A stretch of 64,000 bases of DNA, taken from NCBI GenBank assembly GCA_000687695.1, contig JHWZ01000007.1, positions 62,001 through 126,000 of the forward strand, in the 5' to 3' direction. A model generated the notes under the pieces. That model was given only the letters and a program-made list of their open reading frames with translations. It was not told where the DNA came from and did no database searches. Shown here one piece after another: positions 1 to 64,000 of this stretch (the stretch's first letter is position 1; every line of letters begins with the position of its first letter). A program made the position numbers and the translations under genes. Source of the stretch: Lachnospiraceae bacterium P6B14. Lineage in GTDB: Bacteria > Bacillota > Clostridia > Lachnospirales > Lachnospiraceae.

Positions 1-2498
1 TGGAGATTCGTGAGCAGAACGCTCAGGAGGCTCTGACGGAACTCGAAAAGGAGATCCTTGAAAAAGAGATCAGACTCGGCGAGGAGAATGAGGCGATCAT
101 TGACTCCATGAACCGTTCTTCTGAGATTACACTTCGTCAGCAGAAGCTGCGTTCACAGCTTGATCAGAATCGTCTTCGTCAGGCAGAGATGAACCAGAAG
201 ATCATTACAAATCAGTCAAAGGTCGATGAGGCTACTCAGGTCATGAAAAATGAGGAGGCTGATTTCAAAGAGGCCAAGGCAAAATATGATGACGAGTATA
301 TCGCGCATAAGAACGTCCTCGCAAAGATCGAAGCTAAGCGTGCGGAGATCCTCGAGGAGAATCGCAAGATAGATGAAACGAAGAGTGAGTATCACAGAGA
401 GAACTCACGTCTTGAAACACTGAAAAACATGACTGAGCGCTATGAGGGTTATGGTCAGAGTATCCGCCATGTCATGGAGCAGAAAAAGACGAATAAGGGC
501 GTCCTTGGTGTAGTAGCAGATATCATCAAGGTTGATCGCAAATATGAGATAGCTGTTGAAACCTGTCTCGGAGGAAATATCCAGAATATCATCACGAAAG
601 ATGAGCAGGTCGCAAAGGATATGATCGAGTTCCTCAAGGAGAATCATTACGGCCGCGCGACTTTTTTGCCTTTGACAACCGTAACTCCTACCGGAAAGGA
701 GCCATGGCCTGAGGAGGCAGAGAGTAAAAAGGGAGTTTTGGGCCCTGTCGACAGTTTTGTTCAAAGAGATGATAAGTACGATAAGATCGTCAGATACCTG
801 CTTGGCAGATATTTGCTTGTTGATACTATCGATAATGCGCTAAAGATCAATAAAGAGTTCGGATACTCTATCCGAATCGTTACACTTGACGGTGAGTTAA
901 TGAACCCCGGTGGTGCGATTTCCGGTGGTGCGTTTAAGAATAAGAACCATCTGCTTGGAAGAGGCCGTGAGATTGAAAAGCTCGGCGACTCCCTGAAAGA
1001 GATCGAGAAAAAGCTTGAGAAGATACGTGCAGGCATTGCCGATCGCGAAGAAGAGATCGTGATGATGACTGAGACTGCCACTGAGAAAGCTACAAAGCTT
1101 CAGGAACTCGAGCTTCGCCAGAAAACTGCAAAGATCAAATATGACCAGGCAGTCAGCATCAAGGAAGAAACAGAGAAAGAGTATAATGCCATAGCCGACG
1201 ATAAAAAGGCTCTCGAGAGAGAAAAGAGTGATATCGAGACTGCCATTAAGTCTATCGACGAATCGCTTGAGCTTTCGAAAAATGAAGAGGAGTTGTCTAA
1301 ACAGCAGGTTGAGACTCTCGGAAATGAGATCAGTGATGCACATGACAAACAGACAGCTGATCAGGAAGCTCTGAATGAACTTCGACTTGAGATGACGTCT
1401 GTTCGTGGTAAGCAGAGCTTTATCGATGAGAATATCGAGCGTCTCACAAACGCAGCGGCTTCTGCAAAAGAGCAGCTTGATGCCATACATGCCGAGGCTG
1501 ATAACTCTGATTCTTCCATCAAGGAGCATGAAAATCAGATAAAGGCATATGAGCTTCGTATCGAGGAACTCAAGGAGGCAAATGTTGAGCTTGATAAGAC
1601 TGTAGAGGAAGAAAAGATAAAGAAACAGGAGCTTATCGACTCTCAGAAACAGGCATTTGAGTCCAGAGAAAAGCTGCTCACTCGTATCGGAGACCTGAAT
1701 AAAGAGGTGTTCCGACTGGAGTCTCAGCGCGAGAAAGTTGATGAGAAGCTTGAAAATCAGATAGATTACATCTGGAATGAGTACGAGCTTACTTATCATA
1801 ATATTACCGAGATGGAGTTTGACGACTCTATTTCTAAAACCGAGAGAAGCCAGAGAGTAGGCAAGCTTCGTTCGAACATCAGAGCACTCGGGGATGTAAA
1901 TGTTAACGCTATCGAGGAATATAAAGAGATCTACGAGCGTTATACAGTGCTGACAACCCAGCATGATGATCTCGTTGCTTCGGAAGAAAAGCTTCGCGGT
2001 ATCATCGAGGAGCTCGATACCGAGATGAGAAGACAGTTCTCCGAAAAGTTTGCAGCGATACAGAAAGAGTTTGACAAGGTATTTAAGGAGCTGTTCGGAG
2101 GCGGAAAGGGTACGCTGGAGCTTACAATAGATGAGGATGTACTCGATGCCGGTATCATGATCAATGCACAGCCGCCGGGCAAAAAGCTTACAAATATGAT
2201 GCAGCTCTCCGGTGGAGAGAAGGCTCTTACGGCGATATCGTTGCTTTTTGCCATACAGAACCTAAAGCCTTCACCGTTCTGTCTGCTTGATGAGATCGAG
2301 GCGGCGCTTGATGATTCGAACGTTAAACGATATGCCAAGTATCTTCATAAACTGACTAAGAATACACAGTTTATCGTTATCACGCATCGTAAGGGAACCA
2401 TGGAGGCGGCTGATGTGCTGTATGGTATTACGATGCAGGAGAAGGGTGTCTCGACGCTCGTTTCCGTTAAGCTTATCGAGGAGCAGTTAGACGACTAG
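1..2498 (+). CDS. smc: Chromosome segregation ATPase SMC, C-terminal part (5' end outside window)
   Basis: The reading frame is open from base 3, so the gene begins upstream of the window; about 830 residues are visible. They run through coiled coil, a hinge domain (about bases 480-950, with the glycine-rich GGAISGG segment), a return coiled coil, and the C-terminal half of the ABC-type ATPase head. The head carries the signature LSGGEKAL (2205-2228), a Walker B and D-loop (CLLDEIEAALDD, about 2280-2316) and the H-loop segment VITHRKGT. SMC dimers with ScpA/ScpB organise and segregate the replicated chromosome. ftsY follows, which is the usual Firmicute order, but here the gap of 279 bases holds a palindromic element and tandem repeats. 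The gene ends in TAG. Confidence 0.97.
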   Translation, partial: EIREQNAQEALTELEKEILEKEIRLGEENEAIIDSMNRSSEITLRQQKLRSQLDQNRLRQAEMNQKIITNQSKVDEATQVMKNEEADFKEAKAKYDDEYIAHKNVLAKIEAKRAEILEENRKIDETKSEYHRENSRLETLKNMTERYEGYGQSIRHVMEQKKTNKGVLGVVADIIKVDRKYEIAVETCLGGNIQNIITKDEQVAKDMIEFLKENHYGRATFLPLTTVTPTGKEPWPEEAESKKGVLGPVDSFVQRDDKYDKIVRYLLGRYLLVDTIDNALKINKEFGYSIRIVTLDGELMNPGGAISGGAFKNKNHLLGRGREIEKLGDSLKEIEKKLEKIRAGIADREEEIVMMTETATEKATKLQELELRQKTAKIKYDQAVSIKEETEKEYNAIADDKKALEREKSDIETAIKSIDESLELSKNEEELSKQQVETLGNEISDAHDKQTADQEALNELRLEMTSVRGKQSFIDENIERLTNAAASAKEQLDAIHAEADNSDSSIKEHENQIKAYELRIEELKEANVELDKTVEEEKIKKQELIDSQKQAFESREKLLTRIGDLNKEVFRLESQREKVDEKLENQIDYIWNEYELTYHNITEMEFDDSISKTERSQRVGKLRSNIRALGDVNVNAIEEYKEIYERYTVLTTQHDDLVASEEKLRGIIEELDTEMRRQFSEKFAAIQKEFDKVFKELFGGGKGTLELTIDEDVLDAGIMINAQPPGKKLTNMMQLSGGEKALTAISLLFAIQNLKPSPFCLLDEIEAALDDSNVKRYAKYLHKLTKNTQFIVITHRKGTMEAADVLYGITMQEKGVSTLVSVKLIEEQLDD

Positions 2499-2507
2499 TA
2501 AAGCTAC

Positions 2508-2680
2508 GGCTCCCTATACGGACTGTTTAAATGTCCGCGGGGGCACGCTTTCGCTTTTTTCTTTAACGTCACGTTGCACGGCTCGAAGGAAACTCTTCGA
2601 GTTTCCTAACCTCACCTGCGCAACGACGTTAAAGACACATCCCCCGCTAGGACAATCTTAAACAGTCCTAATCGGGAGCC
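2508..2680 (-). repeat. Palindromic element C (third, inverted copy of the family at 29641 and 34657)
   Basis: A 173-base near-complete palindrome between smc and ftsY. Outer arms pair GGCTCCC (2508-2514) with GGGAGCC (2674-2680); inner helices pair GGACTGTTTA with TAAACAGTCC, GCGGGGG with CCCCCGC, and CTTTAACGTC (2561-2570) with GACGTTAAAG (2625-2634). Read on the minus strand it has the same order of parts as elements A and B: a short GATGTGTC strand opposite an A-rich strand AAAAAAGCG(A)AAGCGTGCC. Its apex differs: it carries an extra hairpin (GGAAACTC around 2588-2613) instead of the GCGTGC/GCACGC tip. It is antisense to smc and ftsY. Function unknown. Confidence 0.75.
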
Positions 2681-2763
2681 TGTAACTTGACGAGTAGTAT
2701 TAACGTTCCTAATCGGGAGCCTTTAACGTAAACGAGTATTATTAATGCTTCTAATTGGGAGCC
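2667..2763 (+). repeat. Tandem direct repeat, about 41-42 bp period, three copies (last truncated)
   Basis: The 14-mer CCTAATCGGGAGCC occurs at 2667-2680 and 2708-2721, and as TCTAATTGGGAGCC at 2750-2763. The intervening bases are also alike (TAAC..ACGAGTA.TATTAA). The first copy is the right outer arm of palindromic element C, so the array looks like duplications of that arm toward ftsY. The last copy ends 4 bases before the ftsY ribosome-binding site. Confidence 0.75.
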
Positions 2764-2777
2764 GATAGGAGAATAAC

Positions 2778-3698
2778 ATGGGATTTTTTGAGAGATTAAG
2801 AAACGGAATGAGCAAGTCGCGCAACCAGATGTCCGAATATATGGACGATGTGTTTGCGGCGGGACGTCCGATCGATGATGATTTTTACGAGGAGCTCGAA
2901 GAGATACTCGTTATGGCTGATGTCGGTGCTGAGACTTCTGAAGCTATCATTGAGGAGATGAAGGTTCGGGTTGAGGAGAAAAAATGGTCCGACGCTTATC
3001 TTGCCAAGGATATCCTCAAGGAAATTTTTAAAGAGAAACTAGAGATGCCTATGGATGCGTATTTCTTTATGAATCGCAAATCCGTTGTTCTGGTTATCGG
3101 TGTAAATGGCGTAGGTAAGACAACAAGCGTCGGAAAGATGTCTGCTCTTCTAAAGAACAGAGGCAAGAAAGTGCTACTGTGCGCAGCCGATACTTTTAGG
3201 GCCGGTGCTATCGAGCAGCTTAAAGAGTGGTCTAAAAGAGCGGGAGTTGATATTATCGCGGGAACTGAGGGACAGGACCCTGCGTCGATCGTTTATGACG
3301 CCGTAGCTGCCGCAAAGGCAAGAGATGTTGATATTCTTTTATGTGATACTGCGGGCCGACTTCACAACAAAAAGAATCTCATGAACGAGCTTCACAAGAT
3401 CCATACGATACTTGACAAGGAGTATCCGGGAGCTTATCTTGAGACACTCATAGTAGTTGATGCTACGACCGGGCAGAACGCTCTACAGCAGGTAAAGGAT
3501 TTCTCCGATGTTACGAATGTTACCGGAGTTATACTCACAAAAATGGATGGTACAGCAAAGGGTGGCATCGCTGTGGGAATCTGGTCCGAGTTAAATATCC
3601 CGGTTAAGTTTATCGGTGTGGGAGAGACGATAGAAGACCTTGATATGTTCAAGGGTGATGAATATGTTGAAGCTCTGCTTGGAAATACAGAGAGCTGA
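2778..3698 (+). CDS. ftsY: Signal recognition particle receptor FtsY
   Basis: SRP-type GTPase of 306 residues that docks SRP-bound ribosomes at the membrane for co-translational insertion. The NG domain is complete: N-terminal helical part (residues 1-95), P-loop GVNGVGKTT (108-116), DTFRAGAIEQL (138-148), DTAGR (190-194) and TKMDGTAKGG (254-263). It lacks the long acidic A domain found in E. coli, as is common in Firmicutes. The start ATG is preceded by GATAGGAGA. It is separated from smc by repeat DNA, so it may not be strictly co-transcribed with smc. Confidence 0.97.
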   Translation: MGFFERLRNGMSKSRNQMSEYMDDVFAAGRPIDDDFYEELEEILVMADVGAETSEAIIEEMKVRVEEKKWSDAYLAKDILKEIFKEKLEMPMDAYFFMNRKSVVLVIGVNGVGKTTSVGKMSALLKNRGKKVLLCAADTFRAGAIEQLKEWSKRAGVDIIAGTEGQDPASIVYDAVAAAKARDVDILLCDTAGRLHNKKNLMNELHKIHTILDKEYPGAYLETLIVVDATTGQNALQQVKDFSDVTNVTGVILTKMDGTAKGGIAVGIWSELNIPVKFIGVGETIEDLDMFKGDEYVEALLGNTES

Positions 3699-3736
3699 TA
3701 TCGGAATATTTTTGATGCATAGGAGGAGTATCGGTA

Positions 3737-4957
3737 ATGGATTTTGAACCATCACTTTTGTTCACGCCGGACGGTGTGAGAGATGTGTACGGACGAGAAT
3801 GCAGGGAGTATAATGTCATTCGACGTATGATAAGACACGAGATGGAGCTTTACGGATTCCGTGATATCAAGACTCCGAGCTACGAGTTTTTTGATATTTT
3901 TAATAAGGAAAGAGGAACCGTTCCGTCGAACCAGATGTTTAAGTTTTTTGACAGACATAATAACACTCTGGTTTTGAGGCCTGATCATACACCGCAGATC
4001 GCAAGGTGCGTGGCCAGATATTATGCGGATGAGGATATGCAGCTCAGGCTTTGCTACACCGGAAACACTTTTATCCATAACACTTCTTACCAGGGGAAGC
4101 TCTCTGAAACAACTCAGATCGGAGCAGAGATAATCGGTGATGCTTCTTCCGATGCGGACGGAGAGATGCTTACGCTTGCGATCGAGTGCCTGAAAAAGAG
4201 CGGGCTTAAGGATTTTAGTGTTGATGTAGGACATGCCGGTGTATTCAGGGGACTTGTTCGTAAAGCCGGACTTGATATCGAGGAGATAAAAAAGCTCAGA
4301 CACTTCATTGAGAACAAAAACTCACATGCCGTAAAGGAGCTCCTTAGCGAAAAGTCAATGGATGATGGTGTGAGAGAGGTTCTGATCAGGCTTCCGGAGA
4401 TTTTTGCTGACGATGATTCGTTGACATTTGTAAAAGAAAGAGTTTCTGATGAGGAAACCCTGGCTGCAATAGAAAGACTTGAGACGATCCGTGATATCTT
4501 GGAAGGTTTCAACATGCTTGATCATGTTACTTTTGATCTTGGAATGCTTGCGAAGATGGATTATTATACCGGGGTCATTTTTAAGGCTTATACATTCGGT
4601 ACCGGTGAGGCTATAGCGAGCGGAGGTCGTTATGACGATCTGATGGCGCAGTTTGGTAAGGATAAGCCGGCGGTTGGCGTAGTTTTCCTGCTCAACTCAC
4701 TGATGGAGGCGCTCGCTTCCGAAAAGGTTGAGGTTTTGACTCCGGATGAGGATATACTGATCCTGTACAGATCTACCAATCGTAACGTGGCTATAGATCT
4801 GGCCAAAAAGCTTCGCGACGAGGGACAGCCGGCATTTCTTATGAGAAAGAATGCTGATCTGTCGCTCGAAGAATATAAGGAATACGGGAAAAGACGTGGA
4901 CTCAAAGAGCTTCGTTACATCGATGATACCGGAGAGATAACAGTATTTAATGTGTGA
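3737..4957 (+). CDS. hisZ: ATP phosphoribosyltransferase regulatory subunit HisZ
   Basis: A class II aminoacyl-tRNA synthetase-like protein of 406 residues, related to histidyl-tRNA synthetase but acting as the regulatory partner of short-form HisG. The N-terminus (LLFTPDGVRDVYG) and the motif-2 region around LRPDHTPQIARCVARYY are typical, as is SGGRYDDL near residue 296. The ATG is 9 bases after AGGAGGA. It directly precedes hisG, which is the short form, so the pair should make the hetero-octameric first enzyme of histidine synthesis. A real histidyl-tRNA synthetase is unlikely, given the neighbours. Confidence 0.93.
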   Translation: MDFEPSLLFTPDGVRDVYGRECREYNVIRRMIRHEMELYGFRDIKTPSYEFFDIFNKERGTVPSNQMFKFFDRHNNTLVLRPDHTPQIARCVARYYADEDMQLRLCYTGNTFIHNTSYQGKLSETTQIGAEIIGDASSDADGEMLTLAIECLKKSGLKDFSVDVGHAGVFRGLVRKAGLDIEEIKKLRHFIENKNSHAVKELLSEKSMDDGVREVLIRLPEIFADDDSLTFVKERVSDEETLAAIERLETIRDILEGFNMLDHVTFDLGMLAKMDYYTGVIFKAYTFGTGEAIASGGRYDDLMAQFGKDKPAVGVVFLLNSLMEALASEKVEVLTPDEDILILYRSTNRNVAIDLAKKLRDEGQPAFLMRKNADLSLEEYKEYGKRRGLKELRYIDDTGEITVFNV

Positions 4958-4979
4958 AGATGATAGAAAGGATCATTTT

Positions 4980-5633
4980 ATGGAAGGTACAGACAGATTT
5001 ATCACTATCGCTTTGGCAAAGGGCAGGCTCGCGATGCAGACCTTGGACCTTTTTGAAAAAAGCGGGATAACCTGCGATGAGATAAAGGATAAGGATACCA
5101 GAAAGCTTATATTTGTAAATCACGAACTTGGTTTAAAGTTCTTTTTGTCAAAGACTTCTGATGTGCCGACTTACGTAGAGTACGGCGCGGCAGATCTGGG
5201 CGTGGTCGGGTATGATACCATTTTTGAAGAGGGTAGAAAGATCCTTGAGGTATTGGACCTGGGACTCGGCAAATGCAATATGTGCGTCGCAGGCCCGGCT
5301 ATCGCAAAGGATGATCTTGAAAACGGCAGGATCAGACGAGTTGCCACGAAATACCCGCGTATGGCAAAGGATTATTTCTATGAGAAAAAGCATCAGACTG
5401 TTGAGATCATAAAGCTTAACGGTTCAGTTGAGCTTGCGCCTATAGTTGGACTTTCAGAAGTTATTGTTGATATTGTAGAAACGGGTTCAACGCTTAAAGC
5501 GAATGGGCTTGAGGTGTTGGATACTATATGTCCGCTCTCTGCGAGAGTAATAGTTAATGAGGCAAGTATGAAGCTTCTCAGAGACCGTATTCTTGCATTG
5601 ATAAACGCGTTGAAGGAGGGCTTATGCGAGTAA
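4980..5633 (+). CDS. hisG: ATP phosphoribosyltransferase, short form
   Basis: Catalytic subunit (217 residues) of the first step of histidine synthesis, joining ATP and PRPP. The chain starts MEGTDRFITIALAKGRLA and contains the conserved ADLGVVGYD and DIVETGSTLKANGL (PRPP-binding) segments. It lacks the C-terminal regulatory domain of long HisG, which fits its pairing with HisZ. I chose the ATG at 4980 because GAAAGGA lies just upstream; an earlier in-frame ATG at 4950 lies inside hisZ and has no ribosome-binding site. Its end overlaps hisD by 10 bases, suggesting translational coupling. Confidence 0.95.
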   Translation: MEGTDRFITIALAKGRLAMQTLDLFEKSGITCDEIKDKDTRKLIFVNHELGLKFFLSKTSDVPTYVEYGAADLGVVGYDTIFEEGRKILEVLDLGLGKCNMCVAGPAIAKDDLENGRIRRVATKYPRMAKDYFYEKKHQTVEIIKLNGSVELAPIVGLSEVIVDIVETGSTLKANGLEVLDTICPLSARVIVNEASMKLLRDRILALINALKEGLCE

Positions 5634-6925
5634 TTGAATTAAACGAGAAAACAAAAAAAGAGGTACTTGATTCACTTTCCAAGCGCAGCTTCGGAGGTGA
5701 CGAGGAAATACAGAAGATAGTGGATCAGATCATCGATGACGTCCGTGAAAACGGTGATGATGCCCTGGTTCGTCTCACTGAGGGACTTGATGGTGTAAAG
5801 CTTTCACCTGATCAGTTCAGAGTGAGCAAAGCTGAGATTGATGATGCTTACAAAAAGGTGGATGATTCTCTGATAGAGACAATCAAAAAAGCTATTGATA
5901 ATATCAGTAGCTATCACGAAAAACAGGTGAGGCAGAGCTTTATTTCCACTCGAGAAGATGGCGTAATGCTCGGACAGAGGATAACCCCGATCCAGAAAGT
6001 CGGTGTATACGTGCCTGGTGGAAGAGCTCCGCTGTCATCATCAGTTCTTATGAATGTCGTGCCTGCAAAGGTGGCCGGAGTTCCGCAGATCGTAATGATG
6101 ACTCCTCCATCAAAGGATGGAACGATCACTCCCGAGGTTTTGGTTGCGGCTGACCTCTCGGGATGTGACGAGATATATAAGATAGGCGGAGCACAGGCCG
6201 TTGCGGCTTTGGCATATGGTACAAAAACTGTTCCGAAGGTATATAAGATCGTTGGCCCGGGAAATATTTTCGTTACACTTGCAAAGAAAGTGGTTTACGG
6301 TACCGTCGGAATCGATTCGGTTGCAGGACCATCCGAGATTCTTGTTCTCGCAGATGAAACCGCTACTCCCGAGTATGTAGCCTGTGATCTGTTGAGCCAG
6401 GCGGAGCACGACCCGATGTCATCGGCTGTTTTAGTTACAACCGACAAGAAGCTTGCTAAAAAAGTTGAAAAGCTTGCTTACGAATATGCAAAGGAACAAA
6501 CAAGACGTGAGATCATAGAGAAATCTCTGGATGATTGGGGATATATCCTGCTAGCCGGTGATATGGACGAGGCTGTGGATATTGTTAATGAAATAGCCAG
6601 CGAACACCTGGAAATCCTTACCAAAGATTCGTTTGATGTTATGTGCAGGATCAAAAATGCCGGAGCTATCTTTATGGGAGAGTACAGCTGTGAGCCGTTG
6701 GGAGACTACTTTGCAGGTCCTGATCATGTCCTTCCGACCTGTGGTACAGCCAGATTCTCATCGCCTCTGTCGGTTGATGAGTTTATCAAAAAAAGCAGCC
6801 TGATTTCTTATTCTAAAGAAGCATTGGAGCAGGCTCATGAGGATATCATAGCCTTCGCAAAGGCTGAGAAGCTTTATGCTCATGCAAACTCTATCGCTGT
6901 CAGATTCGGCAAGGAAGTCAAATAA
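5624..6925 (+). CDS. hisD: Histidinol dehydrogenase
   Basis: Zinc- and NAD-dependent enzyme (433 residues) that oxidises L-histidinol to histidine in the last two steps of the pathway. Family motifs are intact: GPGNIFVTLAKK, GPSEILVLAD, the metal-site QAEHDP, SEHLEI, AGPDHVLPT and a C-terminal YAHANSIAVRF with the distal metal-ligand histidine. The start overlaps the hisG stop. No other his genes follow, so hisZGD is a partial operon; a PHP-type phosphatase that could supply histidinol lies about 36 kb away at 43059. Confidence 0.96.
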   Translation: MRVIELNEKTKKEVLDSLSKRSFGGDEEIQKIVDQIIDDVRENGDDALVRLTEGLDGVKLSPDQFRVSKAEIDDAYKKVDDSLIETIKKAIDNISSYHEKQVRQSFISTREDGVMLGQRITPIQKVGVYVPGGRAPLSSSVLMNVVPAKVAGVPQIVMMTPPSKDGTITPEVLVAADLSGCDEIYKIGGAQAVAALAYGTKTVPKVYKIVGPGNIFVTLAKKVVYGTVGIDSVAGPSEILVLADETATPEYVACDLLSQAEHDPMSSAVLVTTDKKLAKKVEKLAYEYAKEQTRREIIEKSLDDWGYILLAGDMDEAVDIVNEIASEHLEILTKDSFDVMCRIKNAGAIFMGEYSCEPLGDYFAGPDHVLPTCGTARFSSPLSVDEFIKKSSLISYSKEALEQAHEDIIAFAKAEKLYAHANSIAVRFGKEVK

Positions 6926-6959
6926 TATCGAAAAATGGCATTTTTCTTAAAAAAATTGC

Positions 6960-6988
6960 TTGACTGAGAGCCGAAAGTATGTTATAGT
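6960..6988 (+). promoter_or_regulatory. Sigma-70 type promoter of rplS
   Basis: TTGACT (6960-6965) and TATAGT (6983-6988) are separated by 17 bases. It lies between hisD and rplS, so L19 is transcribed independently of the histidine genes. Confidence 0.75.
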
Positions 6989-6990
6989 TC

Positions 6991-7066
6991 TAACGTTGTG
7001 CAAAATAATCATTAGATGGTCCGCTAAAGATATATTACTTTATGAACATCGAACGTTAAGGAGGAA
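6991..7066 (+). promoter_or_regulatory. Possible L19 mRNA leader
   Basis: TAACGTT (6991-6997) can pair perfectly with AACGTTA (7052-7058), which abuts the Shine-Dalgarno AGGAGG. That would close a leader of about 68 bases in front of rplS, as expected for an autoregulatory ribosomal-protein leader of the Firmicute L19 type. Caution: the expected transcription start (about 6994-6996) falls inside the 5' arm, so the helix may be shortened. Confidence 0.35.
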
Positions 7067-7071
7067 GAAAG

Positions 7072-7419
7072 ATGAACGACATTATCAAGAAGATCGAAGA
7101 CGAACAGCTTCGTGGCGAAACGTTCGACTTCAACATCGGTGACACTGTACGTGTTCACGCAAAGGTAAAAGAGGGTCAGCGCGAGCGTATCCAGGTATTC
7201 GAGGGTACTGTGCTGAAAAGACAGGGCGGTTCAAGCCGTGAGACCTTCACTGTTCGTAAGTTCTCAAACGGTGTAGGCGTAGAGAAAACCTGGCCTCTTC
7301 ATTCACCAATCGTTGAGAAGATTGAGGTTGTACGTCGTGGTAAGGTAAGACGTGCTAAGCTTAACTATCTCAGAAGCCGCACAGGTAAGGCTGCTAAGGT
7401 TAAAGAGCTTGTAAGATAA
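7072..7419 (+). CDS. rplS: 50S ribosomal protein L19
   Basis: Full-length bL19 (115 residues) at the 30S-50S interface. It shows the conserved [28 protein letters not shown] and [11 protein letters not shown] segments. The ATG at 7072 follows AGGAGGAAGAAAG. It has its own promoter upstream and an intrinsic terminator downstream, so it forms a short transcription unit. The usual Lachnospiraceae neighbours follow (signal peptidase gene, rbgA). Confidence 0.98.
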
Positions 7420-7443
7420 TAAGTATTCTCACAAAGAAAACAT

Positions 7444-7477
7444 GGTCAACGAATTATTATGATTTGTTGACCTTTTT
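7444..7477 (+). terminator. Intrinsic terminator after rplS
   Basis: GGTCAAC (7444-7450) pairs with GTTGACC (7466-7472), followed by TTTTT. Confidence 0.75.
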
Positions 7478-7516
7478 CCTATATTTATGGTGCGCAGTTT
7501 GATATGGAGGGCATAA

Positions 7517-8152
7517 ATGAATCTCCGATTTGAAGAAGAGGCTAAAAAGGAAAAAAGAAAAAAGCTGATCTTTGAAACGATCAGATATCTTATCCTTGTT
7601 GTTATTGTTATAGCCTTGGCATGGTGTATAATCAATCTATGCCTGAAAAAGGTCACAATGATCGGCTCTTCTATGGAAAACACGCTCCACAGCGGGCAGG
7701 AGGTCATAGTAAACACCTTCTTTAAACGATTTGTGTCGCCCGGCAGAAGCTCTGTCATAGCATTTTTCCCCGAATCAGGAGCTGATACTAAAGAAAGAAC
7801 TGATTCATCGATACTGATCAGAAGAATTGTCGGTCTTCCGGGTGAAAAGGTTAAAATATCCGGTGGGTATGTCTATATTAACGGCAAAAAGCTCGAAGAG
7901 GATTATGAGTTTGACAGAAATGTATCGTCCGGGCAGGCTGATCAGGACATTACCCTGAAGGAAGATGAGTTTTTTGTTCTGAGTGACAAAAGGACTGATC
8001 TGGATGACAGTAGGAGTTCCAGTTTTACTAAAGTAAGAAGCGAAAATATAATAGGTACGGTTTTTCTCCAGTTAGATCCGTTTGGTTTTATAGCGGGACC
8101 TGAGCCCGAAAAATCCAAATCTGATGAAAACGAGGAGAAATCAGAGGAGTGA
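7517..8152 (+). CDS. Degenerate signal peptidase I-like membrane protein
   Basis: A 211-residue protein with one N-terminal membrane helix (about residues 22-43) and the S26 fold signature MIGSSMENTL; the nucleophile Ser52 is present. The general-base position is changed: the box reads ILIRRIVGLPGE, with Arg102 where active enzymes have Lys (compare YIKR in the two other copies at 9034 and 38557). The last conserved box is also weak, SDKRTDLDDSR instead of the usual GDNRxxSxDSR. It sits in the place where an active lepB is usually found, between rplS and rbgA. It may be inactive, may have another base, or may act as a binding protein. The start at 7517 follows GGAGGG. Confidence 0.85.
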   Translation: MNLRFEEEAKKEKRKKLIFETIRYLILVVIVIALAWCIINLCLKKVTMIGSSMENTLHSGQEVIVNTFFKRFVSPGRSSVIAFFPESGADTKERTDSSILIRRIVGLPGEKVKISGGYVYINGKKLEEDYEFDRNVSSGQADQDITLKEDEFFVLSDKRTDLDDSRSSSFTKVRSENIIGTVFLQLDPFGFIAGPEPEKSKSDENEEKSEE

Positions 8153-8159
8153 GCATTTA

Positions 8160-9017
8160 ATGCATTTTCAATGGTTTCCGGGTCACATGACTAAGGCGAT
8201 CAGATCCATGAAGGAAGATATTCGCCTTATTGATATTGTGATTGAGCTTATAGATGCGAGGATTCCCATCAGTTCCAGAAATCCCGAGATAGATACGCTG
8301 GCGCAGGGTAAAACGAGAATCCTTCTGTTAAATAAAACCGACATGGCTGATAAGTCTCAAACCGATAAATGGGTTGAATATTTTGAGTCGAAAGATTTAT
8401 ATGCGCTTTCTATCAATGCAAAAAAGAAACAGGATTTGAACAGAGTCAACAAACTTATTGATGAAGCTGTTCGTGTAAAAAGAGAAAAGGATTTGAAACG
8501 AGGTATCAAAAATCGTCCAGTACGAGCGATGATAGTCGGTATCCCCAATGTTGGCAAATCCACATTTATTAACAGCTTTTCCGGACGAGCATCTACAAAA
8601 ACCGGAAATAAACCGGGAGTTACAAAGGGTAAGCAGTGGATAAGGCTTTCTGCCGGAAAAAACGGCGGAAGCGTTGAGTTACTTGATACACCGGGTATAC
8701 TTTGGCCCAAGTTTGAGGATCAGATAGTCGGACTTCACTTAGCCTGGATCGGTTCGATCAAGGACGAATTGATCGTAACTACCGATCTTGCCCTCGATTT
8801 GATCGAGTTTTTGGAGGCCGAGCATAAAGGTGTTATAAGTGAACATTACGGCTTTGAACCTGAGGGTGATTCGGTTCATATTCTAGAACAGCTTGCCACA
8901 GCACGTGGTTGTAAAGCTAAGGGCGGTGAGCCTGATTTTGACAAGGCGGCATTTTTCCTGCTTGATGATTTCAGAAATGCCAGACTTGGTAGTATAACGA
9001 TTGAATGTGTTTCCTGA
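8160..9017 (+). CDS. rbgA: Ribosome biogenesis GTPase RbgA (YlqF)
   Basis: Circularly permuted GTPase (285 residues) needed for late 50S subunit assembly. The permuted order is visible: G4 NKTD near residue 62, then the P-loop GIPNVGKSTF near 127 and DTPG near 177. The conserved N-terminus MHFQWFPGHMTKA fixes the start at 8160, preceded by AGAGGAG; an upstream in-frame ATG at 8124 lies inside the preceding gene. It follows the signal-peptidase-like gene by 7 bases. Confidence 0.96.
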   Translation: MHFQWFPGHMTKAIRSMKEDIRLIDIVIELIDARIPISSRNPEIDTLAQGKTRILLLNKTDMADKSQTDKWVEYFESKDLYALSINAKKKQDLNRVNKLIDEAVRVKREKDLKRGIKNRPVRAMIVGIPNVGKSTFINSFSGRASTKTGNKPGVTKGKQWIRLSAGKNGGSVELLDTPGILWPKFEDQIVGLHLAWIGSIKDELIVTTDLALDLIEFLEAEHKGVISEHYGFEPEGDSVHILEQLATARGCKAKGGEPDFDKAAFFLLDDFRNARLGSITIECVS

Positions 9018-9033
9018 AAATGGAGGTTTATAT

Positions 9034-10233
9034 ATGAGTGAAATAGATCGCGAAGCTCTGTTCTCCGATATCGACAAGATAATGGAACAGCAGGGATTTA
9101 CTAATATAGGTTCATCGTCAACTCCGATTGAGGTTGAGGCAACAGATGAGCCCGAACCGGAAAATATGGCAACCATTCAGCCACATGAGCTTGATATGAT
9201 CGAGCGCGTGGTTAATCCTGAGTTGGCAAGACGTGTTGAGTTGGAGCCTGAGCCTGTTGAAGAGCAGATGGTAGTTCAGCCCGAAGCTGCCGACATGGTT
9301 GTGGATTCTAAGCCGGAGCTTGAACCGGTATTTCCGAATACAGCATCTGAAATGCCTGATAATAAAACTGAGGTTGAGTTCGTCCCTGACGAAACTATGG
9401 AACCGGATGTCGTATCTTTGTCTTTGGAAAAGCCTGTTTCACAGAATTATGGAGATATGGTCAAGCCTGAGGTTGCTGCCGCAAAGCCGTCACAGGTTTC
9501 ATCTGATAAATTTACTACCATTGAAAAGCCGATGGAATGGTCACTTGGTAGTGAAACCGAGACCGACGATTTACCAAAGAGTGATAACTATGAAACGCCT
9601 GTGTCTTATCTTGAAGAGGCAAAGTCTGATGGAATACAGGTGGAAAATGTAGCGTTTGGTGATATATCTGTAGGTGTAGAGACGGAGAGTGTTGAGTTCG
9701 CAGTGGGACATCCGCTTATCCGACTTTTCAGAAACATCTTGATCGTAGTTGCTTTAGCACTTGTGATCTCGTTGTTTATCACAAAGTTTATCGCACATCA
9801 CACCTCGGTTGACGGATCTTCGATGTCGCCGACGCTTACAAATGGTGATCAGTTGATAGTAGAGGAGTTAAGCTACTATTTCCATGATCCCGAGAGATTT
9901 GATATTGTAGTATTTCCGATCTCAACAGAGGATGATTACATAAAACGAGTGATCGGACTTCCGGGCGAGACTGTTCAGATTGTGAACGGTCAGGTATATA
10001 TAAACGGGGCTTTGCTTACTGATGACAGGTATGGTGCCGAGCTCATAGAGGATCCCGGAATGGCTGCAGACACCATCTATCTCCAGCCTGATGAGTATTT
10101 TGTATTGGGTGATAACAGAAATGCAAGTGTGGACAGCCGTTTTCCCGAAGTTGGCCTGATTCACAAAAAGGATATAGAAGGTAGAGCGTGGTTAAGGTTT
10201 TATCCGTTTGGCTCTTTTGGATCAGTCAACTGA
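9034..10233 (+). CDS. lepB: Signal peptidase I with long acidic N-terminal extension
   Basis: A 399-residue type I signal peptidase that removes Sec signal peptides outside the membrane. The first about 215 residues are acidic and rich in Pro, Glu and Val with no recognisable fold, and lie on the cytoplasmic side. One membrane helix (about 230-250) follows, then the catalytic domain with Ser263 in GSSMSPTL, Lys304 in YIKRVIGLPGE and GDNRNASVDSR. All catalytic features are intact, unlike the copy at 7517. The start ATG at 9034 follows GGAGGT; a TTG at 9001 overlaps rbgA and is unlikely. Confidence 0.93.
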   Translation: MSEIDREALFSDIDKIMEQQGFTNIGSSSTPIEVEATDEPEPENMATIQPHELDMIERVVNPELARRVELEPEPVEEQMVVQPEAADMVVDSKPELEPVFPNTASEMPDNKTEVEFVPDETMEPDVVSLSLEKPVSQNYGDMVKPEVAAAKPSQVSSDKFTTIEKPMEWSLGSETETDDLPKSDNYETPVSYLEEAKSDGIQVENVAFGDISVGVETESVEFAVGHPLIRLFRNILIVVALALVISLFITKFIAHHTSVDGSSMSPTLTNGDQLIVEELSYYFHDPERFDIVVFPISTEDDYIKRVIGLPGETVQIVNGQVYINGALLTDDRYGAELIEDPGMAADTIYLQPDEYFVLGDNRNASVDSRFPEVGLIHKKDIEGRAWLRFYPFGSFGSVN

Positions 10234-10248
10234 TTTCGGAGGACTAAC

Positions 10249-10722
10249 ATGGAAATCGAAAAGAAGTATTTGGTGAAATACCTTCCCTCTGATCTTGAAA
10301 AATACGAAGGAGTCGAAATCGAGCAGGCTTATTTATGTCAGGACCCGACCCTTCGTATCAGAAGAAAGGGAAACAAGTATATTTTTACATATAAGAAGAG
10401 AGTGCCAAACACTGATGAAAAGATAAACGTTGCAGAGGAGATCGAGTCAGAGCTTGATTTTGACTCCTATATGCATCTTTTCAAAAAGGCCGACGGTATT
10501 CCCATTCACAAGACCAGATATGTCATTCCTTATGATGGATATAATATTGAGCTTGATGTTTTTCATGGTTCTCGTGAGGGATTCTATCTTGCAGAGGTCG
10601 AGTTTCTGTCGGTTGAAGACAGTCTGGACTTCACTCCGCCGGAATGGTTCGGTGAGGATGTGAGCGGAGATATCAGATACACTAATTCTTACATGGCTAT
10701 GCATGATCTGAAAGAACACTGA
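10249..10722 (+). CDS. CYTH-domain protein (triphosphate tunnel enzyme family)
   Basis: A 157-residue CYTH protein. The N-terminus MEIEKKYLVK carries the family ExExK metal/triphosphate motif, followed by alternating basic and acidic strands (LRIRRKG, FTYKKR, EIELD-like, AEVEF) expected for the eight-stranded tunnel. Small bacterial members hydrolyse inorganic triphosphate or nucleoside triphosphates; the substrate here cannot be read from sequence. It follows lepB by 15 bases, with GGAGGA before the ATG, and ends inside an intrinsic terminator. Confidence 0.85.
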   Translation: MEIEKKYLVKYLPSDLEKYEGVEIEQAYLCQDPTLRIRRKGNKYIFTYKKRVPNTDEKINVAEEIESELDFDSYMHLFKKADGIPIHKTRYVIPYDGYNIELDVFHGSREGFYLAEVEFLSVEDSLDFTPPEWFGEDVSGDIRYTNSYMAMHDLKEH

Positions 10723-10742
10723 TCAGTCGGTGTTCTTTTTTT
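10711..10742 (+). terminator. Intrinsic terminator after the CYTH gene
   Basis: AAGAACAC pairs with GTGTTCTT, followed by a T-run. The 5' arm overlaps the last codons of the gene. Confidence 0.8.
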
Positions 10743-10813
10743 GCCCTAAAATCGGCCGTTTTTCGTCATTGATATTATTTGTTGTTAAAAATTGATATTA
10801 TTTAAGAAAAAAC

Positions 10814-12213
<1,400 letters not shown>

Positions 12214-12248
12214 TCGTAAACATGTAAAACAAAAAGCTTAAAAATTCA

Positions 12249-12310
12249 AAAAGAAGCATGTATATCTCGTTTCGGGCACGTAAGTTGAGATATTTCATGC
12301 TTCTTTTTTA
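12249..12310. terminator. Bidirectional terminator between gdhA and lexA
   Basis: A long stem, AAAGAAGCATG..ATATCTC paired with GAGATAT..CATGCTTCTTT, flanked by A-run and T-run. It serves the convergent genes gdhA (plus) and lexA (minus). Confidence 0.85.
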
Positions 12311-12327
12311 TTAGTCCGGAACAGATT

Positions 12328-12942
12328 TTACATGAGTCTGAACAATCCGACAACTCTGCCTAAGATGATCACTTCATTTACAATGATCGGATCCATCGAT
12401 GAGTTCTCAGGCTGAAGTCTGTAATGGTCTTTTTCTTTATAATAAGTTTTTACTGTGGCCGAGTCCTCTATGAGAGCGACTACTATGTCACCGTTTTTTG
12501 CAACAGGAGTCTGCTGGGCGATGATACGGTCGCCATCGTATATACCGGCCTCGATCATGGAATCACCTCTGACATCGAGCATGAACAGATCACCTGCAGG
12601 AAGCTCACTGGAAAGGAGAGGGAAGTAGCCGGATATATTTTGCTCTGCAAATAAAGGAGCACCGGCTGCAATCTGTCCGATCATGGGGATGTTTCTCATC
12701 TCACGACGTGTCATATTAAAACCGTCATCTACAATCTCGATAGCTCTGGGCTTGGCCGGATCACGTCTGATATATCCGTTTAATTCGAGTGTCTCAAGAT
12801 GTGAATGAACTGATGAAGGTGATTTTAAATGCACAGCATCACATATCTCACGAACAGAAGGCGGATAGCCCTTGTCGAGTATCTGCTGTTTCATATATGA
12901 GAGAATCTCGCTCTGTTTTGCTGAAATCTTACCCTGTGCCAT
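12328..12942 (-). CDS. lexA: SOS response repressor LexA
   Basis: A 204-residue repressor and self-cleaving serine protease. The N-terminal winged helix-turn-helix spans about residues 1-70 (YPPSVREICDAVHLKSPSSVHSHL). The cleavage bond is Ala93-Gly94 in IAAGAP, with Ser128 (GDSM) and Lys165 (SATVKTY) as the catalytic pair. RecA filaments trigger cleavage and induce repair genes. A LexA-type box overlaps its own -35 (13029-13042), giving autoregulation. It is transcribed divergently from the SH3-domain gene next to mutS. Confidence 0.97.
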   Translation of the reverse strand: MAQGKISAKQSEILSYMKQQILDKGYPPSVREICDAVHLKSPSSVHSHLETLELNGYIRRDPAKPRAIEIVDDGFNMTRREMRNIPMIGQIAAGAPLFAEQNISGYFPLLSSELPAGDLFMLDVRGDSMIEAGIYDGDRIIAQQTPVAKNGDIVVALIEDSATVKTYYKEKDHYRLQPENSSMDPIIVNEVIILGRVVGLFRLM

Positions 12943-13002
12943 AATAACCTCACAATCCGGGGGTCATATAATCCCCCTGTAATATTTCTATCCTACAGAA
13001 CA

Positions 13003-13042
13003 ATAGTATCATATTTTGATTCGTTTGTCAAACAAATGTTCG
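13003..13042 (-). promoter_or_regulatory. lexA promoter with LexA box
   Basis: On the minus strand, TTGACA (plus 13026-13031), 17-base spacer and TACTAT (plus 13003-13008) form a promoter. CAAACAAATGTTCG (13029-13042) is a dyad with half-sites CAAAC and GTTCG and overlaps the -35. The same pattern occurs three times at 37877-37947. Confidence 0.8.
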
Positions 13043-13062
13043 AAAAAATATATTTTTATCAA

Positions 13063-13091
13063 TTGACAAAACAGGGTAAGATGAGTATAAT
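13063..13091 (+). promoter_or_regulatory. Promoter of the SH3-mutS-mutL operon
   Basis: TTGACA (13063-13068), 17-base spacer, TATAAT (13086-13091): a consensus promoter. The LexA box at 13029-13042 lies about 20 bases upstream of this -35, so damage control of this unit is possible but less direct than for lexA. Confidence 0.8.
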
Positions 13092-13138
13092 ATTTAAGGT
13101 ATGGATTAAAGCATGATCAGCCCTGACGGAGGAACAAT

Positions 13139-13891
13139 ATGAACAAGAAAAAGTACGGATTTTTCGGAAGAATAAAGAGATCCGATAATCCGGCATTCGA
13201 AATAGGTATGTTTTCGATCAGTATTGCTATATCATTGGCAGTTTTGGTCGGACTTGTTTTAGTTGCATGGTTCTATATCAAAGGACAGACTAACCGTTAT
13301 ACCGAGGAAGAAGTTAACGCCGGCACGGTCACACAGGCTGCCGTAGAGGTTGATAAAACCGAGGAGGAGCCCGTACAGACGGTAGATCCGAATCAGGAAA
13401 TGATCGAGAATGACGATCTTATCGATTATGAAGACGAGTTAAAAACAGCTGAGTATGCGTATACTACCAGTGATGTCAACCTTCGTTCGGAGCCCAGCCT
13501 GACTGCTTTGGTTGTTATGAAGGTTCCTTTTGGAGCCTCAGTAGATATGATCAGCTATGATGGCGGAGATTGGGCGAAGGTTTCATATCAGGGACAGGAA
13601 GGCTATATCAATGCAATGTATCTTTCTGTTGATAAGCCGGTTCCGATCGAAGAACAGCCTGCTATCGAGGTTACGCCGAAGCCTGTAAAGACACCTAAGC
13701 CGACCAAGACACCTGAGGAGACAGTAGCTCCTGATGAAACAGAAGAGCCGGATTATCCCGAGGTGACTGAAGAGCCAACGGAGCCTACCGAGGCACCGCC
13801 GGAGAAGACTAAAAAGCCTACTCCTACCGAGGCGCCGCCTGATGAGCCCGAGCCGCCGGTAGAAACAGAGGCTCCGGCTCCGGAAGAGTAA
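13139..13891 (+). CDS. Membrane-anchored SH3b-domain protein
   Basis: A 250-residue protein of unknown role. It has a short basic cytoplasmic N-terminus, one membrane helix (about residues 22-48), an acidic linker, a bacterial SH3 domain (about 105-165; VNLRSEPS ... WAKVSYQGQEGYINAMYL), and a long Pro/Thr/Glu-rich tail (170-250). Extracellular SH3b domains usually bind peptidoglycan, so a wall-associated function is likely. GGAGGAA precedes the ATG. It sits 24 bases upstream of mutS, probably in the same transcript, though nothing in the sequence links it to repair. Confidence 0.8.
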   Translation: MNKKKYGFFGRIKRSDNPAFEIGMFSISIAISLAVLVGLVLVAWFYIKGQTNRYTEEEVNAGTVTQAAVEVDKTEEEPVQTVDPNQEMIENDDLIDYEDELKTAEYAYTTSDVNLRSEPSLTALVVMKVPFGASVDMISYDGGDWAKVSYQGQEGYINAMYLSVDKPVPIEEQPAIEVTPKPVKTPKPTKTPEETVAPDETEEPDYPEVTEEPTEPTEAPPEKTKKPTPTEAPPDEPEPPVETEAPAPEE

Positions 13892-13915
13892 AGGGAGATA
13901 GGGGAGGAACGATCG

Positions 13916-16567
13916 ATGGGACAGCTATCCCCCATGATGACAAACTATCTGAACACAAAGGAAGAATATAAAGACTGCATTCTTTTCTACCGTTTGGGTG
14001 ATTTTTATGAAATGTTCTTTGATGACGCACTTGCCGTATCAAAGGAACTTGAACTCACCCTTACGGGAAAAGCATGTGGCCTCGAAGAGCGGGCACCCAT
14101 GTGTGGTGTCCCCTTTCATTCTGCGGATACTTATATCCATAGACTTGTTGATAAAGGATACAAGGTTGCAATCTGTGAACAGATGGAGGACCCTAAGCAG
14201 GCAAAGGGATTAGTCCGTCGTGAGGTAACAAGGATCATCACACCCGGGACCAATTCGTTTACACAGACACTCCGGGAAGACAGAAATAACTATCTCATGG
14301 GAATAGTTGCCGGACCTGAAGGGTTTGGTATCGCTGTTACAGATGTTACGACCGGTGAGTTTCATGTCTCAGGGATTTCTGATGTCAGCAAGCTTCTTGA
14401 CGAGATCAATCGTTACATGCCATCAGAGATTATTGCAAATGATGCGTTTTATTTGGTAAATATCGATCTGAATGATCTAAAAGAACGTCTTCACATATCT
14501 ATTTCAGCTCTGGAACCGAGGTTTTTCTCTCCGGATAATGTTGAGAGGACTCTTTGTGAACACTTCAAGGTTAAAACGACACAGGGGCTTGGACTAAATG
14601 ACATCCCACTCTGCAAAACTGCATGCGGTTGCGTAATGCAGTATCTTTATGAAACTCAAAAATGTTCCCTTGATCATATAAGCCATGTACAAATTGATCA
14701 GGCGGGGACAACCATGCTTCTTGACAGGAATACCAGAAGAAATCTTGAGCTGGTGGAAACCATGCGCGAGAAACAAAAACGCGGATCTCTTCTTTGGGTT
14801 CTTGATAAAACAAAAACAGCCATGGGGGCCAGGATGCTGAGAGCCGGAGTGGAGAGGCCGCTTCTGGTCCGTGATGAGATAGAGCAAAGATATGATGCAA
14901 TAGCTGATTTGAATGCAGATCCTGTAACCAGAGAAGAACTCAGAGAGTATTTGGGTCCCGTTTATGATATGGAGAGACTCATCTGTAAGATCAGTTACCA
15001 ATCAATAAATGCAAGAGATATGCTTGCACTTGACTCATCCCTTGCTATTCTTCCTTCCATAAAAGAACTGGTACAGGGATTCAAATGTCCGTTATTTAAG
15101 AAGCTTTCAAATGAATTAGATTCATTGGAAGATCTTCATTCGATGATAGAGGAAGCCATAGATGAAGATCCGCCGATGACCTTACGCGAAGGCGGAATAA
15201 TAAAAAGCGGTTTCAATGATGAAGTTGACAGGCTCCGCCAGGCAAAAACGAAGGGTAAGGACTGGTTGGCAGAACTTGAAGCTAAGGAAAAAGAAAATAC
15301 CGGTATAAAAAATCTCAGAATCAAGTATAACAAAGTATTCGGTTATTATCTTGAGGTTACTAAATCGTTTTTATCACAGGTGCCTGATAACTGGACCAGA
15401 AAACAGACTCTTACTAACGCCGAACGATTTACCACTCCTGAGCTGAAGGAGATGGAAGATACCATCCTCGGAGCCGAGGACAGGCTTTATCAGTTGGAAT
15501 ACGGGCTTTTCTGTGAGCTTAGAGATGAGCTTGCCAAGCATATAGAAAGAATCCAAAAGACAGCGCACGTGATAGCAATGATCGACATGCTCGCATCGCT
15601 TGCTTATGTTGCTGAAAGAGAGAATTATTGCAGACCTGAGATTTGTAACGACGGTTCATTGTTTATAAAAAAGGGCAGACACCCTGTCATTGAAAAAATG
15701 ATCGAACACGATCTGTTCGTGGCAAACGATACTAAGCTCGATACGGACTCACAAAGGATAGCAATTATAACCGGACCTAATATGGCCGGTAAATCGACAT
15801 ATATGAGGCAGACCGCTCTTATTCAGCTTATGGCGCAGCTGGGTTCATATGTACCGGCAGAAAGCGCAAAGCTATCATTAGTTGACAGGATATTTACAAG
15901 GGTTGGTGCCTCGGATGACCTTGCAAGCGGTCAGTCAACCTTCATGGTTGAAATGACTGAGGTTGCAAACATACTTCATCATGCAACAAAGGATAGCCTT
16001 ATCATACTTGATGAGATAGGCCGAGGTACATCGACATTTGATGGCTTGTCCATAGCGTGGGCCGTTGTTGAACATATCGCAGACAAAGCGAAAATAGGTG
16101 CAAAGACTTTGTTTGCAACTCATTACCACGAGCTTACCGAGCTGGGTGGTATGCTTGAAGGTGTAAAGAATTACTGTATTGCCGTCAAGGAAGATGGCGA
16201 GGATGTGATATTTTTACGAAAGATAGTTGAAGGCGGTGCGGACAGGAGCTATGGAATACAGGTTGCCAAGCTTGCAGGTGTTCCGGAAGAGGTGCTGTCA
16301 AGAGCCAGGATCATTTCCGATAATCTGGAGAATAACGAGGTTACCAGTATGCCAATGACCGTTCTTACGGCCAAGCCTGACAGTATCAGGGTTCAGGGGG
16401 AAGAAATCGGACCCAGACAGCTTTCCATATTTGATACGTTGGGAGATGAAACTCAGATGGATGATATTTTATGTGAGATCAGAGATACAGATCTTTCGAA
16501 TATTACTCCAATGCAGGCGATGAATCTTGTTAATAAATGGCAAAATGAAATCTCGGATAAGTGGTAA
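13916..16567 (+). CDS. mutS: DNA mismatch repair ATPase MutS
   Basis: Full-length MutS (883 residues) that recognises mismatches. The mismatch-binding Phe-x-Glu motif is FYE at residues 30-32 (GDFYEMFFDDA). The ATPase domain has the P-loop TGPNMAGKST near residue 620, Walker B IILDEIGRGTSTFDG and the helix-turn-helix dimerisation region. The GGGGAGG site precedes the ATG. mutL follows after 23 bases, so both are expressed together. Confidence 0.97.
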   Translation: MGQLSPMMTNYLNTKEEYKDCILFYRLGDFYEMFFDDALAVSKELELTLTGKACGLEERAPMCGVPFHSADTYIHRLVDKGYKVAICEQMEDPKQAKGLVRREVTRIITPGTNSFTQTLREDRNNYLMGIVAGPEGFGIAVTDVTTGEFHVSGISDVSKLLDEINRYMPSEIIANDAFYLVNIDLNDLKERLHISISALEPRFFSPDNVERTLCEHFKVKTTQGLGLNDIPLCKTACGCVMQYLYETQKCSLDHISHVQIDQAGTTMLLDRNTRRNLELVETMREKQKRGSLLWVLDKTKTAMGARMLRAGVERPLLVRDEIEQRYDAIADLNADPVTREELREYLGPVYDMERLICKISYQSINARDMLALDSSLAILPSIKELVQGFKCPLFKKLSNELDSLEDLHSMIEEAIDEDPPMTLREGGIIKSGFNDEVDRLRQAKTKGKDWLAELEAKEKENTGIKNLRIKYNKVFGYYLEVTKSFLSQVPDNWTRKQTLTNAERFTTPELKEMEDTILGAEDRLYQLEYGLFCELRDELAKHIERIQKTAHVIAMIDMLASLAYVAERENYCRPEICNDGSLFIKKGRHPVIEKMIEHDLFVANDTKLDTDSQRIAIITGPNMAGKSTYMRQTALIQLMAQLGSYVPAESAKLSLVDRIFTRVGASDDLASGQSTFMVEMTEVANILHHATKDSLIILDEIGRGTSTFDGLSIAWAVVEHIADKAKIGAKTLFATHYHELTELGGMLEGVKNYCIAVKEDGEDVIFLRKIVEGGADRSYGIQVAKLAGVPEEVLSRARIISDNLENNEVTSMPMTVLTAKPDSIRVQGEEIGPRQLSIFDTLGDETQMDDILCEIRDTDLSNITPMQAMNLVNKWQNEISDKW

Positions 16568-16590
16568 ACAATTGATGAAAGGTTGATCAG

Positions 16591-18360
16591 ATGATTAAGG
16601 TACTTGATAAATTAACGGTTGATCAGATAGCCGCGGGCGAGGTGGTGGAGAGGCCGCTTTCCATAGTCAAGGAGCTCGTAGAGAATGCGATCGATGCTGG
16701 CGCAGATGCGATCACCGTAGAGGTTAAAGGCGGCGGGATCGATCATATCCGCGTGACGGATAATGGTTGCGGTATCGAAAAATCAGAGATTCCTACAGCT
16801 TTTTTGCGTCATGCAACAAGCAAGATAATAGATGCAAAGGACCTTTTGAATCTGACAAGTCTTGGATTTCGCGGAGAAGCCCTGTCAAGTATAGCAGCCA
16901 TATCAAAGGTTGAATTGATAACAAGAACACATGATTCCATAGTCGGAACCAGATATATTATCGAGGGTGGAGAGGAAGTAAAGAGCGAGGAGATAGGAAG
17001 TCCGGAGGGGACTACCTTTATTATAAGGGATGTGTTTTACAACACACCTGCAAGGCGCGAGTTTTTGAAATCAAAAGTGACGGAAGCAAATGCCATTTCC
17101 GAATGCATGCTTACTTTTTCTCTGTCTCATCCGGAGATCAGATTTCAGTTTATTAATGATGGAAAGCCAAAGCTTAAAACTGCGGGTGATGCATCGCTCA
17201 GAACAAATATATATTATAATTTCGGCTCCGATTTGACCAGGGTGTTGATTCCGGTAGAGGCAAAAGATAATGAATTGGTACTTACCGGATATATCGCAAA
17301 GCCTGAGTTCTCGCGCGGTAACCGAAGCTATATGCATTATTTTGTGAATGGACGATACATTAAAAATAACACGATACATGCGGCTATAATGGATGGTTAC
17401 AGGGACTATCTGATGAATCACAGATTTCCCTTTGTTACGCTTATGCTTTCCGTGAAGCCCGAACTGGTCGATGTAAATATCCATCCTACTAAAAAGGAAA
17501 TTCGATTCAGAGATGAAAAGCCGGTATATGAGTTGTTTTATCACACCATAAAGGATGCTCTTGACAGGATCACACTTATACCTGAGGAAACACTGGAGGA
17601 TAGAAGGCAGGTACAGGAGACTGTTATTACAAAAGCTCCTGAGCCTTTTGAAAAAGTCAGATCGGTATCGACAAAAGAGCCTGAAGAAGTGGTGGATCGC
17701 AGCTATATACAGCAACGATTTGATAAGCCTACCGAGGTAAATGAGCCCTCGTCATTTTTGTCAGAAAACCTTTTCCGTGAGGAGGAAGCTCCGAGCTTCA
17801 GGATAATCGGTCAGGTGTTTGAGACCTATTGGCTGATAGAATACAAGGAAGAGCTTTTGATCATCGATCAGCATGCGGCACATGAGAAGGTTCTTTATGA
17901 GCGTGTTGTGAAAAAGATGAGAGATAAAAAGGGGATGAGTCAAAGTCTTTTGGCACCCATCGTTGTTTCACTTTCCGGCAAAGAGCAAACGACTCTTTTG
18001 GAGAACTCCGAGGCATTTTTACAGATTGGCTTTGAATGGGAAGATTTCGGTGACAGGGAGTACCTTATAAAGGCGGTTCCTACTGATTTCTTAAACCTTG
18101 ACGCACGTGAGATCTTTATTGATATACTTGACAGTCTTATGGATGGTATGAAGGGCAAAAAGCCCGAGATGATACTCGACAGACTTGCGACCATATCGTG
18201 TAAGGCTGCCGTGAAAGGTAATAATACTTTATCAATTCCCGAAGTAAAGACTCTGATATCGGAGATGCTTACGTTGGATGAGCCATATCACTGTCCTCAC
18301 GGCAGACCTACTACGATATCACTTAGTAAATATGAGTTTGAAAAAAGGTTCAAAAGATAA
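16591..18360 (+). CDS. mutL: DNA mismatch repair protein MutL with endonuclease domain
   Basis: MutL of 589 residues, coupling MutS to strand incision. The GHKL ATPase N-domain shows ELVENAIDAGA, DNGCGI and GFRGEAL. The C-domain has the metal-binding endonuclease motif DQHAAHEKVLYE (near residue 425) and CPHGRP (near 570), so this MutL can nick DNA itself, as in organisms without MutH. The short acidic linker is about residues 330-400. The TAA stop overlaps the miaA ATG by one base. Confidence 0.96.
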   Translation: MIKVLDKLTVDQIAAGEVVERPLSIVKELVENAIDAGADAITVEVKGGGIDHIRVTDNGCGIEKSEIPTAFLRHATSKIIDAKDLLNLTSLGFRGEALSSIAAISKVELITRTHDSIVGTRYIIEGGEEVKSEEIGSPEGTTFIIRDVFYNTPARREFLKSKVTEANAISECMLTFSLSHPEIRFQFINDGKPKLKTAGDASLRTNIYYNFGSDLTRVLIPVEAKDNELVLTGYIAKPEFSRGNRSYMHYFVNGRYIKNNTIHAAIMDGYRDYLMNHRFPFVTLMLSVKPELVDVNIHPTKKEIRFRDEKPVYELFYHTIKDALDRITLIPEETLEDRRQVQETVITKAPEPFEKVRSVSTKEPEEVVDRSYIQQRFDKPTEVNEPSSFLSENLFREEEAPSFRIIGQVFETYWLIEYKEELLIIDQHAAHEKVLYERVVKKMRDKKGMSQSLLAPIVVSLSGKEQTTLLENSEAFLQIGFEWEDFGDREYLIKAVPTDFLNLDAREIFIDILDSLMDGMKGKKPEMILDRLATISCKAAVKGNNTLSIPEVKTLISEMLTLDEPYHCPHGRPTTISLSKYEFEKRFKR

Positions 18361-19298
18361 TGAATGAAAAAAAGCCGCTTTTGATCATATCCGGTCCGAC
18401 TGCTGTCGGAAAAACCGAGCTGTCTCTGAATATATGTAAAGAGATAGGCGGTGAGGTTATTAATGCTGATTCCATGCAGGTTTACAGGGGTATGGATATC
18501 GGTACTGCAAAGATTCCACCGAATGAGAGAGCCGGTGTACCGCATCATTTGATAGATATACTTGATCCCAATGAAAACTTCGATGTAGTCAGGTTTCAGA
18601 CGGAGGCGAAAAAATGCATTGAAGATGTATTAAGTCATGGTCATATTCCTGTTTTAGTGGGAGGTACCGGCTTTTATATCCAGGCTGTTTTATATGATAT
18701 TGACTTTTCCGATGAAGAGCCTGATGAAGCATTAAGAAAAGAGCTTACGGAGTATGCAAGTGCCTACGGTGAAGAGGCTCTTCATAAAAGACTCTATGAT
18801 ATAGATGAGGCTTCGGCCAAAGCTATTCATCCGAACAATGTAAAAAGAGTGATCAGAGCGATTGAGTTTTTTGAAAAGACTCACACTCCCATATCTTCAC
18901 ACAATGATGAGCAAAGAAAAAAGGAAAGCCCCTACAGATTTCTGTATTCAGTCTTGACCTGTGACAGAAATCTTTTGTATGAGAGGATCGATAAGCGAGT
19001 GGATCAAATGATAGACGCCGGGCTCGTTTCAGAGGTTCAGGGATTGCTTGATAAGGGTGTTACCAGAGAAATGACATCCATGCAGGGATTGGGTTATAAG
19101 GAGATTGCCGCATACCTTGCCGGAGAGTATGATCTTAATGAGGCGATAAGAATACTTAAACGAGACACCAGGCATTTTGCAAAAAGACAGTTGACCTGGT
19201 ATAAAAGAGAAAAAGATGTTACATACTTCGATAAAGATGAGTATGAATCTGATGAGTTAATATCAAAAGCTATTGTAGAGAGGTTTAACGATGTATAA
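18360..19298 (+). CDS. miaA: tRNA dimethylallyltransferase
   Basis: Enzyme of 312 residues that adds a dimethylallyl group to A37 of tRNAs reading UNN codons. It has the P-loop GPTAVGKTELS, the substrate-binding INADSMQVYRGMDIGTAK and HHLIDILDP, LVGGTGFYIQA and the tRNA-binding KRDTRHFAKRQLTWY. The ATG overlaps the mutL stop; a second ATG is 4 bases further on in another frame. mutS-mutL-miaA is a common Firmicute cluster. Confidence 0.96.
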   Translation: MNEKKPLLIISGPTAVGKTELSLNICKEIGGEVINADSMQVYRGMDIGTAKIPPNERAGVPHHLIDILDPNENFDVVRFQTEAKKCIEDVLSHGHIPVLVGGTGFYIQAVLYDIDFSDEEPDEALRKELTEYASAYGEEALHKRLYDIDEASAKAIHPNNVKRVIRAIEFFEKTHTPISSHNDEQRKKESPYRFLYSVLTCDRNLLYERIDKRVDQMIDAGLVSEVQGLLDKGVTREMTSMQGLGYKEIAAYLAGEYDLNEAIRILKRDTRHFAKRQLTWYKREKDVTYFDKDEYESDELISKAIVERFNDV

Positions 19299-20568
19299 GG
19301 AACTGGGAATATCAGATCAGGTTATAGGGCTTGCCGATGATTCTTTAAAAAGCCTTGAACCTGTGTTTAAAAGAATAGATGAAAGAGCTGAAACAGGAAC
19401 GCTAAAAGTCCTGAAAGCGATGCAGGATAACCATGTAGCCGAGAACCATCTTTACGGAACAACAGGTTATGGCTACAATGACGACGGAAGAGATACTCTT
19501 GAAAAAGTCTACGCGTCCGTTTTTCATACAGAGGCGGCACTTGTTCGCGCGCAGATCACTTGCGGGACTCATGCATTAAATGTAGCGCTGTCTGCGATTC
19601 TCAGACCCGGAGATGAGCTTTTAAGTCCTGTCGGGAAACCGTATGATACGCTTGAAAATGTTATCGGGATAAATGGAAGAGGAGCCGGCATGGGTTCTCT
19701 TGCCGAGTTTGGGATTACGTACGCGCAGGTTGATCTTAAAGAGGATTCTTCCTTTGACTTTGACGGGATAAAAGCTGCTATAAATGATAAAACCCGAATG
19801 GTAACTATCCAAAAATCAAAAGGCTATGCCATGAGAAAAACTCTGTCTGTCAGGCAGATAGGAGAGTTGATCAGTTTTATCAAAGGTATCAAACCTGATA
19901 TCATCTGCATGGTCGATAATTGCTACGGAGAGTTCGTAGAGGATATCGAGCCGATGGATGTGGGCGCTGACATGTGTGTCGGATCTTTGATAAAGAACCC
20001 CGGAGGCGGCCTGGCACCTATGGGAGGATATATCGTCGGCAAACGTGAGCTTATTGAAAAATGTGCTTACAGACTGACATCACCGGGACTCGGAGCTGAG
20101 GTTGGCGCTTCATTATCCATAAATCAGTCACTATATCAGGGATTATACATGGCTCCGACGGTTGTTGCTTCCGCACTTAAAAGCGCAATTTTTGCTGCTC
20201 ATCTGTATTCAGGGCTTGGATTCGAGACTTCTCCGGGACCTGATGATGACAGATTTGATATCATACAGGCCATCAGGCTTGGCAGTCCTGATCGTATAAT
20301 AGCATTTTGTCAGGGAATACAGGCTGCATCACCGATCGATGCCCATGTTACGCCGGAGCCGTATGCCATGCCGGGTTATCACTGTGATGTGATCATGGCG
20401 GCAGGAGCTTTTATACAGGGGGCAAGTATTGAGCTTACAGCAGATGCGCCAATAGAAGAGCCTTATGCCGTATATTTCCAGGGCGGACTCACGTTCGGCC
20501 ATGGCAAACTGGGAATTCTCAAATCTTTGCAAAATTTGGTTGATAAAAAGCTTGTAAATGTGGTATAA
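19291..20568 (+). CDS. PLP-dependent methionine gamma-lyase family protein (YnbB type)
   Basis: A 425-residue fold-type I PLP protein of the family often labelled aluminium resistance protein. Features include QITCGTHALNVAL, VDNCYGEFVE (cofactor-contact Asp) and GSLIKNPGGGLAPMGGYI with the likely PLP lysine. It overlaps miaA by 8 bases. The family name comes from similarity to Met/Cys gamma-lyases; the real substrate is not established by this sequence. Confidence 0.88.
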   Translation: MYKELGISDQVIGLADDSLKSLEPVFKRIDERAETGTLKVLKAMQDNHVAENHLYGTTGYGYNDDGRDTLEKVYASVFHTEAALVRAQITCGTHALNVALSAILRPGDELLSPVGKPYDTLENVIGINGRGAGMGSLAEFGITYAQVDLKEDSSFDFDGIKAAINDKTRMVTIQKSKGYAMRKTLSVRQIGELISFIKGIKPDIICMVDNCYGEFVEDIEPMDVGADMCVGSLIKNPGGGLAPMGGYIVGKRELIEKCAYRLTSPGLGAEVGASLSINQSLYQGLYMAPTVVASALKSAIFAAHLYSGLGFETSPGPDDDRFDIIQAIRLGSPDRIIAFCQGIQAASPIDAHVTPEPYAMPGYHCDVIMAAGAFIQGASIELTADAPIEEPYAVYFQGGLTFGHGKLGILKSLQNLVDKKLVNVV

Positions 20569-20569
20569 T
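20540..20569 (+). promoter_or_regulatory. Possible promoter for radC-mreB
   Basis: TTGATA (20540-20545), 18-base spacer, TATAAT (20564-20569), lying at the very end of the preceding gene. Confidence 0.5.
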
Positions 20570-20595
20570 ACTAGTTACGGTATTTATCGGTATGT

Positions 20596-21342
20596 GTGAC
20601 GAAAACATATGCCATGAAAAATCATTATACTATCAAGGAACGCCCTTGTATGGAGCGTCCTTACGAAAAAGCTTTACACTACGGAGTACATGTTTTATCG
20701 GATGCTGAGCTATTAGCCATCATATTGAGAACCGGTTCGTCAAAAAAGACAAGCGTCGAGCTGGCTTATGATGTACTCTCTGTTTCCGAGGCCTATCCCG
20801 GTCTTTTGGGACTTTATCATTCGGATCATCCTGATCTGATGAAGATTGAAGGTATCGGAAAAGTAAAGGCTTTAGAGCTTATGTGTGTCGCTGAGCTTTC
20901 GAAACGCATGTCAAGGCTGAGTCAGCCTGACAAGGTTAGACTTCGGACTCCCGGGGAGATAGCGGCCTACTTTATGGAAGAGCTCAGATCATACGAGTCG
21001 GAGCATTTTTACGTAGTATTGTTTGATAATTCGTCAAGACTTATCAAGTATGAGGATATGTTTAAAGGGACGATGGATGCTGCTGTCGTTTCGCCAAGAG
21101 AAGCAATACTGTTTGCATTTACATACAAGGCGACAAATATGGTCATCCTGCATAATCATCCCGGCGGTGATCCTTATCCGTCAGATGAGGATTGCAAAAC
21201 GACTCAAAAGTTCTATAACGCGTGTAATTATATGGGACTGATGCTGAATGATCATATCATAATCGGCGACAATAAATATTTCAGCTTTTTTGAAAGCGGT
21301 TTTATAAATAGTAATGAAATAAACAACGAAGGAGAGGACTAA
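20596..21342 (+). CDS. radC: RadC/JAB-domain protein
   Basis: A 248-residue protein with an N-terminal helix-hairpin-helix part (IEGIGKVKALEL) and a C-terminal JAB/MPN metalloprotease-like domain with HNHPGGDPYPSDED. All putative zinc ligands are present. The role of RadC is unresolved; the DNA-repair name is historical. The start is uncertain: GTG at 20596 or ATG at 20614; neither has a strong ribosome-binding site. It precedes mreB by 5 bases, a placement conserved in many bacteria. Confidence 0.88.
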   Translation: MTKTYAMKNHYTIKERPCMERPYEKALHYGVHVLSDAELLAIILRTGSSKKTSVELAYDVLSVSEAYPGLLGLYHSDHPDLMKIEGIGKVKALELMCVAELSKRMSRLSQPDKVRLRTPGEIAAYFMEELRSYESEHFYVVLFDNSSRLIKYEDMFKGTMDAAVVSPREAILFAFTYKATNMVILHNHPGGDPYPSDEDCKTTQKFYNACNYMGLMLNDHIIIGDNKYFSFFESGFINSNEINNEGED

Positions 21343-21347
21343 ATATC

Positions 21348-22340
21348 ATGTCATCAAAAGCAATCGGAATCGATTTCGGAACGAGCTCGATCAAAATCTA
21401 TAAAAATGATGAGGGCATCATCCTGCATCAGAAAAACGTGATCGCCGTTTACAATAAGGAACATACCTTTGCCGTCGGCAATGAAGCATACGAGATGTAT
21501 GAAAAAGCGCCGGCGAATATTGTTGTATCTTATCCCGTTAAAAACGGAGTTATTGCGGATATTGGAAACATGCAGTCATTGATCGACTATTTCTTTGCCG
21601 AGCTTGACGGTAAAAAACGTTTCAAAGGCGCGGAATACTATATAGCCGTACCTACCGATATTACCGAGGTTGAAAAGAGAGCGTATTTCGATCTTATCTC
21701 TAATACAAATCTCAAACCGAAAAGAATAAATATAGTTGAAAAACCGATAGCCGATGCTCTCGGTATGGATCTTGATATCACCGGAACCACAGGAACTCTG
21801 GTTGTAGATATCGGTGCGAATACTACAGAGGTTTCCATCCTTTCATTGGGAGGTATCGTACAGAGCCGTCTTATCCCTATCGGAGGAAATCGCTTTAATG
21901 AGGCTATCATCGCTCGCATTAAGAGAGACAGAAACTTTGTTATCGGAGAGAGGACTGCCGAGGAGATCAAGACATCCATCGCTTCTGCGTTTGAGAATGA
22001 CTCAACCATGGACGTATGCGGACGTAATCTTGTTACCGGTCTTCCGAGTGAGATTACCGTGACAGGGAATGAGGTTCATCGCGCTCTTATCGATCTTTTC
22101 CAGAGTATCGTAGACCAGATCAAGGTGCTTCTTGAAAGAACTCCGGCTGAGATTTCATCTGATATCTATAAGCATGGATTATATCTTACCGGTGGTTCAT
22201 CACAGATTGGAGAGCTCGGTCAGTTCTTCTACCAGAACCTCGGACTCAGAGTAAACCTATGTAATGAGCCGGAGAGCTCTGTTGTAATGGGACTCGGAGC
22301 TATTATTGAAAATCCGAATCTGACCAGACTTACTCAGTAA
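21348..22340 (+). CDS. mreB: Rod-shape determining protein MreB
   Basis: Actin-like ATPase (330 residues) that directs the elongation machinery. The nucleotide-binding motifs are recognisable but slightly divergent: GIDFGTSSIKIY for phosphate 1, VDIGANTTEVSILSLGGIV for phosphate 2 (GGGTT is usual) and LTGGSSQIG for the adenosine motif. It heads the mreB-mreC-mreD-PBP2-rodA cluster, so the assignment is firm. Confidence 0.94.
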   Translation: MSSKAIGIDFGTSSIKIYKNDEGIILHQKNVIAVYNKEHTFAVGNEAYEMYEKAPANIVVSYPVKNGVIADIGNMQSLIDYFFAELDGKKRFKGAEYYIAVPTDITEVEKRAYFDLISNTNLKPKRINIVEKPIADALGMDLDITGTTGTLVVDIGANTTEVSILSLGGIVQSRLIPIGGNRFNEAIIARIKRDRNFVIGERTAEEIKTSIASAFENDSTMDVCGRNLVTGLPSEITVTGNEVHRALIDLFQSIVDQIKVLLERTPAEISSDIYKHGLYLTGGSSQIGELGQFFYQNLGLRVNLCNEPESSVVMGLGAIIENPNLTRLTQ

Positions 22341-22372
22341 GAACGTGATCATATAGGGAATGGAAGATTAAA

Positions 22373-23248
22373 ATGAGTAAACGAAAGAGAAAATTTTCGA
22401 TACATCCGAAATTTGTATATATATTTCTAACTATTCTATGTTTTGTCCTGGTAGTGCTGTCATTCAAATACTCAGACAGCTTTGTTGGTGTAAAAACCAC
22501 GCTGGGAAATGTTATTACCCCTATGCAAAAAGGAATAAACTCAGTGGGTAAGTTTTTTTCTGATAAGCTTGATTTCATGGAATCAAAAGAAAAGCTTATG
22601 GCTGAGAACGAAGAGCTGAAGAAGAAAATCGATGAGCTTTCCTACGATAACAAAATCCTTGCGGGCGAGAACTCGAACCTTGAGAACTACCGCGAGCTTT
22701 ATAAGCTTGACAAAAAATATCCTGATTATCCAAAGGTGGCCGCGACTGTAGTAAGCCGTGACGGAAATAACTGGTTCCATGTTTTTACTATTGATAAAGG
22801 AACTGCGGACGGCGTTAACGTTGATATGAATGTTATCGCAGGTAATGGCCTGGTGGGTATTATCAGCGAGGCAGGAGAGCACTATGCAAAGGTTCGAGCT
22901 ATTATAGATGACAAGAGCAATGTATCAGCCATGTTTGAAAAGACAGGTGAAACCTGTATGGTAAGAGGAAACATGGAAAGCATATTTAACGGATATATTG
23001 ATGTTGAAATGATCAACAATTCGGCTGACGTTAAGGAAGGTGATGAGGTTGTCACCTCACATGTAAGTGACAAATTCCTTCAGGGTCTCTCCGTGGGCTA
23101 TATTAAAGACATTAAGGAAGATCCGTCCACACTTTCAAAGACGGCTCATCTGACACCGGTTGTTTCATTTGATCAGCTTGAGACTGTACTGATCATAACG
23201 CAGCTTAAGGATTCCACAGAAGTGAAGGATATGTCTAATTATGATTAA
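22373..23248 (+). CDS. mreC: Cell-shape protein MreC
   Basis: Bitopic protein of 291 residues: membrane helix about 18-36, a coiled coil (70-110), then the beta-barrel periplasm-side domain (NWFHVFTIDKGTADGV, GNGLVGIISE, VSAMFEKTGE). MreC links MreB and MreD to PBP2 in the elongasome. Its stop overlaps the mreD start by 8 bases. Confidence 0.94.
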   Translation: MSKRKRKFSIHPKFVYIFLTILCFVLVVLSFKYSDSFVGVKTTLGNVITPMQKGINSVGKFFSDKLDFMESKEKLMAENEELKKKIDELSYDNKILAGENSNLENYRELYKLDKKYPDYPKVAATVVSRDGNNWFHVFTIDKGTADGVNVDMNVIAGNGLVGIISEAGEHYAKVRAIIDDKSNVSAMFEKTGETCMVRGNMESIFNGYIDVEMINNSADVKEGDEVVTSHVSDKFLQGLSVGYIKDIKEDPSTLSKTAHLTPVVSFDQLETVLIITQLKDSTEVKDMSNYD

Positions 23249-23756
23249 GAAGGTAGTAATATCAATACTTATGATATTGGTCGCCTTCCTTTTGCAGACG
23301 ACTTTTTTCCAGGTGTTAGAGCTTGCAAATGTCGTGCCTAACCTTCTTTTGGTCGTTACTGTAAGCTATGGATATCTTCGCGGTCGTACTCATGGCATGT
23401 GGATAGGTCTGGTCAGTGGGCTTATGCTTGATATGATGTACGGAAGCGTTATCGGGCTGTACGGGTTTATTTTTATGACTATTGGTTTCTTTATCGGATA
23501 TATCAAGAAATTGTTTTTTACTGAGAGTATTATTCTCCCTATTGTTCTTATATCTGTAGGTGATTTTGTTTATAACATGTATTACTATATAACAGAGTTT
23601 CTGCTTCGAGGAAGGCTGCATTTTTTCTTTTATTTAACAAGAGTTATGCTTCCTGAGATTCTCTATACTGTAATAATAGGCTTGTTATTATATTATCTTA
23701 TCAACTTCCTGGAGAATCTGTTGAACTCCGGAAGAAGACGAAGGGAGGAACTGTAG
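23241..23756 (+). CDS. mreD: Rod shape-determining membrane protein MreD
   Basis: Small polytopic protein of 171 residues with five or six predicted membrane helices and the family PNLLLVVTVSYGYLRG segment. It works with MreC to activate PBP2/RodA. It overlaps mreC and lies 2 bases before the PBP2 gene. Confidence 0.9.
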   Translation: MIKKVVISILMILVAFLLQTTFFQVLELANVVPNLLLVVTVSYGYLRGRTHGMWIGLVSGLMLDMMYGSVIGLYGFIFMTIGFFIGYIKKLFFTESIILPIVLISVGDFVYNMYYYITEFLLRGRLHFFFYLTRVMLPEILYTVIIGLLLYYLINFLENLLNSGRRRREEL

Positions 23757-23758
23757 CC

Positions 23759-26644
23759 ATGTGGGAAAGTATATGGCAAGGCCTCCGATCTGTTGTTAAG
23801 TCGAGGCTGTTTGTGCTCGTCACAACATACATAGTGCTTTTTTCGATCATTATTATCAGAATGTTCTATCTGCAGATCATAAGCGGTGAGGAATACGATA
23901 AGAAGGCATCTGTAAGAAATACCAAAGTCAGGACTATAAAAAGCGCAAGAGGAGAGATATACGATTGCAACGGCAAGCTTTTGGCCGGGAACGAGCAGAG
24001 CTATGCTGTTACCATAGAGGATACCGGCGAGCTCACGGATAACATCTCCAAAAATGCCATGATCCTCAAATGTATAAACCTGATCAAAAAGAATGATGAT
24101 AAGATCGATCTGACCTTCCCGATTAAGATAACCAAAAAGGGGAAGAAGGTTTTTAATGTAGAAAAGAACTCCGAGCTCAGATTCAAAAGAGATATTTTCT
24201 TCAAAAAAAGTGTAGATGAGCTTTCCGAAGAGCAGGAGAATATGACTGCCGAGGAAATATTTGATTATCTGAGAACAACAGACAAACCGAATACAACCAG
24301 GTTTTTCTCACCTGAACTCAAGGATGAGAAAACCGGAAAGCTTTTAGAGCCAAATTATACTGACGAAGAAGCGCTTCAGATCATGACAGTCAGATATGCC
24401 ATGCTTATGAAGACTTATTCTAAATACGAGCCGATTACGATAAGCTCCGGCGTAAATGAAAGAACGGTCGCCGCTATCAAAGAGAGCTCAGCCGATATGC
24501 CCGGAGTTGAGATCTCTACAGATCTTCACAGGGTTTACTATGACAGTGAGTATTTCTCACATATTATTGGTTATACCGGACTGATATCCGAGGAAACTCT
24601 GGAGCAGTATAAATACGCCGATGAGACGAGTGATTATTCTGCATCTGATCAGATAGGTAAGACCGGTATTGAAAAGGAATACGAAAACATACTTAAGGGT
24701 AAAAAGGGACAGGAGACTCTTGTCCTGGATTCATCCTCGAGAATTATACAACAGAATCGATCAAAGGAGCCTGTTTCCGGAAGCGATGTATACCTTTCCA
24801 TCGATTCCGAACTGCAGAAGGCAACGTATTTGCTTGCCGCAAAAGAGGTTTCGGGAATACTGTTATCAAAGCTTACTGATTCCAGATCACATGGTACAAA
24901 GGGTAAAAAAGCTTCAGGAATCCTTGTGTCAATATATGATGTTTATGACGCGATACTCCAAAACAGTATTGTTGATGTCAGTCATTTTTCATCAAACAAG
25001 GCAACCAGACTGGAAAAGAATATATACAGCAGATTCTCAGGAGTGAAGGAAAATGCACTTGAGAGGATCAAAAAGGAGCTTTCGTATAACAATAAAAAAG
25101 CCATGAACTCGCTGTCCGAGTCCATGAGTGAATACATGTTATATATTTACGATATGCTTGAGGCGAATCAGGTTCTTTCCGTAAAGAGATCAGATTCTAC
25201 CGATGATACTCTTTTGAAGTTTAAAAACGGTAAGATATCGCTTAGTGAGTTTATTGTATATGCCATCAGAAACAACTGGATAAATCTTGAATACTTGGAC
25301 ATCGATGCTAACTATTATTCCTCTGAAGAGGTGTTTGATAAGATATCATCATATATTCTTGATGAGCTTTCTGATGATTTTACTTTTGATAAAAAGGTTT
25401 ATCATGTAATGGTAAACAGTGACGAGATCAGTGGAAGAGAGATATGTCTGCTCCTATTTGATCAGGACGTCATTAAAATGAATACAACGACATATCAGGA
25501 GATTGAAGCAGGCATGACATCTCCTTACTCCTTCATAAAAGCTAAGATTACCAGTATGGAGCTGCCTGTCGGAGATCTCGGACTCACACCATGTGCATGC
25601 TCTGTTGTGATCACTGATGTAAAGACCGGTAAGGTTCTGTCTATGGTATCTTATCCGAGCTATGACAATAACAAGTTTGCCAATTCCGTTGACGCAAACT
25701 ATTACAACAAGGTGGTTACCAGCTCTGCATTCCCGCTTATGAACAGAGCTACACAGCAGAAGACAGCCCCGGGATCTACATTTAAGATGGTTACAGCTAC
25801 AACTGTATTGGAGGAAGGATTTATCGATCCTTACACCAGAGTAAAGGATAAGGTCACATTTGACAAGATCAATCCGCCTTGGCCGAAATGCTGGTCCAGT
25901 GTCGGACATGGTACCATAAATGTTACTCAGGCCATCCAGCACTCATGTAACTACTTCTTCTATGAGATGGGTTATCTGCTTGGAAACGGCCATGAAAATG
26001 TGGTTGATAACGAGAAGGGTCTTTCCAGACTTCGTAAATATGCTGCAATGTACGGTCTTACTCAGAAGTCGGGTGTAGAGGTACCTGAGGCTGAGCCGAC
26101 ATTCTCAGATGTCGATGTTGTCAGATCATCGATAGGACAGGCGTCTAACTCATATACTCCGTCACAGCTTTCAAGGTATGTTACAACACTTGCAAATGGC
26201 GGAACCTGCTATGATCTGACACTGGTAGATAAGATAAAAGATGTTTACGAAGACAATGCCAGAAAGAATAAGGCAAAGGTTAAGGATGAGCTTTCTCTTA
26301 CTCCTTCCACTCTGACAGCCATTAAAACCGGTATGAGAAGAGTGGTTGACTCGGGAAGCATTACATCACTGTTTGATAAGCTTCCTGTAAATGTTGCAGG
26401 AAAGACCGGTACGGCTCAGATTACCAACAACGAGCCTAACCACGCTTTGTTTGTAAGCTTTGCACCATATGAAAATCCTGAGATATCAGTAACGGTTCAG
26501 ATACCAAACGGATTTACATCCGGTAACGCGGCCGAGCTTGCTTCAAATATCTACAAATATTACTATGATAAGACATCAAGGGATGATCTTTTGAAGAAAA
26601 AGGTTACACTTCCTGCTCTTTCTACGGACGCCGTTATGGACTGA
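23759..26644 (+). CDS. Penicillin-binding protein 2-type transpeptidase, with large insertion
   Basis: A 961-residue class B PBP that cross-links peptidoglycan during elongation. It has an N-terminal membrane anchor (about 17-38), the dimerisation domain, and a transpeptidase domain with SxxK (STFK, near residue 672), SxN (SCN, near 728) and KTGT (near 881). It is longer than the usual 600-750 residues: about 270 residues rich in Lys, Ser and Glu (roughly 365-640) are inserted before the SxxK motif. Neighbours mreBCD and rodA support the role. GGAGGAA lies 9 bases before the ATG. Confidence 0.93.
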   Translation: MWESIWQGLRSVVKSRLFVLVTTYIVLFSIIIIRMFYLQIISGEEYDKKASVRNTKVRTIKSARGEIYDCNGKLLAGNEQSYAVTIEDTGELTDNISKNAMILKCINLIKKNDDKIDLTFPIKITKKGKKVFNVEKNSELRFKRDIFFKKSVDELSEEQENMTAEEIFDYLRTTDKPNTTRFFSPELKDEKTGKLLEPNYTDEEALQIMTVRYAMLMKTYSKYEPITISSGVNERTVAAIKESSADMPGVEISTDLHRVYYDSEYFSHIIGYTGLISEETLEQYKYADETSDYSASDQIGKTGIEKEYENILKGKKGQETLVLDSSSRIIQQNRSKEPVSGSDVYLSIDSELQKATYLLAAKEVSGILLSKLTDSRSHGTKGKKASGILVSIYDVYDAILQNSIVDVSHFSSNKATRLEKNIYSRFSGVKENALERIKKELSYNNKKAMNSLSESMSEYMLYIYDMLEANQVLSVKRSDSTDDTLLKFKNGKISLSEFIVYAIRNNWINLEYLDIDANYYSSEEVFDKISSYILDELSDDFTFDKKVYHVMVNSDEISGREICLLLFDQDVIKMNTTTYQEIEAGMTSPYSFIKAKITSMELPVGDLGLTPCACSVVITDVKTGKVLSMVSYPSYDNNKFANSVDANYYNKVVTSSAFPLMNRATQQKTAPGSTFKMVTATTVLEEGFIDPYTRVKDKVTFDKINPPWPKCWSSVGHGTINVTQAIQHSCNYFFYEMGYLLGNGHENVVDNEKGLSRLRKYAAMYGLTQKSGVEVPEAEPTFSDVDVVRSSIGQASNSYTPSQLSRYVTTLANGGTCYDLTLVDKIKDVYEDNARKNKAKVKDELSLTPSTLTAIKTGMRRVVDSGSITSLFDKLPVNVAGKTGTAQITNNEPNHALFVSFAPYENPEISVTVQIPNGFTSGNAAELASNIYKYYYDKTSRDDLLKKKVTLPALSTDAVMD

Positions 26645-26674
26645 TCCGTACAAATAAAAAACGGAGGAAACACT

Positions 26675-27832
26675 ATGAATCTGCGGATATTTCAATGGCT
26701 CTCATTGAAACGTTATACGTGGAAGAACTACGATTTTTCATTGATCGGAGTTGTATTAGTGTTGTCCATTATTTCCACATTTATAATATCCAGAGTGACA
26801 AATAACTTTTCCATGGGCAAGCAGATGTTCGGTTTGGCTCTTGGATTTATAGTAATGCTCACAACATCGATAATTGATTATCATTCATTATGTAAGTATG
26901 TCATCCTGTTTTACGCGGTTTCAACACTAATGGTTATAGCCACGAAGTATTCACCTATCGGTACTGATCTGTCAACAAACTCATTCAGATGGTTGGATCT
27001 TGGCTTGTACTATTTCCAGCCTTCAGAGGTATTAAAGGTTGTCATGATACTGACACTTGCAGCTCTGTTTAACCGATATGAAGAGAATGAAGACCGTAAT
27101 ATCAAAAGCTGGAAAGTGTTTTTCCTGGCTTGTATCGTGACATTTTTCCCGACGTTTTTCGTGTTGATCCAGTCGGATCTGAGTTCAAGTATGGTTATAA
27201 TTGTAGTACTAGTAATGATGCTTATCAGCTCAGGTATAGGAGCACGTATACTTGGACCGGTCGCAGCTATAGTAATTCCGGTTACTGTTGGATTTTTCTG
27301 GTATATTACCACACCGGGTGATAAGCTGTTTTTGAATCAGTACCAGGTTGAACGTATCGTGGGATTTTTGCATCCTGAGGAAGAAGCTCTGGGTACCATG
27401 TTTCAGCAGAACAACGCTGTAGTATCCATCGCCTCGGGAAAGCTTTATGGAAAGCTTATGGTAGATGCCGACTCCACCGTTAGGAATTATAACACTGTCA
27501 GTGTCAGAGATTCCGATTTTGTGTGGACCCCGATCAGTGAGGAGTTCGGTTTTATAGGATGTATGATAATAATTGCCCTATTATCGGTTATTATCATAAA
27601 GTCTTTCCTTGTCGCAAAAAAAGCAAGAGATTATATGGGAATGATGATCGCTATCGGTATTGGAACAATGTTTACTATCCAGGTATTCTTCAATATCGGA
27701 GTTAACACATCGATCCTTCCGAATACAGGTTTGCCGCTACCTTTCCTAAGCAGCGGTGTTTCATCTTTGTTAAGTTCGATGATCGCGGTTGGTCTTTTGA
27801 TCAATATAGGGATACAACCGTCTCGTCGATAA
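26675..27832 (+). CDS. rodA: Rod-shape SEDS glycosyltransferase RodA
   Basis: SEDS-family protein of 385 residues with about ten membrane helices that polymerises glycan strands as partner of the class B PBP just upstream. Motifs include [17 protein letters not shown], the large loop with the [23 protein letters not shown] region and [13 protein letters not shown] near the C-terminus. The ATG follows CGGAGGAAA. Confidence 0.94.
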
Positions 27833-27852
27833 ATAAAGGGGGAAAAGGATAT

Positions 27853-28251
27853 ATGAATATCGGTTTGATCGCGCATGATTCCAAAAAGATACTCATGCAA
27901 AATTTTTGTATTGCTTATCATGGAATCCTGAGCAAACACAAAATCTTCGCCACGGGTACAACCGGAAGACTAATCGAAGAGGTGACAAACCTTTCGGTCC
28001 ACAAGTTTTTGGCAGGACATCTGGGTGGAGAAAAACAGCTTGGAGCACAGATTGAGGGAAACGAGATCGATCTCGTGATATTTTTGCGGGATCCTCTTAC
28101 TCCAAAGTCTCATGAACCTGATGTAAGTAACATGTTTCAGTTGTGTGATGTTCACAACATCCCGCTTGCTACCAATGTAGCCACAGCTGAACTGCTTATT
28201 AAAGCTCTGGAACGAGGTGATCTTGATTGGAGAGAGCTGGTAAGAATGTAG
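27853..28251 (+). CDS. mgsA: Methylglyoxal synthase (catalytic Asp replaced by Glu)
   Basis: A 132-residue enzyme converting dihydroxyacetone phosphate to methylglyoxal and phosphate. The phosphate-binding FATGTTG, the [10 protein letters not shown] strand and [12 protein letters not shown] are conserved. The second acidic catalytic residue is Asp90 (EPD). The main catalytic base, Asp71 in E. coli (GGDQQ), is Glu60 here (GGEKQLGAQ). The gene follows rodA by 20 bases within the shape operon, a known arrangement in Clostridia. Activity may be altered. Confidence 0.9.
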
Positions 28252-28271
28252 AGGAACATAACGTTGTAAAA

Positions 28272-29621
28272 ATGCGACGCCGACAGACACCCGGTATCGC
28301 ATTTTTCCTGACGCTTTTGATCCTGTTATATCTTATCATACTTGCATGGAATTATTTTACAAAAAGCCATGTCTCCATATACGAGGTAAACACCTCTGAG
28401 ATTTCTGATGATTCTCCTTTATTCGCGTATGTCGTGAGAGAGGAGGAGGTCGTAACTACCGATGATGCCGGCTATATAAACTACTATATATCCGAAGGGT
28501 CAAGGGTAGGAAAAGGTAATATAGTCTATACTCTGGATGATAATGATTCCCTGAGGGAAATGCTCGGTAACATACGCAATGATAATGCCGGAGTTGCTGA
28601 GATTTCACCGATAAGGGAGCAGATTGATTCCTTCAACAATTCTTTTAGTTTATCAAACTATCAGGATGTTTCAAATTTCCATTTTTCAATCAACAATATA
28701 ATTCTCGAGCACAGTCGTGGCAACCTATACAAGACTATGAAAAAGCAAATAAAGGCGTCAGGCTTAGATGCGCAGTATCGCAAGTATAAAGCACCCAAAT
28801 GCGGTGTGATTTCTTATTATACTGACGGATATGAGGACGTAAGGAGTTCAAAGGTAACACCTGAGCTTCTCAAATCAAACGCGTCTATTGAAAGGAAGCA
28901 GGTTGCTTCCACAGGTCATGTTATGTCAGGTGAAGCAGCATATAAGCTTGTCACATCGAATGACTGGTCCTTGGTAACAGAGCTTGACGACAGTTATTAT
29001 CAGACTCTAAAGGATGAAGATTCAGTCCGTATAACCATACTTCGTGACGGAGTTTCGTTTAATGCATCGATAAGACATTTTGAGAGAAACGGAAAGCACC
29101 TTTGTGAGCTTGGTACTTCGAGATATATGGAAAGGTATATCAATGACAGATTTCTCAAGATCGAGTTTAATCTTCGACACGCCAAAGGATTAAAGATCCC
29201 GAACAGCTCAATCCTTAAGAAAGAATACTATGAAGTTCCTCAGGATTTCATCACCGTAAATAACGGTAAACAAACCATCGTAAAACAGGTGACTGACCCC
29301 GATAAAGGTACCTCGGTTGAGAATATAGATATCACGTCAAGCTTTACCGACGAGGATAAAACATATATCAGAGACTCCCGACTGACTGCCGGAGATACCA
29401 TCATGTCCGGCGCCGGAGGACTCTTTACTCTTAACAAAAAAATGGACCGGGAGGGTGTTTATTCCGTCAATGAGGGCTTCTGCAGGTTCCGTCCGGTAAA
29501 CGTATTATACCAGAATAAAGAGTATTCGATCATCGCTAATGATACGAAAGACGGCCTGAAATCATTCGATCATATTGTCGTTGATCCATCAGAACTGACG
29601 GACAATGATTTTATTGATTAA
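28272..29621 (+). CDS. HlyD-like single-pass membrane protein of unknown function
   Basis: About 449 residues: a short basic N-terminus (MRRRQTPG), one membrane helix (about 8-28), then an extracytoplasmic region with lipoyl/barrel-like strands at the start (YINYYISEGSRVGKGNIVYTLD) as in periplasmic adaptor proteins. The C-terminal part resembles the beta-barrel region of adaptors (AGDTIMSGAGG). No exporter partner is adjacent; it is placed between mgsA and the septation genes yggS-sepF-divIVA, so a wall or division role is plausible. The start is uncertain (ATG 28272 preferred; TTG 28227 overlaps mgsA). Confidence 0.7.
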   Translation: MRRRQTPGIAFFLTLLILLYLIILAWNYFTKSHVSIYEVNTSEISDDSPLFAYVVREEEVVTTDDAGYINYYISEGSRVGKGNIVYTLDDNDSLREMLGNIRNDNAGVAEISPIREQIDSFNNSFSLSNYQDVSNFHFSINNIILEHSRGNLYKTMKKQIKASGLDAQYRKYKAPKCGVISYYTDGYEDVRSSKVTPELLKSNASIERKQVASTGHVMSGEAAYKLVTSNDWSLVTELDDSYYQTLKDEDSVRITILRDGVSFNASIRHFERNGKHLCELGTSRYMERYINDRFLKIEFNLRHAKGLKIPNSSILKKEYYEVPQDFITVNNGKQTIVKQVTDPDKGTSVENIDITSSFTDEDKTYIRDSRLTAGDTIMSGAGGLFTLNKKMDREGVYSVNEGFCRFRPVNVLYQNKEYSIIANDTKDGLKSFDHIVVDPSELTDNDFID

Positions 29622-29640
29622 TCTGTGCCAAACTAAACGA

Positions 29641-29778
29641 GCGTGATGAAAAATGTGTATCACTGTTCGGGATGTGTCTTGTACGTCGTTGCGTAGCGTG
29701 CGTTTTATGCACGCATGCAACGTGACGTACAAGAAAAAAGCGCAAGCGTGCCCGAACAGATACACGTTTTCATCACGC
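29641..29778 (+). repeat. Palindromic element A (138 bp)
   Basis: Arms GCGTGATGAAAA and TTTTCATCACGC enclose nested helices: CTGTTCGGG (29663-29671) with CCCGAACAG (29751-29759), CTTGTACGTC (29678-29687) with GACGTACAAG (29724-29733), GTTGC with GCAAC, and GCGTGC with GCACGC at the tip. One internal loop is asymmetric: GATGTGTC on the left, AAAAAAGCGCAAGCGTG on the right. It fills the gap between the HlyD-like gene and yggS, and is the same length as element B at 34657. No protein is encoded. Confidence 0.8.
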
Positions 29779-29802
29779 GACGTATAGAGAAAGGAGTAAC
29801 GA

Positions 29803-30501
29803 ATGTCAGTAACAGAGAACTTAGAAGAGGTTGAACGAAGAATATGTGCAGCATGCGAGCGCGCAGGACGTGACAGGAGCGAAGTTACGCTTATTGCAGT
29901 AAGCAAGACTAAGCCTATCGAAATGATCGAAGAAGCCGTAGATGCCGGTATTCGTATTTTCGGTGAGAATAAAGTTCAGGAACTCGTGCAGAAGCATGAT
30001 GAGATGGAAGAGGGCCTGGAATGGCATATGATCGGACATCTTCAGACAAATAAGGTTAAAATGCTCCCGGGACGAACAAAAATGATCCACAGCGTAGATT
30101 CACTTCATCTGGCAGAAGAGATTAATAAGCAGTATGCAAAGCATGGTGAGATTGCGCACGTTTTGATCGAGGTGAACATGGCCGGCGAGGAGAGTAAGTT
30201 TGGACTCGCACCACAAGATGTGGAGTCATTTTTGGACGAAATCGCAAAATTTGCCAATATTTATGTCCACGGACTGATGACAATTGCACCATTTGTGGAA
30301 GATGCGAATGAAAATCGGAAGATTTTTACAGATTTAAAGAAATTACTTATTGACATGAAGAGGAAAAACAACGATAATATAGATATGAGAGAATTGTCCA
30401 TGGGGATGACCGGTGACTATGAAGTAGCGATAGAAGAGGGGGCTACTTTTGTCAGAGTCGGAACGGGTATCTTTGGGGCGAGAAACTATCAGAAAGGATG
30501 A
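29803..30501 (+). CDS. PLP homeostasis protein (YggS/PLPBP family)
   Basis: Single-domain alanine-racemase-fold PLP carrier of 232 residues. The PLP lysine is in IAVSKTKP (near residue 36), and GENKVQEL, WHMIGHLQTNK and ELSMGMTGDYEVAIEEGATFVRVG are conserved. It buffers pyridoxal phosphate and amino acid balance. The start follows AAAGGAG. The yggS-sepF order is conserved across Gram-positive bacteria. Confidence 0.94.
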   Translation: MSVTENLEEVERRICAACERAGRDRSEVTLIAVSKTKPIEMIEEAVDAGIRIFGENKVQELVQKHDEMEEGLEWHMIGHLQTNKVKMLPGRTKMIHSVDSLHLAEEINKQYAKHGEIAHVLIEVNMAGEESKFGLAPQDVESFLDEIAKFANIYVHGLMTIAPFVEDANENRKIFTDLKKLLIDMKRKNNDNIDMRELSMGMTGDYEVAIEEGATFVRVGTGIFGARNYQKG

Positions 30502-30507
30502 AGTTAG

Positions 30508-31026
30508 ATGGCTTTAAAATCAGTTTTGGATTTCTTCAAAATCGGAGAAGAAGACGGCGACGATTATGAAGATGATTATTATGAGAACGAAGAGCCTGAG
30601 GCACCTGCAGAAAGAGAGCCCAGGAAAAGAACCTTCGCTTCTCAGACACGTGAAGAAACAGTAGACGAGGAGACGACAAAAAGACCGTCATTCCTCAGCT
30701 CAAAATCAAAGGTGGTGGCTATGAAACCAGCAATGCAGGTAAATATCATCTCTCCAAGTTCATTTGAGGATTCACAGGAAATATGTAATAAGCTTTTATC
30801 AGGACGTCCGGTAGTTGTAAATCTCGAGGGCTTTGATCCGGATGACGCTCAGCGAATTATGGATTTCATTTCCGGGTGTATATACGCGATAAACGGTAAA
30901 TACAACCAGATTGCAAAGTATATATTTATCTTTTCACCGGAAAACGTGGATATCAACAGCGATTCTTTGTCAATCAATGACAATAATACCGTATCCATGA
31001 TGCCTACTATCGAGAAAGAGTTCTAG
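30508..31026 (+). CDS. sepF: Cell division protein SepF
   Basis: A 172-residue membrane anchor for FtsZ. It has the N-terminal amphipathic membrane-binding segment (about 1-13), an acidic, disordered linker (15-75), and the conserved C-terminal domain (80-165) with GRPVVVNLEGFDPDDAQRIMDF and DFISGCIYAINGK. It follows yggS by 6 bases and precedes divIVA by 12, consistent with a septation operon. Confidence 0.95.
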   Translation: MALKSVLDFFKIGEEDGDDYEDDYYENEEPEAPAEREPRKRTFASQTREETVDEETTKRPSFLSSKSKVVAMKPAMQVNIISPSSFEDSQEICNKLLSGRPVVVNLEGFDPDDAQRIMDFISGCIYAINGKYNQIAKYIFIFSPENVDINSDSLSINDNNTVSMMPTIEKEF

Positions 31027-31038
31027 GAGGAGTGAGCG

Positions 31039-32478
31039 ATGCTGTCGCCATTAGAATTAGAGAATAAACGTATACTTACAAACAAGCGCAGGTACGATCG
31101 TTACGAGATGGACGAGTACCTTGATATGGTTTTTGAAAACTATAAAGAGCTTTTTAACGCATACGAAGAACAGAAAAAACAGATAAAAACTCTCAGTGAG
31201 GGGATTCAGTATTATCGTTCTATCGAGTCCACCATGCAGAAGGCTTTGCTTCTCGCAGAGAAGACATCGAAAGAAACAAAGGATGCTGCTATTCTAAAGG
31301 CTGAGGCCATCGAAAAGGATGCAAATAACAAAGCAGCCAAGATACTCGGAACTGCTGAGCAGGAGTATACGCGTATTCGTGAAAAATGTATCGAACTTGT
31401 TACTCAGTTCAACAATTATAAAGCACAGCTTCAGATTGCGGCAAATGAGCAGCTTAAACTCATAACCAGTACGACATTTGACATTGAGACTCCTGAGATT
31501 GACAAGCAGGAGGATGTTAAGGCATCAGGACTTGAGTCAGTTGATGCCATGTCAGCCGTAAAGGAGCCTTATGTAGCTAACGTTGAGCCTGTTCAACCTG
31601 ATACGATTGCACCGGTTGAGCCGGTAGCCTCGCAGCCTGAACCGGTTGCTCCACAGCCTGAACCGGTTGCTCCACAGCTTGAGCCGTTTGCTCCTATGGA
31701 GTCGTTTGCTTCTGTTCAACAGGAGAGTGTTCAACCGGAATCATTTGTACAGATGGAAGCTGAAGCTGCACCTGTAGAGCCTGTCGCACAGCAGGAAGCT
31801 GAACCGGCATCTGTTGAGTCATTTGCTCAGACGCAGGAGGATCAATCTACTCAGTTTACAACAATTGGAGAGCCGGAGGCTACAGTTGCTCCTGAAACAT
31901 CAGTTGGTATGGAAACTGTTGTTCCTACAGGGATGGATGCAGTAGTAGAAGAGCGTCCAAAATCAAATGTGTACTCGTATTCAGCGACAGGAAACACAAA
32001 TCCTTTACCGAATCTTTCCGGTGATATTTATAAGAGTCCGGAGACAGCACAGCAAGAGCAGGATATTTCTTCTCAGTTTGAGATGTATACGGAAACGCCT
32101 GTTGCAGCTACTCAGCCTGAGCCCGTCTCTGAGAAGACTATGATACTGCCTGATGTAAAAAAAGCTGACAGAGAGTCATTACGAGTATCAAAAACCTACT
32201 CTGAGGAAGAACAGCTTCAGATCCTTTCGGCTGAGACGATAAATCTCGGTGATTCGATAAAAGCTGTTAAAGAAAAGGAAATGCTCGAGGTTCCGCAGCG
32301 TGATGAGACCGAACAGATTGTTTTGGAGCCGGGTGTTACCGAAACTCCTGTTTCAGGACAGCCTAAAACTGGTCTTGATACCATACTTCAGAGTATGACA
32401 ATAGGTAAAAAGAAAAAAGCAAACGGAGAAAGTGCTGAGGATCCATTTGAGTTTCTCGGCAGCGTAGATGATTTCTGA
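31039..32478 (+). CDS. divIVA: DivIVA-family protein with long Pro/Glu/Val-rich tail
   Basis: A 479-residue protein. The N-terminal DivIVA lipid-binding domain (MLSPLELENKRILTNKRRYD) and coiled coil (residues 30-155) recognise curved membrane at poles and septa. The C-terminal half (about 165-430) is low complexity, with imperfect repeats of the type PEPVAPQ and EPVA, and ends in a short basic/acidic segment. The tail is about twice the length of the usual DivIVA. Its stop overlaps the lspA start (TGATG). Confidence 0.88.
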   Translation: MLSPLELENKRILTNKRRYDRYEMDEYLDMVFENYKELFNAYEEQKKQIKTLSEGIQYYRSIESTMQKALLLAEKTSKETKDAAILKAEAIEKDANNKAAKILGTAEQEYTRIREKCIELVTQFNNYKAQLQIAANEQLKLITSTTFDIETPEIDKQEDVKASGLESVDAMSAVKEPYVANVEPVQPDTIAPVEPVASQPEPVAPQPEPVAPQLEPFAPMESFASVQQESVQPESFVQMEAEAAPVEPVAQQEAEPASVESFAQTQEDQSTQFTTIGEPEATVAPETSVGMETVVPTGMDAVVEERPKSNVYSYSATGNTNPLPNLSGDIYKSPETAQQEQDISSQFEMYTETPVAATQPEPVSEKTMILPDVKKADRESLRVSKTYSEEEQLQILSAETINLGDSIKAVKEKEMLEVPQRDETEQIVLEPGVTETPVSGQPKTGLDTILQSMTIGKKKKANGESAEDPFEFLGSVDDF

Positions 32479-32987
32479 TGAAAGAAAAACGTTTTTCAAT
32501 GATGAAGATCCATGTTGTTTATTCAGCGATCTTCATCATTGCTTTAGTAATTGATCGTATTACAAAAATATGGGCGTCTTCCCAACTTGTATCAGAGGAT
32601 ATAAGCTTATGGGATGGCGTTCTTAAGTTTCATTATCTGGAAAACCGGGGGGCTGCTTGGGGACTGTTTCAAAACGCCTTCTGGCTTTTTTATATCATTA
32701 CGGCAGTGGCGGTCGTTATTATGGCTATCATATATGCCAGGATACCATTTTCAAAAAGATATCATTTGCTCAGATTTCTTTTGGTAATGCTTTGTACGGG
32801 AGCTGTTGGCAATTTCATTGACCGTGCGTTATATCATTATGTTGTTGATTTCATAAGTGTTGAATTCATCAATTTCCCCGTATTCAATGTAGCTGATATA
32901 TATGTGACCGTTTCCGTATTTTTGATGGTTATTGCCCTGTTTTTCAAATACAGCAAGGATGATGATCTATGGAAAAAGAAAGCGTAG
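32478..32987 (+). CDS. lspA: Lipoprotein signal peptidase (SPase II)
   Basis: Aspartic membrane protease of 169 residues that cleaves prolipoproteins. Four membrane helices are visible, and both catalytic Asp residues are present: Asp115 in GNFIDR and Asp140 in FNVADIY. The NRGAAWGLF motif is intact. The start overlaps the divIVA stop; its end overlaps rluD by 19 bases. Confidence 0.96.
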   Translation: MKEKRFSMMKIHVVYSAIFIIALVIDRITKIWASSQLVSEDISLWDGVLKFHYLENRGAAWGLFQNAFWLFYIITAVAVVIMAIIYARIPFSKRYHLLRFLLVMLCTGAVGNFIDRALYHYVVDFISVEFINFPVFNVADIYVTVSVFLMVIALFFKYSKDDDLWKKKA

Positions 32988-33922
32988 CTTGTGATCAGGT
33001 TATACAGCTTTTCGTCAGTCGAGGCGATGATAATCTTCGTCTCGATATTTTTTTGACGGAACAGACGGAGTATTCTCGTTCATTTATACAAAAGTTGATC
33101 AAACAGGAGAGTATAACTATCGATGATAAACCTGCGAAAAAAGCTGGTCAACCTATTCACGCAGGCTCGATAATTAAGCTTTTTGTTCCGCCGATAAAGG
33201 AGCTTTCCATAGAATCAGAGAATATGGAGCTTGATATCGTGTACGAGGACGAGGACGTGATACTTATCAATAAACCAAAAGGAATGGTTGTACATCCGGC
33301 ACCGGGACATGAGTCGCACACCCTCGTAAACGGACTTATGTATCACTGCAAGGATCATTTATCCGATATAAACGGAATACTTCGTCCCGGGATAGTCCAC
33401 AGGATCGATATGGATACAACCGGAATAATCATCGCATGTAAAAATGACACGTCACATCAAAGCCTGGCTAAACAGTTTGCTGATCACAGCATTACAAGAC
33501 GTTATCAGGCGATCGTATACAATAATTTCAAAGAAGATGACGGTACAATTGATAAGCCTCTTGCCAGAGATCCGAAAGACAGAAAACGTATGGCTGTCGT
33601 ATCAGAGGACAAAGGACGCAGGGCAGTGACTCATTATCACGTGTTAGATCATCTGAATAACAGATTTAACCACGTAGAATGTCAGCTTGAAACAGGTCGA
33701 ACTCATCAGATTAGAGTCCATATGGCTTCAATCAGACATCCGTTGTTAGGTGATCAGGTATATGGACCAAAGCCCGAATCAGCGTTTGCATCACTCGAAG
33801 GACAGGTTCTTCATGCAGGAATTCTCGGATTTGTCCATCCGAGGACAGGTCAATATATGGAGTTCGAATCTGAGCTGCCGCAATATTTTGTATCTTTGCT
33901 TGAACGCCTGAAAAATAATTGA
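32969..33922 (+). CDS. RluD-type 23S rRNA pseudouridine synthase
   Basis: A 317-residue protein with an N-terminal S4 domain (about 20-80) and a RluA-family catalytic domain, with the nucleophile Asp147 in HRIDMDTTG, followed by GRTHQIRVHMA. This family modifies large-subunit rRNA; the exact uridines cannot be assigned. lspA-rluD is a conserved Firmicute pair. The usual downstream pyr genes are absent here. Confidence 0.92.
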   Translation: MEKESVACDQVIQLFVSRGDDNLRLDIFLTEQTEYSRSFIQKLIKQESITIDDKPAKKAGQPIHAGSIIKLFVPPIKELSIESENMELDIVYEDEDVILINKPKGMVVHPAPGHESHTLVNGLMYHCKDHLSDINGILRPGIVHRIDMDTTGIIIACKNDTSHQSLAKQFADHSITRRYQAIVYNNFKEDDGTIDKPLARDPKDRKRMAVVSEDKGRRAVTHYHVLDHLNNRFNHVECQLETGRTHQIRVHMASIRHPLLGDQVYGPKPESAFASLEGQVLHAGILGFVHPRTGQYMEFESELPQYFVSLLERLKNN

Positions 33923-33941
33923 AATTCACGAAAAAAACCTC

Positions 33942-34011
33942 TTGACAAGACCATGTACACAGGTGTAGAATATCTATTGCAACAACGAAAAATCGTGTGT
34001 ACACGTTTGTA
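33942..34011 (+). promoter_or_regulatory. Promoter and two operators of the BlaI-type gene
   Basis: TTGACA (33942-33947) and TAGAAT (33966-33971), 18-base spacer. A perfect dyad TACACAGGTGTA (33956-33967) lies in the spacer and touches the -10. A second, near-dyad TACACGTTTGTA (34000-34011) is 44 bases downstream, just before the gene. Both fit the TACA..TGTA pattern bound by MecI/BlaI/CopY repressors, suggesting autorepression. Confidence 0.7.
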
Positions 34012-34029
34012 GAACAAGGGGATATGTTA

Positions 34030-34413
34030 ATGGCAAACAAATCTGATGAAATTCGATTGCATGAAGGCGAGTTAAACGTCATGGAGCTTTTGTGGTCCAA
34101 CAGTGTTCTCGCTGCAAAGGATATTGCAAAGATCATCAAAGAGTATATCGGTTGGGAGAAGAATACGACCTACACGGTTATTAAACGACTGATCGATAAA
34201 GGTGCCGTGTCACGTGAGGATCCCGGTTTTAACTGCAGGGCTAAGGTGACAAAAAAAGAAGTTCAGCGTATTGAGACCGAGGCTTTGTTATCAAAAATGT
34301 TCAATGGATCACTCAGTGTATTTATCCAGGATTATCTTGGACAGAGAAAACTTAACACTGAAGAGATCATCGAACTTCAGAGAATGATCAATCGAAATCA
34401 GAAAGCCGGCTGA
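34030..34413 (+). CDS. BlaI/MecI-family transcriptional repressor
   Basis: A 127-residue winged-helix repressor. The family core is clear: LHEGELNVMELLW, DIAKIIKEYIGWEKNTTYTV (recognition helix) and IKRLIDKGAVSRE, with a C-terminal dimerisation helix. No blaR/mecR sensor and no beta-lactamase lie next to it, so the trigger for derepression is unknown. The ATG at 34030 follows AAGGGGA. Two TACA..TGTA operators lie in its promoter region. Confidence 0.92.
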   Translation: MANKSDEIRLHEGELNVMELLWSNSVLAAKDIAKIIKEYIGWEKNTTYTVIKRLIDKGAVSREDPGFNCRAKVTKKEVQRIETEALLSKMFNGSLSVFIQDYLGQRKLNTEEIIELQRMINRNQKAG

Positions 34414-34453
34414 TGAATAGCAGTGGTTCTCATCAAAAAAATGTATTTTATAT

Positions 34454-34483
34454 GCCTTATGACTCAGGTCATAGGGCTTTTTC
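34454..34483 (+). terminator. Intrinsic terminator after the BlaI-type gene
   Basis: GCCTTATGAC pairs with GTCATAGGGC around a TCAG loop (one mismatch or wobble), followed by a T-rich run. The next 97 bases (34484-34580) hold nothing I recognise. Confidence 0.8.
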
Positions 34484-34580
34484 TTTATCTACGCAAACTG
34501 CTGTAAATACGTCGTTTCAAGAAGATAATATGATATGAGAGATATAGCTCTCTTGGACAAACTCCAGTTTTTCAAAAACC

Positions 34581-34610
34581 TTGACATATAACTTGTTTCT
34601 ATGATATAAT
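34581..34610 (+). promoter_or_regulatory. Promoter of the recombinase gene
   Basis: TTGACA (34581-34586), 18-base spacer, TATAAT (34605-34610). The expected 5' untranslated region is about 215 bases and contains all of element B. Confidence 0.75.
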
Positions 34611-34656
34611 ATTAAAAGCTATAGACGTATTCTAGTTTTTGCCAAAGTTGAATAAG

Positions 34657-34794
34657 GCGTGATGAAAAATGTGTATCACTGTGATGGATGTCTCTTGAAC
34701 GTCGGTGCGTAGCGTGCGTATTTTGCACGCATGCACCGCTACGTTCAAGAAAAAAGCGCAAGCGTGCCATCACAGATACACGTATTCATCACGC
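34657..34794 (+). repeat. Palindromic element B (138 bp), in the leader of the recombinase gene
   Basis: Same architecture and length as element A. The outer arms GCGTGATGAAAA and ATTCATCACGC are nearly the same, but inner helices differ with compensating changes: CTGTGATGG (34679-34687) pairs with CCATCACAG (34767-34775), CTTGAACGT (34694-34702) with ACGTTCAAG (34741-34749), and GGTGC with GCACC. The unpaired strands (GATGTCTC; AAAAAAGCGCAAGCGTG) are kept. It lies between the promoter at 34581 and the recombinase start, so it would be transcribed as leader RNA. Confidence 0.8.
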
Positions 34795-34833
34795 CGTAAA
34801 CAATATATGTTATTACGTTAGGAGGATAATCCT

Positions 34834-35904
34834 ATGGCCATTGATAAAAAGATCACGTATCACGAGCAGACGTCTCGTGAAAACACACGAAAGCTTCGTG
34901 AGGTATTGGAGACTTTGCCTCCGTTTTGCAGAGATTATTTCCGTGCAATGGAACCAAAGACCTCAGCTAAGACCAGAATAAGCTACGTATACGATATACG
35001 CCTTTTCTTTACATTTTTATGCGAAAGCAATCCTTACTTCAAAAAGAAGGATGACATCACATCGATAAGGCTTGATGAATTGGAACAGCTTAATGCTATC
35101 GATATCGAGGAATTTATGGAGTATTTGAAGCTGTATGAGGATGAGTCTGGTGTGACTCATACAAATGGTGAACGAGGCTTAAAACGCAAATTAGCGTCTC
35201 TGAGGAGCTTTTTTAACTATTATTACAAGCATGAGCTCATCAAAACCAATCCAACAGTCATCGTAGACATGCCAAAGCTTCATAAACAGGAAATAACCAG
35301 ACTGGATTATGATGAGGTTGCAAATCTCCTTGACTATGTAGAACATGGCGGAGAGGCGATGACAGGCATGAAAAGAACGTATTTTGAAAAGAATCGCGTA
35401 AGAAATCTCGCACTCTTCACTCTCCTTTTAGGTACCGGCATTCGTGTTTCAGAGTGTGTAGGGTTGGATACAGAGGATATTGACTTTAAAAATAACCGTA
35501 TCAGGATAATACGAAAAGGCGGCAAGGAGGACTTCGTTTACTTTGGTGATGAGGTTGCCGAGGCTATGTACACATATTATGAAGAACGAAAAACAGTTGA
35601 TACAAAGCAGGGCCATGAGCATGCGTTTTTCTTATCAATTCAGAAAAGACGAATCACGGTACAGGCTGTTGAGGACCTCGTAAAGGAGGCCGCCTCACAT
35701 GTGACTACCGTAAAGCATATCACGCCTCATAAGCTCAGATCTACGTATGGTACCAGTCTTTACAGAGAAACCGGTGATATTTACCTCGTAGCAGAGGTTT
35801 TGGGCCATAATGACGTAAATACAACGAGACGACACTACGCTGCTCTCGATGAGGATCGCAAACGAAGGGCCGCCTCGGCAGTTACATTACGTAAGGACGA
35901 ATAG
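34834..35904 (+). CDS. Tyrosine recombinase of Xer type
   Basis: A 356-residue site-specific recombinase. The N-terminal core-binding domain is about 30-140; the catalytic residues are Arg204 (GTGIRVSE), Lys228/231 (RKGGKE), His299 and Arg302 (TPHKLRST), His325 (LGHND) and Tyr335 (HYAAL). All are present. Its length and N-terminal LPPFCRDYFRAM resemble single-protein chromosome-dimer resolvases (XerS type), but no phage genes are near, so a housekeeping role is more likely than a phage integrase. AGGAGG lies 8 bases before the ATG. Its stop is 1 base from that of the convergent amidase. Confidence 0.88.
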   Translation: MAIDKKITYHEQTSRENTRKLREVLETLPPFCRDYFRAMEPKTSAKTRISYVYDIRLFFTFLCESNPYFKKKDDITSIRLDELEQLNAIDIEEFMEYLKLYEDESGVTHTNGERGLKRKLASLRSFFNYYYKHELIKTNPTVIVDMPKLHKQEITRLDYDEVANLLDYVEHGGEAMTGMKRTYFEKNRVRNLALFTLLLGTGIRVSECVGLDTEDIDFKNNRIRIIRKGGKEDFVYFGDEVAEAMYTYYEERKTVDTKQGHEHAFFLSIQKRRITVQAVEDLVKEAASHVTTVKHITPHKLRSTYGTSLYRETGDIYLVAEVLGHNDVNTTRRHYAALDEDRKRRAASAVTLRKDE

Positions 35905-35905
35905 A

Positions 35906-37735
35906 TCACCTTTTTGTCGGGTATTTTTTGAAGAATGAATCAATAACTCCTGCGATTGTCTTGGATGCTTTGTTTTTAAAGCTGGTTGTGTTAACACGCT
36001 TGTGATCCTTGTCTCCGCTAAGGAAACAAAGCTCAATAAGGATCGCCGGTACGCTGTTTCTCTTGATCACGTAGAAACCGGCACTCTTTACTCCGCGGTC
36101 AACTGTTTTAAGGGCATTTACTATCGCCGTATCCATCATACTTGCCATGATGGAGCTTTTTATGCCTGAGAACGATGATTTATTGTTACTCGTGGAATAA
36201 TAAACCTCTGTACCGTTTGCTTTTTTGTTGTCCGCAGAGTTCATGTGCAGGCTTACAAACGCGTCAGCTCCGACCTTTTTTGCAAACTTTGATCTGTCAT
36301 CCAGCGTTACAAAGCTGTCATTCATTCTGGTCCAGTACACCTTTACCTTTGGATTCGCGTCTCTGAAATACTTATGAAGGATCGTATATCCCATATTCAG
36401 ATTCAAATTCTTTTCGTGGATCCCGTAATGTGAGGCTCCATTATCAAAATCCCCATGACCGCAATCGAACACCAGGATATTTTTGAAAATTTTTCTCGGC
36501 TTATCCAACGTTACCAGGAATTCATCTCCGATACGATCGATCTTGTAGCCCTGGAGTGTTTTTGTCGTTATCTTTATGACTGTATTGCCACCTGATGAGG
36601 TTGACACCTTATATTTCTTTATATAATCATTGTTGATTACAGGCGGATGCTCAGTATAGAACTTGTAATGATCACCATTTATGAAAATCTTAAATGCTTT
36701 TGTGTATTTGACTGAATCATAGCAGTCATCAACCTTTATGCTGTCGATCAGATATGATGAATCAGGTCTGGTAAACTTGAATGAATAGTTGAACTCCTGG
36801 CCGGTCGATGTCGAATAATCCCAAAGCAACTTGAAATGCAGATGTTTTTCAAAGGTTGTATAGGTAAACTCAGTTACATCAGCACAGTAGATAGTGATCG
36901 TAACCTTGCCGTCTTCTTCGGAAACCACCATGCGTTCCACGATATCTCCGAACCTGTCATACATTTTCAGATCAGGCAAAAATGTCGAGTCCGGAAGCGT
37001 TATGGTTATAACCTGAGCACTTCTGTCGACGCTGACTGAATCAAATGAAGCCTGCCTGTCTCCGTAGAAATTAAGGTCAATGTAGGCCATATTGTCAAAC
37101 ATCGAATACTCTCCTGTCGCCCTGTTTATATGATTCTTTGATGTATCAGTATCCTCTGTGGTGCCATTCCAATCAAAAAACAATGATCTGTACATGGTAT
37201 AAGTAGCCGACGAGCCGTCCCATGAGCCGGTATATCCCATCGCTGATATAAATCTGGCTAAAGGAATACACGGTATGGCAGACTCAGATTCCTTTTGAAC
37301 CATAGTAATAGCTTTACTTAATGAATAAGACGTCGGCTGGCCGTTTTTCTCGATGGTGACACTGGATTCTCCCGCCTTCATAATAATCGCTGTTTTCGTA
37401 TCCTCATCGTAAGCTCTGTATGAACCGAGTGATTCATCGTATGAAAAATCAAAGCCCCAAACAGTTTTAATAAGCTCTTCTGCCGGTGCATATAAGGTAC
37501 TGTTGATCTTTATAACAGGTAATGTCTGAAAGGTATAATCCTTGTGATGATACTTCAGCATACCCTGAACACCGGTATATGACTGAGTCTTTCCGTCATA
37601 TGTAATATTAAACGGAGCCGATTCCTTTTTGTTTTTTGATTTTGCCTGTGAGTCCGCGGCAAAAAATGACAGACACAGGACCGATAATGCCAGAACAAGC
37701 ATAGTCCTGCTTAAAAATGTTGACATAGACTTCAT
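35906..37735 (-). CDS. Secreted N-acetylmuramoyl-L-alanine amidase (Amidase_3)
   Basis: About 609 residues with a signal peptide, a copper amine oxidase-like N-terminal beta domain (about 45-180) typical of clostridial wall proteins, a middle beta-rich region, and a C-terminal zinc amidase. The zinc and catalytic residues are seen in FDCGHGD, HEKNLN, FVSLHMNS and ILIELCFLS. It splits the lactyl-peptide bond of peptidoglycan. I prefer the ATG at 37735 (GGAGG 11 bases upstream) over the ATG at 37753, which overlaps that site. Confidence 0.9.
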   Translation of the reverse strand: MKSMSTFLSRTMLVLALSVLCLSFFAADSQAKSKNKKESAPFNITYDGKTQSYTGVQGMLKYHHKDYTFQTLPVIKINSTLYAPAEELIKTVWGFDFSYDESLGSYRAYDEDTKTAIIMKAGESSVTIEKNGQPTSYSLSKAITMVQKESESAIPCIPLARFISAMGYTGSWDGSSATYTMYRSLFFDWNGTTEDTDTSKNHINRATGEYSMFDNMAYIDLNFYGDRQASFDSVSVDRSAQVITITLPDSTFLPDLKMYDRFGDIVERMVVSEEDGKVTITIYCADVTEFTYTTFEKHLHFKLLWDYSTSTGQEFNYSFKFTRPDSSYLIDSIKVDDCYDSVKYTKAFKIFINGDHYKFYTEHPPVINNDYIKKYKVSTSSGGNTVIKITTKTLQGYKIDRIGDEFLVTLDKPRKIFKNILVFDCGHGDFDNGASHYGIHEKNLNLNMGYTILHKYFRDANPKVKVYWTRMNDSFVTLDDRSKFAKKVGADAFVSLHMNSADNKKANGTEVYYSTSNNKSSFSGIKSSIMASMMDTAIVNALKTVDRGVKSAGFYVIKRNSVPAILIELCFLSGDKDHKRVNTTSFKNKASKTIAGVIDSFFKKYPTKR

Positions 37736-37876
37736 GATCCAAATAACCTCCATTCACCCCAAACGCTTTATATATATCATAATCTATTATATTTTCATCA
37801 TGCACTGCATAATATAACTTTTTTACATGACAAAATCATGGCAATATGTCGATTTTTCGTTATTTTCACAAAAAAT

Positions 37877-37947
37877 CGAATATTTGTTCGAAAAATGTAT
37901 TGACAAACATTTGTTCGTGTGCTATATTTGTATCAAACAGATGTTCG
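37877..37947 (+). promoter_or_regulatory. Promoter with three LexA-type boxes
   Basis: Promoter TTGACA (37900-37905), 17-base spacer, TATATT (37923-37928). Boxes: CGAATATTTGTTCG (37877-37890), CAAACATTTGTTCG (37904-37917, inside the -35/spacer) and CAAACAGATGTTCG (37934-37947, at the start of transcription). All share 5+4+5 spacing with the box at the lexA promoter (13029-13042). Confidence 0.8.
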
Positions 37948-37975
37948 TTTTAGTGTTTGCAAAGGAGTGATTAAC

Positions 37976-38290
37976 ATGATTTCAAAATACTTATCAGGAA
38001 AAAGATCTATAATATGTGGGGTGATTGCCGTTGTGGTGCTTTGTGCACTGTTTTTCGTGCTCTTCCATTCAAATGCTTCGGCTGACTCAGGTGACCTTCT
38101 TTCTGTAAAAGGATATGAGCAGGTACTTATTCATCCGGGAGATACTTTGGATAAGCTTTCAAGAGAGTACGCACACAGATACTCTCATATTTCTCCTTCA
38201 GAATATAAAAACCAGATCATTCAGCTGAATGACCTGGAAAGTGACTATATCCGCGAAGGGATATACCTTATGATGCCTGTTTGCAAATAA
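37976..38290 (+). CDS. YneA-like SOS division suppressor (TM plus LysM)
   Basis: A 104-residue protein: basic N-terminus, one membrane helix (about 12-30), then a LysM domain (about 46-101; VLIHPGDTLDKLSREYA ... LNDLESDYIREGIYLMMPV). This is the architecture of YneA, the Bacillus inhibitor of septation that is induced by DNA damage. The three LexA boxes in the promoter support that role. In Bacillus yneA sits next to lexA; here it is about 25 kb away. AAAGGAG lies before the ATG at 37976; sequence similarity to YneA outside LysM is not claimed. Confidence 0.8.
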   Translation: MISKYLSGKRSIICGVIAVVVLCALFFVLFHSNASADSGDLLSVKGYEQVLIHPGDTLDKLSREYAHRYSHISPSEYKNQIIQLNDLESDYIREGIYLMMPVCK

Positions 38291-38299
38291 GGAAAGGTA

Positions 38300-38536
38300 T
38301 CAGTCGTCCTCTCCCCTGATTTTGATCGCGCCGCTTGAAAGCTCATCAATAGCGATTGAAAGCGGCTTCGGGCACTTGATCTTCTCCTCGAGAGGCTCAG
38401 ATCCGTCGATTATCTGCTTTGCACGCTTTGCAGTTGCAAGTACGATAGAGTAACGGCTGTTAACAACCGGCTGCTCGCCCTGCTCTACCTCGCTGTTCGC
38501 GATATTCATAAGGTCTGTGTAAGATGGATGTAACAT
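38300..38536 (-). CDS. rpoZ: DNA-directed RNA polymerase omega subunit
   Basis: Small RNA polymerase assembly subunit, 78 residues. It has the typical SRYSIVLATAKRAKQIID and PLSIAIDELSSGAIKI segments. The ATG at 38536 follows AAAGGAG; an upstream in-frame ATG at 38590 has no ribosome site and lies inside lepB. gmk-rpoZ is a conserved pair, here with lepB inserted between them. Confidence 0.93.
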   Translation of the reverse strand: MLHPSYTDLMNIANSEVEQGEQPVVNSRYSIVLATAKRAKQIIDGSEPLEEKIKCPKPLSIAIDELSSGAIKIRGEDD

Positions 38537-38556
38537 TGTATTTCTCCTTTCAACTC

Positions 38557-39267
38557 CTAATTTACAAATCCAAACTTGTTCAATGGCCATATTCTCATAA
38601 ATGCTCTACCTTCAATAAAGCTTCTTTTTACAGGACCCGGTGCTTCGTCCTCAGCCATTTCATCAAGCTCATCTTCTGAATACTTATCCGAGTACTTTTC
38701 CATATCCTCGGGAGGGATCTTCCTACTGTCGAGCGATACTGCCCTGTTATCTCCCAAAACGAAATACTCGTCTTCTTTCAAGGTGTATCCTTTTGCTGCC
38801 AAGCCTTCCTCATCCATGGCATTCTTGGCATATTTATCCTCGATAACCTGACCGTTTACCTTTATGGTATTCTTCTCGATCTGGATCGTCTCACCCGGCA
38901 AACCGTATATTCTCTTTATATAGAACTCGGAGTCGTCTACTTCTTTGCCCTTCGGATAGAAAACTACTATATCATATCTTTCAGGATCATGCAAGGCATA
39001 AGATATTTTATCTATGAGAAGGCGCTCACCGTCATGAAGCGTATCTTCCATCGACTCACCAGATACATTAGTCGCCTGACATACATATCTGGGAACGATA
39101 TATACACATACAAAGATAAGAAGTACGTATATACCAATCTCAATACCTATGCTGAGCTTGGATCTGGGTTTCTTTTCTTCTTCCTTTTTCTCTTCCGATA
39201 AAGGAGTAGAGACATCGTCGAAGTCCTCTACAACCACAAAATCATCGCTGTCTTCTATTTTGCTCAT
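38557..39267 (-). CDS. lepB: Signal peptidase I
   Basis: Third S26 protein of the window, 236 residues. An acidic N-terminus (1-35) precedes a membrane helix (about 40-62). The catalytic Ser72 (SGESMEDTL), Lys118 (FYIKRIYGLPGE) and GDNRAVSLDSR are intact, so it should be active. The acidic loop near residues 200-220 (KYSEDELDEMAED) is an insertion. The start at 39267 follows GGGAG by 8 bases. Confidence 0.93.
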   Translation of the reverse strand: MSKIEDSDDFVVVEDFDDVSTPLSEEKKEEEKKPRSKLSIGIEIGIYVLLIFVCVYIVPRYVCQATNVSGESMEDTLHDGERLLIDKISYALHDPERYDIVVFYPKGKEVDDSEFYIKRIYGLPGETIQIEKNTIKVNGQVIEDKYAKNAMDEEGLAAKGYTLKEDEYFVLGDNRAVSLDSRKIPPEDMEKYSDKYSEDELDEMAEDEAPGPVKRSFIEGRAFMRIWPLNKFGFVN

Positions 39268-39284
39268 CTTTCTTTCTCCCAAAA

Positions 39285-39920
39285 TTATGAAAACTTTTCT
39301 TTGACCAAATCAACCAGATCCTTTGCAAGATCGTCAATTATTTCAGACTGGCGGTCTGTTAGATTGTGCTGGCTGTTTATGATACCAACTATCTGTCCTG
39401 CCGCCTTGTCGAGGTCATCATTTATGATAAGATAATCATAATCCTTTATAAAATGAGTTTCACGAACAGTTTGTTCGAAACGAATACCGATCTGTTCATC
39501 ACTCTCAGTCCCGCGATTCTTTAATCGGTCGTACAGATCATTTGCCGTTGGAGGTACGACGAACATCAAAACTGCATCAGGAAACAGCTTTTTAACCTGC
39601 ATTCCTCCCTGTACCTCGATTTCGAGGATCACATCCTTTCCTTCGGAAAGACTGTCCTCGATAGCTTTTTTCGGGGTGCCGTAATAGTTTCCGGCATACT
39701 CGGCGTACTCTATCAATTCTTTTTCATGGATCATTCTTTCGAACTCATCCCTTGATACGAAATAATAGTCTTTACCGTCAACCTCTCCGACTCTGGGCGC
39801 TCTCGTTGTGCATGATATCGATAGGAAAATCTCATGATCAGCTAAAAGCTTTTTGACCAGTGTACCTTTTCCTGCTCCTGAAAAGCCTGAAATAACGGTA
39901 AGAACACCTTTTTTAATCAC
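39285..39920 (-). CDS. gmk: Guanylate kinase
   Basis: Phosphorylates GMP to GDP. 211 residues with the P-loop SGFSGAGKGTL, the GMP-binding SCTTRAPRVGEVDGKDYYFV and the lid region. The first base of the ATG overlaps the end of remA by 4 bases. It belongs to the conserved yicC-remA-gmk-rpoZ cluster. Confidence 0.96.
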   Translation of the reverse strand: MIKKGVLTVISGFSGAGKGTLVKKLLADHEIFLSISCTTRAPRVGEVDGKDYYFVSRDEFERMIHEKELIEYAEYAGNYYGTPKKAIEDSLSEGKDVILEIEVQGGMQVKKLFPDAVLMFVVPPTANDLYDRLKNRGTESDEQIGIRFEQTVRETHFIKDYDYLIINDDLDKAAGQIVGIINSQHNLTDRQSEIIDDLAKDLVDLVKEKFS

Positions 39921-40168
39921 TCTTCATCCCCCTTTGCCGTATCGATACGAAGAACTATCGTCTCAGGCAACAATGCTGACAACACTATACTGTTATTCTC
40001 CATCACGAGGACGGATTTGGTCTTTCTTCCACACGTTCCATCAGTAGCAAGACCATTATCCTTTGCTGACTGAACCATACGTTTGACCGGAGCTGCATCC
40101 GGACCTACAATGCTGTAAATCTTCTCGGAGTTTACCATGTTTCCAAATCCGATATTGATAAAACTCAT
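39917..40168 (-). CDS. remA: RemA-family DNA-binding regulator (DUF370)
   Basis: An 83-residue DUF370 protein with INIGFGNMV, VGPDAAPVKRMVQ and TDGTCGRKTKSVLVMENNS. In Bacillus RemA activates matrix genes and osmoprotection genes. Its place between yicC and gmk is the family's usual site. The gene is complete. Confidence 0.93.
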   Translation of the reverse strand: MSFINIGFGNMVNSEKIYSIVGPDAAPVKRMVQSAKDNGLATDGTCGRKTKSVLVMENNSIVLSALLPETIVLRIDTAKGDEE

Positions 40169-40197
40169 AAGCGTTCCAATCCGAAGCTGCTACGCTC

Positions 40198-41076
40198 CTA
40201 CTCTATATTCTGAATCTGCTCACGTATCTTCTCAATGAGAGTTTTGAGCTCGATACCATAGTTTGCAATGGTAACATCTGTAGACTTTGACAGGACCGTA
40301 TTTGCTTCCCTGTTCAACTCCTGAGTAAGGAAGTCAAGTTTACGACCGATGTTTTCAGACTCATCAAGTGTGGTTCTCATGTGATCGATATGAGTCTTGA
40401 GCCTGACCATCTCTTCATCTACGCAAAGCTTATCGGCATATATCACCATCTCGGAAGCAAGCACTCTCTCATCGATCTGCTTGTCAGCGAGAAGCTCTTC
40501 TGCTTTTTTGCGGATGCGACCTGAGTACTCCTCGAGAATCTCCGGATAGCGTTTTTCGATTTTGTCGGTGATCTCTTTGATCTCATCGAGCTTTTTACCG
40601 ATATCCTCTGCAAGACTCTTTCCTTCGATACCCCTGCTGGACACGAACTGCTCACCGGCATCAGCTAAAGCCTTCTCGATAAGCGGTGTGATGATCGCTT
40701 CATCAACAGGCGCCTCGGAAAGTGTAAATACCTCAGGAAGTCTTGCAATCCTGTATGCATCTGTTTTAAATCTCATGGAATTGTCAAGAGCCATCTGGCG
40801 GATGCCCTCCAGATATGCGATCGCAACAGACTTGTTGTAAGTAATGGAAACATCAGACTCACCCTGAGATTCGAATGTCAAGAAAACATCAACCTTTCCT
40901 CTCGAGGCATATTTCTTTACAATGGAGCGTATTTCCCCCTCGAAAAACCCGTATTTATGCGGCATACGAACATTGATATCAAGGTATCTGTGATTCACGG
41001 ATTTTAACTCTACACTAACCTTGTACTGGTCGTTTGCTGCTTCTCCTCTTCCGAATCCGGTCATGCTTTGTATCAT
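40198..41076 (-). CDS. YicC-family endoribonuclease-like protein
   Basis: A 292-residue YicC protein. It starts MIQSMTGFGRGEA, a family hallmark, and ends with a long helical domain containing RLKTHIDHMRTTLDE and DFLTQELNREANT. Members are endoribonucleases or stress factors; which RNA it acts on is unknown. The ATG at 41076 follows GGAGGTG. It is divergent to rqcH and heads the yicC-remA-gmk-lepB-rpoZ unit. Confidence 0.93.
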   Translation of the reverse strand: MIQSMTGFGRGEAANDQYKVSVELKSVNHRYLDINVRMPHKYGFFEGEIRSIVKKYASRGKVDVFLTFESQGESDVSITYNKSVAIAYLEGIRQMALDNSMRFKTDAYRIARLPEVFTLSEAPVDEAIITPLIEKALADAGEQFVSSRGIEGKSLAEDIGKKLDEIKEITDKIEKRYPEILEEYSGRIRKKAEELLADKQIDERVLASEMVIYADKLCVDEEMVRLKTHIDHMRTTLDESENIGRKLDFLTQELNREANTVLSKSTDVTIANYGIELKTLIEKIREQIQNIE

Positions 41077-41108
41077 ATCACACCTCCAAAACGATTACAT
41101 ACCCATAT

Positions 41109-41137
41109 ATTATAGAATAAAAACGCCCCAAAGTCAA
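41109..41137 (-). promoter_or_regulatory. Promoter of the yicC operon
   Basis: On the minus strand TTGACT (plus 41132-41137), 17-base spacer, TATAAT (plus 41109-41114). It is back to back with the rqcH promoter. Confidence 0.75.
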
Positions 41138-41146
41138 GGAAACTCG

Positions 41147-41175
41147 TTGACTGAATCAAAAAAAAATGATAAACT
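41147..41175 (+). promoter_or_regulatory. Promoter of rqcH
   Basis: TTGACT (41147-41152), 17-base spacer, TAAACT (41170-41175). The two divergent -35 elements are only 9 bases apart. Confidence 0.7.
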
Positions 41176-41199
41176 GTGAAGAAAAGGAAGGAAAAAGCC

Positions 41200-43062
41200 A
41201 TGGCATTTGACGGAATTACCATATCAGCGCTTGTAAACGAGCTGAAAAGCAGCCTGATAGACGGTCATATCAAAAAAATAGCACAGCCCGAGCCCGATGA
41301 ACTGATACTTACGATCCAGGCTCCGGCTAACAGCGCTTTTATGCGTTCTGACGCTCAGTCGGCAGATTCTGATTCCGCTGTTCAGAAAAAGCGCCAGACA
41401 CTGCGTTTAAAGCTGTCCGCAAATGCATCTCTACCGCTTTTGTATCTGACGAGTGAGAACAAAACATCTCCTCTCACAGCTCCCAATTTTTGCATGCTTT
41501 TACGCAAACATATATCAGGTGCCAGAATATCGGATATACGTCAGGAGGGCTTGGAACGTGTTGTAAGACTTGTTCTTTCAACGAAGAACGAGCTGCTTGA
41601 TGATGTTTCATATGCTCTTGTTATCGAGATCATGGGTAAGCACAGCAATATCATTTTCCTCGATGATAAGGATATGGTCATCGACTCAGTTAAGCATGTA
41701 AATGGTCTGATGAGCTCTGTCAGGGAAGTTTTGCCCGGCAGAGAATACTTTATACCGAATACACTTGACAAAAAGAATCCCGATGAGATCACTACCGAGT
41801 ACTGGAACAGTGATATTTTTACTAAGCCAACCACAACTGCAAAAGCAATATCAGGCTCCATGTCCGGAATATCACTTATTATGGCTCAGGAATTATGTTT
41901 CAGGGCGAATATTGATGGTGACACTCCTACTGCTGCACTTAACGGAAATGAGCGTTCTCGGCTGATGCAGGTTTACAGAGATACAATGAGTCAGGTTTCA
42001 GAGGGTAGATTTGAGCCTGTTATTTATTATGCAAATGAGCTTCCAAAAGAGTTCTCGATGATAAGGCTTACTATGTATGATAACCTTGAAAATGAATCTA
42101 TGGAATCTCCATCAGAAGTTGTTGAGCGATTTTACAGCGAGAAAGATTCTCTGACGCGTATCAGAGCCAAATCCGCGGATCTGAAGAACACAGTACAGAC
42201 TCATTTCGAGCGTACCGCAAAGAAACTCGATATATTACAAAAACAGCTGAGGGACACTGAAAAACGTGATAAATATAAGGTGTATGGCGAGCTCATCACT
42301 ACCTATGGTTATTCGGAATTACCTGCTCTTCCATCTTCTGAAGCAGGCAACGGCGAAAAACTCACCCTTCACTGTGTAAACCATTATGACGGCAAAGAAG
42401 TTGATATACAGATAGACCCATCTCTTTCCGTACCGGACAATGCAAACAAATACTTTGACAGATACAATAAACTGAAAAGAACATATGATGCTGTATCTGA
42501 ACAGATGGTACTCGCACGAGAAGAATATGAACACCTTGAGTCAATCCTGACAGAGCTCTCTATTGCTCGTAAAGAGGAAGATCTCATCGCCATACGCTCC
42601 GAGTTGAAGGATCATGGTTATATCAAATCAGCGGGAAAGAATGATCGAAAAAAACAGCTTCCGAAAAGCGAGCCACTACATTTTATTTCATCAGACGGTT
42701 ATGATATCTATGTCGGGAAAAATAACTATCAAAATGAAGAGCTGACCTTTAAGCTGGCTACCGGAAACGACTGGTGGTTCCACGCAAAACAGATGCCGGG
42801 CTCTCATGTCATCATAAAATGCAATGGAGAAGAGCCGCCGATCAGCACGTTTGAGGAGGCCGCCGCATTAGCTGCTCTCTTTTCAAAGGGGAAAAACTCG
42901 GATAAGCTTGAGATCGATTACACGCAAAAGAAAAATGTCAAGAAACCCGGTGGAGGTAAACCGGGATTTGTTGTATACTATACAAACTATTCGATACTTG
43001 CGTCAAAAGAAGATCTAAACAGAATTAAGCCGGCAACTGCCGAGGAGGAAGTTTTTTTATGA
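41200..43062 (+). CDS. rqcH: NFACT protein, ribosome quality control factor RqcH
   Basis: A 620-residue NFACT protein. The N-terminal NFACT-N domain (MAFDGITISALVNELKSSL) is followed by a helix-hairpin-helix region, a coiled coil (about residues 335-500) and the C-terminal NFACT-R (YVGKNNYQNEELTFKLATGNDWWFHAKQMPGS, in pieces). It binds 50S-peptidyl-tRNA and adds alanine tails to stalled chains; older names are FbpA or YloA. The ATG at 41200 follows AAGGAAGG. An in-frame ATG at 41176 lies upstream, too close to the -10. Confidence 0.93.
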   Translation: MAFDGITISALVNELKSSLIDGHIKKIAQPEPDELILTIQAPANSAFMRSDAQSADSDSAVQKKRQTLRLKLSANASLPLLYLTSENKTSPLTAPNFCMLLRKHISGARISDIRQEGLERVVRLVLSTKNELLDDVSYALVIEIMGKHSNIIFLDDKDMVIDSVKHVNGLMSSVREVLPGREYFIPNTLDKKNPDEITTEYWNSDIFTKPTTTAKAISGSMSGISLIMAQELCFRANIDGDTPTAALNGNERSRLMQVYRDTMSQVSEGRFEPVIYYANELPKEFSMIRLTMYDNLENESMESPSEVVERFYSEKDSLTRIRAKSADLKNTVQTHFERTAKKLDILQKQLRDTEKRDKYKVYGELITTYGYSELPALPSSEAGNGEKLTLHCVNHYDGKEVDIQIDPSLSVPDNANKYFDRYNKLKRTYDAVSEQMVLAREEYEHLESILTELSIARKEEDLIAIRSELKDHGYIKSAGKNDRKKQLPKSEPLHFISSDGYDIYVGKNNYQNEELTFKLATGNDWWFHAKQMPGSHVIIKCNGEEPPISTFEEAAALAALFSKGKNSDKLEIDYTQKKNVKKPGGGKPGFVVYYTNYSILASKEDLNRIKPATAEEEVFL

Positions 43063-43883
43063 GTATACTCTATGACACGCATATGCACACCTCATTCTCA
43101 CCGGATTCTACGGCTGAGCTTTCCGATCAGGTTGAAAAGGCACGCTCTATCGGGCTTAACGGCATATGTATAACAGATCATATGGATTATGATTTTCCGG
43201 TGGATCAGTGCCCCGGTCACGATACAAATCCGTTTATTTTTGATGTAAAAAAATACTTTGATTCCATAAAAATTATTTCAAAAAATATGTCGGACTTTGA
43301 GGTCCTGACAGGTATTGAAATCGGTCTTCAAACAGATCCTGTTGTGATAGAAAAAAACAAAAAACTTATCGCTGAAAACAGTTTTGATGAAGTGATAGGA
43401 TCCATTCATCTTATCGACAAAAAAGACCCCTACTATCCTACCTTTTGGGAGGAACAGAATAACAAAAGTATAATCAAAAAATACTTCGAGATTACTCTTG
43501 ATAATCTAAAGGCTTTTTCTGATATAAATATACTCGGACATCTTGATTATGCAACAAGATATATGCCGAATATAAATGATTATGATCCAAAAGAATACTT
43601 GGAAATTACGGATGCTATCATGATATTTTTGATCAAACATGATATCGCATTGGAGATAAATACTTCAGGATTAAAAAAAGGATACGGGCTAACTAACCCG
43701 CATCCTGAACTGATCAAAAGGTATTATGAACTGGGTGGCAGGCTCATCACTATAGGCTCGGATGCTCACGCACAGGATGCGATCGCATATGGCTTCGATA
43801 CCATCCGTGACGAGCTTATCTCCTATGGTTTCAAGGAGTATGCCGTCTTTAATTCGAGAAGTCCAATTCTAAATCCGTTATGA
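43059..43883 (+). CDS. PHP-domain phosphatase, probably histidinol-phosphatase
   Basis: A 274-residue PHP protein. The metal-site motifs DTHMHTSFSPDS, CITDHMDY, EIGL, GSIHLIDK, LGHLDYATRY and TIGSDAH are all present. The length and the HLDY motif fit the HisK/HisJ type, which makes histidinol from histidinol phosphate; hisZ, hisG and hisD elsewhere in the window would use it. The first bases overlap the rqcH stop (ATGA). Confidence 0.88.
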   Translation: MSILYDTHMHTSFSPDSTAELSDQVEKARSIGLNGICITDHMDYDFPVDQCPGHDTNPFIFDVKKYFDSIKIISKNMSDFEVLTGIEIGLQTDPVVIEKNKKLIAENSFDEVIGSIHLIDKKDPYYPTFWEEQNNKSIIKKYFEITLDNLKAFSDINILGHLDYATRYMPNINDYDPKEYLEITDAIMIFLIKHDIALEINTSGLKKGYGLTNPHPELIKRYYELGGRLITIGSDAHAQDAIAYGFDTIRDELISYGFKEYAVFNSRSPILNPL

Positions 43884-43884
43884 T

Positions 43885-46800
43885 TTATTTGATAACAATC
43901 TTATGATAGCTACGAGAGCCGCCGTTTGTTCTGGTGACTACCTCTTCCGTATGGAATCTGTCTTTCTTCTTTTCAATAGTCTCATCAAGCTCTGCAGCCA
44001 AAGCTCTCATAGGTCTGCTGACAACAGGTACAGGCCTCTTGGTGATCTCAGGCGCCTCATCGTCATCAACCTGAATAAAGCCTTCTCCGGATATCGGTTC
44101 CGGTTTAACCTCCTGTTCAACAGGTGGTTCTTCTCCAGGCTTCGGAATAAACAGATGCTCATCGCTTTCCTTAGGTACACCGGCATCTGCATCCATTTTT
44201 GTAAATGAGAAAACAGGACTCTGCTCTGCGTGATTGATAACAGGTGAAGGAGAAACCTTCTTCTCGGCCTTCGGTGCCATATCTTCAGTGCGTTCGATCC
44301 TTTCAGGCTCAAACTTAAATATCTTCGGCTCAGTTTGCTCAGCTGATTTTTCAGACTCAATAGGTTCATTTACCGGATCAGAAGTAAACGCTTCAGCCTG
44401 AGGAACTTCTGATTGTGGTGCTTCTGTCTGTGGAGTCTCTACGTGTGGAGTTTCCACTGCAGGTCCAAAAGTGAATCCGACAGTCGGTTCCTCGGAAACA
44501 TCTGTATCAGCAGGTGCAGGCTCAGGAAGGATTTCCTCCGGTACTGTAGCCGTTGCCATATCTCTAAATGAAACAAACGAGTCGTCAGGCTCAGGCTCCG
44601 GTACAACTTCTTCCTCAGGCTGCTCCGGTATAACCTCTTCCATAGCAGCAGGCATAAACATAAACGGCTTCGGTTCTTCTGTTTCAGCAGCCACAAACTC
44701 AGGTTCAGTACTTGCTGCATCAGGCTCGATATCTTCTGCTGCAGACTCGAGAACAAATTCTTCAGGCTCTGAAACCTCTCCTACAGGCTCTATCGGAACG
44801 ATAGGCTCTACAGGCTCAACCAACTCAATCTGTGGAGAATCAGAGTCCACAGAAACAAACTCAAGATCATCAACCAATGTCTTCGGCTCATCATCGATTG
44901 ACATAAATGATTCTTCATCAGGATTTACAAGATGCTCTGCAATATCTTCCTCATGATCAGATATATCTTCACTCTTGATGATATCGAGCTCATCAGGATC
45001 GGAATCAATCTGCATGAATTCCATATGATCCAGAGATACATCCTCATTCTCAGGTTCAGATGGCTTGTTATCAAGACGTTCCTCGGATGTATTGGCAACA
45101 GAATCAAATGAAAGCATATCAAGTGAAGGATCATTTGCGTTTTCAGGAGCAGTCAGGGAAACCGGAGTAGTTGCTTCTCCCTTTCCATACACTTCAGAAG
45201 AATTATCAGCTGACAGATCGATAGCGACGTCTGACTCTTTTGATTCTTCGGCAGAAACAACATCAGGAACCATATCATCAGGAGTTTCCTTTAGCTGTTC
45301 CTCAGCACGCCAACGATCCTCCAAACCACTGATGGTCGGAACCTCTCCATACTCTCCCTCTGAAGTGCCAAACTGGTAATCCTCATTTTTAAGAACGACC
45401 TCATCTTCAAACTTATCATCAGCATGCTCTATAACATCAGCCATATCCTCTCTGGCTATCTCGCTCATTCGTTTAATGCTGTCAGACACATCGAGGCGAT
45501 CGAGAAGATTATCAAGCTTCTCATCCTCGGAAAGAGATGCCTGTTCAACATCAGCCTCAGCAGTAGGCTCTACCGCAACTTCCATAGCTGCTTCTACGCT
45601 GCCACCGCTTCCTTCGGCACCAAATGCTGCAGCTGCCTTTGAAAGCTCCTCTGCTGCCTCATTTGCCTCAACGGCAGATTCTGCTGCTGCTGCCGTAACC
45701 TCTGCAACACCCGCATCCTCCGTCTCCGGAGACTCTACCTCAGGAACATCAGGAATCTCAACCTGAGGAATCTCAGTTTCTTTTATAGCTGTAAGGACAT
45801 CAACAGGAGCATTCAGCTTGCCACTGTTCTGATATCCGCTAAGTACGATCGTATCAGATTCAGCACGATTCGAACCATGCAACTGATCATCAGCACCCGT
45901 ATCAACATTTTCTAGCTGTGAAACGTCTTTGGTCTCTGCCGAAACACTCTGATCTGCCGGTCTTATGCTCATAGGAGGTATAGATGCCTGGATAGTCTCT
46001 GCACTCGGATGCATATCCTCTCCGGTAAACAACACACGTCCCGGAGCAGACTGCTTCTTTTCCTCCTCGGCAGCCTCAGCAATAGCCTGGATCTCCTTCT
46101 CAGATTTTCCTTCTTCCTTGGCTTCCTTCTGTTCCTGAGCAACCTCTATATCTTTTTCACGCTCAGCCTGTCTCTGCTTACGAAGCTCATCATCGCGGAT
46201 AAACTCGTTGGAAACATGCCACTCCATAAAATTATCACTATTGTTTCCTGCACTATCCATAATATCATATGGATCAGAATCATCTTTTACGTTCACGGAC
46301 ACCTCACTCTTTTCTGTTTCAGCCGCTTTTTCGTCAACAGCTGAAGCCACTTTTGCTACAGGTTCGGATTCAGAGGAAGACGACTGACGGTTTTCATCAG
46401 CTACCTTCTCCTTGACAACAGGATCCGGAGTAATATTGTCGATCACAGGCAACTCATCGGTATCCGACTCAGTATCAAATAAATCCTCTTCGTCCTCATC
46501 CTCTTCATCATATTTTGTAAGAAACTCAGGTAAAAGCATATTATACAATCCATATGCGGCGAGCAAACCCGTCATATATGTAAGATAATAGCCATGAGTT
46601 TCCGGAAGATCAAATATAGCATATCCGCATACTGCAAATATCGTACAAAGCAGGATCGGTCCTATCGAAGAAAGCTTCCTTCTGATGGCATATACACCTG
46701 CCATGGTCGCAAAGATCAAAAGAATTATTGAAAAAATACCAAAATCAAATGCATGGAAAAGAACTGTGACAAGCATGTTATGAATCTTGTCAATAAAATA

Positions 46801-47646
46801 GTTGATCACATCACCGTTCTCCGCCGCAGCACTGAAACCGGGCTCCGCGCCCGCAGGTAACAGTGAGCCGAGATTCTTCTCGAGCAAAAATGACATGATA
46901 ACGGTGAATATCGCAGAACCGCCAACGATAAAGCCGGCCATAAACGGCCCCTTGGTAACAAGCGTATCAACACTTCGGATATTAGCAAACAACAAAGAAA
47001 GCCCGCAACCCAAGCAAAGGATAGCAGCGAGCGGATTTAAACATATAAAAGCTCCGAACAGAGCGCAAAGAACAACCAACGCAAAGATAACCACAGCATT
47101 GCTCTGACCAAACTGTGGTATGATATTCTTCATGATTACCAAAAATACGAAGAAAGGAACAAGAATACAGAGAATACCCAGAATCTCGTTGCTGTCAAAC
47201 ACTACCCAACCTGTATTTATAGCAAAATACGTCAGGGCAAGTGAAAAAACGAGACCGAGAAGCCCACATAATCTGCCACCGAGCATACGGCATGTACCAA
47301 AGATTACGGCCAGATAAACGCCGAACCATATAGCGGCATCCATACCGTGATCCATTATCAGACAGAATCCGACGATAACAAGGACTACGGCTGCGACACC
47401 CTCGAATATGATAAGGGCACTTTTTTCTCTTTGAATCCCACGAAGAATGGCCTTTTCGCGCATAAAAAACGCAGCTATGAATATCAAAATGATACCGATA
47501 GTCATGAGGATCGAAAAAATAACCCCCATACCATCCTGCGAGAAATACTCATACGACATAGCAGCTACGTTTAAAGCGCAAAGCAACATGAGCAATATGA
47601 ATACGAACGAGTACACAATCGTTACATAATTCCGCTTAAACCTCAT
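43885..47646 (-). CDS. Large polytopic membrane protein with giant acidic tail
   Basis: Unrecognised 1253-residue protein. Residues 1-370 contain about 11-12 hydrophobic segments joined by very short loops. The remaining about 870 residues are low complexity, rich in Glu, Pro, Ser, Val and Asp, with imperfect repeats (VEPVEPIVPIEPV, EAPQSEVPQAEA) and a short basic end (EKKKDRFHTEE). The membrane part is a plain hydrophobic bundle; I cannot assign it to a transporter family. It has its own promoter (47689-47717) and GGAGG before the ATG. Its 3' end abuts the PHP gene. Confidence 0.8.
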   Translation of the reverse strand: MRFKRNYVTIVYSFVFILLMLLCALNVAAMSYEYFSQDGMGVIFSILMTIGIILIFIAAFFMREKAILRGIQREKSALIIFEGVAAVVLVIVGFCLIMDHGMDAAIWFGVYLAVIFGTCRMLGGRLCGLLGLVFSLALTYFAINTGWVVFDSNEILGILCILVPFFVFLVIMKNIIPQFGQSNAVVIFALVVLCALFGAFICLNPLAAILCLGCGLSLLFANIRSVDTLVTKGPFMAGFIVGGSAIFTVIMSFLLEKNLGSLLPAGAEPGFSAAAENGDVINYFIDKIHNMLVTVLFHAFDFGIFSIILLIFATMAGVYAIRRKLSSIGPILLCTIFAVCGYAIFDLPETHGYYLTYMTGLLAAYGLYNMLLPEFLTKYDEEDEDEEDLFDTESDTDELPVIDNITPDPVVKEKVADENRQSSSSESEPVAKVASAVDEKAAETEKSEVSVNVKDDSDPYDIMDSAGNNSDNFMEWHVSNEFIRDDELRKQRQAEREKDIEVAQEQKEAKEEGKSEKEIQAIAEAAEEEKKQSAPGRVLFTGEDMHPSAETIQASIPPMSIRPADQSVSAETKDVSQLENVDTGADDQLHGSNRAESDTIVLSGYQNSGKLNAPVDVLTAIKETEIPQVEIPDVPEVESPETEDAGVAEVTAAAAESAVEANEAAEELSKAAAAFGAEGSGGSVEAAMEVAVEPTAEADVEQASLSEDEKLDNLLDRLDVSDSIKRMSEIAREDMADVIEHADDKFEDEVVLKNEDYQFGTSEGEYGEVPTISGLEDRWRAEEQLKETPDDMVPDVVSAEESKESDVAIDLSADNSSEVYGKGEATTPVSLTAPENANDPSLDMLSFDSVANTSEERLDNKPSEPENEDVSLDHMEFMQIDSDPDELDIIKSEDISDHEEDIAEHLVNPDEESFMSIDDEPKTLVDDLEFVSVDSDSPQIELVEPVEPIVPIEPVGEVSEPEEFVLESAAEDIEPDAASTEPEFVAAETEEPKPFMFMPAAMEEVIPEQPEEEVVPEPEPDDSFVSFRDMATATVPEEILPEPAPADTDVSEEPTVGFTFGPAVETPHVETPQTEAPQSEVPQAEAFTSDPVNEPIESEKSAEQTEPKIFKFEPERIERTEDMAPKAEKKVSPSPVINHAEQSPVFSFTKMDADAGVPKESDEHLFIPKPGEEPPVEQEVKPEPISGEGFIQVDDDEAPEITKRPVPVVSRPMRALAAELDETIEKKKDRFHTEEVVTRTNGGSRSYHKIVIK

Positions 47647-47688
47647 GATGTCCTCCGTGAATCCGTGTTTTCTATATACCCGACTGAT

Positions 47689-47717
47689 ATTTTATCACAT
47701 TTCACATGTTTTTTCAA
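47689..47717 (-). promoter_or_regulatory. Promoter of the large membrane-protein gene
   Basis: On the minus strand TTGAAA (plus 47712-47717), 17-base spacer, TAAAAT (plus 47689-47694). Confidence 0.65.
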
Positions 47718-47757
47718 GAAAAAAATCACGCAATTCACGTATTTCGGTATATTTCGA

Positions 47758-49749
47758 TTACATTCCCATCATTTCAACAAGTTCGTCTTCAGTAATAATC
47801 GGAATGCCGAGTGATTTGGCTTTTTTGTTCTTTGAAGATGTCGACATAATATCGTTGTTTACGAGGTAATCCGTGTTTGCACTGACCGCGGATGCTACAT
47901 GCCCGCCAAGCGCTTCGATCCTGTCCTTACACTCTCCTCTGTTCGCGAAAGTGTTAAGACTGCCCGTGATCACAAACGTTTTACCTGAAAAAGCACCGGA
48001 ATCATCAGAGATTACGGGGACTGACACACGTAATATGCCATCCAACTCTCTTACCAGGGCTTTATTCTTCTCGTTCGACACATAATCGATCACACTGTCT
48101 GCCAGATTTTCACCTATACCGTTGACCTTCAGAAGCTCATCTCGTTTTATGTCAAGGAATCCGGGTAAAGTCATCGACGGGTACTCTTTCACTATGTCCT
48201 TGGCTGTTGCAAGGCCTATGCCCTTGATCCCCAAGGCAAAAATAACGTTCGGAAGCGACGCATCCTTGGCTGCTTCTATTGCATTTTGGAGGTTCTCGAA
48301 CGATTTTTCACGTATTTTCATCGTGTCGTCGCTAATTATCGTATCCTTATGTTTTGCCAGATCAAAAATATCAACACACGACCTGATAAAGCCTCCCTGG
48401 ATCCATTTTTCCAGCGTAGCCTCGGAAAGTCCGTCTATATTCATAGCATCACGGCTGACAAAATGTATAAGAGAGCGAATCTGCTTCGCATAGCACTCCT
48501 TGTTCGGGCACATAAGCACCGTTGAGCCATTCTCATTAACCAGCTCCGTCTTGCTACCACACACCGGACATACGCTCGGAGGCTCACATGTGCCGCTCTT
48601 TGTCAGGTTTGACTCAATCTGTGGGATGATCATATTCGCCTTGTATACGGTTATCCTGTCTCCTGTCCCGAGTTCCAGCTCCTTTAGGATGCTAACATTA
48701 TGCACGCTGGCTCTCTGAACTGTAGTTCCTTCGAGTTCTACAGGCTCAAAAATAGCAACAGGATTGATAAGACCTGTTCTGCTTGCGCTCCATTCAATAT
48801 CGATAAGAGTTGTCTCCGCGGTTTCATCCTGCCATTTGAGAGCTATCGAGTCACGCGGGGCCTTAGCAGTCCTGCCGAGACTCTTTGAATAAGCGATATC
48901 ATCGTAAGTAAGCACCAGACCATCACTAGGAAGATCAGATTCTGTTACCTCCTTCGAAAAAGCAGCCACCTCATCTCTGATGTTAATACTGTCGACCTGC
49001 TTGTAAGGCGCCAGCTCAAAGCCCTGCTCTTTTATAAAAATAAGCTCTGCTTCCTTGCTTCCCTCATCAAGCGAAGGGACACCTTCTCCGTCACCAACCA
49101 GTTCAATTAGGTTATATGCATAGAATCTTACACGTCTGTTGGCAGTTATCTCATTATTCAGCTGTCTGACTGACCCTGAGCATAGATTTCTCGGGTTTTT
49201 ATACTGAGTTACGCTTTCATCCTCTGATTCACGACGATTGAGCTCTTCAAAGTCCGAATATCTTATAAGTGCCTCACCACGCAGAACCATCCTCCCGGAA
49301 AACGGAATCTGACCCGGAAGATTTTTGAATGTCTTTGCATTGTTTGTGATAACCTCACCGATCTCTCCGTTTCCGCGAGTAAGCGCCTTTGTCAGCACTC
49401 CGTTTTCATAGGTTATGATTATGGAAAGCCCGTCAAGCTTCATTGACAAAAGACCTTTTTGCGCTCCCAGCCAGTCGGCCAGCTCGTCAATATCCTTTGT
49501 TTTAGACAACGACAGCATGGGAGCCACATGAGCCTCCTTGGGTAGCTCGCTGAGCGTCTCGTAGCCAACCTTTGAAGTCGGTGAACCTGAAAGAACGATA
49601 CCGGTCTTCTCTTCGAGCTCAACCAGCTCGTCGTATAGCTTGTCATATTCGTAGTTCGACATGATCTCGTCTTCGCCTGAATAGTATACTGCCGCGGCGC
49701 GGTCAAGGATCGAAACGAGCTCGTGCATTCTCTGTTTTTCAGTATCCAT
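47758..49749 (-). CDS. ligA: NAD-dependent DNA ligase
   Basis: LigA of 663 residues that seals nicks in replication and repair. The adenylated lysine is Lys104 in MKLDGLS. The domains follow in order: Ia/adenylation, OB, a four-cysteine zinc finger (CPVCGSK ... CPNKECYAKQ), helix-hairpin-helix (NGIGENLADSV) and a C-terminal BRCT domain. The ATG at 49749 follows GGGAGAG. It precedes no pcrA gene here, unlike in many Firmicutes. Confidence 0.96.
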   Translation of the reverse strand: MDTEKQRMHELVSILDRAAAVYYSGEDEIMSNYEYDKLYDELVELEEKTGIVLSGSPTSKVGYETLSELPKEAHVAPMLSLSKTKDIDELADWLGAQKGLLSMKLDGLSIIITYENGVLTKALTRGNGEIGEVITNNAKTFKNLPGQIPFSGRMVLRGEALIRYSDFEELNRRESEDESVTQYKNPRNLCSGSVRQLNNEITANRRVRFYAYNLIELVGDGEGVPSLDEGSKEAELIFIKEQGFELAPYKQVDSINIRDEVAAFSKEVTESDLPSDGLVLTYDDIAYSKSLGRTAKAPRDSIALKWQDETAETTLIDIEWSASRTGLINPVAIFEPVELEGTTVQRASVHNVSILKELELGTGDRITVYKANMIIPQIESNLTKSGTCEPPSVCPVCGSKTELVNENGSTVLMCPNKECYAKQIRSLIHFVSRDAMNIDGLSEATLEKWIQGGFIRSCVDIFDLAKHKDTIISDDTMKIREKSFENLQNAIEAAKDASLPNVIFALGIKGIGLATAKDIVKEYPSMTLPGFLDIKRDELLKVNGIGENLADSVIDYVSNEKNKALVRELDGILRVSVPVISDDSGAFSGKTFVITGSLNTFANRGECKDRIEALGGHVASAVSANTDYLVNNDIMSTSSKNKKAKSLGIPIITEDELVEMMGM

Positions 49750-49764
49750 AATACTCTCCCAAAA

Positions 49765-50454
49765 TCATTTCATCATATTTGTCAACTCATTTATCTCGTC
49801 ATCGGTTAATTCTCTTATCTTCCCCTCCGGCAGATCACCTAATTCAATTGAGACAAAACGAATACGATCAAGTGAGGTGACCTTGTATCCGAAATACTCG
49901 CACATGCGGCGTATTTGACGATTCAGGCCCTGAGTAAGGATGATATGAAAGGTTTTTCCTTCCCTGTCAAAAATCCTGCAAGACTTGGTCATGGTATCAA
50001 GTATCGGAACTCCCTGCTCCATAGCTTTTACTACCTCTTCAGAAAGAGGCTTGTCCGTTGTGACCACGTACTCCTTTTCATGGTCATTTCTTCCGCGCAT
50101 CAACTCATCTGCAAGCTTTCCGTCATTCGTAAGAAGAATAAGACCTGTTGAATCTTTATCAAGCCTGCCTATCGGAAAAACTCTATCAGGATAATCAAGA
50201 GCATCGGTTAAGTTCGGATGCTCCTTTTCGGCTGTCGTACAAATAATGCCTTTAGGCTTATTATAAGCCAGTATCACTTCTTTTCTGCTGGCAGATACCG
50301 GTTCATCATCAACATAAACCACGTCGCCATCTGATACCTCGTCACCCAATGTTGCAATACGATCACCGATGCGAACTCTGCCTGACTCTATTCTTCTGTC
50401 TGCCTCACGTCTGGAACAGACTCCATAATGGCTGAGATATCTGTTTATCCTCAC
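49765..50454 (-). CDS. RsuA/RluB/RluF-family rRNA pseudouridine synthase
   Basis: A 229-residue enzyme with an N-terminal S4 RNA-binding domain (MRINRYLSHYGVCSRREADRR region) and a catalytic domain with GRLDKDSTG (nucleophile Asp) and ILTQGLNRQIRRM. The family changes uridine to pseudouridine in rRNA; the target site is not deducible. I chose the GTG start at 50454, which is 6 bases after GGAGG; a TTG at 50469 overlaps that site. It lies 15 bases upstream of ligA. Confidence 0.9.
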   Translation of the reverse strand: MRINRYLSHYGVCSRREADRRIESGRVRIGDRIATLGDEVSDGDVVYVDDEPVSASRKEVILAYNKPKGIICTTAEKEHPNLTDALDYPDRVFPIGRLDKDSTGLILLTNDGKLADELMRGRNDHEKEYVVTTDKPLSEEVVKAMEQGVPILDTMTKSCRIFDREGKTFHIILTQGLNRQIRRMCEYFGYKVTSLDRIRFVSIELGDLPEGKIRELTDDEINELTNMMK

Positions 50455-50483
50455 GTTAATCCTCCACAACGAATGTTACTAGC

Positions 50484-50518
50484 GAAAAATCACCTGTGGA
50501 CAGTCTTCTCCACAGGTG
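50484..50518 (-). terminator. Intrinsic terminator after the unknown gene at 50541
   Basis: On the minus strand CACCTGTGGA pairs with TCCACAGGTG around an 8-base loop, followed by a T-rich run. Confidence 0.85.
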
Positions 50519-50540
50519 ATAATTGATCAAATGTAATAAA

Positions 50541-51185
50541 TCAGTATGCCGAAGCTCCGGATACGCTCGTCGCTGATCCCGAAGCAGCCTTGATCTCACG
50601 ATCCATACGCTGATACAGCTGTCTGAATGTAGGATCTGAATTGATCGCTTCATCAAGTGACTTCTGAACCTCGGTTGTAAGCTTTATGATGGCCTCGTTC
50701 TGGTCAGCCGAAAGAATGAAATCCTCCTGAACCTCATCCAAAGCACTCAGATAAATGATATATTTGTTATCTGAGGTTGATGTTACATAAAATGCCGAAA
50801 GACACGGCGCCGGTGTATCGATATTTTTCATCTTCATATCGTATTTTGCATAAACACGATATCCGTTACCCTCAGAGTTCTCGATGACATAGCAGTTTAC
50901 GTTGGTATAATCCTCAACATAGGCAGCCATCGCGGTAAACTTTGCCTTGTCAATCTGGTTCACATCACTGACGATGGATTCGAACGCATCCATATCCACA
51001 GACTTCTTTGCAGTAAAGTACTCGGCTATAAGTGCATTTATCTCAGGGTACTCATTCATGGTGAGCTCTGCTTCAGCGGCATTCTCTCCGCCCTTGCTGC
51101 TCGGAATCAAAGTAAGTATGAAAAATCCTAAAACCAGTGTTGCTACAGATATTATGATTATGAGCTTTTTATATTGCATCTTCAT
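50541..51185 (-). CDS. Membrane-anchored protein of unknown function
   Basis: A 214-residue protein I do not recognise. It has a basic start, one membrane helix or uncleaved signal (about residues 6-27) and an extracytoplasmic domain with YPEINALIAEYFTAKKSVDMDAFES and a beta-rich middle (about 85-150), suggestive of an NTF2-like cone fold, and a Ser/Ala-rich end. No lipobox. The start at 51185 (ATG AAG ATG) is preceded by AAAGGA at some distance. An upstream extension would run through the tRNA gene and is rejected. Confidence 0.7.
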   Translation of the reverse strand: MKMQYKKLIIIISVATLVLGFFILTLIPSSKGGENAAEAELTMNEYPEINALIAEYFTAKKSVDMDAFESIVSDVNQIDKAKFTAMAAYVEDYTNVNCYVIENSEGNGYRVYAKYDMKMKNIDTPAPCLSAFYVTSTSDNKYIIYLSALDEVQEDFILSADQNEAIIKLTTEVQKSLDEAINSDPTFRQLYQRMDREIKAASGSATSVSGASAY

Positions 51186-51219
51186 GGTAAGATCACATTC
51201 CTTTAAACAAAGTATTGAA

Positions 51220-51293
<74 letters not shown>

Positions 51294-51334
51294 ATACCTT
51301 GTCTATTATAATAAATCCTACCCGTTTTGTAAAG

Positions 51335-52198
51335 TCAAAAATAAAAACGTTTTTCGCTCCTGTCGTAAAAATAAGCCTTATCTGAAAGAATGTCTGTTGA
51401 GATCAATTGTTCTTCATTTATAGAATGAATCATATCATTAATATCATCAACATCGCATACAAGGCACTTCGGCAGGATCAATACCTCATGGATACTACTT
51501 GGTATCACGTAAAGATCGTCATCCAGCCTTTCTGCAATCTTACACATCTCATCCTCATATAAGATCGCTGTCGCACCAAACACATAGTACTCATTCGACA
51601 GTAGTAGCATGTCAAATGAGTAATCATTCATACCCAAAACATCGGTTAGTCTTTTTAAAACGGGCGGAAAAAGACGTGGCGTATTCACCTTTGCGAGTTC
51701 CATCAGCTCACCGACCTTTTTCTCCCAGGCATCCATAAGCTCATACGTTATTTTCAGCGACTCTACCCCGCCACTGTCAAGCTTGTATACAACAGTAAAA
51801 ATGATTGCGAGGTCCAAATAGATTATGTGCGGTACATCCTCGAGGAACTTTTTGTTTTTCTTTAAGGATACAAGCCTGTACGTGATGCGATCCTTTACAT
51901 CATCGAAGTTAAGTGACAGATCAAAGTGATCAGCCTTGTCCGCAACAAGCGTCTTGTAGGTTGAAAGGATTTTGTCGACAGTTTCGTCGACCGTGAGCTT
52001 TTTACGACAGTAATCATCGTAAAATCTGTCGATGTAGAACACCGGAGAGATCTTTTCCGGATTGAAAAAGATCGTGACACCGTAATACTCGGTATCGTTG
52101 TTTTTCATGTAGACATGAGAACTGACAGATGCTCCTGCGATCTCGGGACGTGTTTTCAGGCCCTCCTCGACCTGAAATAAAAAATCATCTTTTGACAT
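51335..52198 (-). CDS. DUF5688-family protein
   Basis: A 287-residue protein of the type common in Lachnospiraceae and annotated as DUF5688. Recognisable features are YYGVTIFFNPEKISPVFYIDRFY, VTYRLVSLKKNKKFLEDVPHI-like segments, DLAIIFTVV and a C-terminal VIPSSIHEVLILP. It has no signal peptide or membrane helix. Function unknown; no partner gene is apparent. Confidence 0.85.
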   Translation of the reverse strand: MSKDDFLFQVEEGLKTRPEIAGASVSSHVYMKNNDTEYYGVTIFFNPEKISPVFYIDRFYDDYCRKKLTVDETVDKILSTYKTLVADKADHFDLSLNFDDVKDRITYRLVSLKKNKKFLEDVPHIIYLDLAIIFTVVYKLDSGGVESLKITYELMDAWEKKVGELMELAKVNTPRLFPPVLKRLTDVLGMNDYSFDMLLLSNEYYVFGATAILYEDEMCKIAERLDDDLYVIPSSIHEVLILPKCLVCDVDDINDMIHSINEEQLISTDILSDKAYFYDRSEKRFYF

Positions 52199-52236
52199 GG
52201 AAACTCCTTCCCCACTGTCAAAACATGCTCAAATCA

Positions 52237-52264
52237 TTTATATGTTAACATACAAAAATGTTAA
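52237..52264 (-). promoter_or_regulatory. Possible promoter of the DUF5688 gene
   Basis: On the minus strand TTAACA (plus 52259-52264), 16-base spacer, TATAAA (plus 52237-52242). Imperfect but well placed in the 119-base gap after rsfS. Confidence 0.4.
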
Positions 52265-52317
52265 ATACAAGTGCCATTCAGACATCGAATCCTACCATTT
52301 AGACAAAATTTAGGGCG

Positions 52318-52680
52318 TCATACGTCGGTCATTGATCCTCTTTCGATCTTCTGACCATCTCTCCATATCCTCTCAAGATCGTAGAACAATCTATCCTCTC
52401 TCGAAAAAATATGAACTATGACATCACCGTAATCCATGAGAATCCATGTTGATTTAGCATTTCCCTCGATCCTCTTTGTATTGAAGCCCGCTTCCATCAT
52501 GCGCTGCTCCACCTGCTCGAGCATCGCTCTGATCTGATTCGGATTGTCTCCGTTTGCGATAACAAGGTAATCAGCGATTACTGAAATCTCATCGATTTTC
52601 AGTATTTCTATATCCTCGCCCAGCTTCTCATCGAGAGCATCATAGGCGACCATTGCCATTTTTGCTGATGTGTTGCTCAT
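52318..52680 (-). CDS. rsfS: Ribosomal silencing factor RsfS
   Basis: A 120-residue YbeB/iojap protein that binds L14 and blocks subunit joining in starvation. It has ISVIADYLVIANGDNPNQ, EGNAKSTWILMDYGDVIVHIF and FYDLERIW. GGAGGAA lies before the ATG. It follows nadD-yqeK, the usual Firmicute order. Confidence 0.95.
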   Translation of the reverse strand: MSNTSAKMAMVAYDALDEKLGEDIEILKIDEISVIADYLVIANGDNPNQIRAMLEQVEQRMMEAGFNTKRIEGNAKSTWILMDYGDVIVHIFSREDRLFYDLERIWRDGQKIERGSMTDV

Positions 52681-52706
52681 CTGTATTCCTCCGTATGTAA
52701 TTCGGT

Positions 52707-53939
52707 TTATAAGTTTTCGTAGTAGTTTAGCGTTGCGAGTGATGCCTCATCAATCACTCTTTTGTTATCTTTTAAAAATGTTATCGTGTTCTCTATAACT
52801 CGTATCAGAGTTCCGTCGAGATCGTGTTTTACCATTTTTCTGAGCGATTTAAGCGAATGTTTTGCTTTCGGTATATCACGCCCGGGCTCGATGTAATCAG
52901 AGATATAAATGATCTTTTCAAGTGTTGTCATATCAGGCTTTCCAACAGTATGAACACGTATCGCATTCAGAATTTCCTCATCCTTTACGCCATAACGATA
53001 CTGGGCCAGATATGCACCGAGCTTCCCATGGATAAGCGAAGGATTCTCTCTTTCAGTCTGAGTGAGCTCTATCCCATACTCATCACAAAGAGCTATCTGT
53101 TCCTGATCCGTATAGTACTTTGCACAATCATGCAAAAGCCCTGCAAGTCTTGACCTTATCGGGAGAGTCTCATCTCCTGCCGAATACAAAACTCCGAGCT
53201 CCTCTGCAGTATCCGCGACACCGAAGGTGTGCTTAACTCTCTTTGGCCTGAGTGTCGACTTCAGGCAATGCTTTATATCTATCTCAGGGGGCACAAAGTT
53301 GTAAGTAAGCTCCGGAAATCCGTAGAGGCCATGAAGCATGATATAGCGCCAAACACGCCTGGACAGGCCGTCGGGCTTCTGCTCCTCGTTCGTCAAAGAC
53401 TTTAGCTCGTTTCGGATGTCGGTCGATGATATGTCAGCCATCTTGTCCGGTAGCTCTATCGGCAAAAATTCCCCGTTGTATTTCCTGGATTTCTCATCAC
53501 AAAGGCGTTTCAATTCATCCATAGACATCCCTGATCTGGGTGCTGCGATGACAGATGCATAATCAGCGATTTTTGCCGGCTCTCTCCATGTGTCGAAGGC
53601 TTCTAACGAATCGCCACCTAATATGAAATACAGCCTGTCACCCGGATGCTCATCCAAAAGCTCTCTGAGAGTCTCATAAGTATAGCTTACGCCGCCTTTT
53701 TTCAGCTCAAAGTCAGAAGCCTTAATATGGTCATTTTTCATACTGTCTATGAGCAGTTTTACCATACGAAGACGATGCTCATCGCTGACATATTCTTTAT
53801 TGGATTTATGTGGCGGAATATTTGAAGGCATAAGAAAAACAGCATCCAGGTCATAGGTTTCGAGCGCCCGGACGGCCATTTCACGATGTGCCTTATGTGG
53901 CGGATTAAAGCTTCCGCCGAGAATTCCGATACGTGCCAT
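52707..53939 (-). CDS. nadD: Fused nicotinate-nucleotide adenylyltransferase (NadD) and YqeK HD hydrolase
   Basis: One 410-residue chain with two enzymes. Residues 1-200 are NadD (GILGGSFNPPHKAHREMA, SSTDIRNELK), making deamido-NAD. Residues about 218-410 are a YqeK-type HD domain (KRVKHTFGVADTAEEL, LLHDCAKYY, HGKLGAYLA), a family with diadenosine tetraphosphatase activity. In Bacillus they are separate adjacent genes; the fusion occurs in Lachnospiraceae and no internal stop is present. AAGGAG precedes the ATG. Confidence 0.92.
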   Translation of the reverse strand: MARIGILGGSFNPPHKAHREMAVRALETYDLDAVFLMPSNIPPHKSNKEYVSDEHRLRMVKLLIDSMKNDHIKASDFELKKGGVSYTYETLRELLDEHPGDRLYFILGGDSLEAFDTWREPAKIADYASVIAAPRSGMSMDELKRLCDEKSRKYNGEFLPIELPDKMADISSTDIRNELKSLTNEEQKPDGLSRRVWRYIMLHGLYGFPELTYNFVPPEIDIKHCLKSTLRPKRVKHTFGVADTAEELGVLYSAGDETLPIRSRLAGLLHDCAKYYTDQEQIALCDEYGIELTQTERENPSLIHGKLGAYLAQYRYGVKDEEILNAIRVHTVGKPDMTTLEKIIYISDYIEPGRDIPKAKHSLKSLRKMVKHDLDGTLIRVIENTITFLKDNKRVIDEASLATLNYYENL

Positions 53940-53986
53940 ATATGTAGACTCCTTATGATCACGAGGCGGCTTTCTTTCACTCCTCC

Positions 53987-55282
53987 TCAGGGATAGTATT
54001 CGAATTGCCAGCCATAGATCTTAACTGTATCGCCTTCCTGGATACCCAGATCAACCAGCTCGTCCAGGATACCATTTTCCTGCATAAACTTCTGGAAGAA
54101 AGCAAAACCTTTTTCTGAATCCAGGTTGGTGTAACCAAGCATACGCTCGATACGTGGGCCCTCAACCAAATAAGTATCCTCTTCCTCTTCGCTTTTGGCA
54201 ACAGTATATGGTTCATCCGAAAGATCGGGTAGCTTAACTTCGTATTCACGCTCGTAAACGACGCGATCGTCAGGTATCTCATCCAGCTTATTTCTCACAT
54301 GGAACAAAAGCTCCTTAACTCCCTCTCCTGTCGCAGCGGATATCGGATATACCGGTATTCCCTGAGGTTCAAACTCATCGCGAAGAAGTTCCAAAACAGC
54401 TTCTCTATCATCACCATAGATACAATCAAGCTTATTTGCTGCGATTATCTGAGGACGTTCAGCTAAAACCTTATCATACTCACGCAGTTCCTTATTGATC
54501 GCATGGATATCCTCTATCGGATCACGACCTTCAGTAGATGCTGCATCAACTACATGAAGAATAAGTCTTGTCCTCTCGATATGACGAAGGAAATCATGAC
54601 CGAGACCTACTCCATCAGCTGCACCCTCGATAAGTCCGGGGATATCAGCCATAACGAATCCTTTGGCTCCGTCCAGATCAACAACTCCCAAATGCGGATT
54701 TAAAGTGGTGAAATGATAATTCGCTATCTTTGGTTTTGCGGCACTTACTCTGGATAATAAAGTTGACTTTCCGACATTCGGGAATCCGACCAATCCCACA
54801 TCCGCTATCACCTTAAGCTCAAGATTAACCTCAAGCTCAATACCCTGTTTGCCGGGCTGAGCGTACTTTGGTGCCTGCATGGTCGGAGTAGCGAAATTCA
54901 TGTTTCCCTTGCCGCCACGACCACCCTTAAGGATCACCTCTCGGGTGTTTTCATATGACATATCAGTGATAACCTGGCCTGTAGTCGCCTCTTTAACGAT
55001 AGTTCCCGCTGGTACCTTAACCACGAGATCCTCACCGTCTGCACCATGACAGCGTCTCTTCCCTCCGGGCTCACCGTTTCCGGCAAAATACTTCTGTTTA
55101 AATCGGAAATCACTCAAAGTATTGAGTCCCGGATCAACCTCGAATATCAGGTCTCCTCCGCGACCGCCGTCACCACCGTCAGGTCCGCCGTTAGCTACGT
55201 ATTTTTCACGTCGAAAGCTGACATGTCCATCGCCACCGTTTCCGGATCTGATGCGTATTGTTGCTTTATCACTAAATGACAT
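53987..55282 (-). CDS. obgE: Obg-family GTPase
   Basis: Essential GTPase of 431 residues in ribosome assembly and stress control. The glycine-rich Obg fold (about 1-160; GNGGDGHVSF, GGDGGRGGD, GGRGGKGN) precedes the GTPase domain (GFPNVGKSTL near 168, DIPGLIEGA, NKLD) and a C-terminal OCT domain. The start at 55282 follows GGAGGATAAAC. It lies downstream of rpmA after an intrinsic terminator. Confidence 0.96.
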   Translation of the reverse strand: MSFSDKATIRIRSGNGGDGHVSFRREKYVANGGPDGGDGGRGGDLIFEVDPGLNTLSDFRFKQKYFAGNGEPGGKRRCHGADGEDLVVKVPAGTIVKEATTGQVITDMSYENTREVILKGGRGGKGNMNFATPTMQAPKYAQPGKQGIELEVNLELKVIADVGLVGFPNVGKSTLLSRVSAAKPKIANYHFTTLNPHLGVVDLDGAKGFVMADIPGLIEGAADGVGLGHDFLRHIERTRLILHVVDAASTEGRDPIEDIHAINKELREYDKVLAERPQIIAANKLDCIYGDDREAVLELLRDEFEPQGIPVYPISAATGEGVKELLFHVRNKLDEIPDDRVVYEREYEVKLPDLSDEPYTVAKSEEEEDTYLVEGPRIERMLGYTNLDSEKGFAFFQKFMQENGILDELVDLGIQEGDTVKIYGWQFEYYP

Positions 55283-55314
55283 GTTTATCCTCCACAGATA
55301 TACACTATTCGGCC

Positions 55315-55351
55315 AAAAAAGGGGCTGACAAAACAAATGTCTGTCAGCCCC
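55315..55351 (-). terminator. Intrinsic terminator or attenuator between rpmA and obgE
   Basis: On the minus strand GGGGCTGACA pairs perfectly with TGTCAGCCCC, followed by six Ts. It ends the rplU-prp-rpmA unit, with obgE starting only 32 bases further on. Confidence 0.85.
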
Positions 55352-55368
55352 GTAAAATCGTTATCCCA

Positions 55369-55653
55369 TCAGTCTTCCTTCGGATAAACGCTCGCAACCT
55401 TCTTGTCACGACCCTTTCTCTCGAAGCGAAGGATTCCGTCAACCTTTGCATAGAGTGTATCATCGCCACCCTTGCCTACGTTGGTTCCCGGATGGATCTT
55501 GGTTCCGCGCTGACGATACAGGATGTTTCCTGCAAGTACGAACTGGCCGTCTGCACGCTTCGCGCCAAGTCTCTTGGACTCGGAATCACGACCGTTCTTT
55601 GTGGAACCCATTCCCTTTTTATGGGCGAATAACTGAAGATTCATCTTCAACAT
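55369..55653 (-). CDS. rpmA: 50S ribosomal protein L27 with Prp-cleavable N-terminal extension
   Basis: A 94-residue bL27. The N-terminus [14 protein letters not shown] carries the Firmicute extension ending in LQLFA, removed by the protease Prp before the mature HKKGMGST end reaches the peptidyl-transferase centre. The start ATG at 55653 follows AAGAGGG; longer upstream readings lack a site. Prp is the next gene upstream. Confidence 0.95.
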
Positions 55654-55687
55654 AACAGTCCCTCTTTTCCGCGTAATACGCTTACTA

Positions 55688-56017
55688 TCAATCAATTGTT
55701 TCATATACCAAACTTACAAACTCGCTTCCGTACTGATCGATCACTCCCTGTATTCCGAGTTCCAGACTCCTTAAAAGGATGTCAGCTTTCTCATTCGGTC
55801 TGTGATCAAAGATTACTTCAAGCAGTCCCAAATCCTCGTCCTGCTCAACCTCAAATGTTTCTTCAGCCAGAATACTTAACGAGTTTACGGTGTTTATTCC
55901 AATCATGGACACCGCTGAACATATGATATCTTTTCCGTAGTTATCATATTCGGCATGGCCACTAATCCTGAAGGATAAGATAACGCCATCCTTTTTTCCG
56001 ATCACGACTCTGATCAT
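55688..56017 (-). CDS. prp: Ribosomal-processing cysteine protease Prp
   Basis: A 109-residue YsxB/Prp protease. The catalytic His and Cys are in [19 protein letters not shown]. It removes the N-terminal extension of L27, whose gene is directly downstream. It overlaps rplU by 4 bases. Order rplU-prp-rpmA is conserved in Firmicutes. Confidence 0.94.
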
Positions 56018-56322
56018 GCGATGATCTTGTCAATCTTGATCTGAGTATAAGGCTGTCTGTGACCATTCTTCTTGTGATAGCCTGTCTTTGGCTTGTAGCG
56101 ATATACAACGACCTTCTTCTCTTTACCCTCGGTTACGACCGTACCCTTTACAGAAGCACCTGAAACGGTCGGATCACCGATCTTCATGGTCTTGTCGCCG
56201 ATCACAAGTACCTGGTCGAAGGTAACCTCTGCGCCCTCAGCCACATCGAGCTTCTCAACGCGGATAACGTCGCCTTCCTCAACCTTGTACTGCTTTCCGC
56301 CTGTAGCGATAATTGCGTACAT
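56014..56322 (-). CDS. rplU: 50S ribosomal protein L21
   Basis: bL21 of 102 residues. It has MYAIIATGGKQYKVEEGDVI at the start and YRYKPKTGYHKKNGHRQPYT at the end. The AGGAGG site lies 10 bases before the ATG. Its own promoter and a structured leader precede it. Confidence 0.97.
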   Translation of the reverse strand: MYAIIATGGKQYKVEEGDVIRVEKLDVAEGAEVTFDQVLVIGDKTMKIGDPTVSGASVKGTVVTEGKEKKVVVYRYKPKTGYHKKNGHRQPYTQIKIDKIIA

Positions 56323-56463
56323 AGATATTTACCTCCTATTCTTATGAGACTCGCCGGCTACGGTGTTCCGAAAAATACGGAAACTCGACCTCGCCGTGCG
56401 GTTTGGAGTGACTCTGAAAATCACACACTGACGTAGTTTAGCATAAAAATGTCGCGTTGTCAA
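56323..56463 (-). promoter_or_regulatory. rplU promoter and probable L21 leader
   Basis: On the minus strand TTGACA (plus 56458-56463), 17-base spacer, TAAACT (plus 56435-56440). The about 105-base leader contains a hairpin (TTTCCG/CGGAA) and repeated GGCGAG blocks (GGCGAGGTCGAG and CCGGCGAGTCTC) before AGGAGG. Its position and GCGAG motifs match the known Firmicute L21 leader; exact fold not computed. Confidence 0.65.
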
Positions 56464-56478
56464 GGGATTTCTTGCATT

Positions 56479-57573
56479 TTAGGCTCTTTTTATCTTTACG
56501 CCCTTCGGCAGTCCCGAATTCATGATCAACTTCTTCAGCTCTTTAAACTGCTTAACCGTGCCCGATATAATGATTGTCCCTTTTTTCGCCATAGCATTAA
56601 ATGCGCCCTTTTCAACCTTTGTGACTCCTGTCGCGTTCATGTTGACCGTTTTGGGCTTGGTCTCGTTACCTTTAAGCATGTCTTTCTTTAGAGTAGTCAC
56701 CTTAAAAGTCTCGCCGTCAGCTTTAATCGTCTTTCCGATTGTGACGGTTTTCGACTTGCCTGTCGTAGTCACGCTGGTGAGCACTGCTACTTTCTTGTCA
56801 GAATTGTTCTTTTGAGGAGGAACATCAAAAGTAGCTTTGGTTGTATTCTTGCCTGCTTTTTCCTCAGTCTGTATAGTTGTAGTCTCACCGATGATATTTC
56901 CGGCCTTGTCTGTCTTTGGAACGGTAGTTGTAGTCGTTCTCGAAAAATCTCCCGAAGGTTGTTTGACTTCCTCGACCACAGTCTTGTCACCGGTCGGCGC
57001 AATCACGCTGCTGTATGTTGTTTCTTTTCCCTTCGCATTGGTCTTTACTTCTTCATGTATTACAGCTCCATCAGCAGTTGTTATATCGGAAGTCTTTATG
57101 GTCGAACCATTTGTTTTGATTATCTCTGATGTCTTTTCAGAAGATCCGTCAGTCCTGGTTATTTCTTTTGTCTTTTCAACTGATCCGTCAACAACCTGAG
57201 TTTCGGTTTCAACCGTCTCTGTTCCATCTGAATCCAGAGTGGTTGTAGTTGTGATTGTTCCTTTTTCCGTATTGACCTTCTCAGTCTTCTGATCAACGAT
57301 AGTCGGAGCCTGACTCTCTCCCGGCTTTACAGACGGTAATGGGCTGGCAGAAGGAGCACTACTCGGGCTCGGTGCAGGTGAGGCCTGACCACCTCCGCCA
57401 CCTCCGCCTCCGGAGCCTGAACCACCACCAGCTCCGGATCCGCCGGAACCTGAACCGCCACCGGTGTTTGATCCACCGCCACCGGAAGGAGCCGGCCAAA
57501 GTATTACCGATCCTGTTTTTACATTATAATAAGTGGTGTTCGAAGGCGTATATGTCCAGGAATAAGAAGTTCC
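56479..57573 (-). pseudogene. 3' part of the surface protein gene, separated by in-frame UAG
   Basis: This stretch is in the same frame as the CDS ending at 57574 and stays open for about 365 codons to a TAA. It has no start codon or ribosome site at its beginning, so it is either a dead remnant or read by readthrough. It encodes the end of the interrupted domain (YSWTYTPSNTTYY), a Gly/Ser linker, a PSPSSAPSASP linker, acidic Thr-rich repeats (KTSEIIKTNGSTIKTSDI) and a C-terminal BspA-like repeat domain. A GTG at 57006 could start an internal product but is not preceded by a strong site. Confidence 0.7.
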
Positions 57574-59427
57574 CTAAGTAACTACCGTTGAATCTGACAA
57601 GCTCCATTCAATAGTTCCGCCGGTAGGATCAAGTGAGCCTACTTCCAGATTCGCGTCGGCAAGTGTCTTGTTTGCTTCACTTATACTTGTGTATGCCGGT
57701 GTTCCTGACACATCTGCTTTGTTGATCATGACCGTCGCTGATCCATTTAGCGTAAGCCATCCAGAAGCTGTGACCTGATAATATATGCGTCCAGGATTGT
57801 CTATAGGAGCGATGTAAGTCGGTGAGTTCGATATATATTGTATACCATTTCCATTATTGGTTCCGTATACAACTGTAGCGCCTGTGGTTGGACTGTGGAC
57901 GGAAACAGATATTCCGTGATATTCACCATCATATGGAACGCTGACATCACTTGCTGTTACAATTGGTGGCTTAACCTCGACCGGTGCGCTTGCATAGTCT
58001 GAAGCATAGCCGCTACTATTGACATCTTCTGCCACCAAATAAACATGGTAGTCCTGACCCCAGATGCCAGTTATCTGATTCCTGTTTATATCAAACGATC
58101 CAGTTACTCCATTACCATTTGACAGCTTTGCATACTTCAAGACACTTGCGTCTGAACTCCAACCCGTTGTGGTATTCCATGTTCCATCTGTTATTACATA
58201 GGATACCTGTGTGGGTGCAGTATCAGAATTATTATCAGAATTACTGTCGGTCACAGTATAGTTGACAGTGACTGAATCAGTTGTGTCGCCACGATTCACA
58301 GTGCCTGATGTATTAGTGATTGAAAAATCACTGTCTAACAGAGTCAGCTTGTGGGTATTCGCCTCTCCCGAGATTGGCGATGAGAATACTACCTTGCTAA
58401 GGTCGACATTAAATGCCGGACTTATGCCACGAGAAACATTTACAAATGATGTATTTGGATAACCATCTAAGTAATATGGTTGACCGTAATAAGGGGAATT
58501 GATATAGTCTGGATCGTTGGCATCAAAAGCTTGTTCAACATGTCCACAAATATATCCTGCTTTATCATTAACACCATTCGCATCCGAACGTGTCCACCAA
58601 TCAGCCGTATAGCCTTGTACGCCTATCGTCGCATAATATTTAAAACGATTCTCACCCATCTGATCATTCGTATATCCATAATTAATATTCGACAAATCCT
58701 CCACATCAAGCAGAAAAACATGATCATTGGAAAGTGGTGTATAGGCCCCACCGAAATTGCCTCCTACTGTTCCAATAAAGTCAACAGTACGTGGCGGATC
58801 GCCATACGTAGTATGGGTTGGATATTCATAACCCGTATAACCATGCTCCACAATAGTACTTGCTGCAATTGAGTTTTTTTCGATAGGCGTGAAAACATTG
58901 CTATTTTCATAAAAGTTGTTATTATTCAAAAAAGTTCTTATCGTACTAGTGGCCCATTTATTATAAACTGTAGACGTAGAAGCATCGGGAGAACCAGTTG
59001 TACTGGTAGAACTGGAGGGAGAATAATTCGAATTAAACGCTTGATTAGTAAGAACTCTATCACAATCAAGCAGCATCGTATTTTTGTTTGTATTTGTTCC
59101 ACTAAATCTATTTGTTCTGGGATCAAGAACACGGTATTTCACCGGATTACCATCATACATTCCATAGTACACATAACTACCCGACCAGGGGTTATTATGC
59201 CCTGTTCTCTGATTGACATCACTAATGCTTGCATCATAAAGATATCCCGGAATCGGACTCCCTATCTCATTCGACCCAAGTCCCGAAATTGTCTTGTCCT
59301 GCGATGTTGTCGCCTTAGATACCTTATTCTCTTTCGGGAGTATCGGGGTCAGACTCATCGCAAAGGCGACAGATATCGCCATAAACCTTCTCAAAAACCT
59401 ATTCCGTAGTCTTCTGTTTCTCTCCAT
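57574..59427 (-). CDS. Secreted surface protein with DUF6273-type domain (interrupted by UAG)
   Basis: The N-terminal 617 residues of a secreted protein. It has a basic start and signal peptide (about 1-33), then a Lachnospiraceae DUF6273-like domain (about 55-365; KYRVLD, NKNTMLLDCDRVLTN, YTADWWTRS, GISPAFNVDLSKV), and Ig-like/MBG-like strands after 370. The frame ends at TAG (57574-57576) in the middle of a repeat domain (EWSLSDSTVVT, then GTSYSWTYTPSN). It should be read with the following entry as one gene of about 980 codons. Start ATG follows GGAGAGAGG. Confidence 0.8.
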   Translation of the reverse strand: MERNRRLRNRFLRRFMAISVAFAMSLTPILPKENKVSKATTSQDKTISGLGSNEIGSPIPGYLYDASISDVNQRTGHNNPWSGSYVYYGMYDGNPVKYRVLDPRTNRFSGTNTNKNTMLLDCDRVLTNQAFNSNYSPSSSTSTTGSPDASTSTVYNKWATSTIRTFLNNNNFYENSNVFTPIEKNSIAASTIVEHGYTGYEYPTHTTYGDPPRTVDFIGTVGGNFGGAYTPLSNDHVFLLDVEDLSNINYGYTNDQMGENRFKYYATIGVQGYTADWWTRSDANGVNDKAGYICGHVEQAFDANDPDYINSPYYGQPYYLDGYPNTSFVNVSRGISPAFNVDLSKVVFSSPISGEANTHKLTLLDSDFSITNTSGTVNRGDTTDSVTVNYTVTDSNSDNNSDTAPTQVSYVITDGTWNTTTGWSSDASVLKYAKLSNGNGVTGSFDINRNQITGIWGQDYHVYLVAEDVNSSGYASDYASAPVEVKPPIVTASDVSVPYDGEYHGISVSVHSPTTGATVVYGTNNGNGIQYISNSPTYIAPIDNPGRIYYQVTASGWLTLNGSATVMINKADVSGTPAYTSISEANKTLADANLEVGSLDPTGGTIEWSLSDSTVVT

Positions 59428-59470
59428 TTTTCCTCTCTCCTTCCAAGTATTCGCATCATTGACACTATAA

Positions 59471-59507
59471 ACAAAAGAAGGAAAGCCTCACTTTCGCAAG
59501 GCTTTCC
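59471..59507 (-). terminator. Intrinsic terminator after the small secreted protein
   Basis: On the minus strand GGAAAGCCT pairs with AGGCTTTCC, followed by TTCTTTTGTTT. Confidence 0.75.
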
Positions 59508-59514
59508 GCCAAAA

Positions 59515-59943
59515 TCATTCGTCGTCGTTATGTCCTACAGGATACTTCTTGATGTTCCATACATATTTTTTCTTCCCATACTGGGCTTTTTTAAGCTTTG
59601 CCGTAACCTTAATGTGAGCATACCCTTTTTTAAGACCCTTTACTTGAAAATACGCTCCGTATTTATCATATCTCTTTTTCTTTTTAATCTTCACGATTTT
59701 CGGAGAATAGTTTTTTACAGTAAGCTTAACAACTTTATTTCCATCCATAAGTGAACCGACATTCTCTTCTCTTGTCTCTCCGACATTCGGTCCGATGATC
59801 GGGAAACCCGGATCACATGTGATGGACAGTGGCCATCCGTCCTCAGCATTTGCCTGTGCCGGCTTGCTTGCTGCAACAACAGATAACATCATGGTAAGCA
59901 CCAATGAAAATACAGTTAATGTAGATAATACTCTTTTTTTCAT
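59515..59943 (-). CDS. Small secreted Ig-like protein
   Basis: A 142-residue protein with a clear signal peptide (about 1-32, ending AQA) and a short basic beta domain resembling a single bacterial Ig-like (BIG2-type) module: KVVKLTVKNYSPKIVKIKKKK, then FQVKGLKKGYAHIKVTAK. Function unknown. It lies between two larger secreted proteins and could be an exported accessory to them. GGAGGAA lies before the ATG. Confidence 0.75.
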   Translation of the reverse strand: MKKRVLSTLTVFSLVLTMMLSVVAASKPAQANAEDGWPLSITCDPGFPIIGPNVGETREENVGSLMDGNKVVKLTVKNYSPKIVKIKKKKRYDKYGAYFQVKGLKKGYAHIKVTAKLKKAQYGKKKYVWNIKKYPVGHNDDE

Positions 59944-59989
59944 TTCTTTTCCTCCAATTCGTCAAAATGGCTTTGTCAACTGTAACTAA

Positions 59990-62900
59990 TCAGTCATTTC
60001 CGAGTTCAAAGTTCTGTCTTAAATATCCGGTCTTTCCTGCACTGTTTACCAACTGTACACGGAACGTATACTGTCCGGGCCAGCAGCGGAATCCGTTTGA
60101 CTTAAATCCGTCCCAAGTCCAGGAGTATGTTCCGCTATCCTTGGACGTCTTTCCCTGATAGGTATAAACAATCTCTTCTGTATCGTTATACATGATATCG
60201 ATAATAACCTTGGCTCCTTTGCCTGTATAGCTAAAGGTTCCCTTTACAGTGTCTCCGTCCTTGTTGACATCAAAGCGAACTGAAAGCGCGCTTACTGTAG
60301 GTTTCTTTACAACAACCGGCTTCTTTTTGATCTTGAATGTCTTTGTAACTGTTCTGCTACCGCCGCTGTTTTTAGCAGTTATAACCACGCTATAGCTTCC
60401 TACCTTGTATCCGCCGTAAGAGAATGATGCTTTTACATCTCCTGCTGAATATGCATGATCGATAACGGTTTGTTTAACCTTTCCACCATACTTCACAACG
60501 ATCTTTACATTTGCATACTGTGTGGTTTTGAATGAAACATTTCCTATACCGCCATTCAGCTTCAATGATGCATTTTTAATTGATGCCTTAGGAAGCTTTT
60601 TAACCTTGAAGGTCGTTGTAACAGTCTTTGTCTGACCATCCATGGTCTCCGCATCAACAGTTACCTTATATGTTCCCACCTTGGCTGTACTTCCGCTAAG
60701 GTTGATAAATACAATCTTTTCTCCGCTTCCGAACTCAAAGTCTCCGCTTGTCACAACTGACCCCTTTGAATTGGTAACCTTAACCGCAGTTCTTACTCCG
60801 ACACTTGACTTGATAATAAGTTCCGGATTTGCCTGCTCAACATATACCTCATTTCCACCGGAACTGCTGACTATACGAGCAGATAAGGTAAGTGCTTTGT
60901 TCGATTTCTTCAAAGTGACGGTCGTGGATTTTTCTTCTGACTTAACCTTCTCTGTTTTACTCGTGCCGTCCGTGCCGAAAACAGTATATTCATTCTCTGT
61001 ATGAACCTTAACGGTATACTTACCTTCTTCGAGGTAGTTGTCGTTATCGTCCATCAGATCCCAGTATACGTTACCGCTTGCTGTACCGTCTGAGTTAAGA
61101 GAGCATGCTCCCTTGAGAGAACAGATTTTCTTCTCTTCTTTATAAACATCAGCAAAGATGTTTCCGCCAAGCGTGTCTGTTACGGAAATCTTTGCGCTTC
61201 CACCAAACTCAAGCGAAGCTGTTGACGGTGATGCCTCAACGTAAGTTAGTTTTTCAGACTTATATACTCCAAAATCAAAGCTCTCAGTGAATCTCTGGAT
61301 CGCATCATTATTAATGTTAAGCTGATTATCTTCACCGATTTCGGTCTGGTTTGTAAACTTGACCGTTACCACTCCTGCATATCCGATATCGCCTGCAACT
61401 GAATCATAAATTGCCTTCTGAAGTTCTTTTGCGCTGAATGATACCTCATGCTCCTTATACATACCTTTGAGCTTTTTCCTCATTATCACACGTGATGTCT
61501 TGGATCCCTCAGGCACGTAGCTTACCAGCATATTTACATAATAATCATCAGAAACACTTTCCAAATGTCTATCCAAGGTTCCGAGGTAATGATAATACTC
61601 ACCTCTGTCCATATCTTCATCTGAACCTGCACCGGATAACAACAGCATCTCTAACGTCTCTAAATAAGTCTTATAATTGAGCGGGAAGCTAACCTTAAAA
61701 TTATAGGTTTTATCCTCATCCAGATCCACATTCATGACATCCGCATCACAATAGAATGGAATATTTCCGCTTCCATCCATCTTTGTTGCATCACGAGAGA
61801 TCACGAATTTTTCAGGGATTACGTAGAAGTACTGTCTTGCAACCTCCTCTTCCGTTGTCAGGTTGAAAAGAACTATGGTGTAGACACCCTGGAAAGAAAA
61901 GTCTTTTTCTTTCTTGTTTACGGATACGCTCAGCTCCTTACCAACCTCTACAGGAAGAGTTCCTTCTACAGACATAAAATCCGCAACCACATACTTCTGA
62001 TCCTTGGTATAACCGTTTTTCGAGGCGCCCTTACGGATATAAAGATGATAGTCACTTTCATTATCTTCTACAGAATAATAAACCTTCATGTTTGCAGCCG
62101 TTTTTGATGAGTAAACCGTGCTGGAAGGTCTCAAACTGTCACTGACATCGATAACTTTTCCGTCTTTATCCGTCGGATTCGTGACAGTAAACTTGATATT
62201 TGGAGCATATTCGTTATATCCCCTCGTAATAAGGGTATATGATCCTTTTTCCTTGAATCGTACATTTATGGTGACAGTATTCTTTCCCAGTTTCAAATCC
62301 TTGATTGGATATGTGACATATGTTACCAGTCCGTCGGTATAGTCAATACTCGTATCATTGAACTTTTTAAAAGAGCTGTCAACTATCGCAAACAACATGG
62401 AATGAAGTGTTTGAAGGCAGTGTTCCGTTGGAAGCATAGCAACATCAAAAGATATCTGGATTTTCTGCTCAGTACCTTTTACATAAGATTTCTTATCCAT
62501 CTTGATGTTTGAAACCTGATCAATATCCCATGAGGAGGTGTGAGTTTTTTCATATTCGTCTTTGTCCTGTTTGTCCTGATCTTCCTGATCAACAGTTGAT
62601 TGCTTTTTGACGTCAAAAGAAATCATATCATGAATACTAGGATCAGAACAAAAAACGGAAACTCTATACTCTGCTTCACGATCAAAATTGATCGGTATAT
62701 CCAAAGTTTGAGCTCCACGAGTTAAATCAGCAAAGCTTTTTTTGACACTTGTAATATCATTTCCTCCGCTAAAGCCGATAGAAAAACTGAGCTGAGAAGT
62801 AAATACACTATTACTACTATTCACATAGAGTGACGGATCAAAATTGACATAATACGAAACGGTAACCTTATTGTCTTTACCAATTATGTATGTGTTCTTA

Positions 62901-63061
62901 TCAATACTAAAATCCAATATCATGTCATTCTCGGTGATCGTAAGCACATCCCGGCTCTCATCGCTCTTTGCACCAGCTTCTGCTGGAACAACGGTTCCAA
63001 ATACAACAAGAACCAGCGAAAGCATCGTCAACATCGCAACAAGTCTCTTTCTCAGTTTCAT
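59990..63061 (-). CDS. Large secreted multi-domain Ig-like protein
   Basis: A 1023-residue protein with a signal peptide (about 1-29) and no membrane anchor or sortase motif. Repeated beta domains follow: two N-terminal modules (each with VKKSFADLTRG or YPIKDLKLGKNTVTINVRFK-like strands), a middle region around 450-600 with alpha/beta character, and five or six Ig-like modules at the end, the last with GTYSWTWDGF and YTFRVQLVNSAG, as in FlgD-type Ig domains. The role is likely surface or matrix, not an enzyme. AAGGAGGCC precedes the ATG. Confidence 0.78.
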   Translation of the reverse strand: MKLRKRLVAMLTMLSLVLVVFGTVVPAEAGAKSDESRDVLTITENDMILDFSIDKNTYIIGKDNKVTVSYYVNFDPSLYVNSSNSVFTSQLSFSIGFSGGNDITSVKKSFADLTRGAQTLDIPINFDREAEYRVSVFCSDPSIHDMISFDVKKQSTVDQEDQDKQDKDEYEKTHTSSWDIDQVSNIKMDKKSYVKGTEQKIQISFDVAMLPTEHCLQTLHSMLFAIVDSSFKKFNDTSIDYTDGLVTYVTYPIKDLKLGKNTVTINVRFKEKGSYTLITRGYNEYAPNIKFTVTNPTDKDGKVIDVSDSLRPSSTVYSSKTAANMKVYYSVEDNESDYHLYIRKGASKNGYTKDQKYVVADFMSVEGTLPVEVGKELSVSVNKKEKDFSFQGVYTIVLFNLTTEEEVARQYFYVIPEKFVISRDATKMDGSGNIPFYCDADVMNVDLDEDKTYNFKVSFPLNYKTYLETLEMLLLSGAGSDEDMDRGEYYHYLGTLDRHLESVSDDYYVNMLVSYVPEGSKTSRVIMRKKLKGMYKEHEVSFSAKELQKAIYDSVAGDIGYAGVVTVKFTNQTEIGEDNQLNINNDAIQRFTESFDFGVYKSEKLTYVEASPSTASLEFGGSAKISVTDTLGGNIFADVYKEEKKICSLKGACSLNSDGTASGNVYWDLMDDNDNYLEEGKYTVKVHTENEYTVFGTDGTSKTEKVKSEEKSTTVTLKKSNKALTLSARIVSSSGGNEVYVEQANPELIIKSSVGVRTAVKVTNSKGSVVTSGDFEFGSGEKIVFINLSGSTAKVGTYKVTVDAETMDGQTKTVTTTFKVKKLPKASIKNASLKLNGGIGNVSFKTTQYANVKIVVKYGGKVKQTVIDHAYSAGDVKASFSYGGYKVGSYSVVITAKNSGGSRTVTKTFKIKKKPVVVKKPTVSALSVRFDVNKDGDTVKGTFSYTGKGAKVIIDIMYNDTEEIVYTYQGKTSKDSGTYSWTWDGFKSNGFRCWPGQYTFRVQLVNSAGKTGYLRQNFELGND

Positions 63062-63150
63062 TTTACAGGCCTCCTTAAGTTGTTTGAATCTATACTATCG
63101 AATTATCAACACAATAGCATTTTGCTCATAATGACTATATACCAAATCAG

Positions 63151-63178
63151 CTTATATCATATCACACGCGATTTGCAA
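63151..63178 (-). promoter_or_regulatory. Possible promoter of the large secreted protein
   Basis: On the minus strand TTGCAA (plus 63173-63178), 16-base spacer, TATAAG (plus 63151-63156). Confidence 0.35.
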
Positions 63179-63181
63179 ATG

Positions 63182-63202
63182 ATACTAACCTTTAGTTAGT
63201 AT
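63182..63202. terminator. Weak hairpin between secreted-protein genes
   Basis: ATACTAAC (63182-63189) pairs with GTTAGTAT (63195-63202). No convincing T-run follows on the minus strand (TCATTT), so it may be a poor terminator of the gene at 63229 or an operator of the next. Confidence 0.35.
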
Positions 63203-63228
63203 TTTGGGTTTCCTTGGATTATCAGGTT

Positions 63229-64000
63229 TTATCCCAGGTTTTCTTCTTTAATATCGACCTGAGCAGAACCGGATATCTCGCTTCCATACAGGTCTACATA
63301 AGCCGGCTTTATTTTAATGATCACTTTAATAAAGCTTCTGCCGGACCAGAGATAATCATCGTCTTCATAAGGATCCGAGCATGGTTCATCATGATAAGCA
63401 CGATAAGTAACCTTGTCTATAAATGTTTCTGTTACGGATTCAGATAGATTATGTCCGTTTCCATCACTGATTCTGAAGAATTTTACTGCTTTTCCAAGAT
63501 CAGTATCCTTTATCATATCTGGAAAGTCTGTGTTACCCAACCCCATATTGCAAACGACATATACTTTAAGAGGTCCGGGCGGGTTCTCGCCGGGAGTTGC
63601 CGATGGAGTCGCAGAGACTTTCGGTGTGGCCGATGGAGTTACTGATGCCTTCGGAGTTTCGGTCGGCTTTGCTGATGGTGTTACACCGGGCGTTGCAGTC
63701 CCGACAGGAGTTGGCGAAGCCGCTCCTCCGAAAACCTTTACGTCTATCATTTTAAGTGTTTTTACTTCTCTCTTTTTCGGATACTTGTATACGATATAGA
63801 CATATACACGGGCATTTGCGGCCTTTAATCCTTTTACTGTAATACTTGATTTAGTCGCTTTAACCACCTTCAAATCATATGGCGATCCCGAATAAGCTTC
63901 AAGTGTTTTGATCGAACACTTTTTATTCTTAGAAACAGTCAGATTTGCCGTGCTGCCTACTTCCACCTTTCCGCTCTTTACGGTCGGTGCGGATAACGCG
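63229..64000 (-). CDS. Secreted Ig-like protein with Pro/Thr linker, C-terminal part (5' end outside window)
   Basis: The frame is open to the window edge, so about 257 C-terminal residues are seen. An Ig-like module (APTVKSGKVEVGSTANLTVS ... GLKAANARVYVYI) is followed by a linker of TP/SATP repeats (GTATPGVTPSAKPTETPKA) and a C-terminal domain with YVVCNMGLGN and a metal-like acidic stretch. It continues the block of surface proteins. Confidence 0.7.
   Translation of the reverse strand, partial: ALSAPTVKSGKVEVGSTANLTVSKNKKCSIKTLEAYSGSPYDLKVVKATKSSITVKGLKAANARVYVYIVYKYPKKREVKTLKMIDVKVFGGAASPTPVGTATPGVTPSAKPTETPKASVTPSATPKVSATPSATPGENPPGPLKVYVVCNMGLGNTDFPDMIKDTDLGKAVKFFRISDGNGHNLSESVTETFIDKVTYRAYHDEPCSDPYEDDDYLWSGRSFIKVIIKIKPAYVDLYGSEISGSAQVDIKEENLG

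Follow-up and report, generated by a model that had tools for sequence, protein, structure and literature searches.

The 64-kb stretch of DNA analysed here (the window) contains large palindromes whose helices differ in sequence while their pairing is kept, and the question they raise is whether such helices belong to a structured RNA or to a mobile palindromic element. A sequence check found two of them, elements A and B, at the positions given in the original prediction, each 138 bases long and with the arm and helix differences it described. The features are:

29641..29778, + strand: element A, whole hairpin, 138 bases (model score 135.8 bits), flanking genes HlyD-family (28227-29621) and alanine-racemase-N-domain (29803-30501), the latter taken to be yggS-like
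29663..29671, + strand: 5' arm of helix P1 of A, CTGTTCGGG, from the fold and the aligned helix (partner arm 29751-29759); a two-base CA bulge lies immediately outside P1 on the 5' side
29672..29678, + strand: 5' strand of the conserved, asymmetric junction of A, ATGTGTC, from the alignment
29677..29734, + strand: inner hairpin P2-P3 of A, with variable P2a arms at 29677-29687 and 29724-29734 and P3 apical
29734..29750, + strand: 3' strand of the junction of A, AAAAAAGCGCAAGCGTG, nearly invariant in the family alignments
29740..29747, + strand: mini-hairpin GCGCAAGC within the junction 3' strand of A
34657..34794, + strand: element B, whole hairpin, 138 bases (model score 134.5 bits), flanking genes penicillinase-repressor-domain (33997-34413) and phage-integrase-family, a tyrosine recombinase (34834-35904)
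34688..34694, + strand: 5' strand of the junction of B, ATGTCTC
34750..34766, + strand: 3' strand of the junction of B, AAAAAAGCGCAAGCGTG
2508..2680, - strand: element C, whole hairpin, 173 bases (core 2520-2664, 100.4 bits), outermost arms GGCTCCC/GGGAGCC, flanking genes SMC-domain (108-2498) and SRP54-GTPase-domain (2778-3698)
2544..2560, - strand: 3' strand of the junction of C, AAAAAAGCGAAAGCGTG

All three elements sit between unrelated chromosomal genes and not in cassette arrays, and A and B have the same arms at unrelated genomic places. Folded alone, A reached -78.7 kcal/mol (z -11.54) and B -77.2 kcal/mol (z -11.03), with 0 of 200 shuffles as good in either case. The asymmetric unpaired strand, AAAAAAGCGNAAGCGTG, had been called nearly invariant, and it is nearly invariant in the family alignments as well. 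With up to two mismatches the window holds three occurrences where 0.04 would be expected, and with up to one mismatch the genome holds 32, the reversed pattern being found 0 times. A covariance model run on the window recovered A, B and C and a weak reverse-strand echo of A (E 0.019). The proposed family of three copies was far too small, since the model finds 63 matches in this genome (G000); there are 58 in G048 and 54 in G002. Matches occur in 20 of the 39 genomes of the genus and in 22 genomes from 10 other genera, 11 genera in all. The order search matched 23 of 295 genomes and the class search 7 of 291, both counts including G000. All matching genomes carry one family label, Lachnospiraceae by record title, and the family is, as far as tested, confined to Lachnospiraceae. 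Elements A, B and C are members of an unnamed dispersed repeat family. Crude ORF predictions place 52 of 85 copies outside both neighbouring frames; 11 run into one of them by fewer than 20 bases and 22 by more, the predictions behind these larger overlaps having been taken unchecked. Many copies, dispersed mostly between genes, agree with the suggested look of a mobile palindromic element.

No match to the family was found in the phages and plasmids searched. Viral contigs held 50 stretches with the exact motif, 0 of them with a GATGTGTC-like strand upstream. A scan of named genomes gave 44 stretches, 34 from assemblies CAMVOY01 and ONKC01 and one from a goat-rumen Eubacterium record; the hairpin was absent from the 90 bases upstream of the remaining nine. 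With Rfam, only a tRNA rose above threshold in the window, a permissive search with element A returned at best (E 0.048) microRNA models far below the cut-offs, and 19 distant-genus loci matched only the S10-Clostridia leader and TwoAYGGAY, both located elsewhere in those loci.

Each copy is a long quasi-palindrome with one conserved fold. Outer arms with small bulges lead through helix P1 and an asymmetric junction to P2, which carries a two-base bulge, and the apex is a short stem closed by a T-rich loop. In the junction, about 7 bases lie opposite a strand of 16-17 bases carrying the mini-hairpin GCG[A/C]AAGC, the tetraloop of which is GCAA or GAAA in every readable copy, as first noticed in the window. 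Junction, bulges and loop are fixed across copies; the helices vary yet remain paired. Modules reassort, giving 102 distinct combinations among 114 copies. From 89 candidate cores, 78 entered alignment A1, leaving out nine near-copies or mis-anchored cores, one degenerate copy (later scored as a member) and one chance window hit; alignment A3 comprises 100 loci and 120 matches, 114 of them distinct. Arm pairing followed outward from the edge of the core gave no information, owing to an offset internal loop. Under RNA parameters the plus strand folds better than the minus strand in 98 of 111 copies, and under DNA parameters in 86 of 111; its mismatches are more often purine-purine (169) than pyrimidine-pyrimidine (21), indicating that the plus strand is the one that folds. 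Tandem G·A/A·G occurs in P1 of 19 of 114 copies, and in 18 at each of two matching apical columns.

Covariation is very strong. Both sides change at 36 of 41 pairs, paired cells amount to 87.6% versus 66.2% in shuffles, and double-change cells number 706 versus 231.6, values that 0 of 500 shuffles reach, which bears out the claim that pairing is kept while sequence changes. The value for further pair types was reached by 5 of 500 shuffles and those of the other four covariation measures by none. The search of the genome and its relatives with a covariance model, proposed at the outset, yielded many matches with significant covariation and fixed loops, the opposite of the refuting outcome. The fold is conserved, but the reading that its covariation shows selection on an RNA is less well supported, given rare G·T, mixed orientation and no recurring promoter-like position in the flanks.

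The counts of wobble pairs bear on this directly. Among 4047 helix cells there are 39 G·T (about 1%) versus 31 A·C, a count that omits five column pairs, two misaligned outer ones and three in an alternate register (one mostly G·T). In the omitted column 48-97, 77 of 112 copies have G·T, and all helix columns together hold 125 G·T and 93 A·C in 4609 cells. Inner helices P1, P2a and P3 alone contain 25 G·T versus 13 A·C of 2921, a mild excess in the RNA direction; P2a in A1 has two A·C cells. Isolated outer-arm mismatches, taken from a wobble-blind alignment, comprise 13 GT, 12 AC, 14 purine-purine and 15 pyrimidine-pyrimidine versus 3155 Watson-Crick pairs, and those of the inner hairpin 32 C·A (one fixed column), three GG, one TG and one TC. 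As a control, 30 tRNAs of the same genome gave 47 GT and 0 AC of 644 (GT 7.3%), under a stem model that may exclude A·C. Near alleles show 50 transitions and 50 transversions, and in P1 20 versus 10.

Fifteen sites were aligned between two close species; the core was in place at nine, inverted at two, exchanged at three and lost at one. Inversion within the same arms was observed at the element C site (versus G048) and at the L011 site. Nine ortholog pairs between G000 and G048 are identical at 1330 of 1340 positions (99%) versus 20235 of 22438 (90%) in the flanks, a comparison that omits one pair covered over only 44 bases (43/44). Across ten such pairs, all 11 base differences are one-sided (two-sided 0 of 11), so that correction of one arm by the other does not show at short range. 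Identity of 100% also occurs in another intergenic stretch (146 bases) and in the bases next to A, and high identity is thus not unique to the elements. Presence of copies varies between species, some sites being empty or scarred.

We favour, with our confidence evenly balanced, a dispersed DNA hairpin repeat of the ERIC/REP/MITE type, with its fold selected and its arms matched largely at the DNA level, over an independently expressed RNA. Arm complementarity would be kept largely at the DNA level through polymerase template switching between the arms. Selection would hold junction, bulges and loops for the sake of a factor that binds the plus strand in its folded state, either as single-stranded DNA during replication or as a cruciform; the same factor may have spread the family in trans. 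Switching of this kind between inverted repeats can produce arm covariation and core inversions like those seen here. It is described as homogenising arms and inverting spacers, with inverted repeats more conserved than their surroundings (PMC8604942; a further source on switching between inverted repeats is PMC8794818). The family shares arm matching, spacer inversion and conservation above its surroundings with such quasi-palindromes, but its recent ortholog changes are one-sided, and the palindromes as presented in PMC8604942 are unrelated short repeats, whereas the copies described here form a single dispersed family in which the internal loops are retained.

Several observations count against the favoured reading: the mild inner-helix G·T excess, the mostly-G·T column 48-97, the surplus of transitions in P1, the one-sided ortholog changes, 100% identity elsewhere, the lack of an enzyme or a clean target-site duplication, and a sense bias of distant co-directional copies.

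ERIC is defined by conserved sequence, and we know of no dedicated enzyme for it. In the present family the sequence is mostly variable, with fixed stretches confined to junction, bulges and loops, and the taxon is another; B compared with 20,395 E. coli records in distant mode gave no match, and so no ERIC similarity. The likeness lies in a multi-copy, dispersed, long imperfect palindrome, mostly between genes, with one stem-loop, ERIC being described as intergenic dispersed imperfect palindromes of about 127 bases that form one long stem-loop (PMC2267715).

That the family is a structured RNA acting in transcripts (as a leader, intercistronic stabiliser, RNase target or terminator), with covariation reflecting RNA-fold selection, is possible but doubtful. 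Such an RNA would fit the better-folding plus strand, the constant tetraloop, the inner-helix G·T excess with its one mostly-G·T column, the 99% identity of orthologs, and the orientation in other genera, where 13 of 19 distant-genus loci were examined and co-directional copies were sense in nine cases and antisense in two (10 versus 4 with L309 and L314 added). The reading is weakened by G·T pairs near the level of A·C (about 1% versus 7.3% in tRNAs; 13 versus 12 in outer arms) and by mixed gene orientation in this species group, the neighbour directions relative to the element (n=85) being (-,-) in 35, (+,+) in 27, (+,-) in 15 and (-,+) in 8. It is further opposed by the inversion of cores between species, by the lack of an Rfam match for the family, and by the flanks of 100 copies, which showed no recurrent or promoter-like position at the fixed distances from the core that were tested. 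A single-gene cis-regulator was rejected: 15 of 20 neighbouring proteins of distant copies match Pfam, with no family common to two loci, although epimerase and glycosyltransferase families recur once L309 and L314 are added. GCAA/GAAA loops and tandem G·A also fit RNA.

Covariation-based methods for structured RNA would call this hairpin family, and its strong compensatory covariation, largely without G·U and combined with in-place inversions, makes it a test case for template switching versus RNA selection. Among candidate structured RNAs of human microbiomes, 250 of 3161 families, found by structure prediction, are palindromic; 230 of these 250 are predicted terminators, the named examples come from Bacteroidetes, and the main text is without Lachnospiraceae (PMC8040213).

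It is unlikely that the family represents an unseen class of single-stranded-DNA hairpin mobile element, with an enzyme unrelated to known hairpin transposases, sheared G·A pairs and a mini-hairpin of DNA type in the one strand that folds, and obligate head-to-head doublets able to capture a gene. Neighbouring copies within 500 bases were divergent (-,+) in 15 of 15 cases among the 150 matches listed, and in G055, G100 and G255 divergent pairs spaced by about 1 kb enclose one gene. The doublet as one unit was rejected, its interiors sharing no sequence by eye, as was a transposase between the 1-kb pairs, the gene being RmlD-family in G255 and DUF2334/polysaccharide-deacetylase in G055; in G100 the pair encloses one 253-codon ORF.

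Quite unlikely is a scheme in which the outer arms are pre-existing target hairpins, often terminators, with the core inserted into their loops. G000 carries the hairpin GGAATGTGTCAAC-AAA-GTTGACACATTCC at a site where the loop holds a core in G048, and G048 carries a terminator-like hairpin, with an 8-base ATATATCA repeat at its ends, where G000 has a core; flanks are slightly A-rich on the left and T-rich on the right. Against this scheme, the same arms are found in A and B although these lie at unrelated places, two outgroup sites (G010 at yggS and G002 at the L001 site) are without a hairpin by eye, and other sites hold partial remnants, as after central deletion. A repeat like that of 8 bases was not seen at the other empty or filled sites, nor was a clean target-site duplication.

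A known single-strand hairpin system, that is, IS200/IS605 or REP-RAYT ends or integron attC sites, is very unlikely, for all its resemblance in bulged imperfect hairpins, conserved structure, variable sequence and inverted doublets. REP/BIME/REPIN sequences are likewise intergenic hairpins, often in inverted pairs, but unlike those with RAYT the family hairpin is much longer, copy-rich genomes are without Y1 transposase and the pair interiors have no sequence in common by eye. The attC sites are imperfect hairpins with structure conserved over sequence, extrahelical bases and unpaired spacers. Here, too, bulged imperfect hairpins keep structure and not sequence, but they are dispersed in both orientations, with A, B and C outside cassette arrays. 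No Y1_Tnp match was found in eight genomes (G000, G002, G007, G008, G010, G011, G015 and G048), a Y1 HUH transposase being present in 10 of the 39 genus genomes, which have 0 to 6 copies each. No integron integrase exceeded the cut-off in any of the 39; weaker matches in 38 are what any tyrosine recombinase would give. A single recent duplication that then acquired random differences, to which the 88% identity of A and B might point, is refuted by the module combinations, the 11 genera and a covariation score that shuffles never reach.

The family is also a widespread repeat of Lachnospiraceae that has gone unannotated, and it prompts one to ask by what means it has spread. Searches for Y1_Tnp, integron integrase and RVT_1 found no mobilising enzyme, in genomes of which some are incomplete, and a diverged enzyme could still exist. 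A retroelement was rejected because RVT_1 does not follow copy number: G000 has one and G002 two, G048, G015, G010, G008, G011, G022 and G009 have none, and 11 copy-free genomes have it. By local GC skew, replication-strand bias is weak (34 versus 50 of 84 copies).

Three copies of the hairpin family lie in the window, and its sequence bears out the predicted positions of elements A and B and a length of 138 bases for each.

29641-29778, plus strand: element A
34657-34794, plus strand: element B
2508-2680, minus strand: element C, located by sequence and by a model match

Folded as single strands, A and B reached z-scores of -11.54 and -11.03, with none of 200 shuffles of either folding as well. 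A covariance model built here from 78 copies scored A, B and C at 135.8, 134.5 and 100.4 bits; the fourth window match was a weak reverse-strand echo of A (E 0.019). The original prediction spoke of a three-copy family, which holds for the window but falls far short of the genome total: the model matched 63 times in the source genome (G000), 58 times in a close species (G048) and 54 times in another relative (G002). The search of genome and relatives that it proposed thus returned many further copies, with strong covariation and a nearly invariant junction. Moreover, the junction strand AAAAAAGCGNAAGCGTG was found 32 times in the source genome at up to one mismatch (15 forward, 17 reverse), and the reversed pattern gave none.

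With B as the query, blastn matched 7 of 41 genomes, while model matches were present in 20 of the 39 genomes of the genus. Searches at order and class level matched 23 of 295 genomes (G000 counted), from 11 of 129 genera, and 7 of 291 genomes, respectively, with copy numbers that are lower bounds because scoring there was limited to 11 candidates per genome, under stricter filters; the family label was identical in every matching genome. The hairpin family is real, widespread and unnamed. Nothing like it was found in the non-subscription literature searched, where one survey lists 250 palindromic candidates out of 3161, with Lachnospiraceae absent from its main text (PMC8040213), and another describes 92 families of stem-loops across 40 genomes (PMC2267715). 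A lone and very divergent member was the single model match in G012 (L155, 1400-1535), and known RNAs were seen near two distant copies: TwoAYGGAY (L303, 1176-1338) and an S10-Clostridia leader (L301, 821-919).

The anatomy of the element was derived from alignments of 78 and then 114 distinct copies. The outer arms are followed by a two-base bulge on the 5' side, usually CA, and by P1, a helix of nine pairs. In the asymmetric junction the 5' strand approximates ATGTGTC, with one T kept in 111 of 114 copies, and the 3' strand carries a nearly invariant GCG[A/C]AAGCG, the fourth base of which is C in 58 copies, A in 54 and a gap in two, and never G or T. P2a comprises about eleven pairs, ACG/CGT being nearly fixed within it; then come a two-base bulge on the 3' side and a bulged A (112 of 114), and the apex is a short stem with a loop of the type GT-N-TTTT. 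In a subfamily found in G010, G015 and elsewhere, the A-rich stretch is shortened and the bases around the mini-hairpin differ, but GCG[A/C]AAGCG is retained, as it is in the best 6 of 21 matches from distant genera.

Pairing was kept while sequence changed. Standard pairs filled 87.6% of 3196 cells against 66.2% after shuffling, both sides had changed in 36 of 41 pairs, and double-change cells numbered 706 against 231.6, values reached by none of 500 shuffles; for further pair types, 5 shuffles of the 500 matched the observed value. Pairing fell to 26-51% when the partner was shifted by one to three columns. The 114 copies carry 79 distinct P1 arms, 38 P2a helices and 34 apical stems in 102 combinations, and since the most frequent P2a allele is combined with 20 different P1 alleles and 11 apical ones, the modules reassort. 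At one site with common flanks (L023 in G000, L041 in G010), four helix pairs differed by eye, all of them two-sided.

Fate of the core at 15 common sites aligned between G000 and G048
Same core in place, same orientation (9): A, B, L002, L005, L006, L008, L012, L023, L028
Core inverted between the same arms (2): C, L011
Different core (3): L013, L014, L026
Most of the core gone from G048 (1): L003

Nine ortholog pairs were identical at 1330 of 1340 positions, compared with 20235 of 22438 in flanks more than 150 bases away, and a tenth, covered over 44 bases, matched at 43; across the ten pairs, each of the 11 substitutions was one-sided. Identity to G048 within the window is 99.3% for A and B, against 90.4% for other intergenic DNA and 68-82% for third codon positions of four genes. 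However, identity is complete over the 43 bases beside A, the final 150 bases of the preceding gene, and a 146-base intergenic stretch (6926-7071). Several copy-free sites show loss by deletion, and insertion is inferred from comparison with outgroups. By eye, G010 has no copy upstream of the yggS-like gene that follows A; at L001, G002 lacks any arm and G048 has a shortened hairpin; at L027, the G048 hairpin is shortened, with no copy; remnants replace the copy in G048 at L010 and in G002 at L201 and L205; and G000 has none at L205 and L194. At L002, G048 carries an extra core inside the loop of a hairpin that is empty in G000.

Further irregularities were noted beside individual copies. The arm sequence CTAATCGGGAGCC forms a short tandem array beside C (2681-2760) in G000 but not in G048, and other short strings, among them GTGCCAAAC and CTCGAACTGCTC, recur beside some copies (L005, L015), as if arms had been duplicated coreless. 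Upstream of yggS in G002, an A arm is inverted and joined to a different 3' half (L123, 1-300), near a contig end and possibly chimeric.

The family most probably consists of dispersed hairpin repeats akin to ERIC and REP, operating at the DNA level and evolving in an unusual way, and it appears to fold on the plus strand. Among non-Watson-Crick cells, purine-purine combinations outnumber pyrimidine-pyrimidine ones by 169 to 21, a large share being tandem G·A/A·G, which in 19 of 114 copies takes the place of two Watson-Crick pairs in P1, closed by C-G or T-A; equivalent apical columns hold 18 such cells each, although the copies share ancestry and neither count represents independent events. 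Sheared tandem G·A/A·G is stable in RNA as in DNA, and because it is stable only on the strand as written, that strand would be the one that folds. DNA mini-hairpins of the d(GCGAAGC) type are known to be extraordinarily stable (PMC10527192, PMC4686876), a property that suits single-stranded DNA, but GCAA and GAAA fit RNA too.

A structured RNA acting in transcripts is the less probable reading, and we consider it rather unlikely. Selection on an RNA helix is expected to prefer G·U over A·C, yet with five column pairs left out the helices of the 114 copies hold 39 G·T and 31 A·C in 4047 cells. P1, P2a and P3 alone lean further towards G·T (25 against 13 of 2921), and so does the count with every column (125 against 93 of 4609), the latter owing to column 48-97, which is G·T in 77 of 112 copies, and the adjacent 47-98, which is C·A in 34. 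Both counts speak against the DNA-level reading. When outer arms were realigned with every mismatch scored equally, isolated mismatches showed neither preference nor purine bias (G·T 13, A·C 12, purine-purine 14, pyrimidine-pyrimidine 15; Watson-Crick 3155); those of the inner hairpin were C·A 32 (a fixed column), GG 3, TG 1 and TC 1 against 2130 Watson-Crick pairs. In contrast, tRNAs of the same genome (30 of 45 found) gave 47 G·T and no A·C in 644 pairs. The firmer contrast lies in the proportion of G·T, 7.3% against about 1%, since the program's stem model may exclude A·C. The proposed selection on a fold stands as regards kept pairing and fixed loops; that the fold is one of RNA is less well supported. 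Near alleles differed by 50 transitions and 50 transversions overall, and by 20 and 10 in P1.

Gene context is similarly divided. Around 85 copies, orthologs included and three more lying at edges, the flanking genes relative to the element were (-,-) in 35, (+,+) in 27, (+,-) in 15 and (-,+) in 8, which argues against a transcript role, but at 13 of 19 loci from distant genera the element was sense in 9 of 11 co-directional cases (10 against 4 with L309 and L314 added). The rough ORF calls behind these counts place 52 copies free of overlap with either neighbour, 11 with an overlap of fewer than 20 bases on one, and 22 with a longer one. No position beyond the arm was conserved at fixed distances from the core in the flanks of 100 copies, and no sigma-70-like site was found in the scanned surroundings of A.

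For a DNA-level repeat, the arms of each copy may be kept matched by template switching between them. This process is reported to homogenise the arms of inverted repeats and to invert spacers, and proteobacterial non-coding inverted repeats were reported to be more conserved than their surroundings (PMC8604942). It can also give rise to hairpins and to several compensating changes at once, although whether it helps to maintain short stems is described as less clear and circumstantial (PMC8794818). This family displays covariation, inversion and raised conservation, but no two-sided changes between its closest orthologs. Because template switching alone would erase internal loops, selection must keep them, which in turn implies some factor that recognises the strand in its folded form.

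Y1 transposases were absent from G000 and its copy-rich relatives. RVT_1 was found once in G000, twice in G002 and also in 11 copy-free genomes, and was absent from G048, G015, G010, G008, G011, G022 and G009. No integron integrase exceeded the cut-off in 39 genomes (weaker matches in 38). A phage-integrase-family gene lies downstream of B; no recombinase was found beside A or C or among 20 proteins tested around distant copies.

Among the 150 matches listed, all 15 neighbouring pairs within 500 bases were oriented (-,+), at no fewer than 13 places since two couples look orthologous (G000 contig 15/G048 contig 31; G002 contig 96/G048 contig 55). The single pair 500-3000 bases apart was (-,-), and pairs beyond 3 kb were distributed at random over the four orientations (11, 10, 11, 10). 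The close pairs occur in G000, G002, G010, G015 and G048, and by eye their interiors of 40-263 bases have no common sequence. The alleles of the G000 contig 15 doublet (L024, L197) stand in swapped order in G048, as if the doublet had been turned round. Three more (-,+) pairs, about 1 kb apart, each enclose one gene.

L314, 2001-3184: divergent pair about 1 kb apart
L309, 1501-2806: divergent pair about 1 kb apart
L315, 2001-3248: divergent pair about 1 kb apart

The enclosed genes are a DUF2334/polysaccharide deacetylase in G055, an ORF of 253 codons in the corresponding position of G100 and an RmlD-family gene in G255, lying in polysaccharide-type clusters like captured cassettes.
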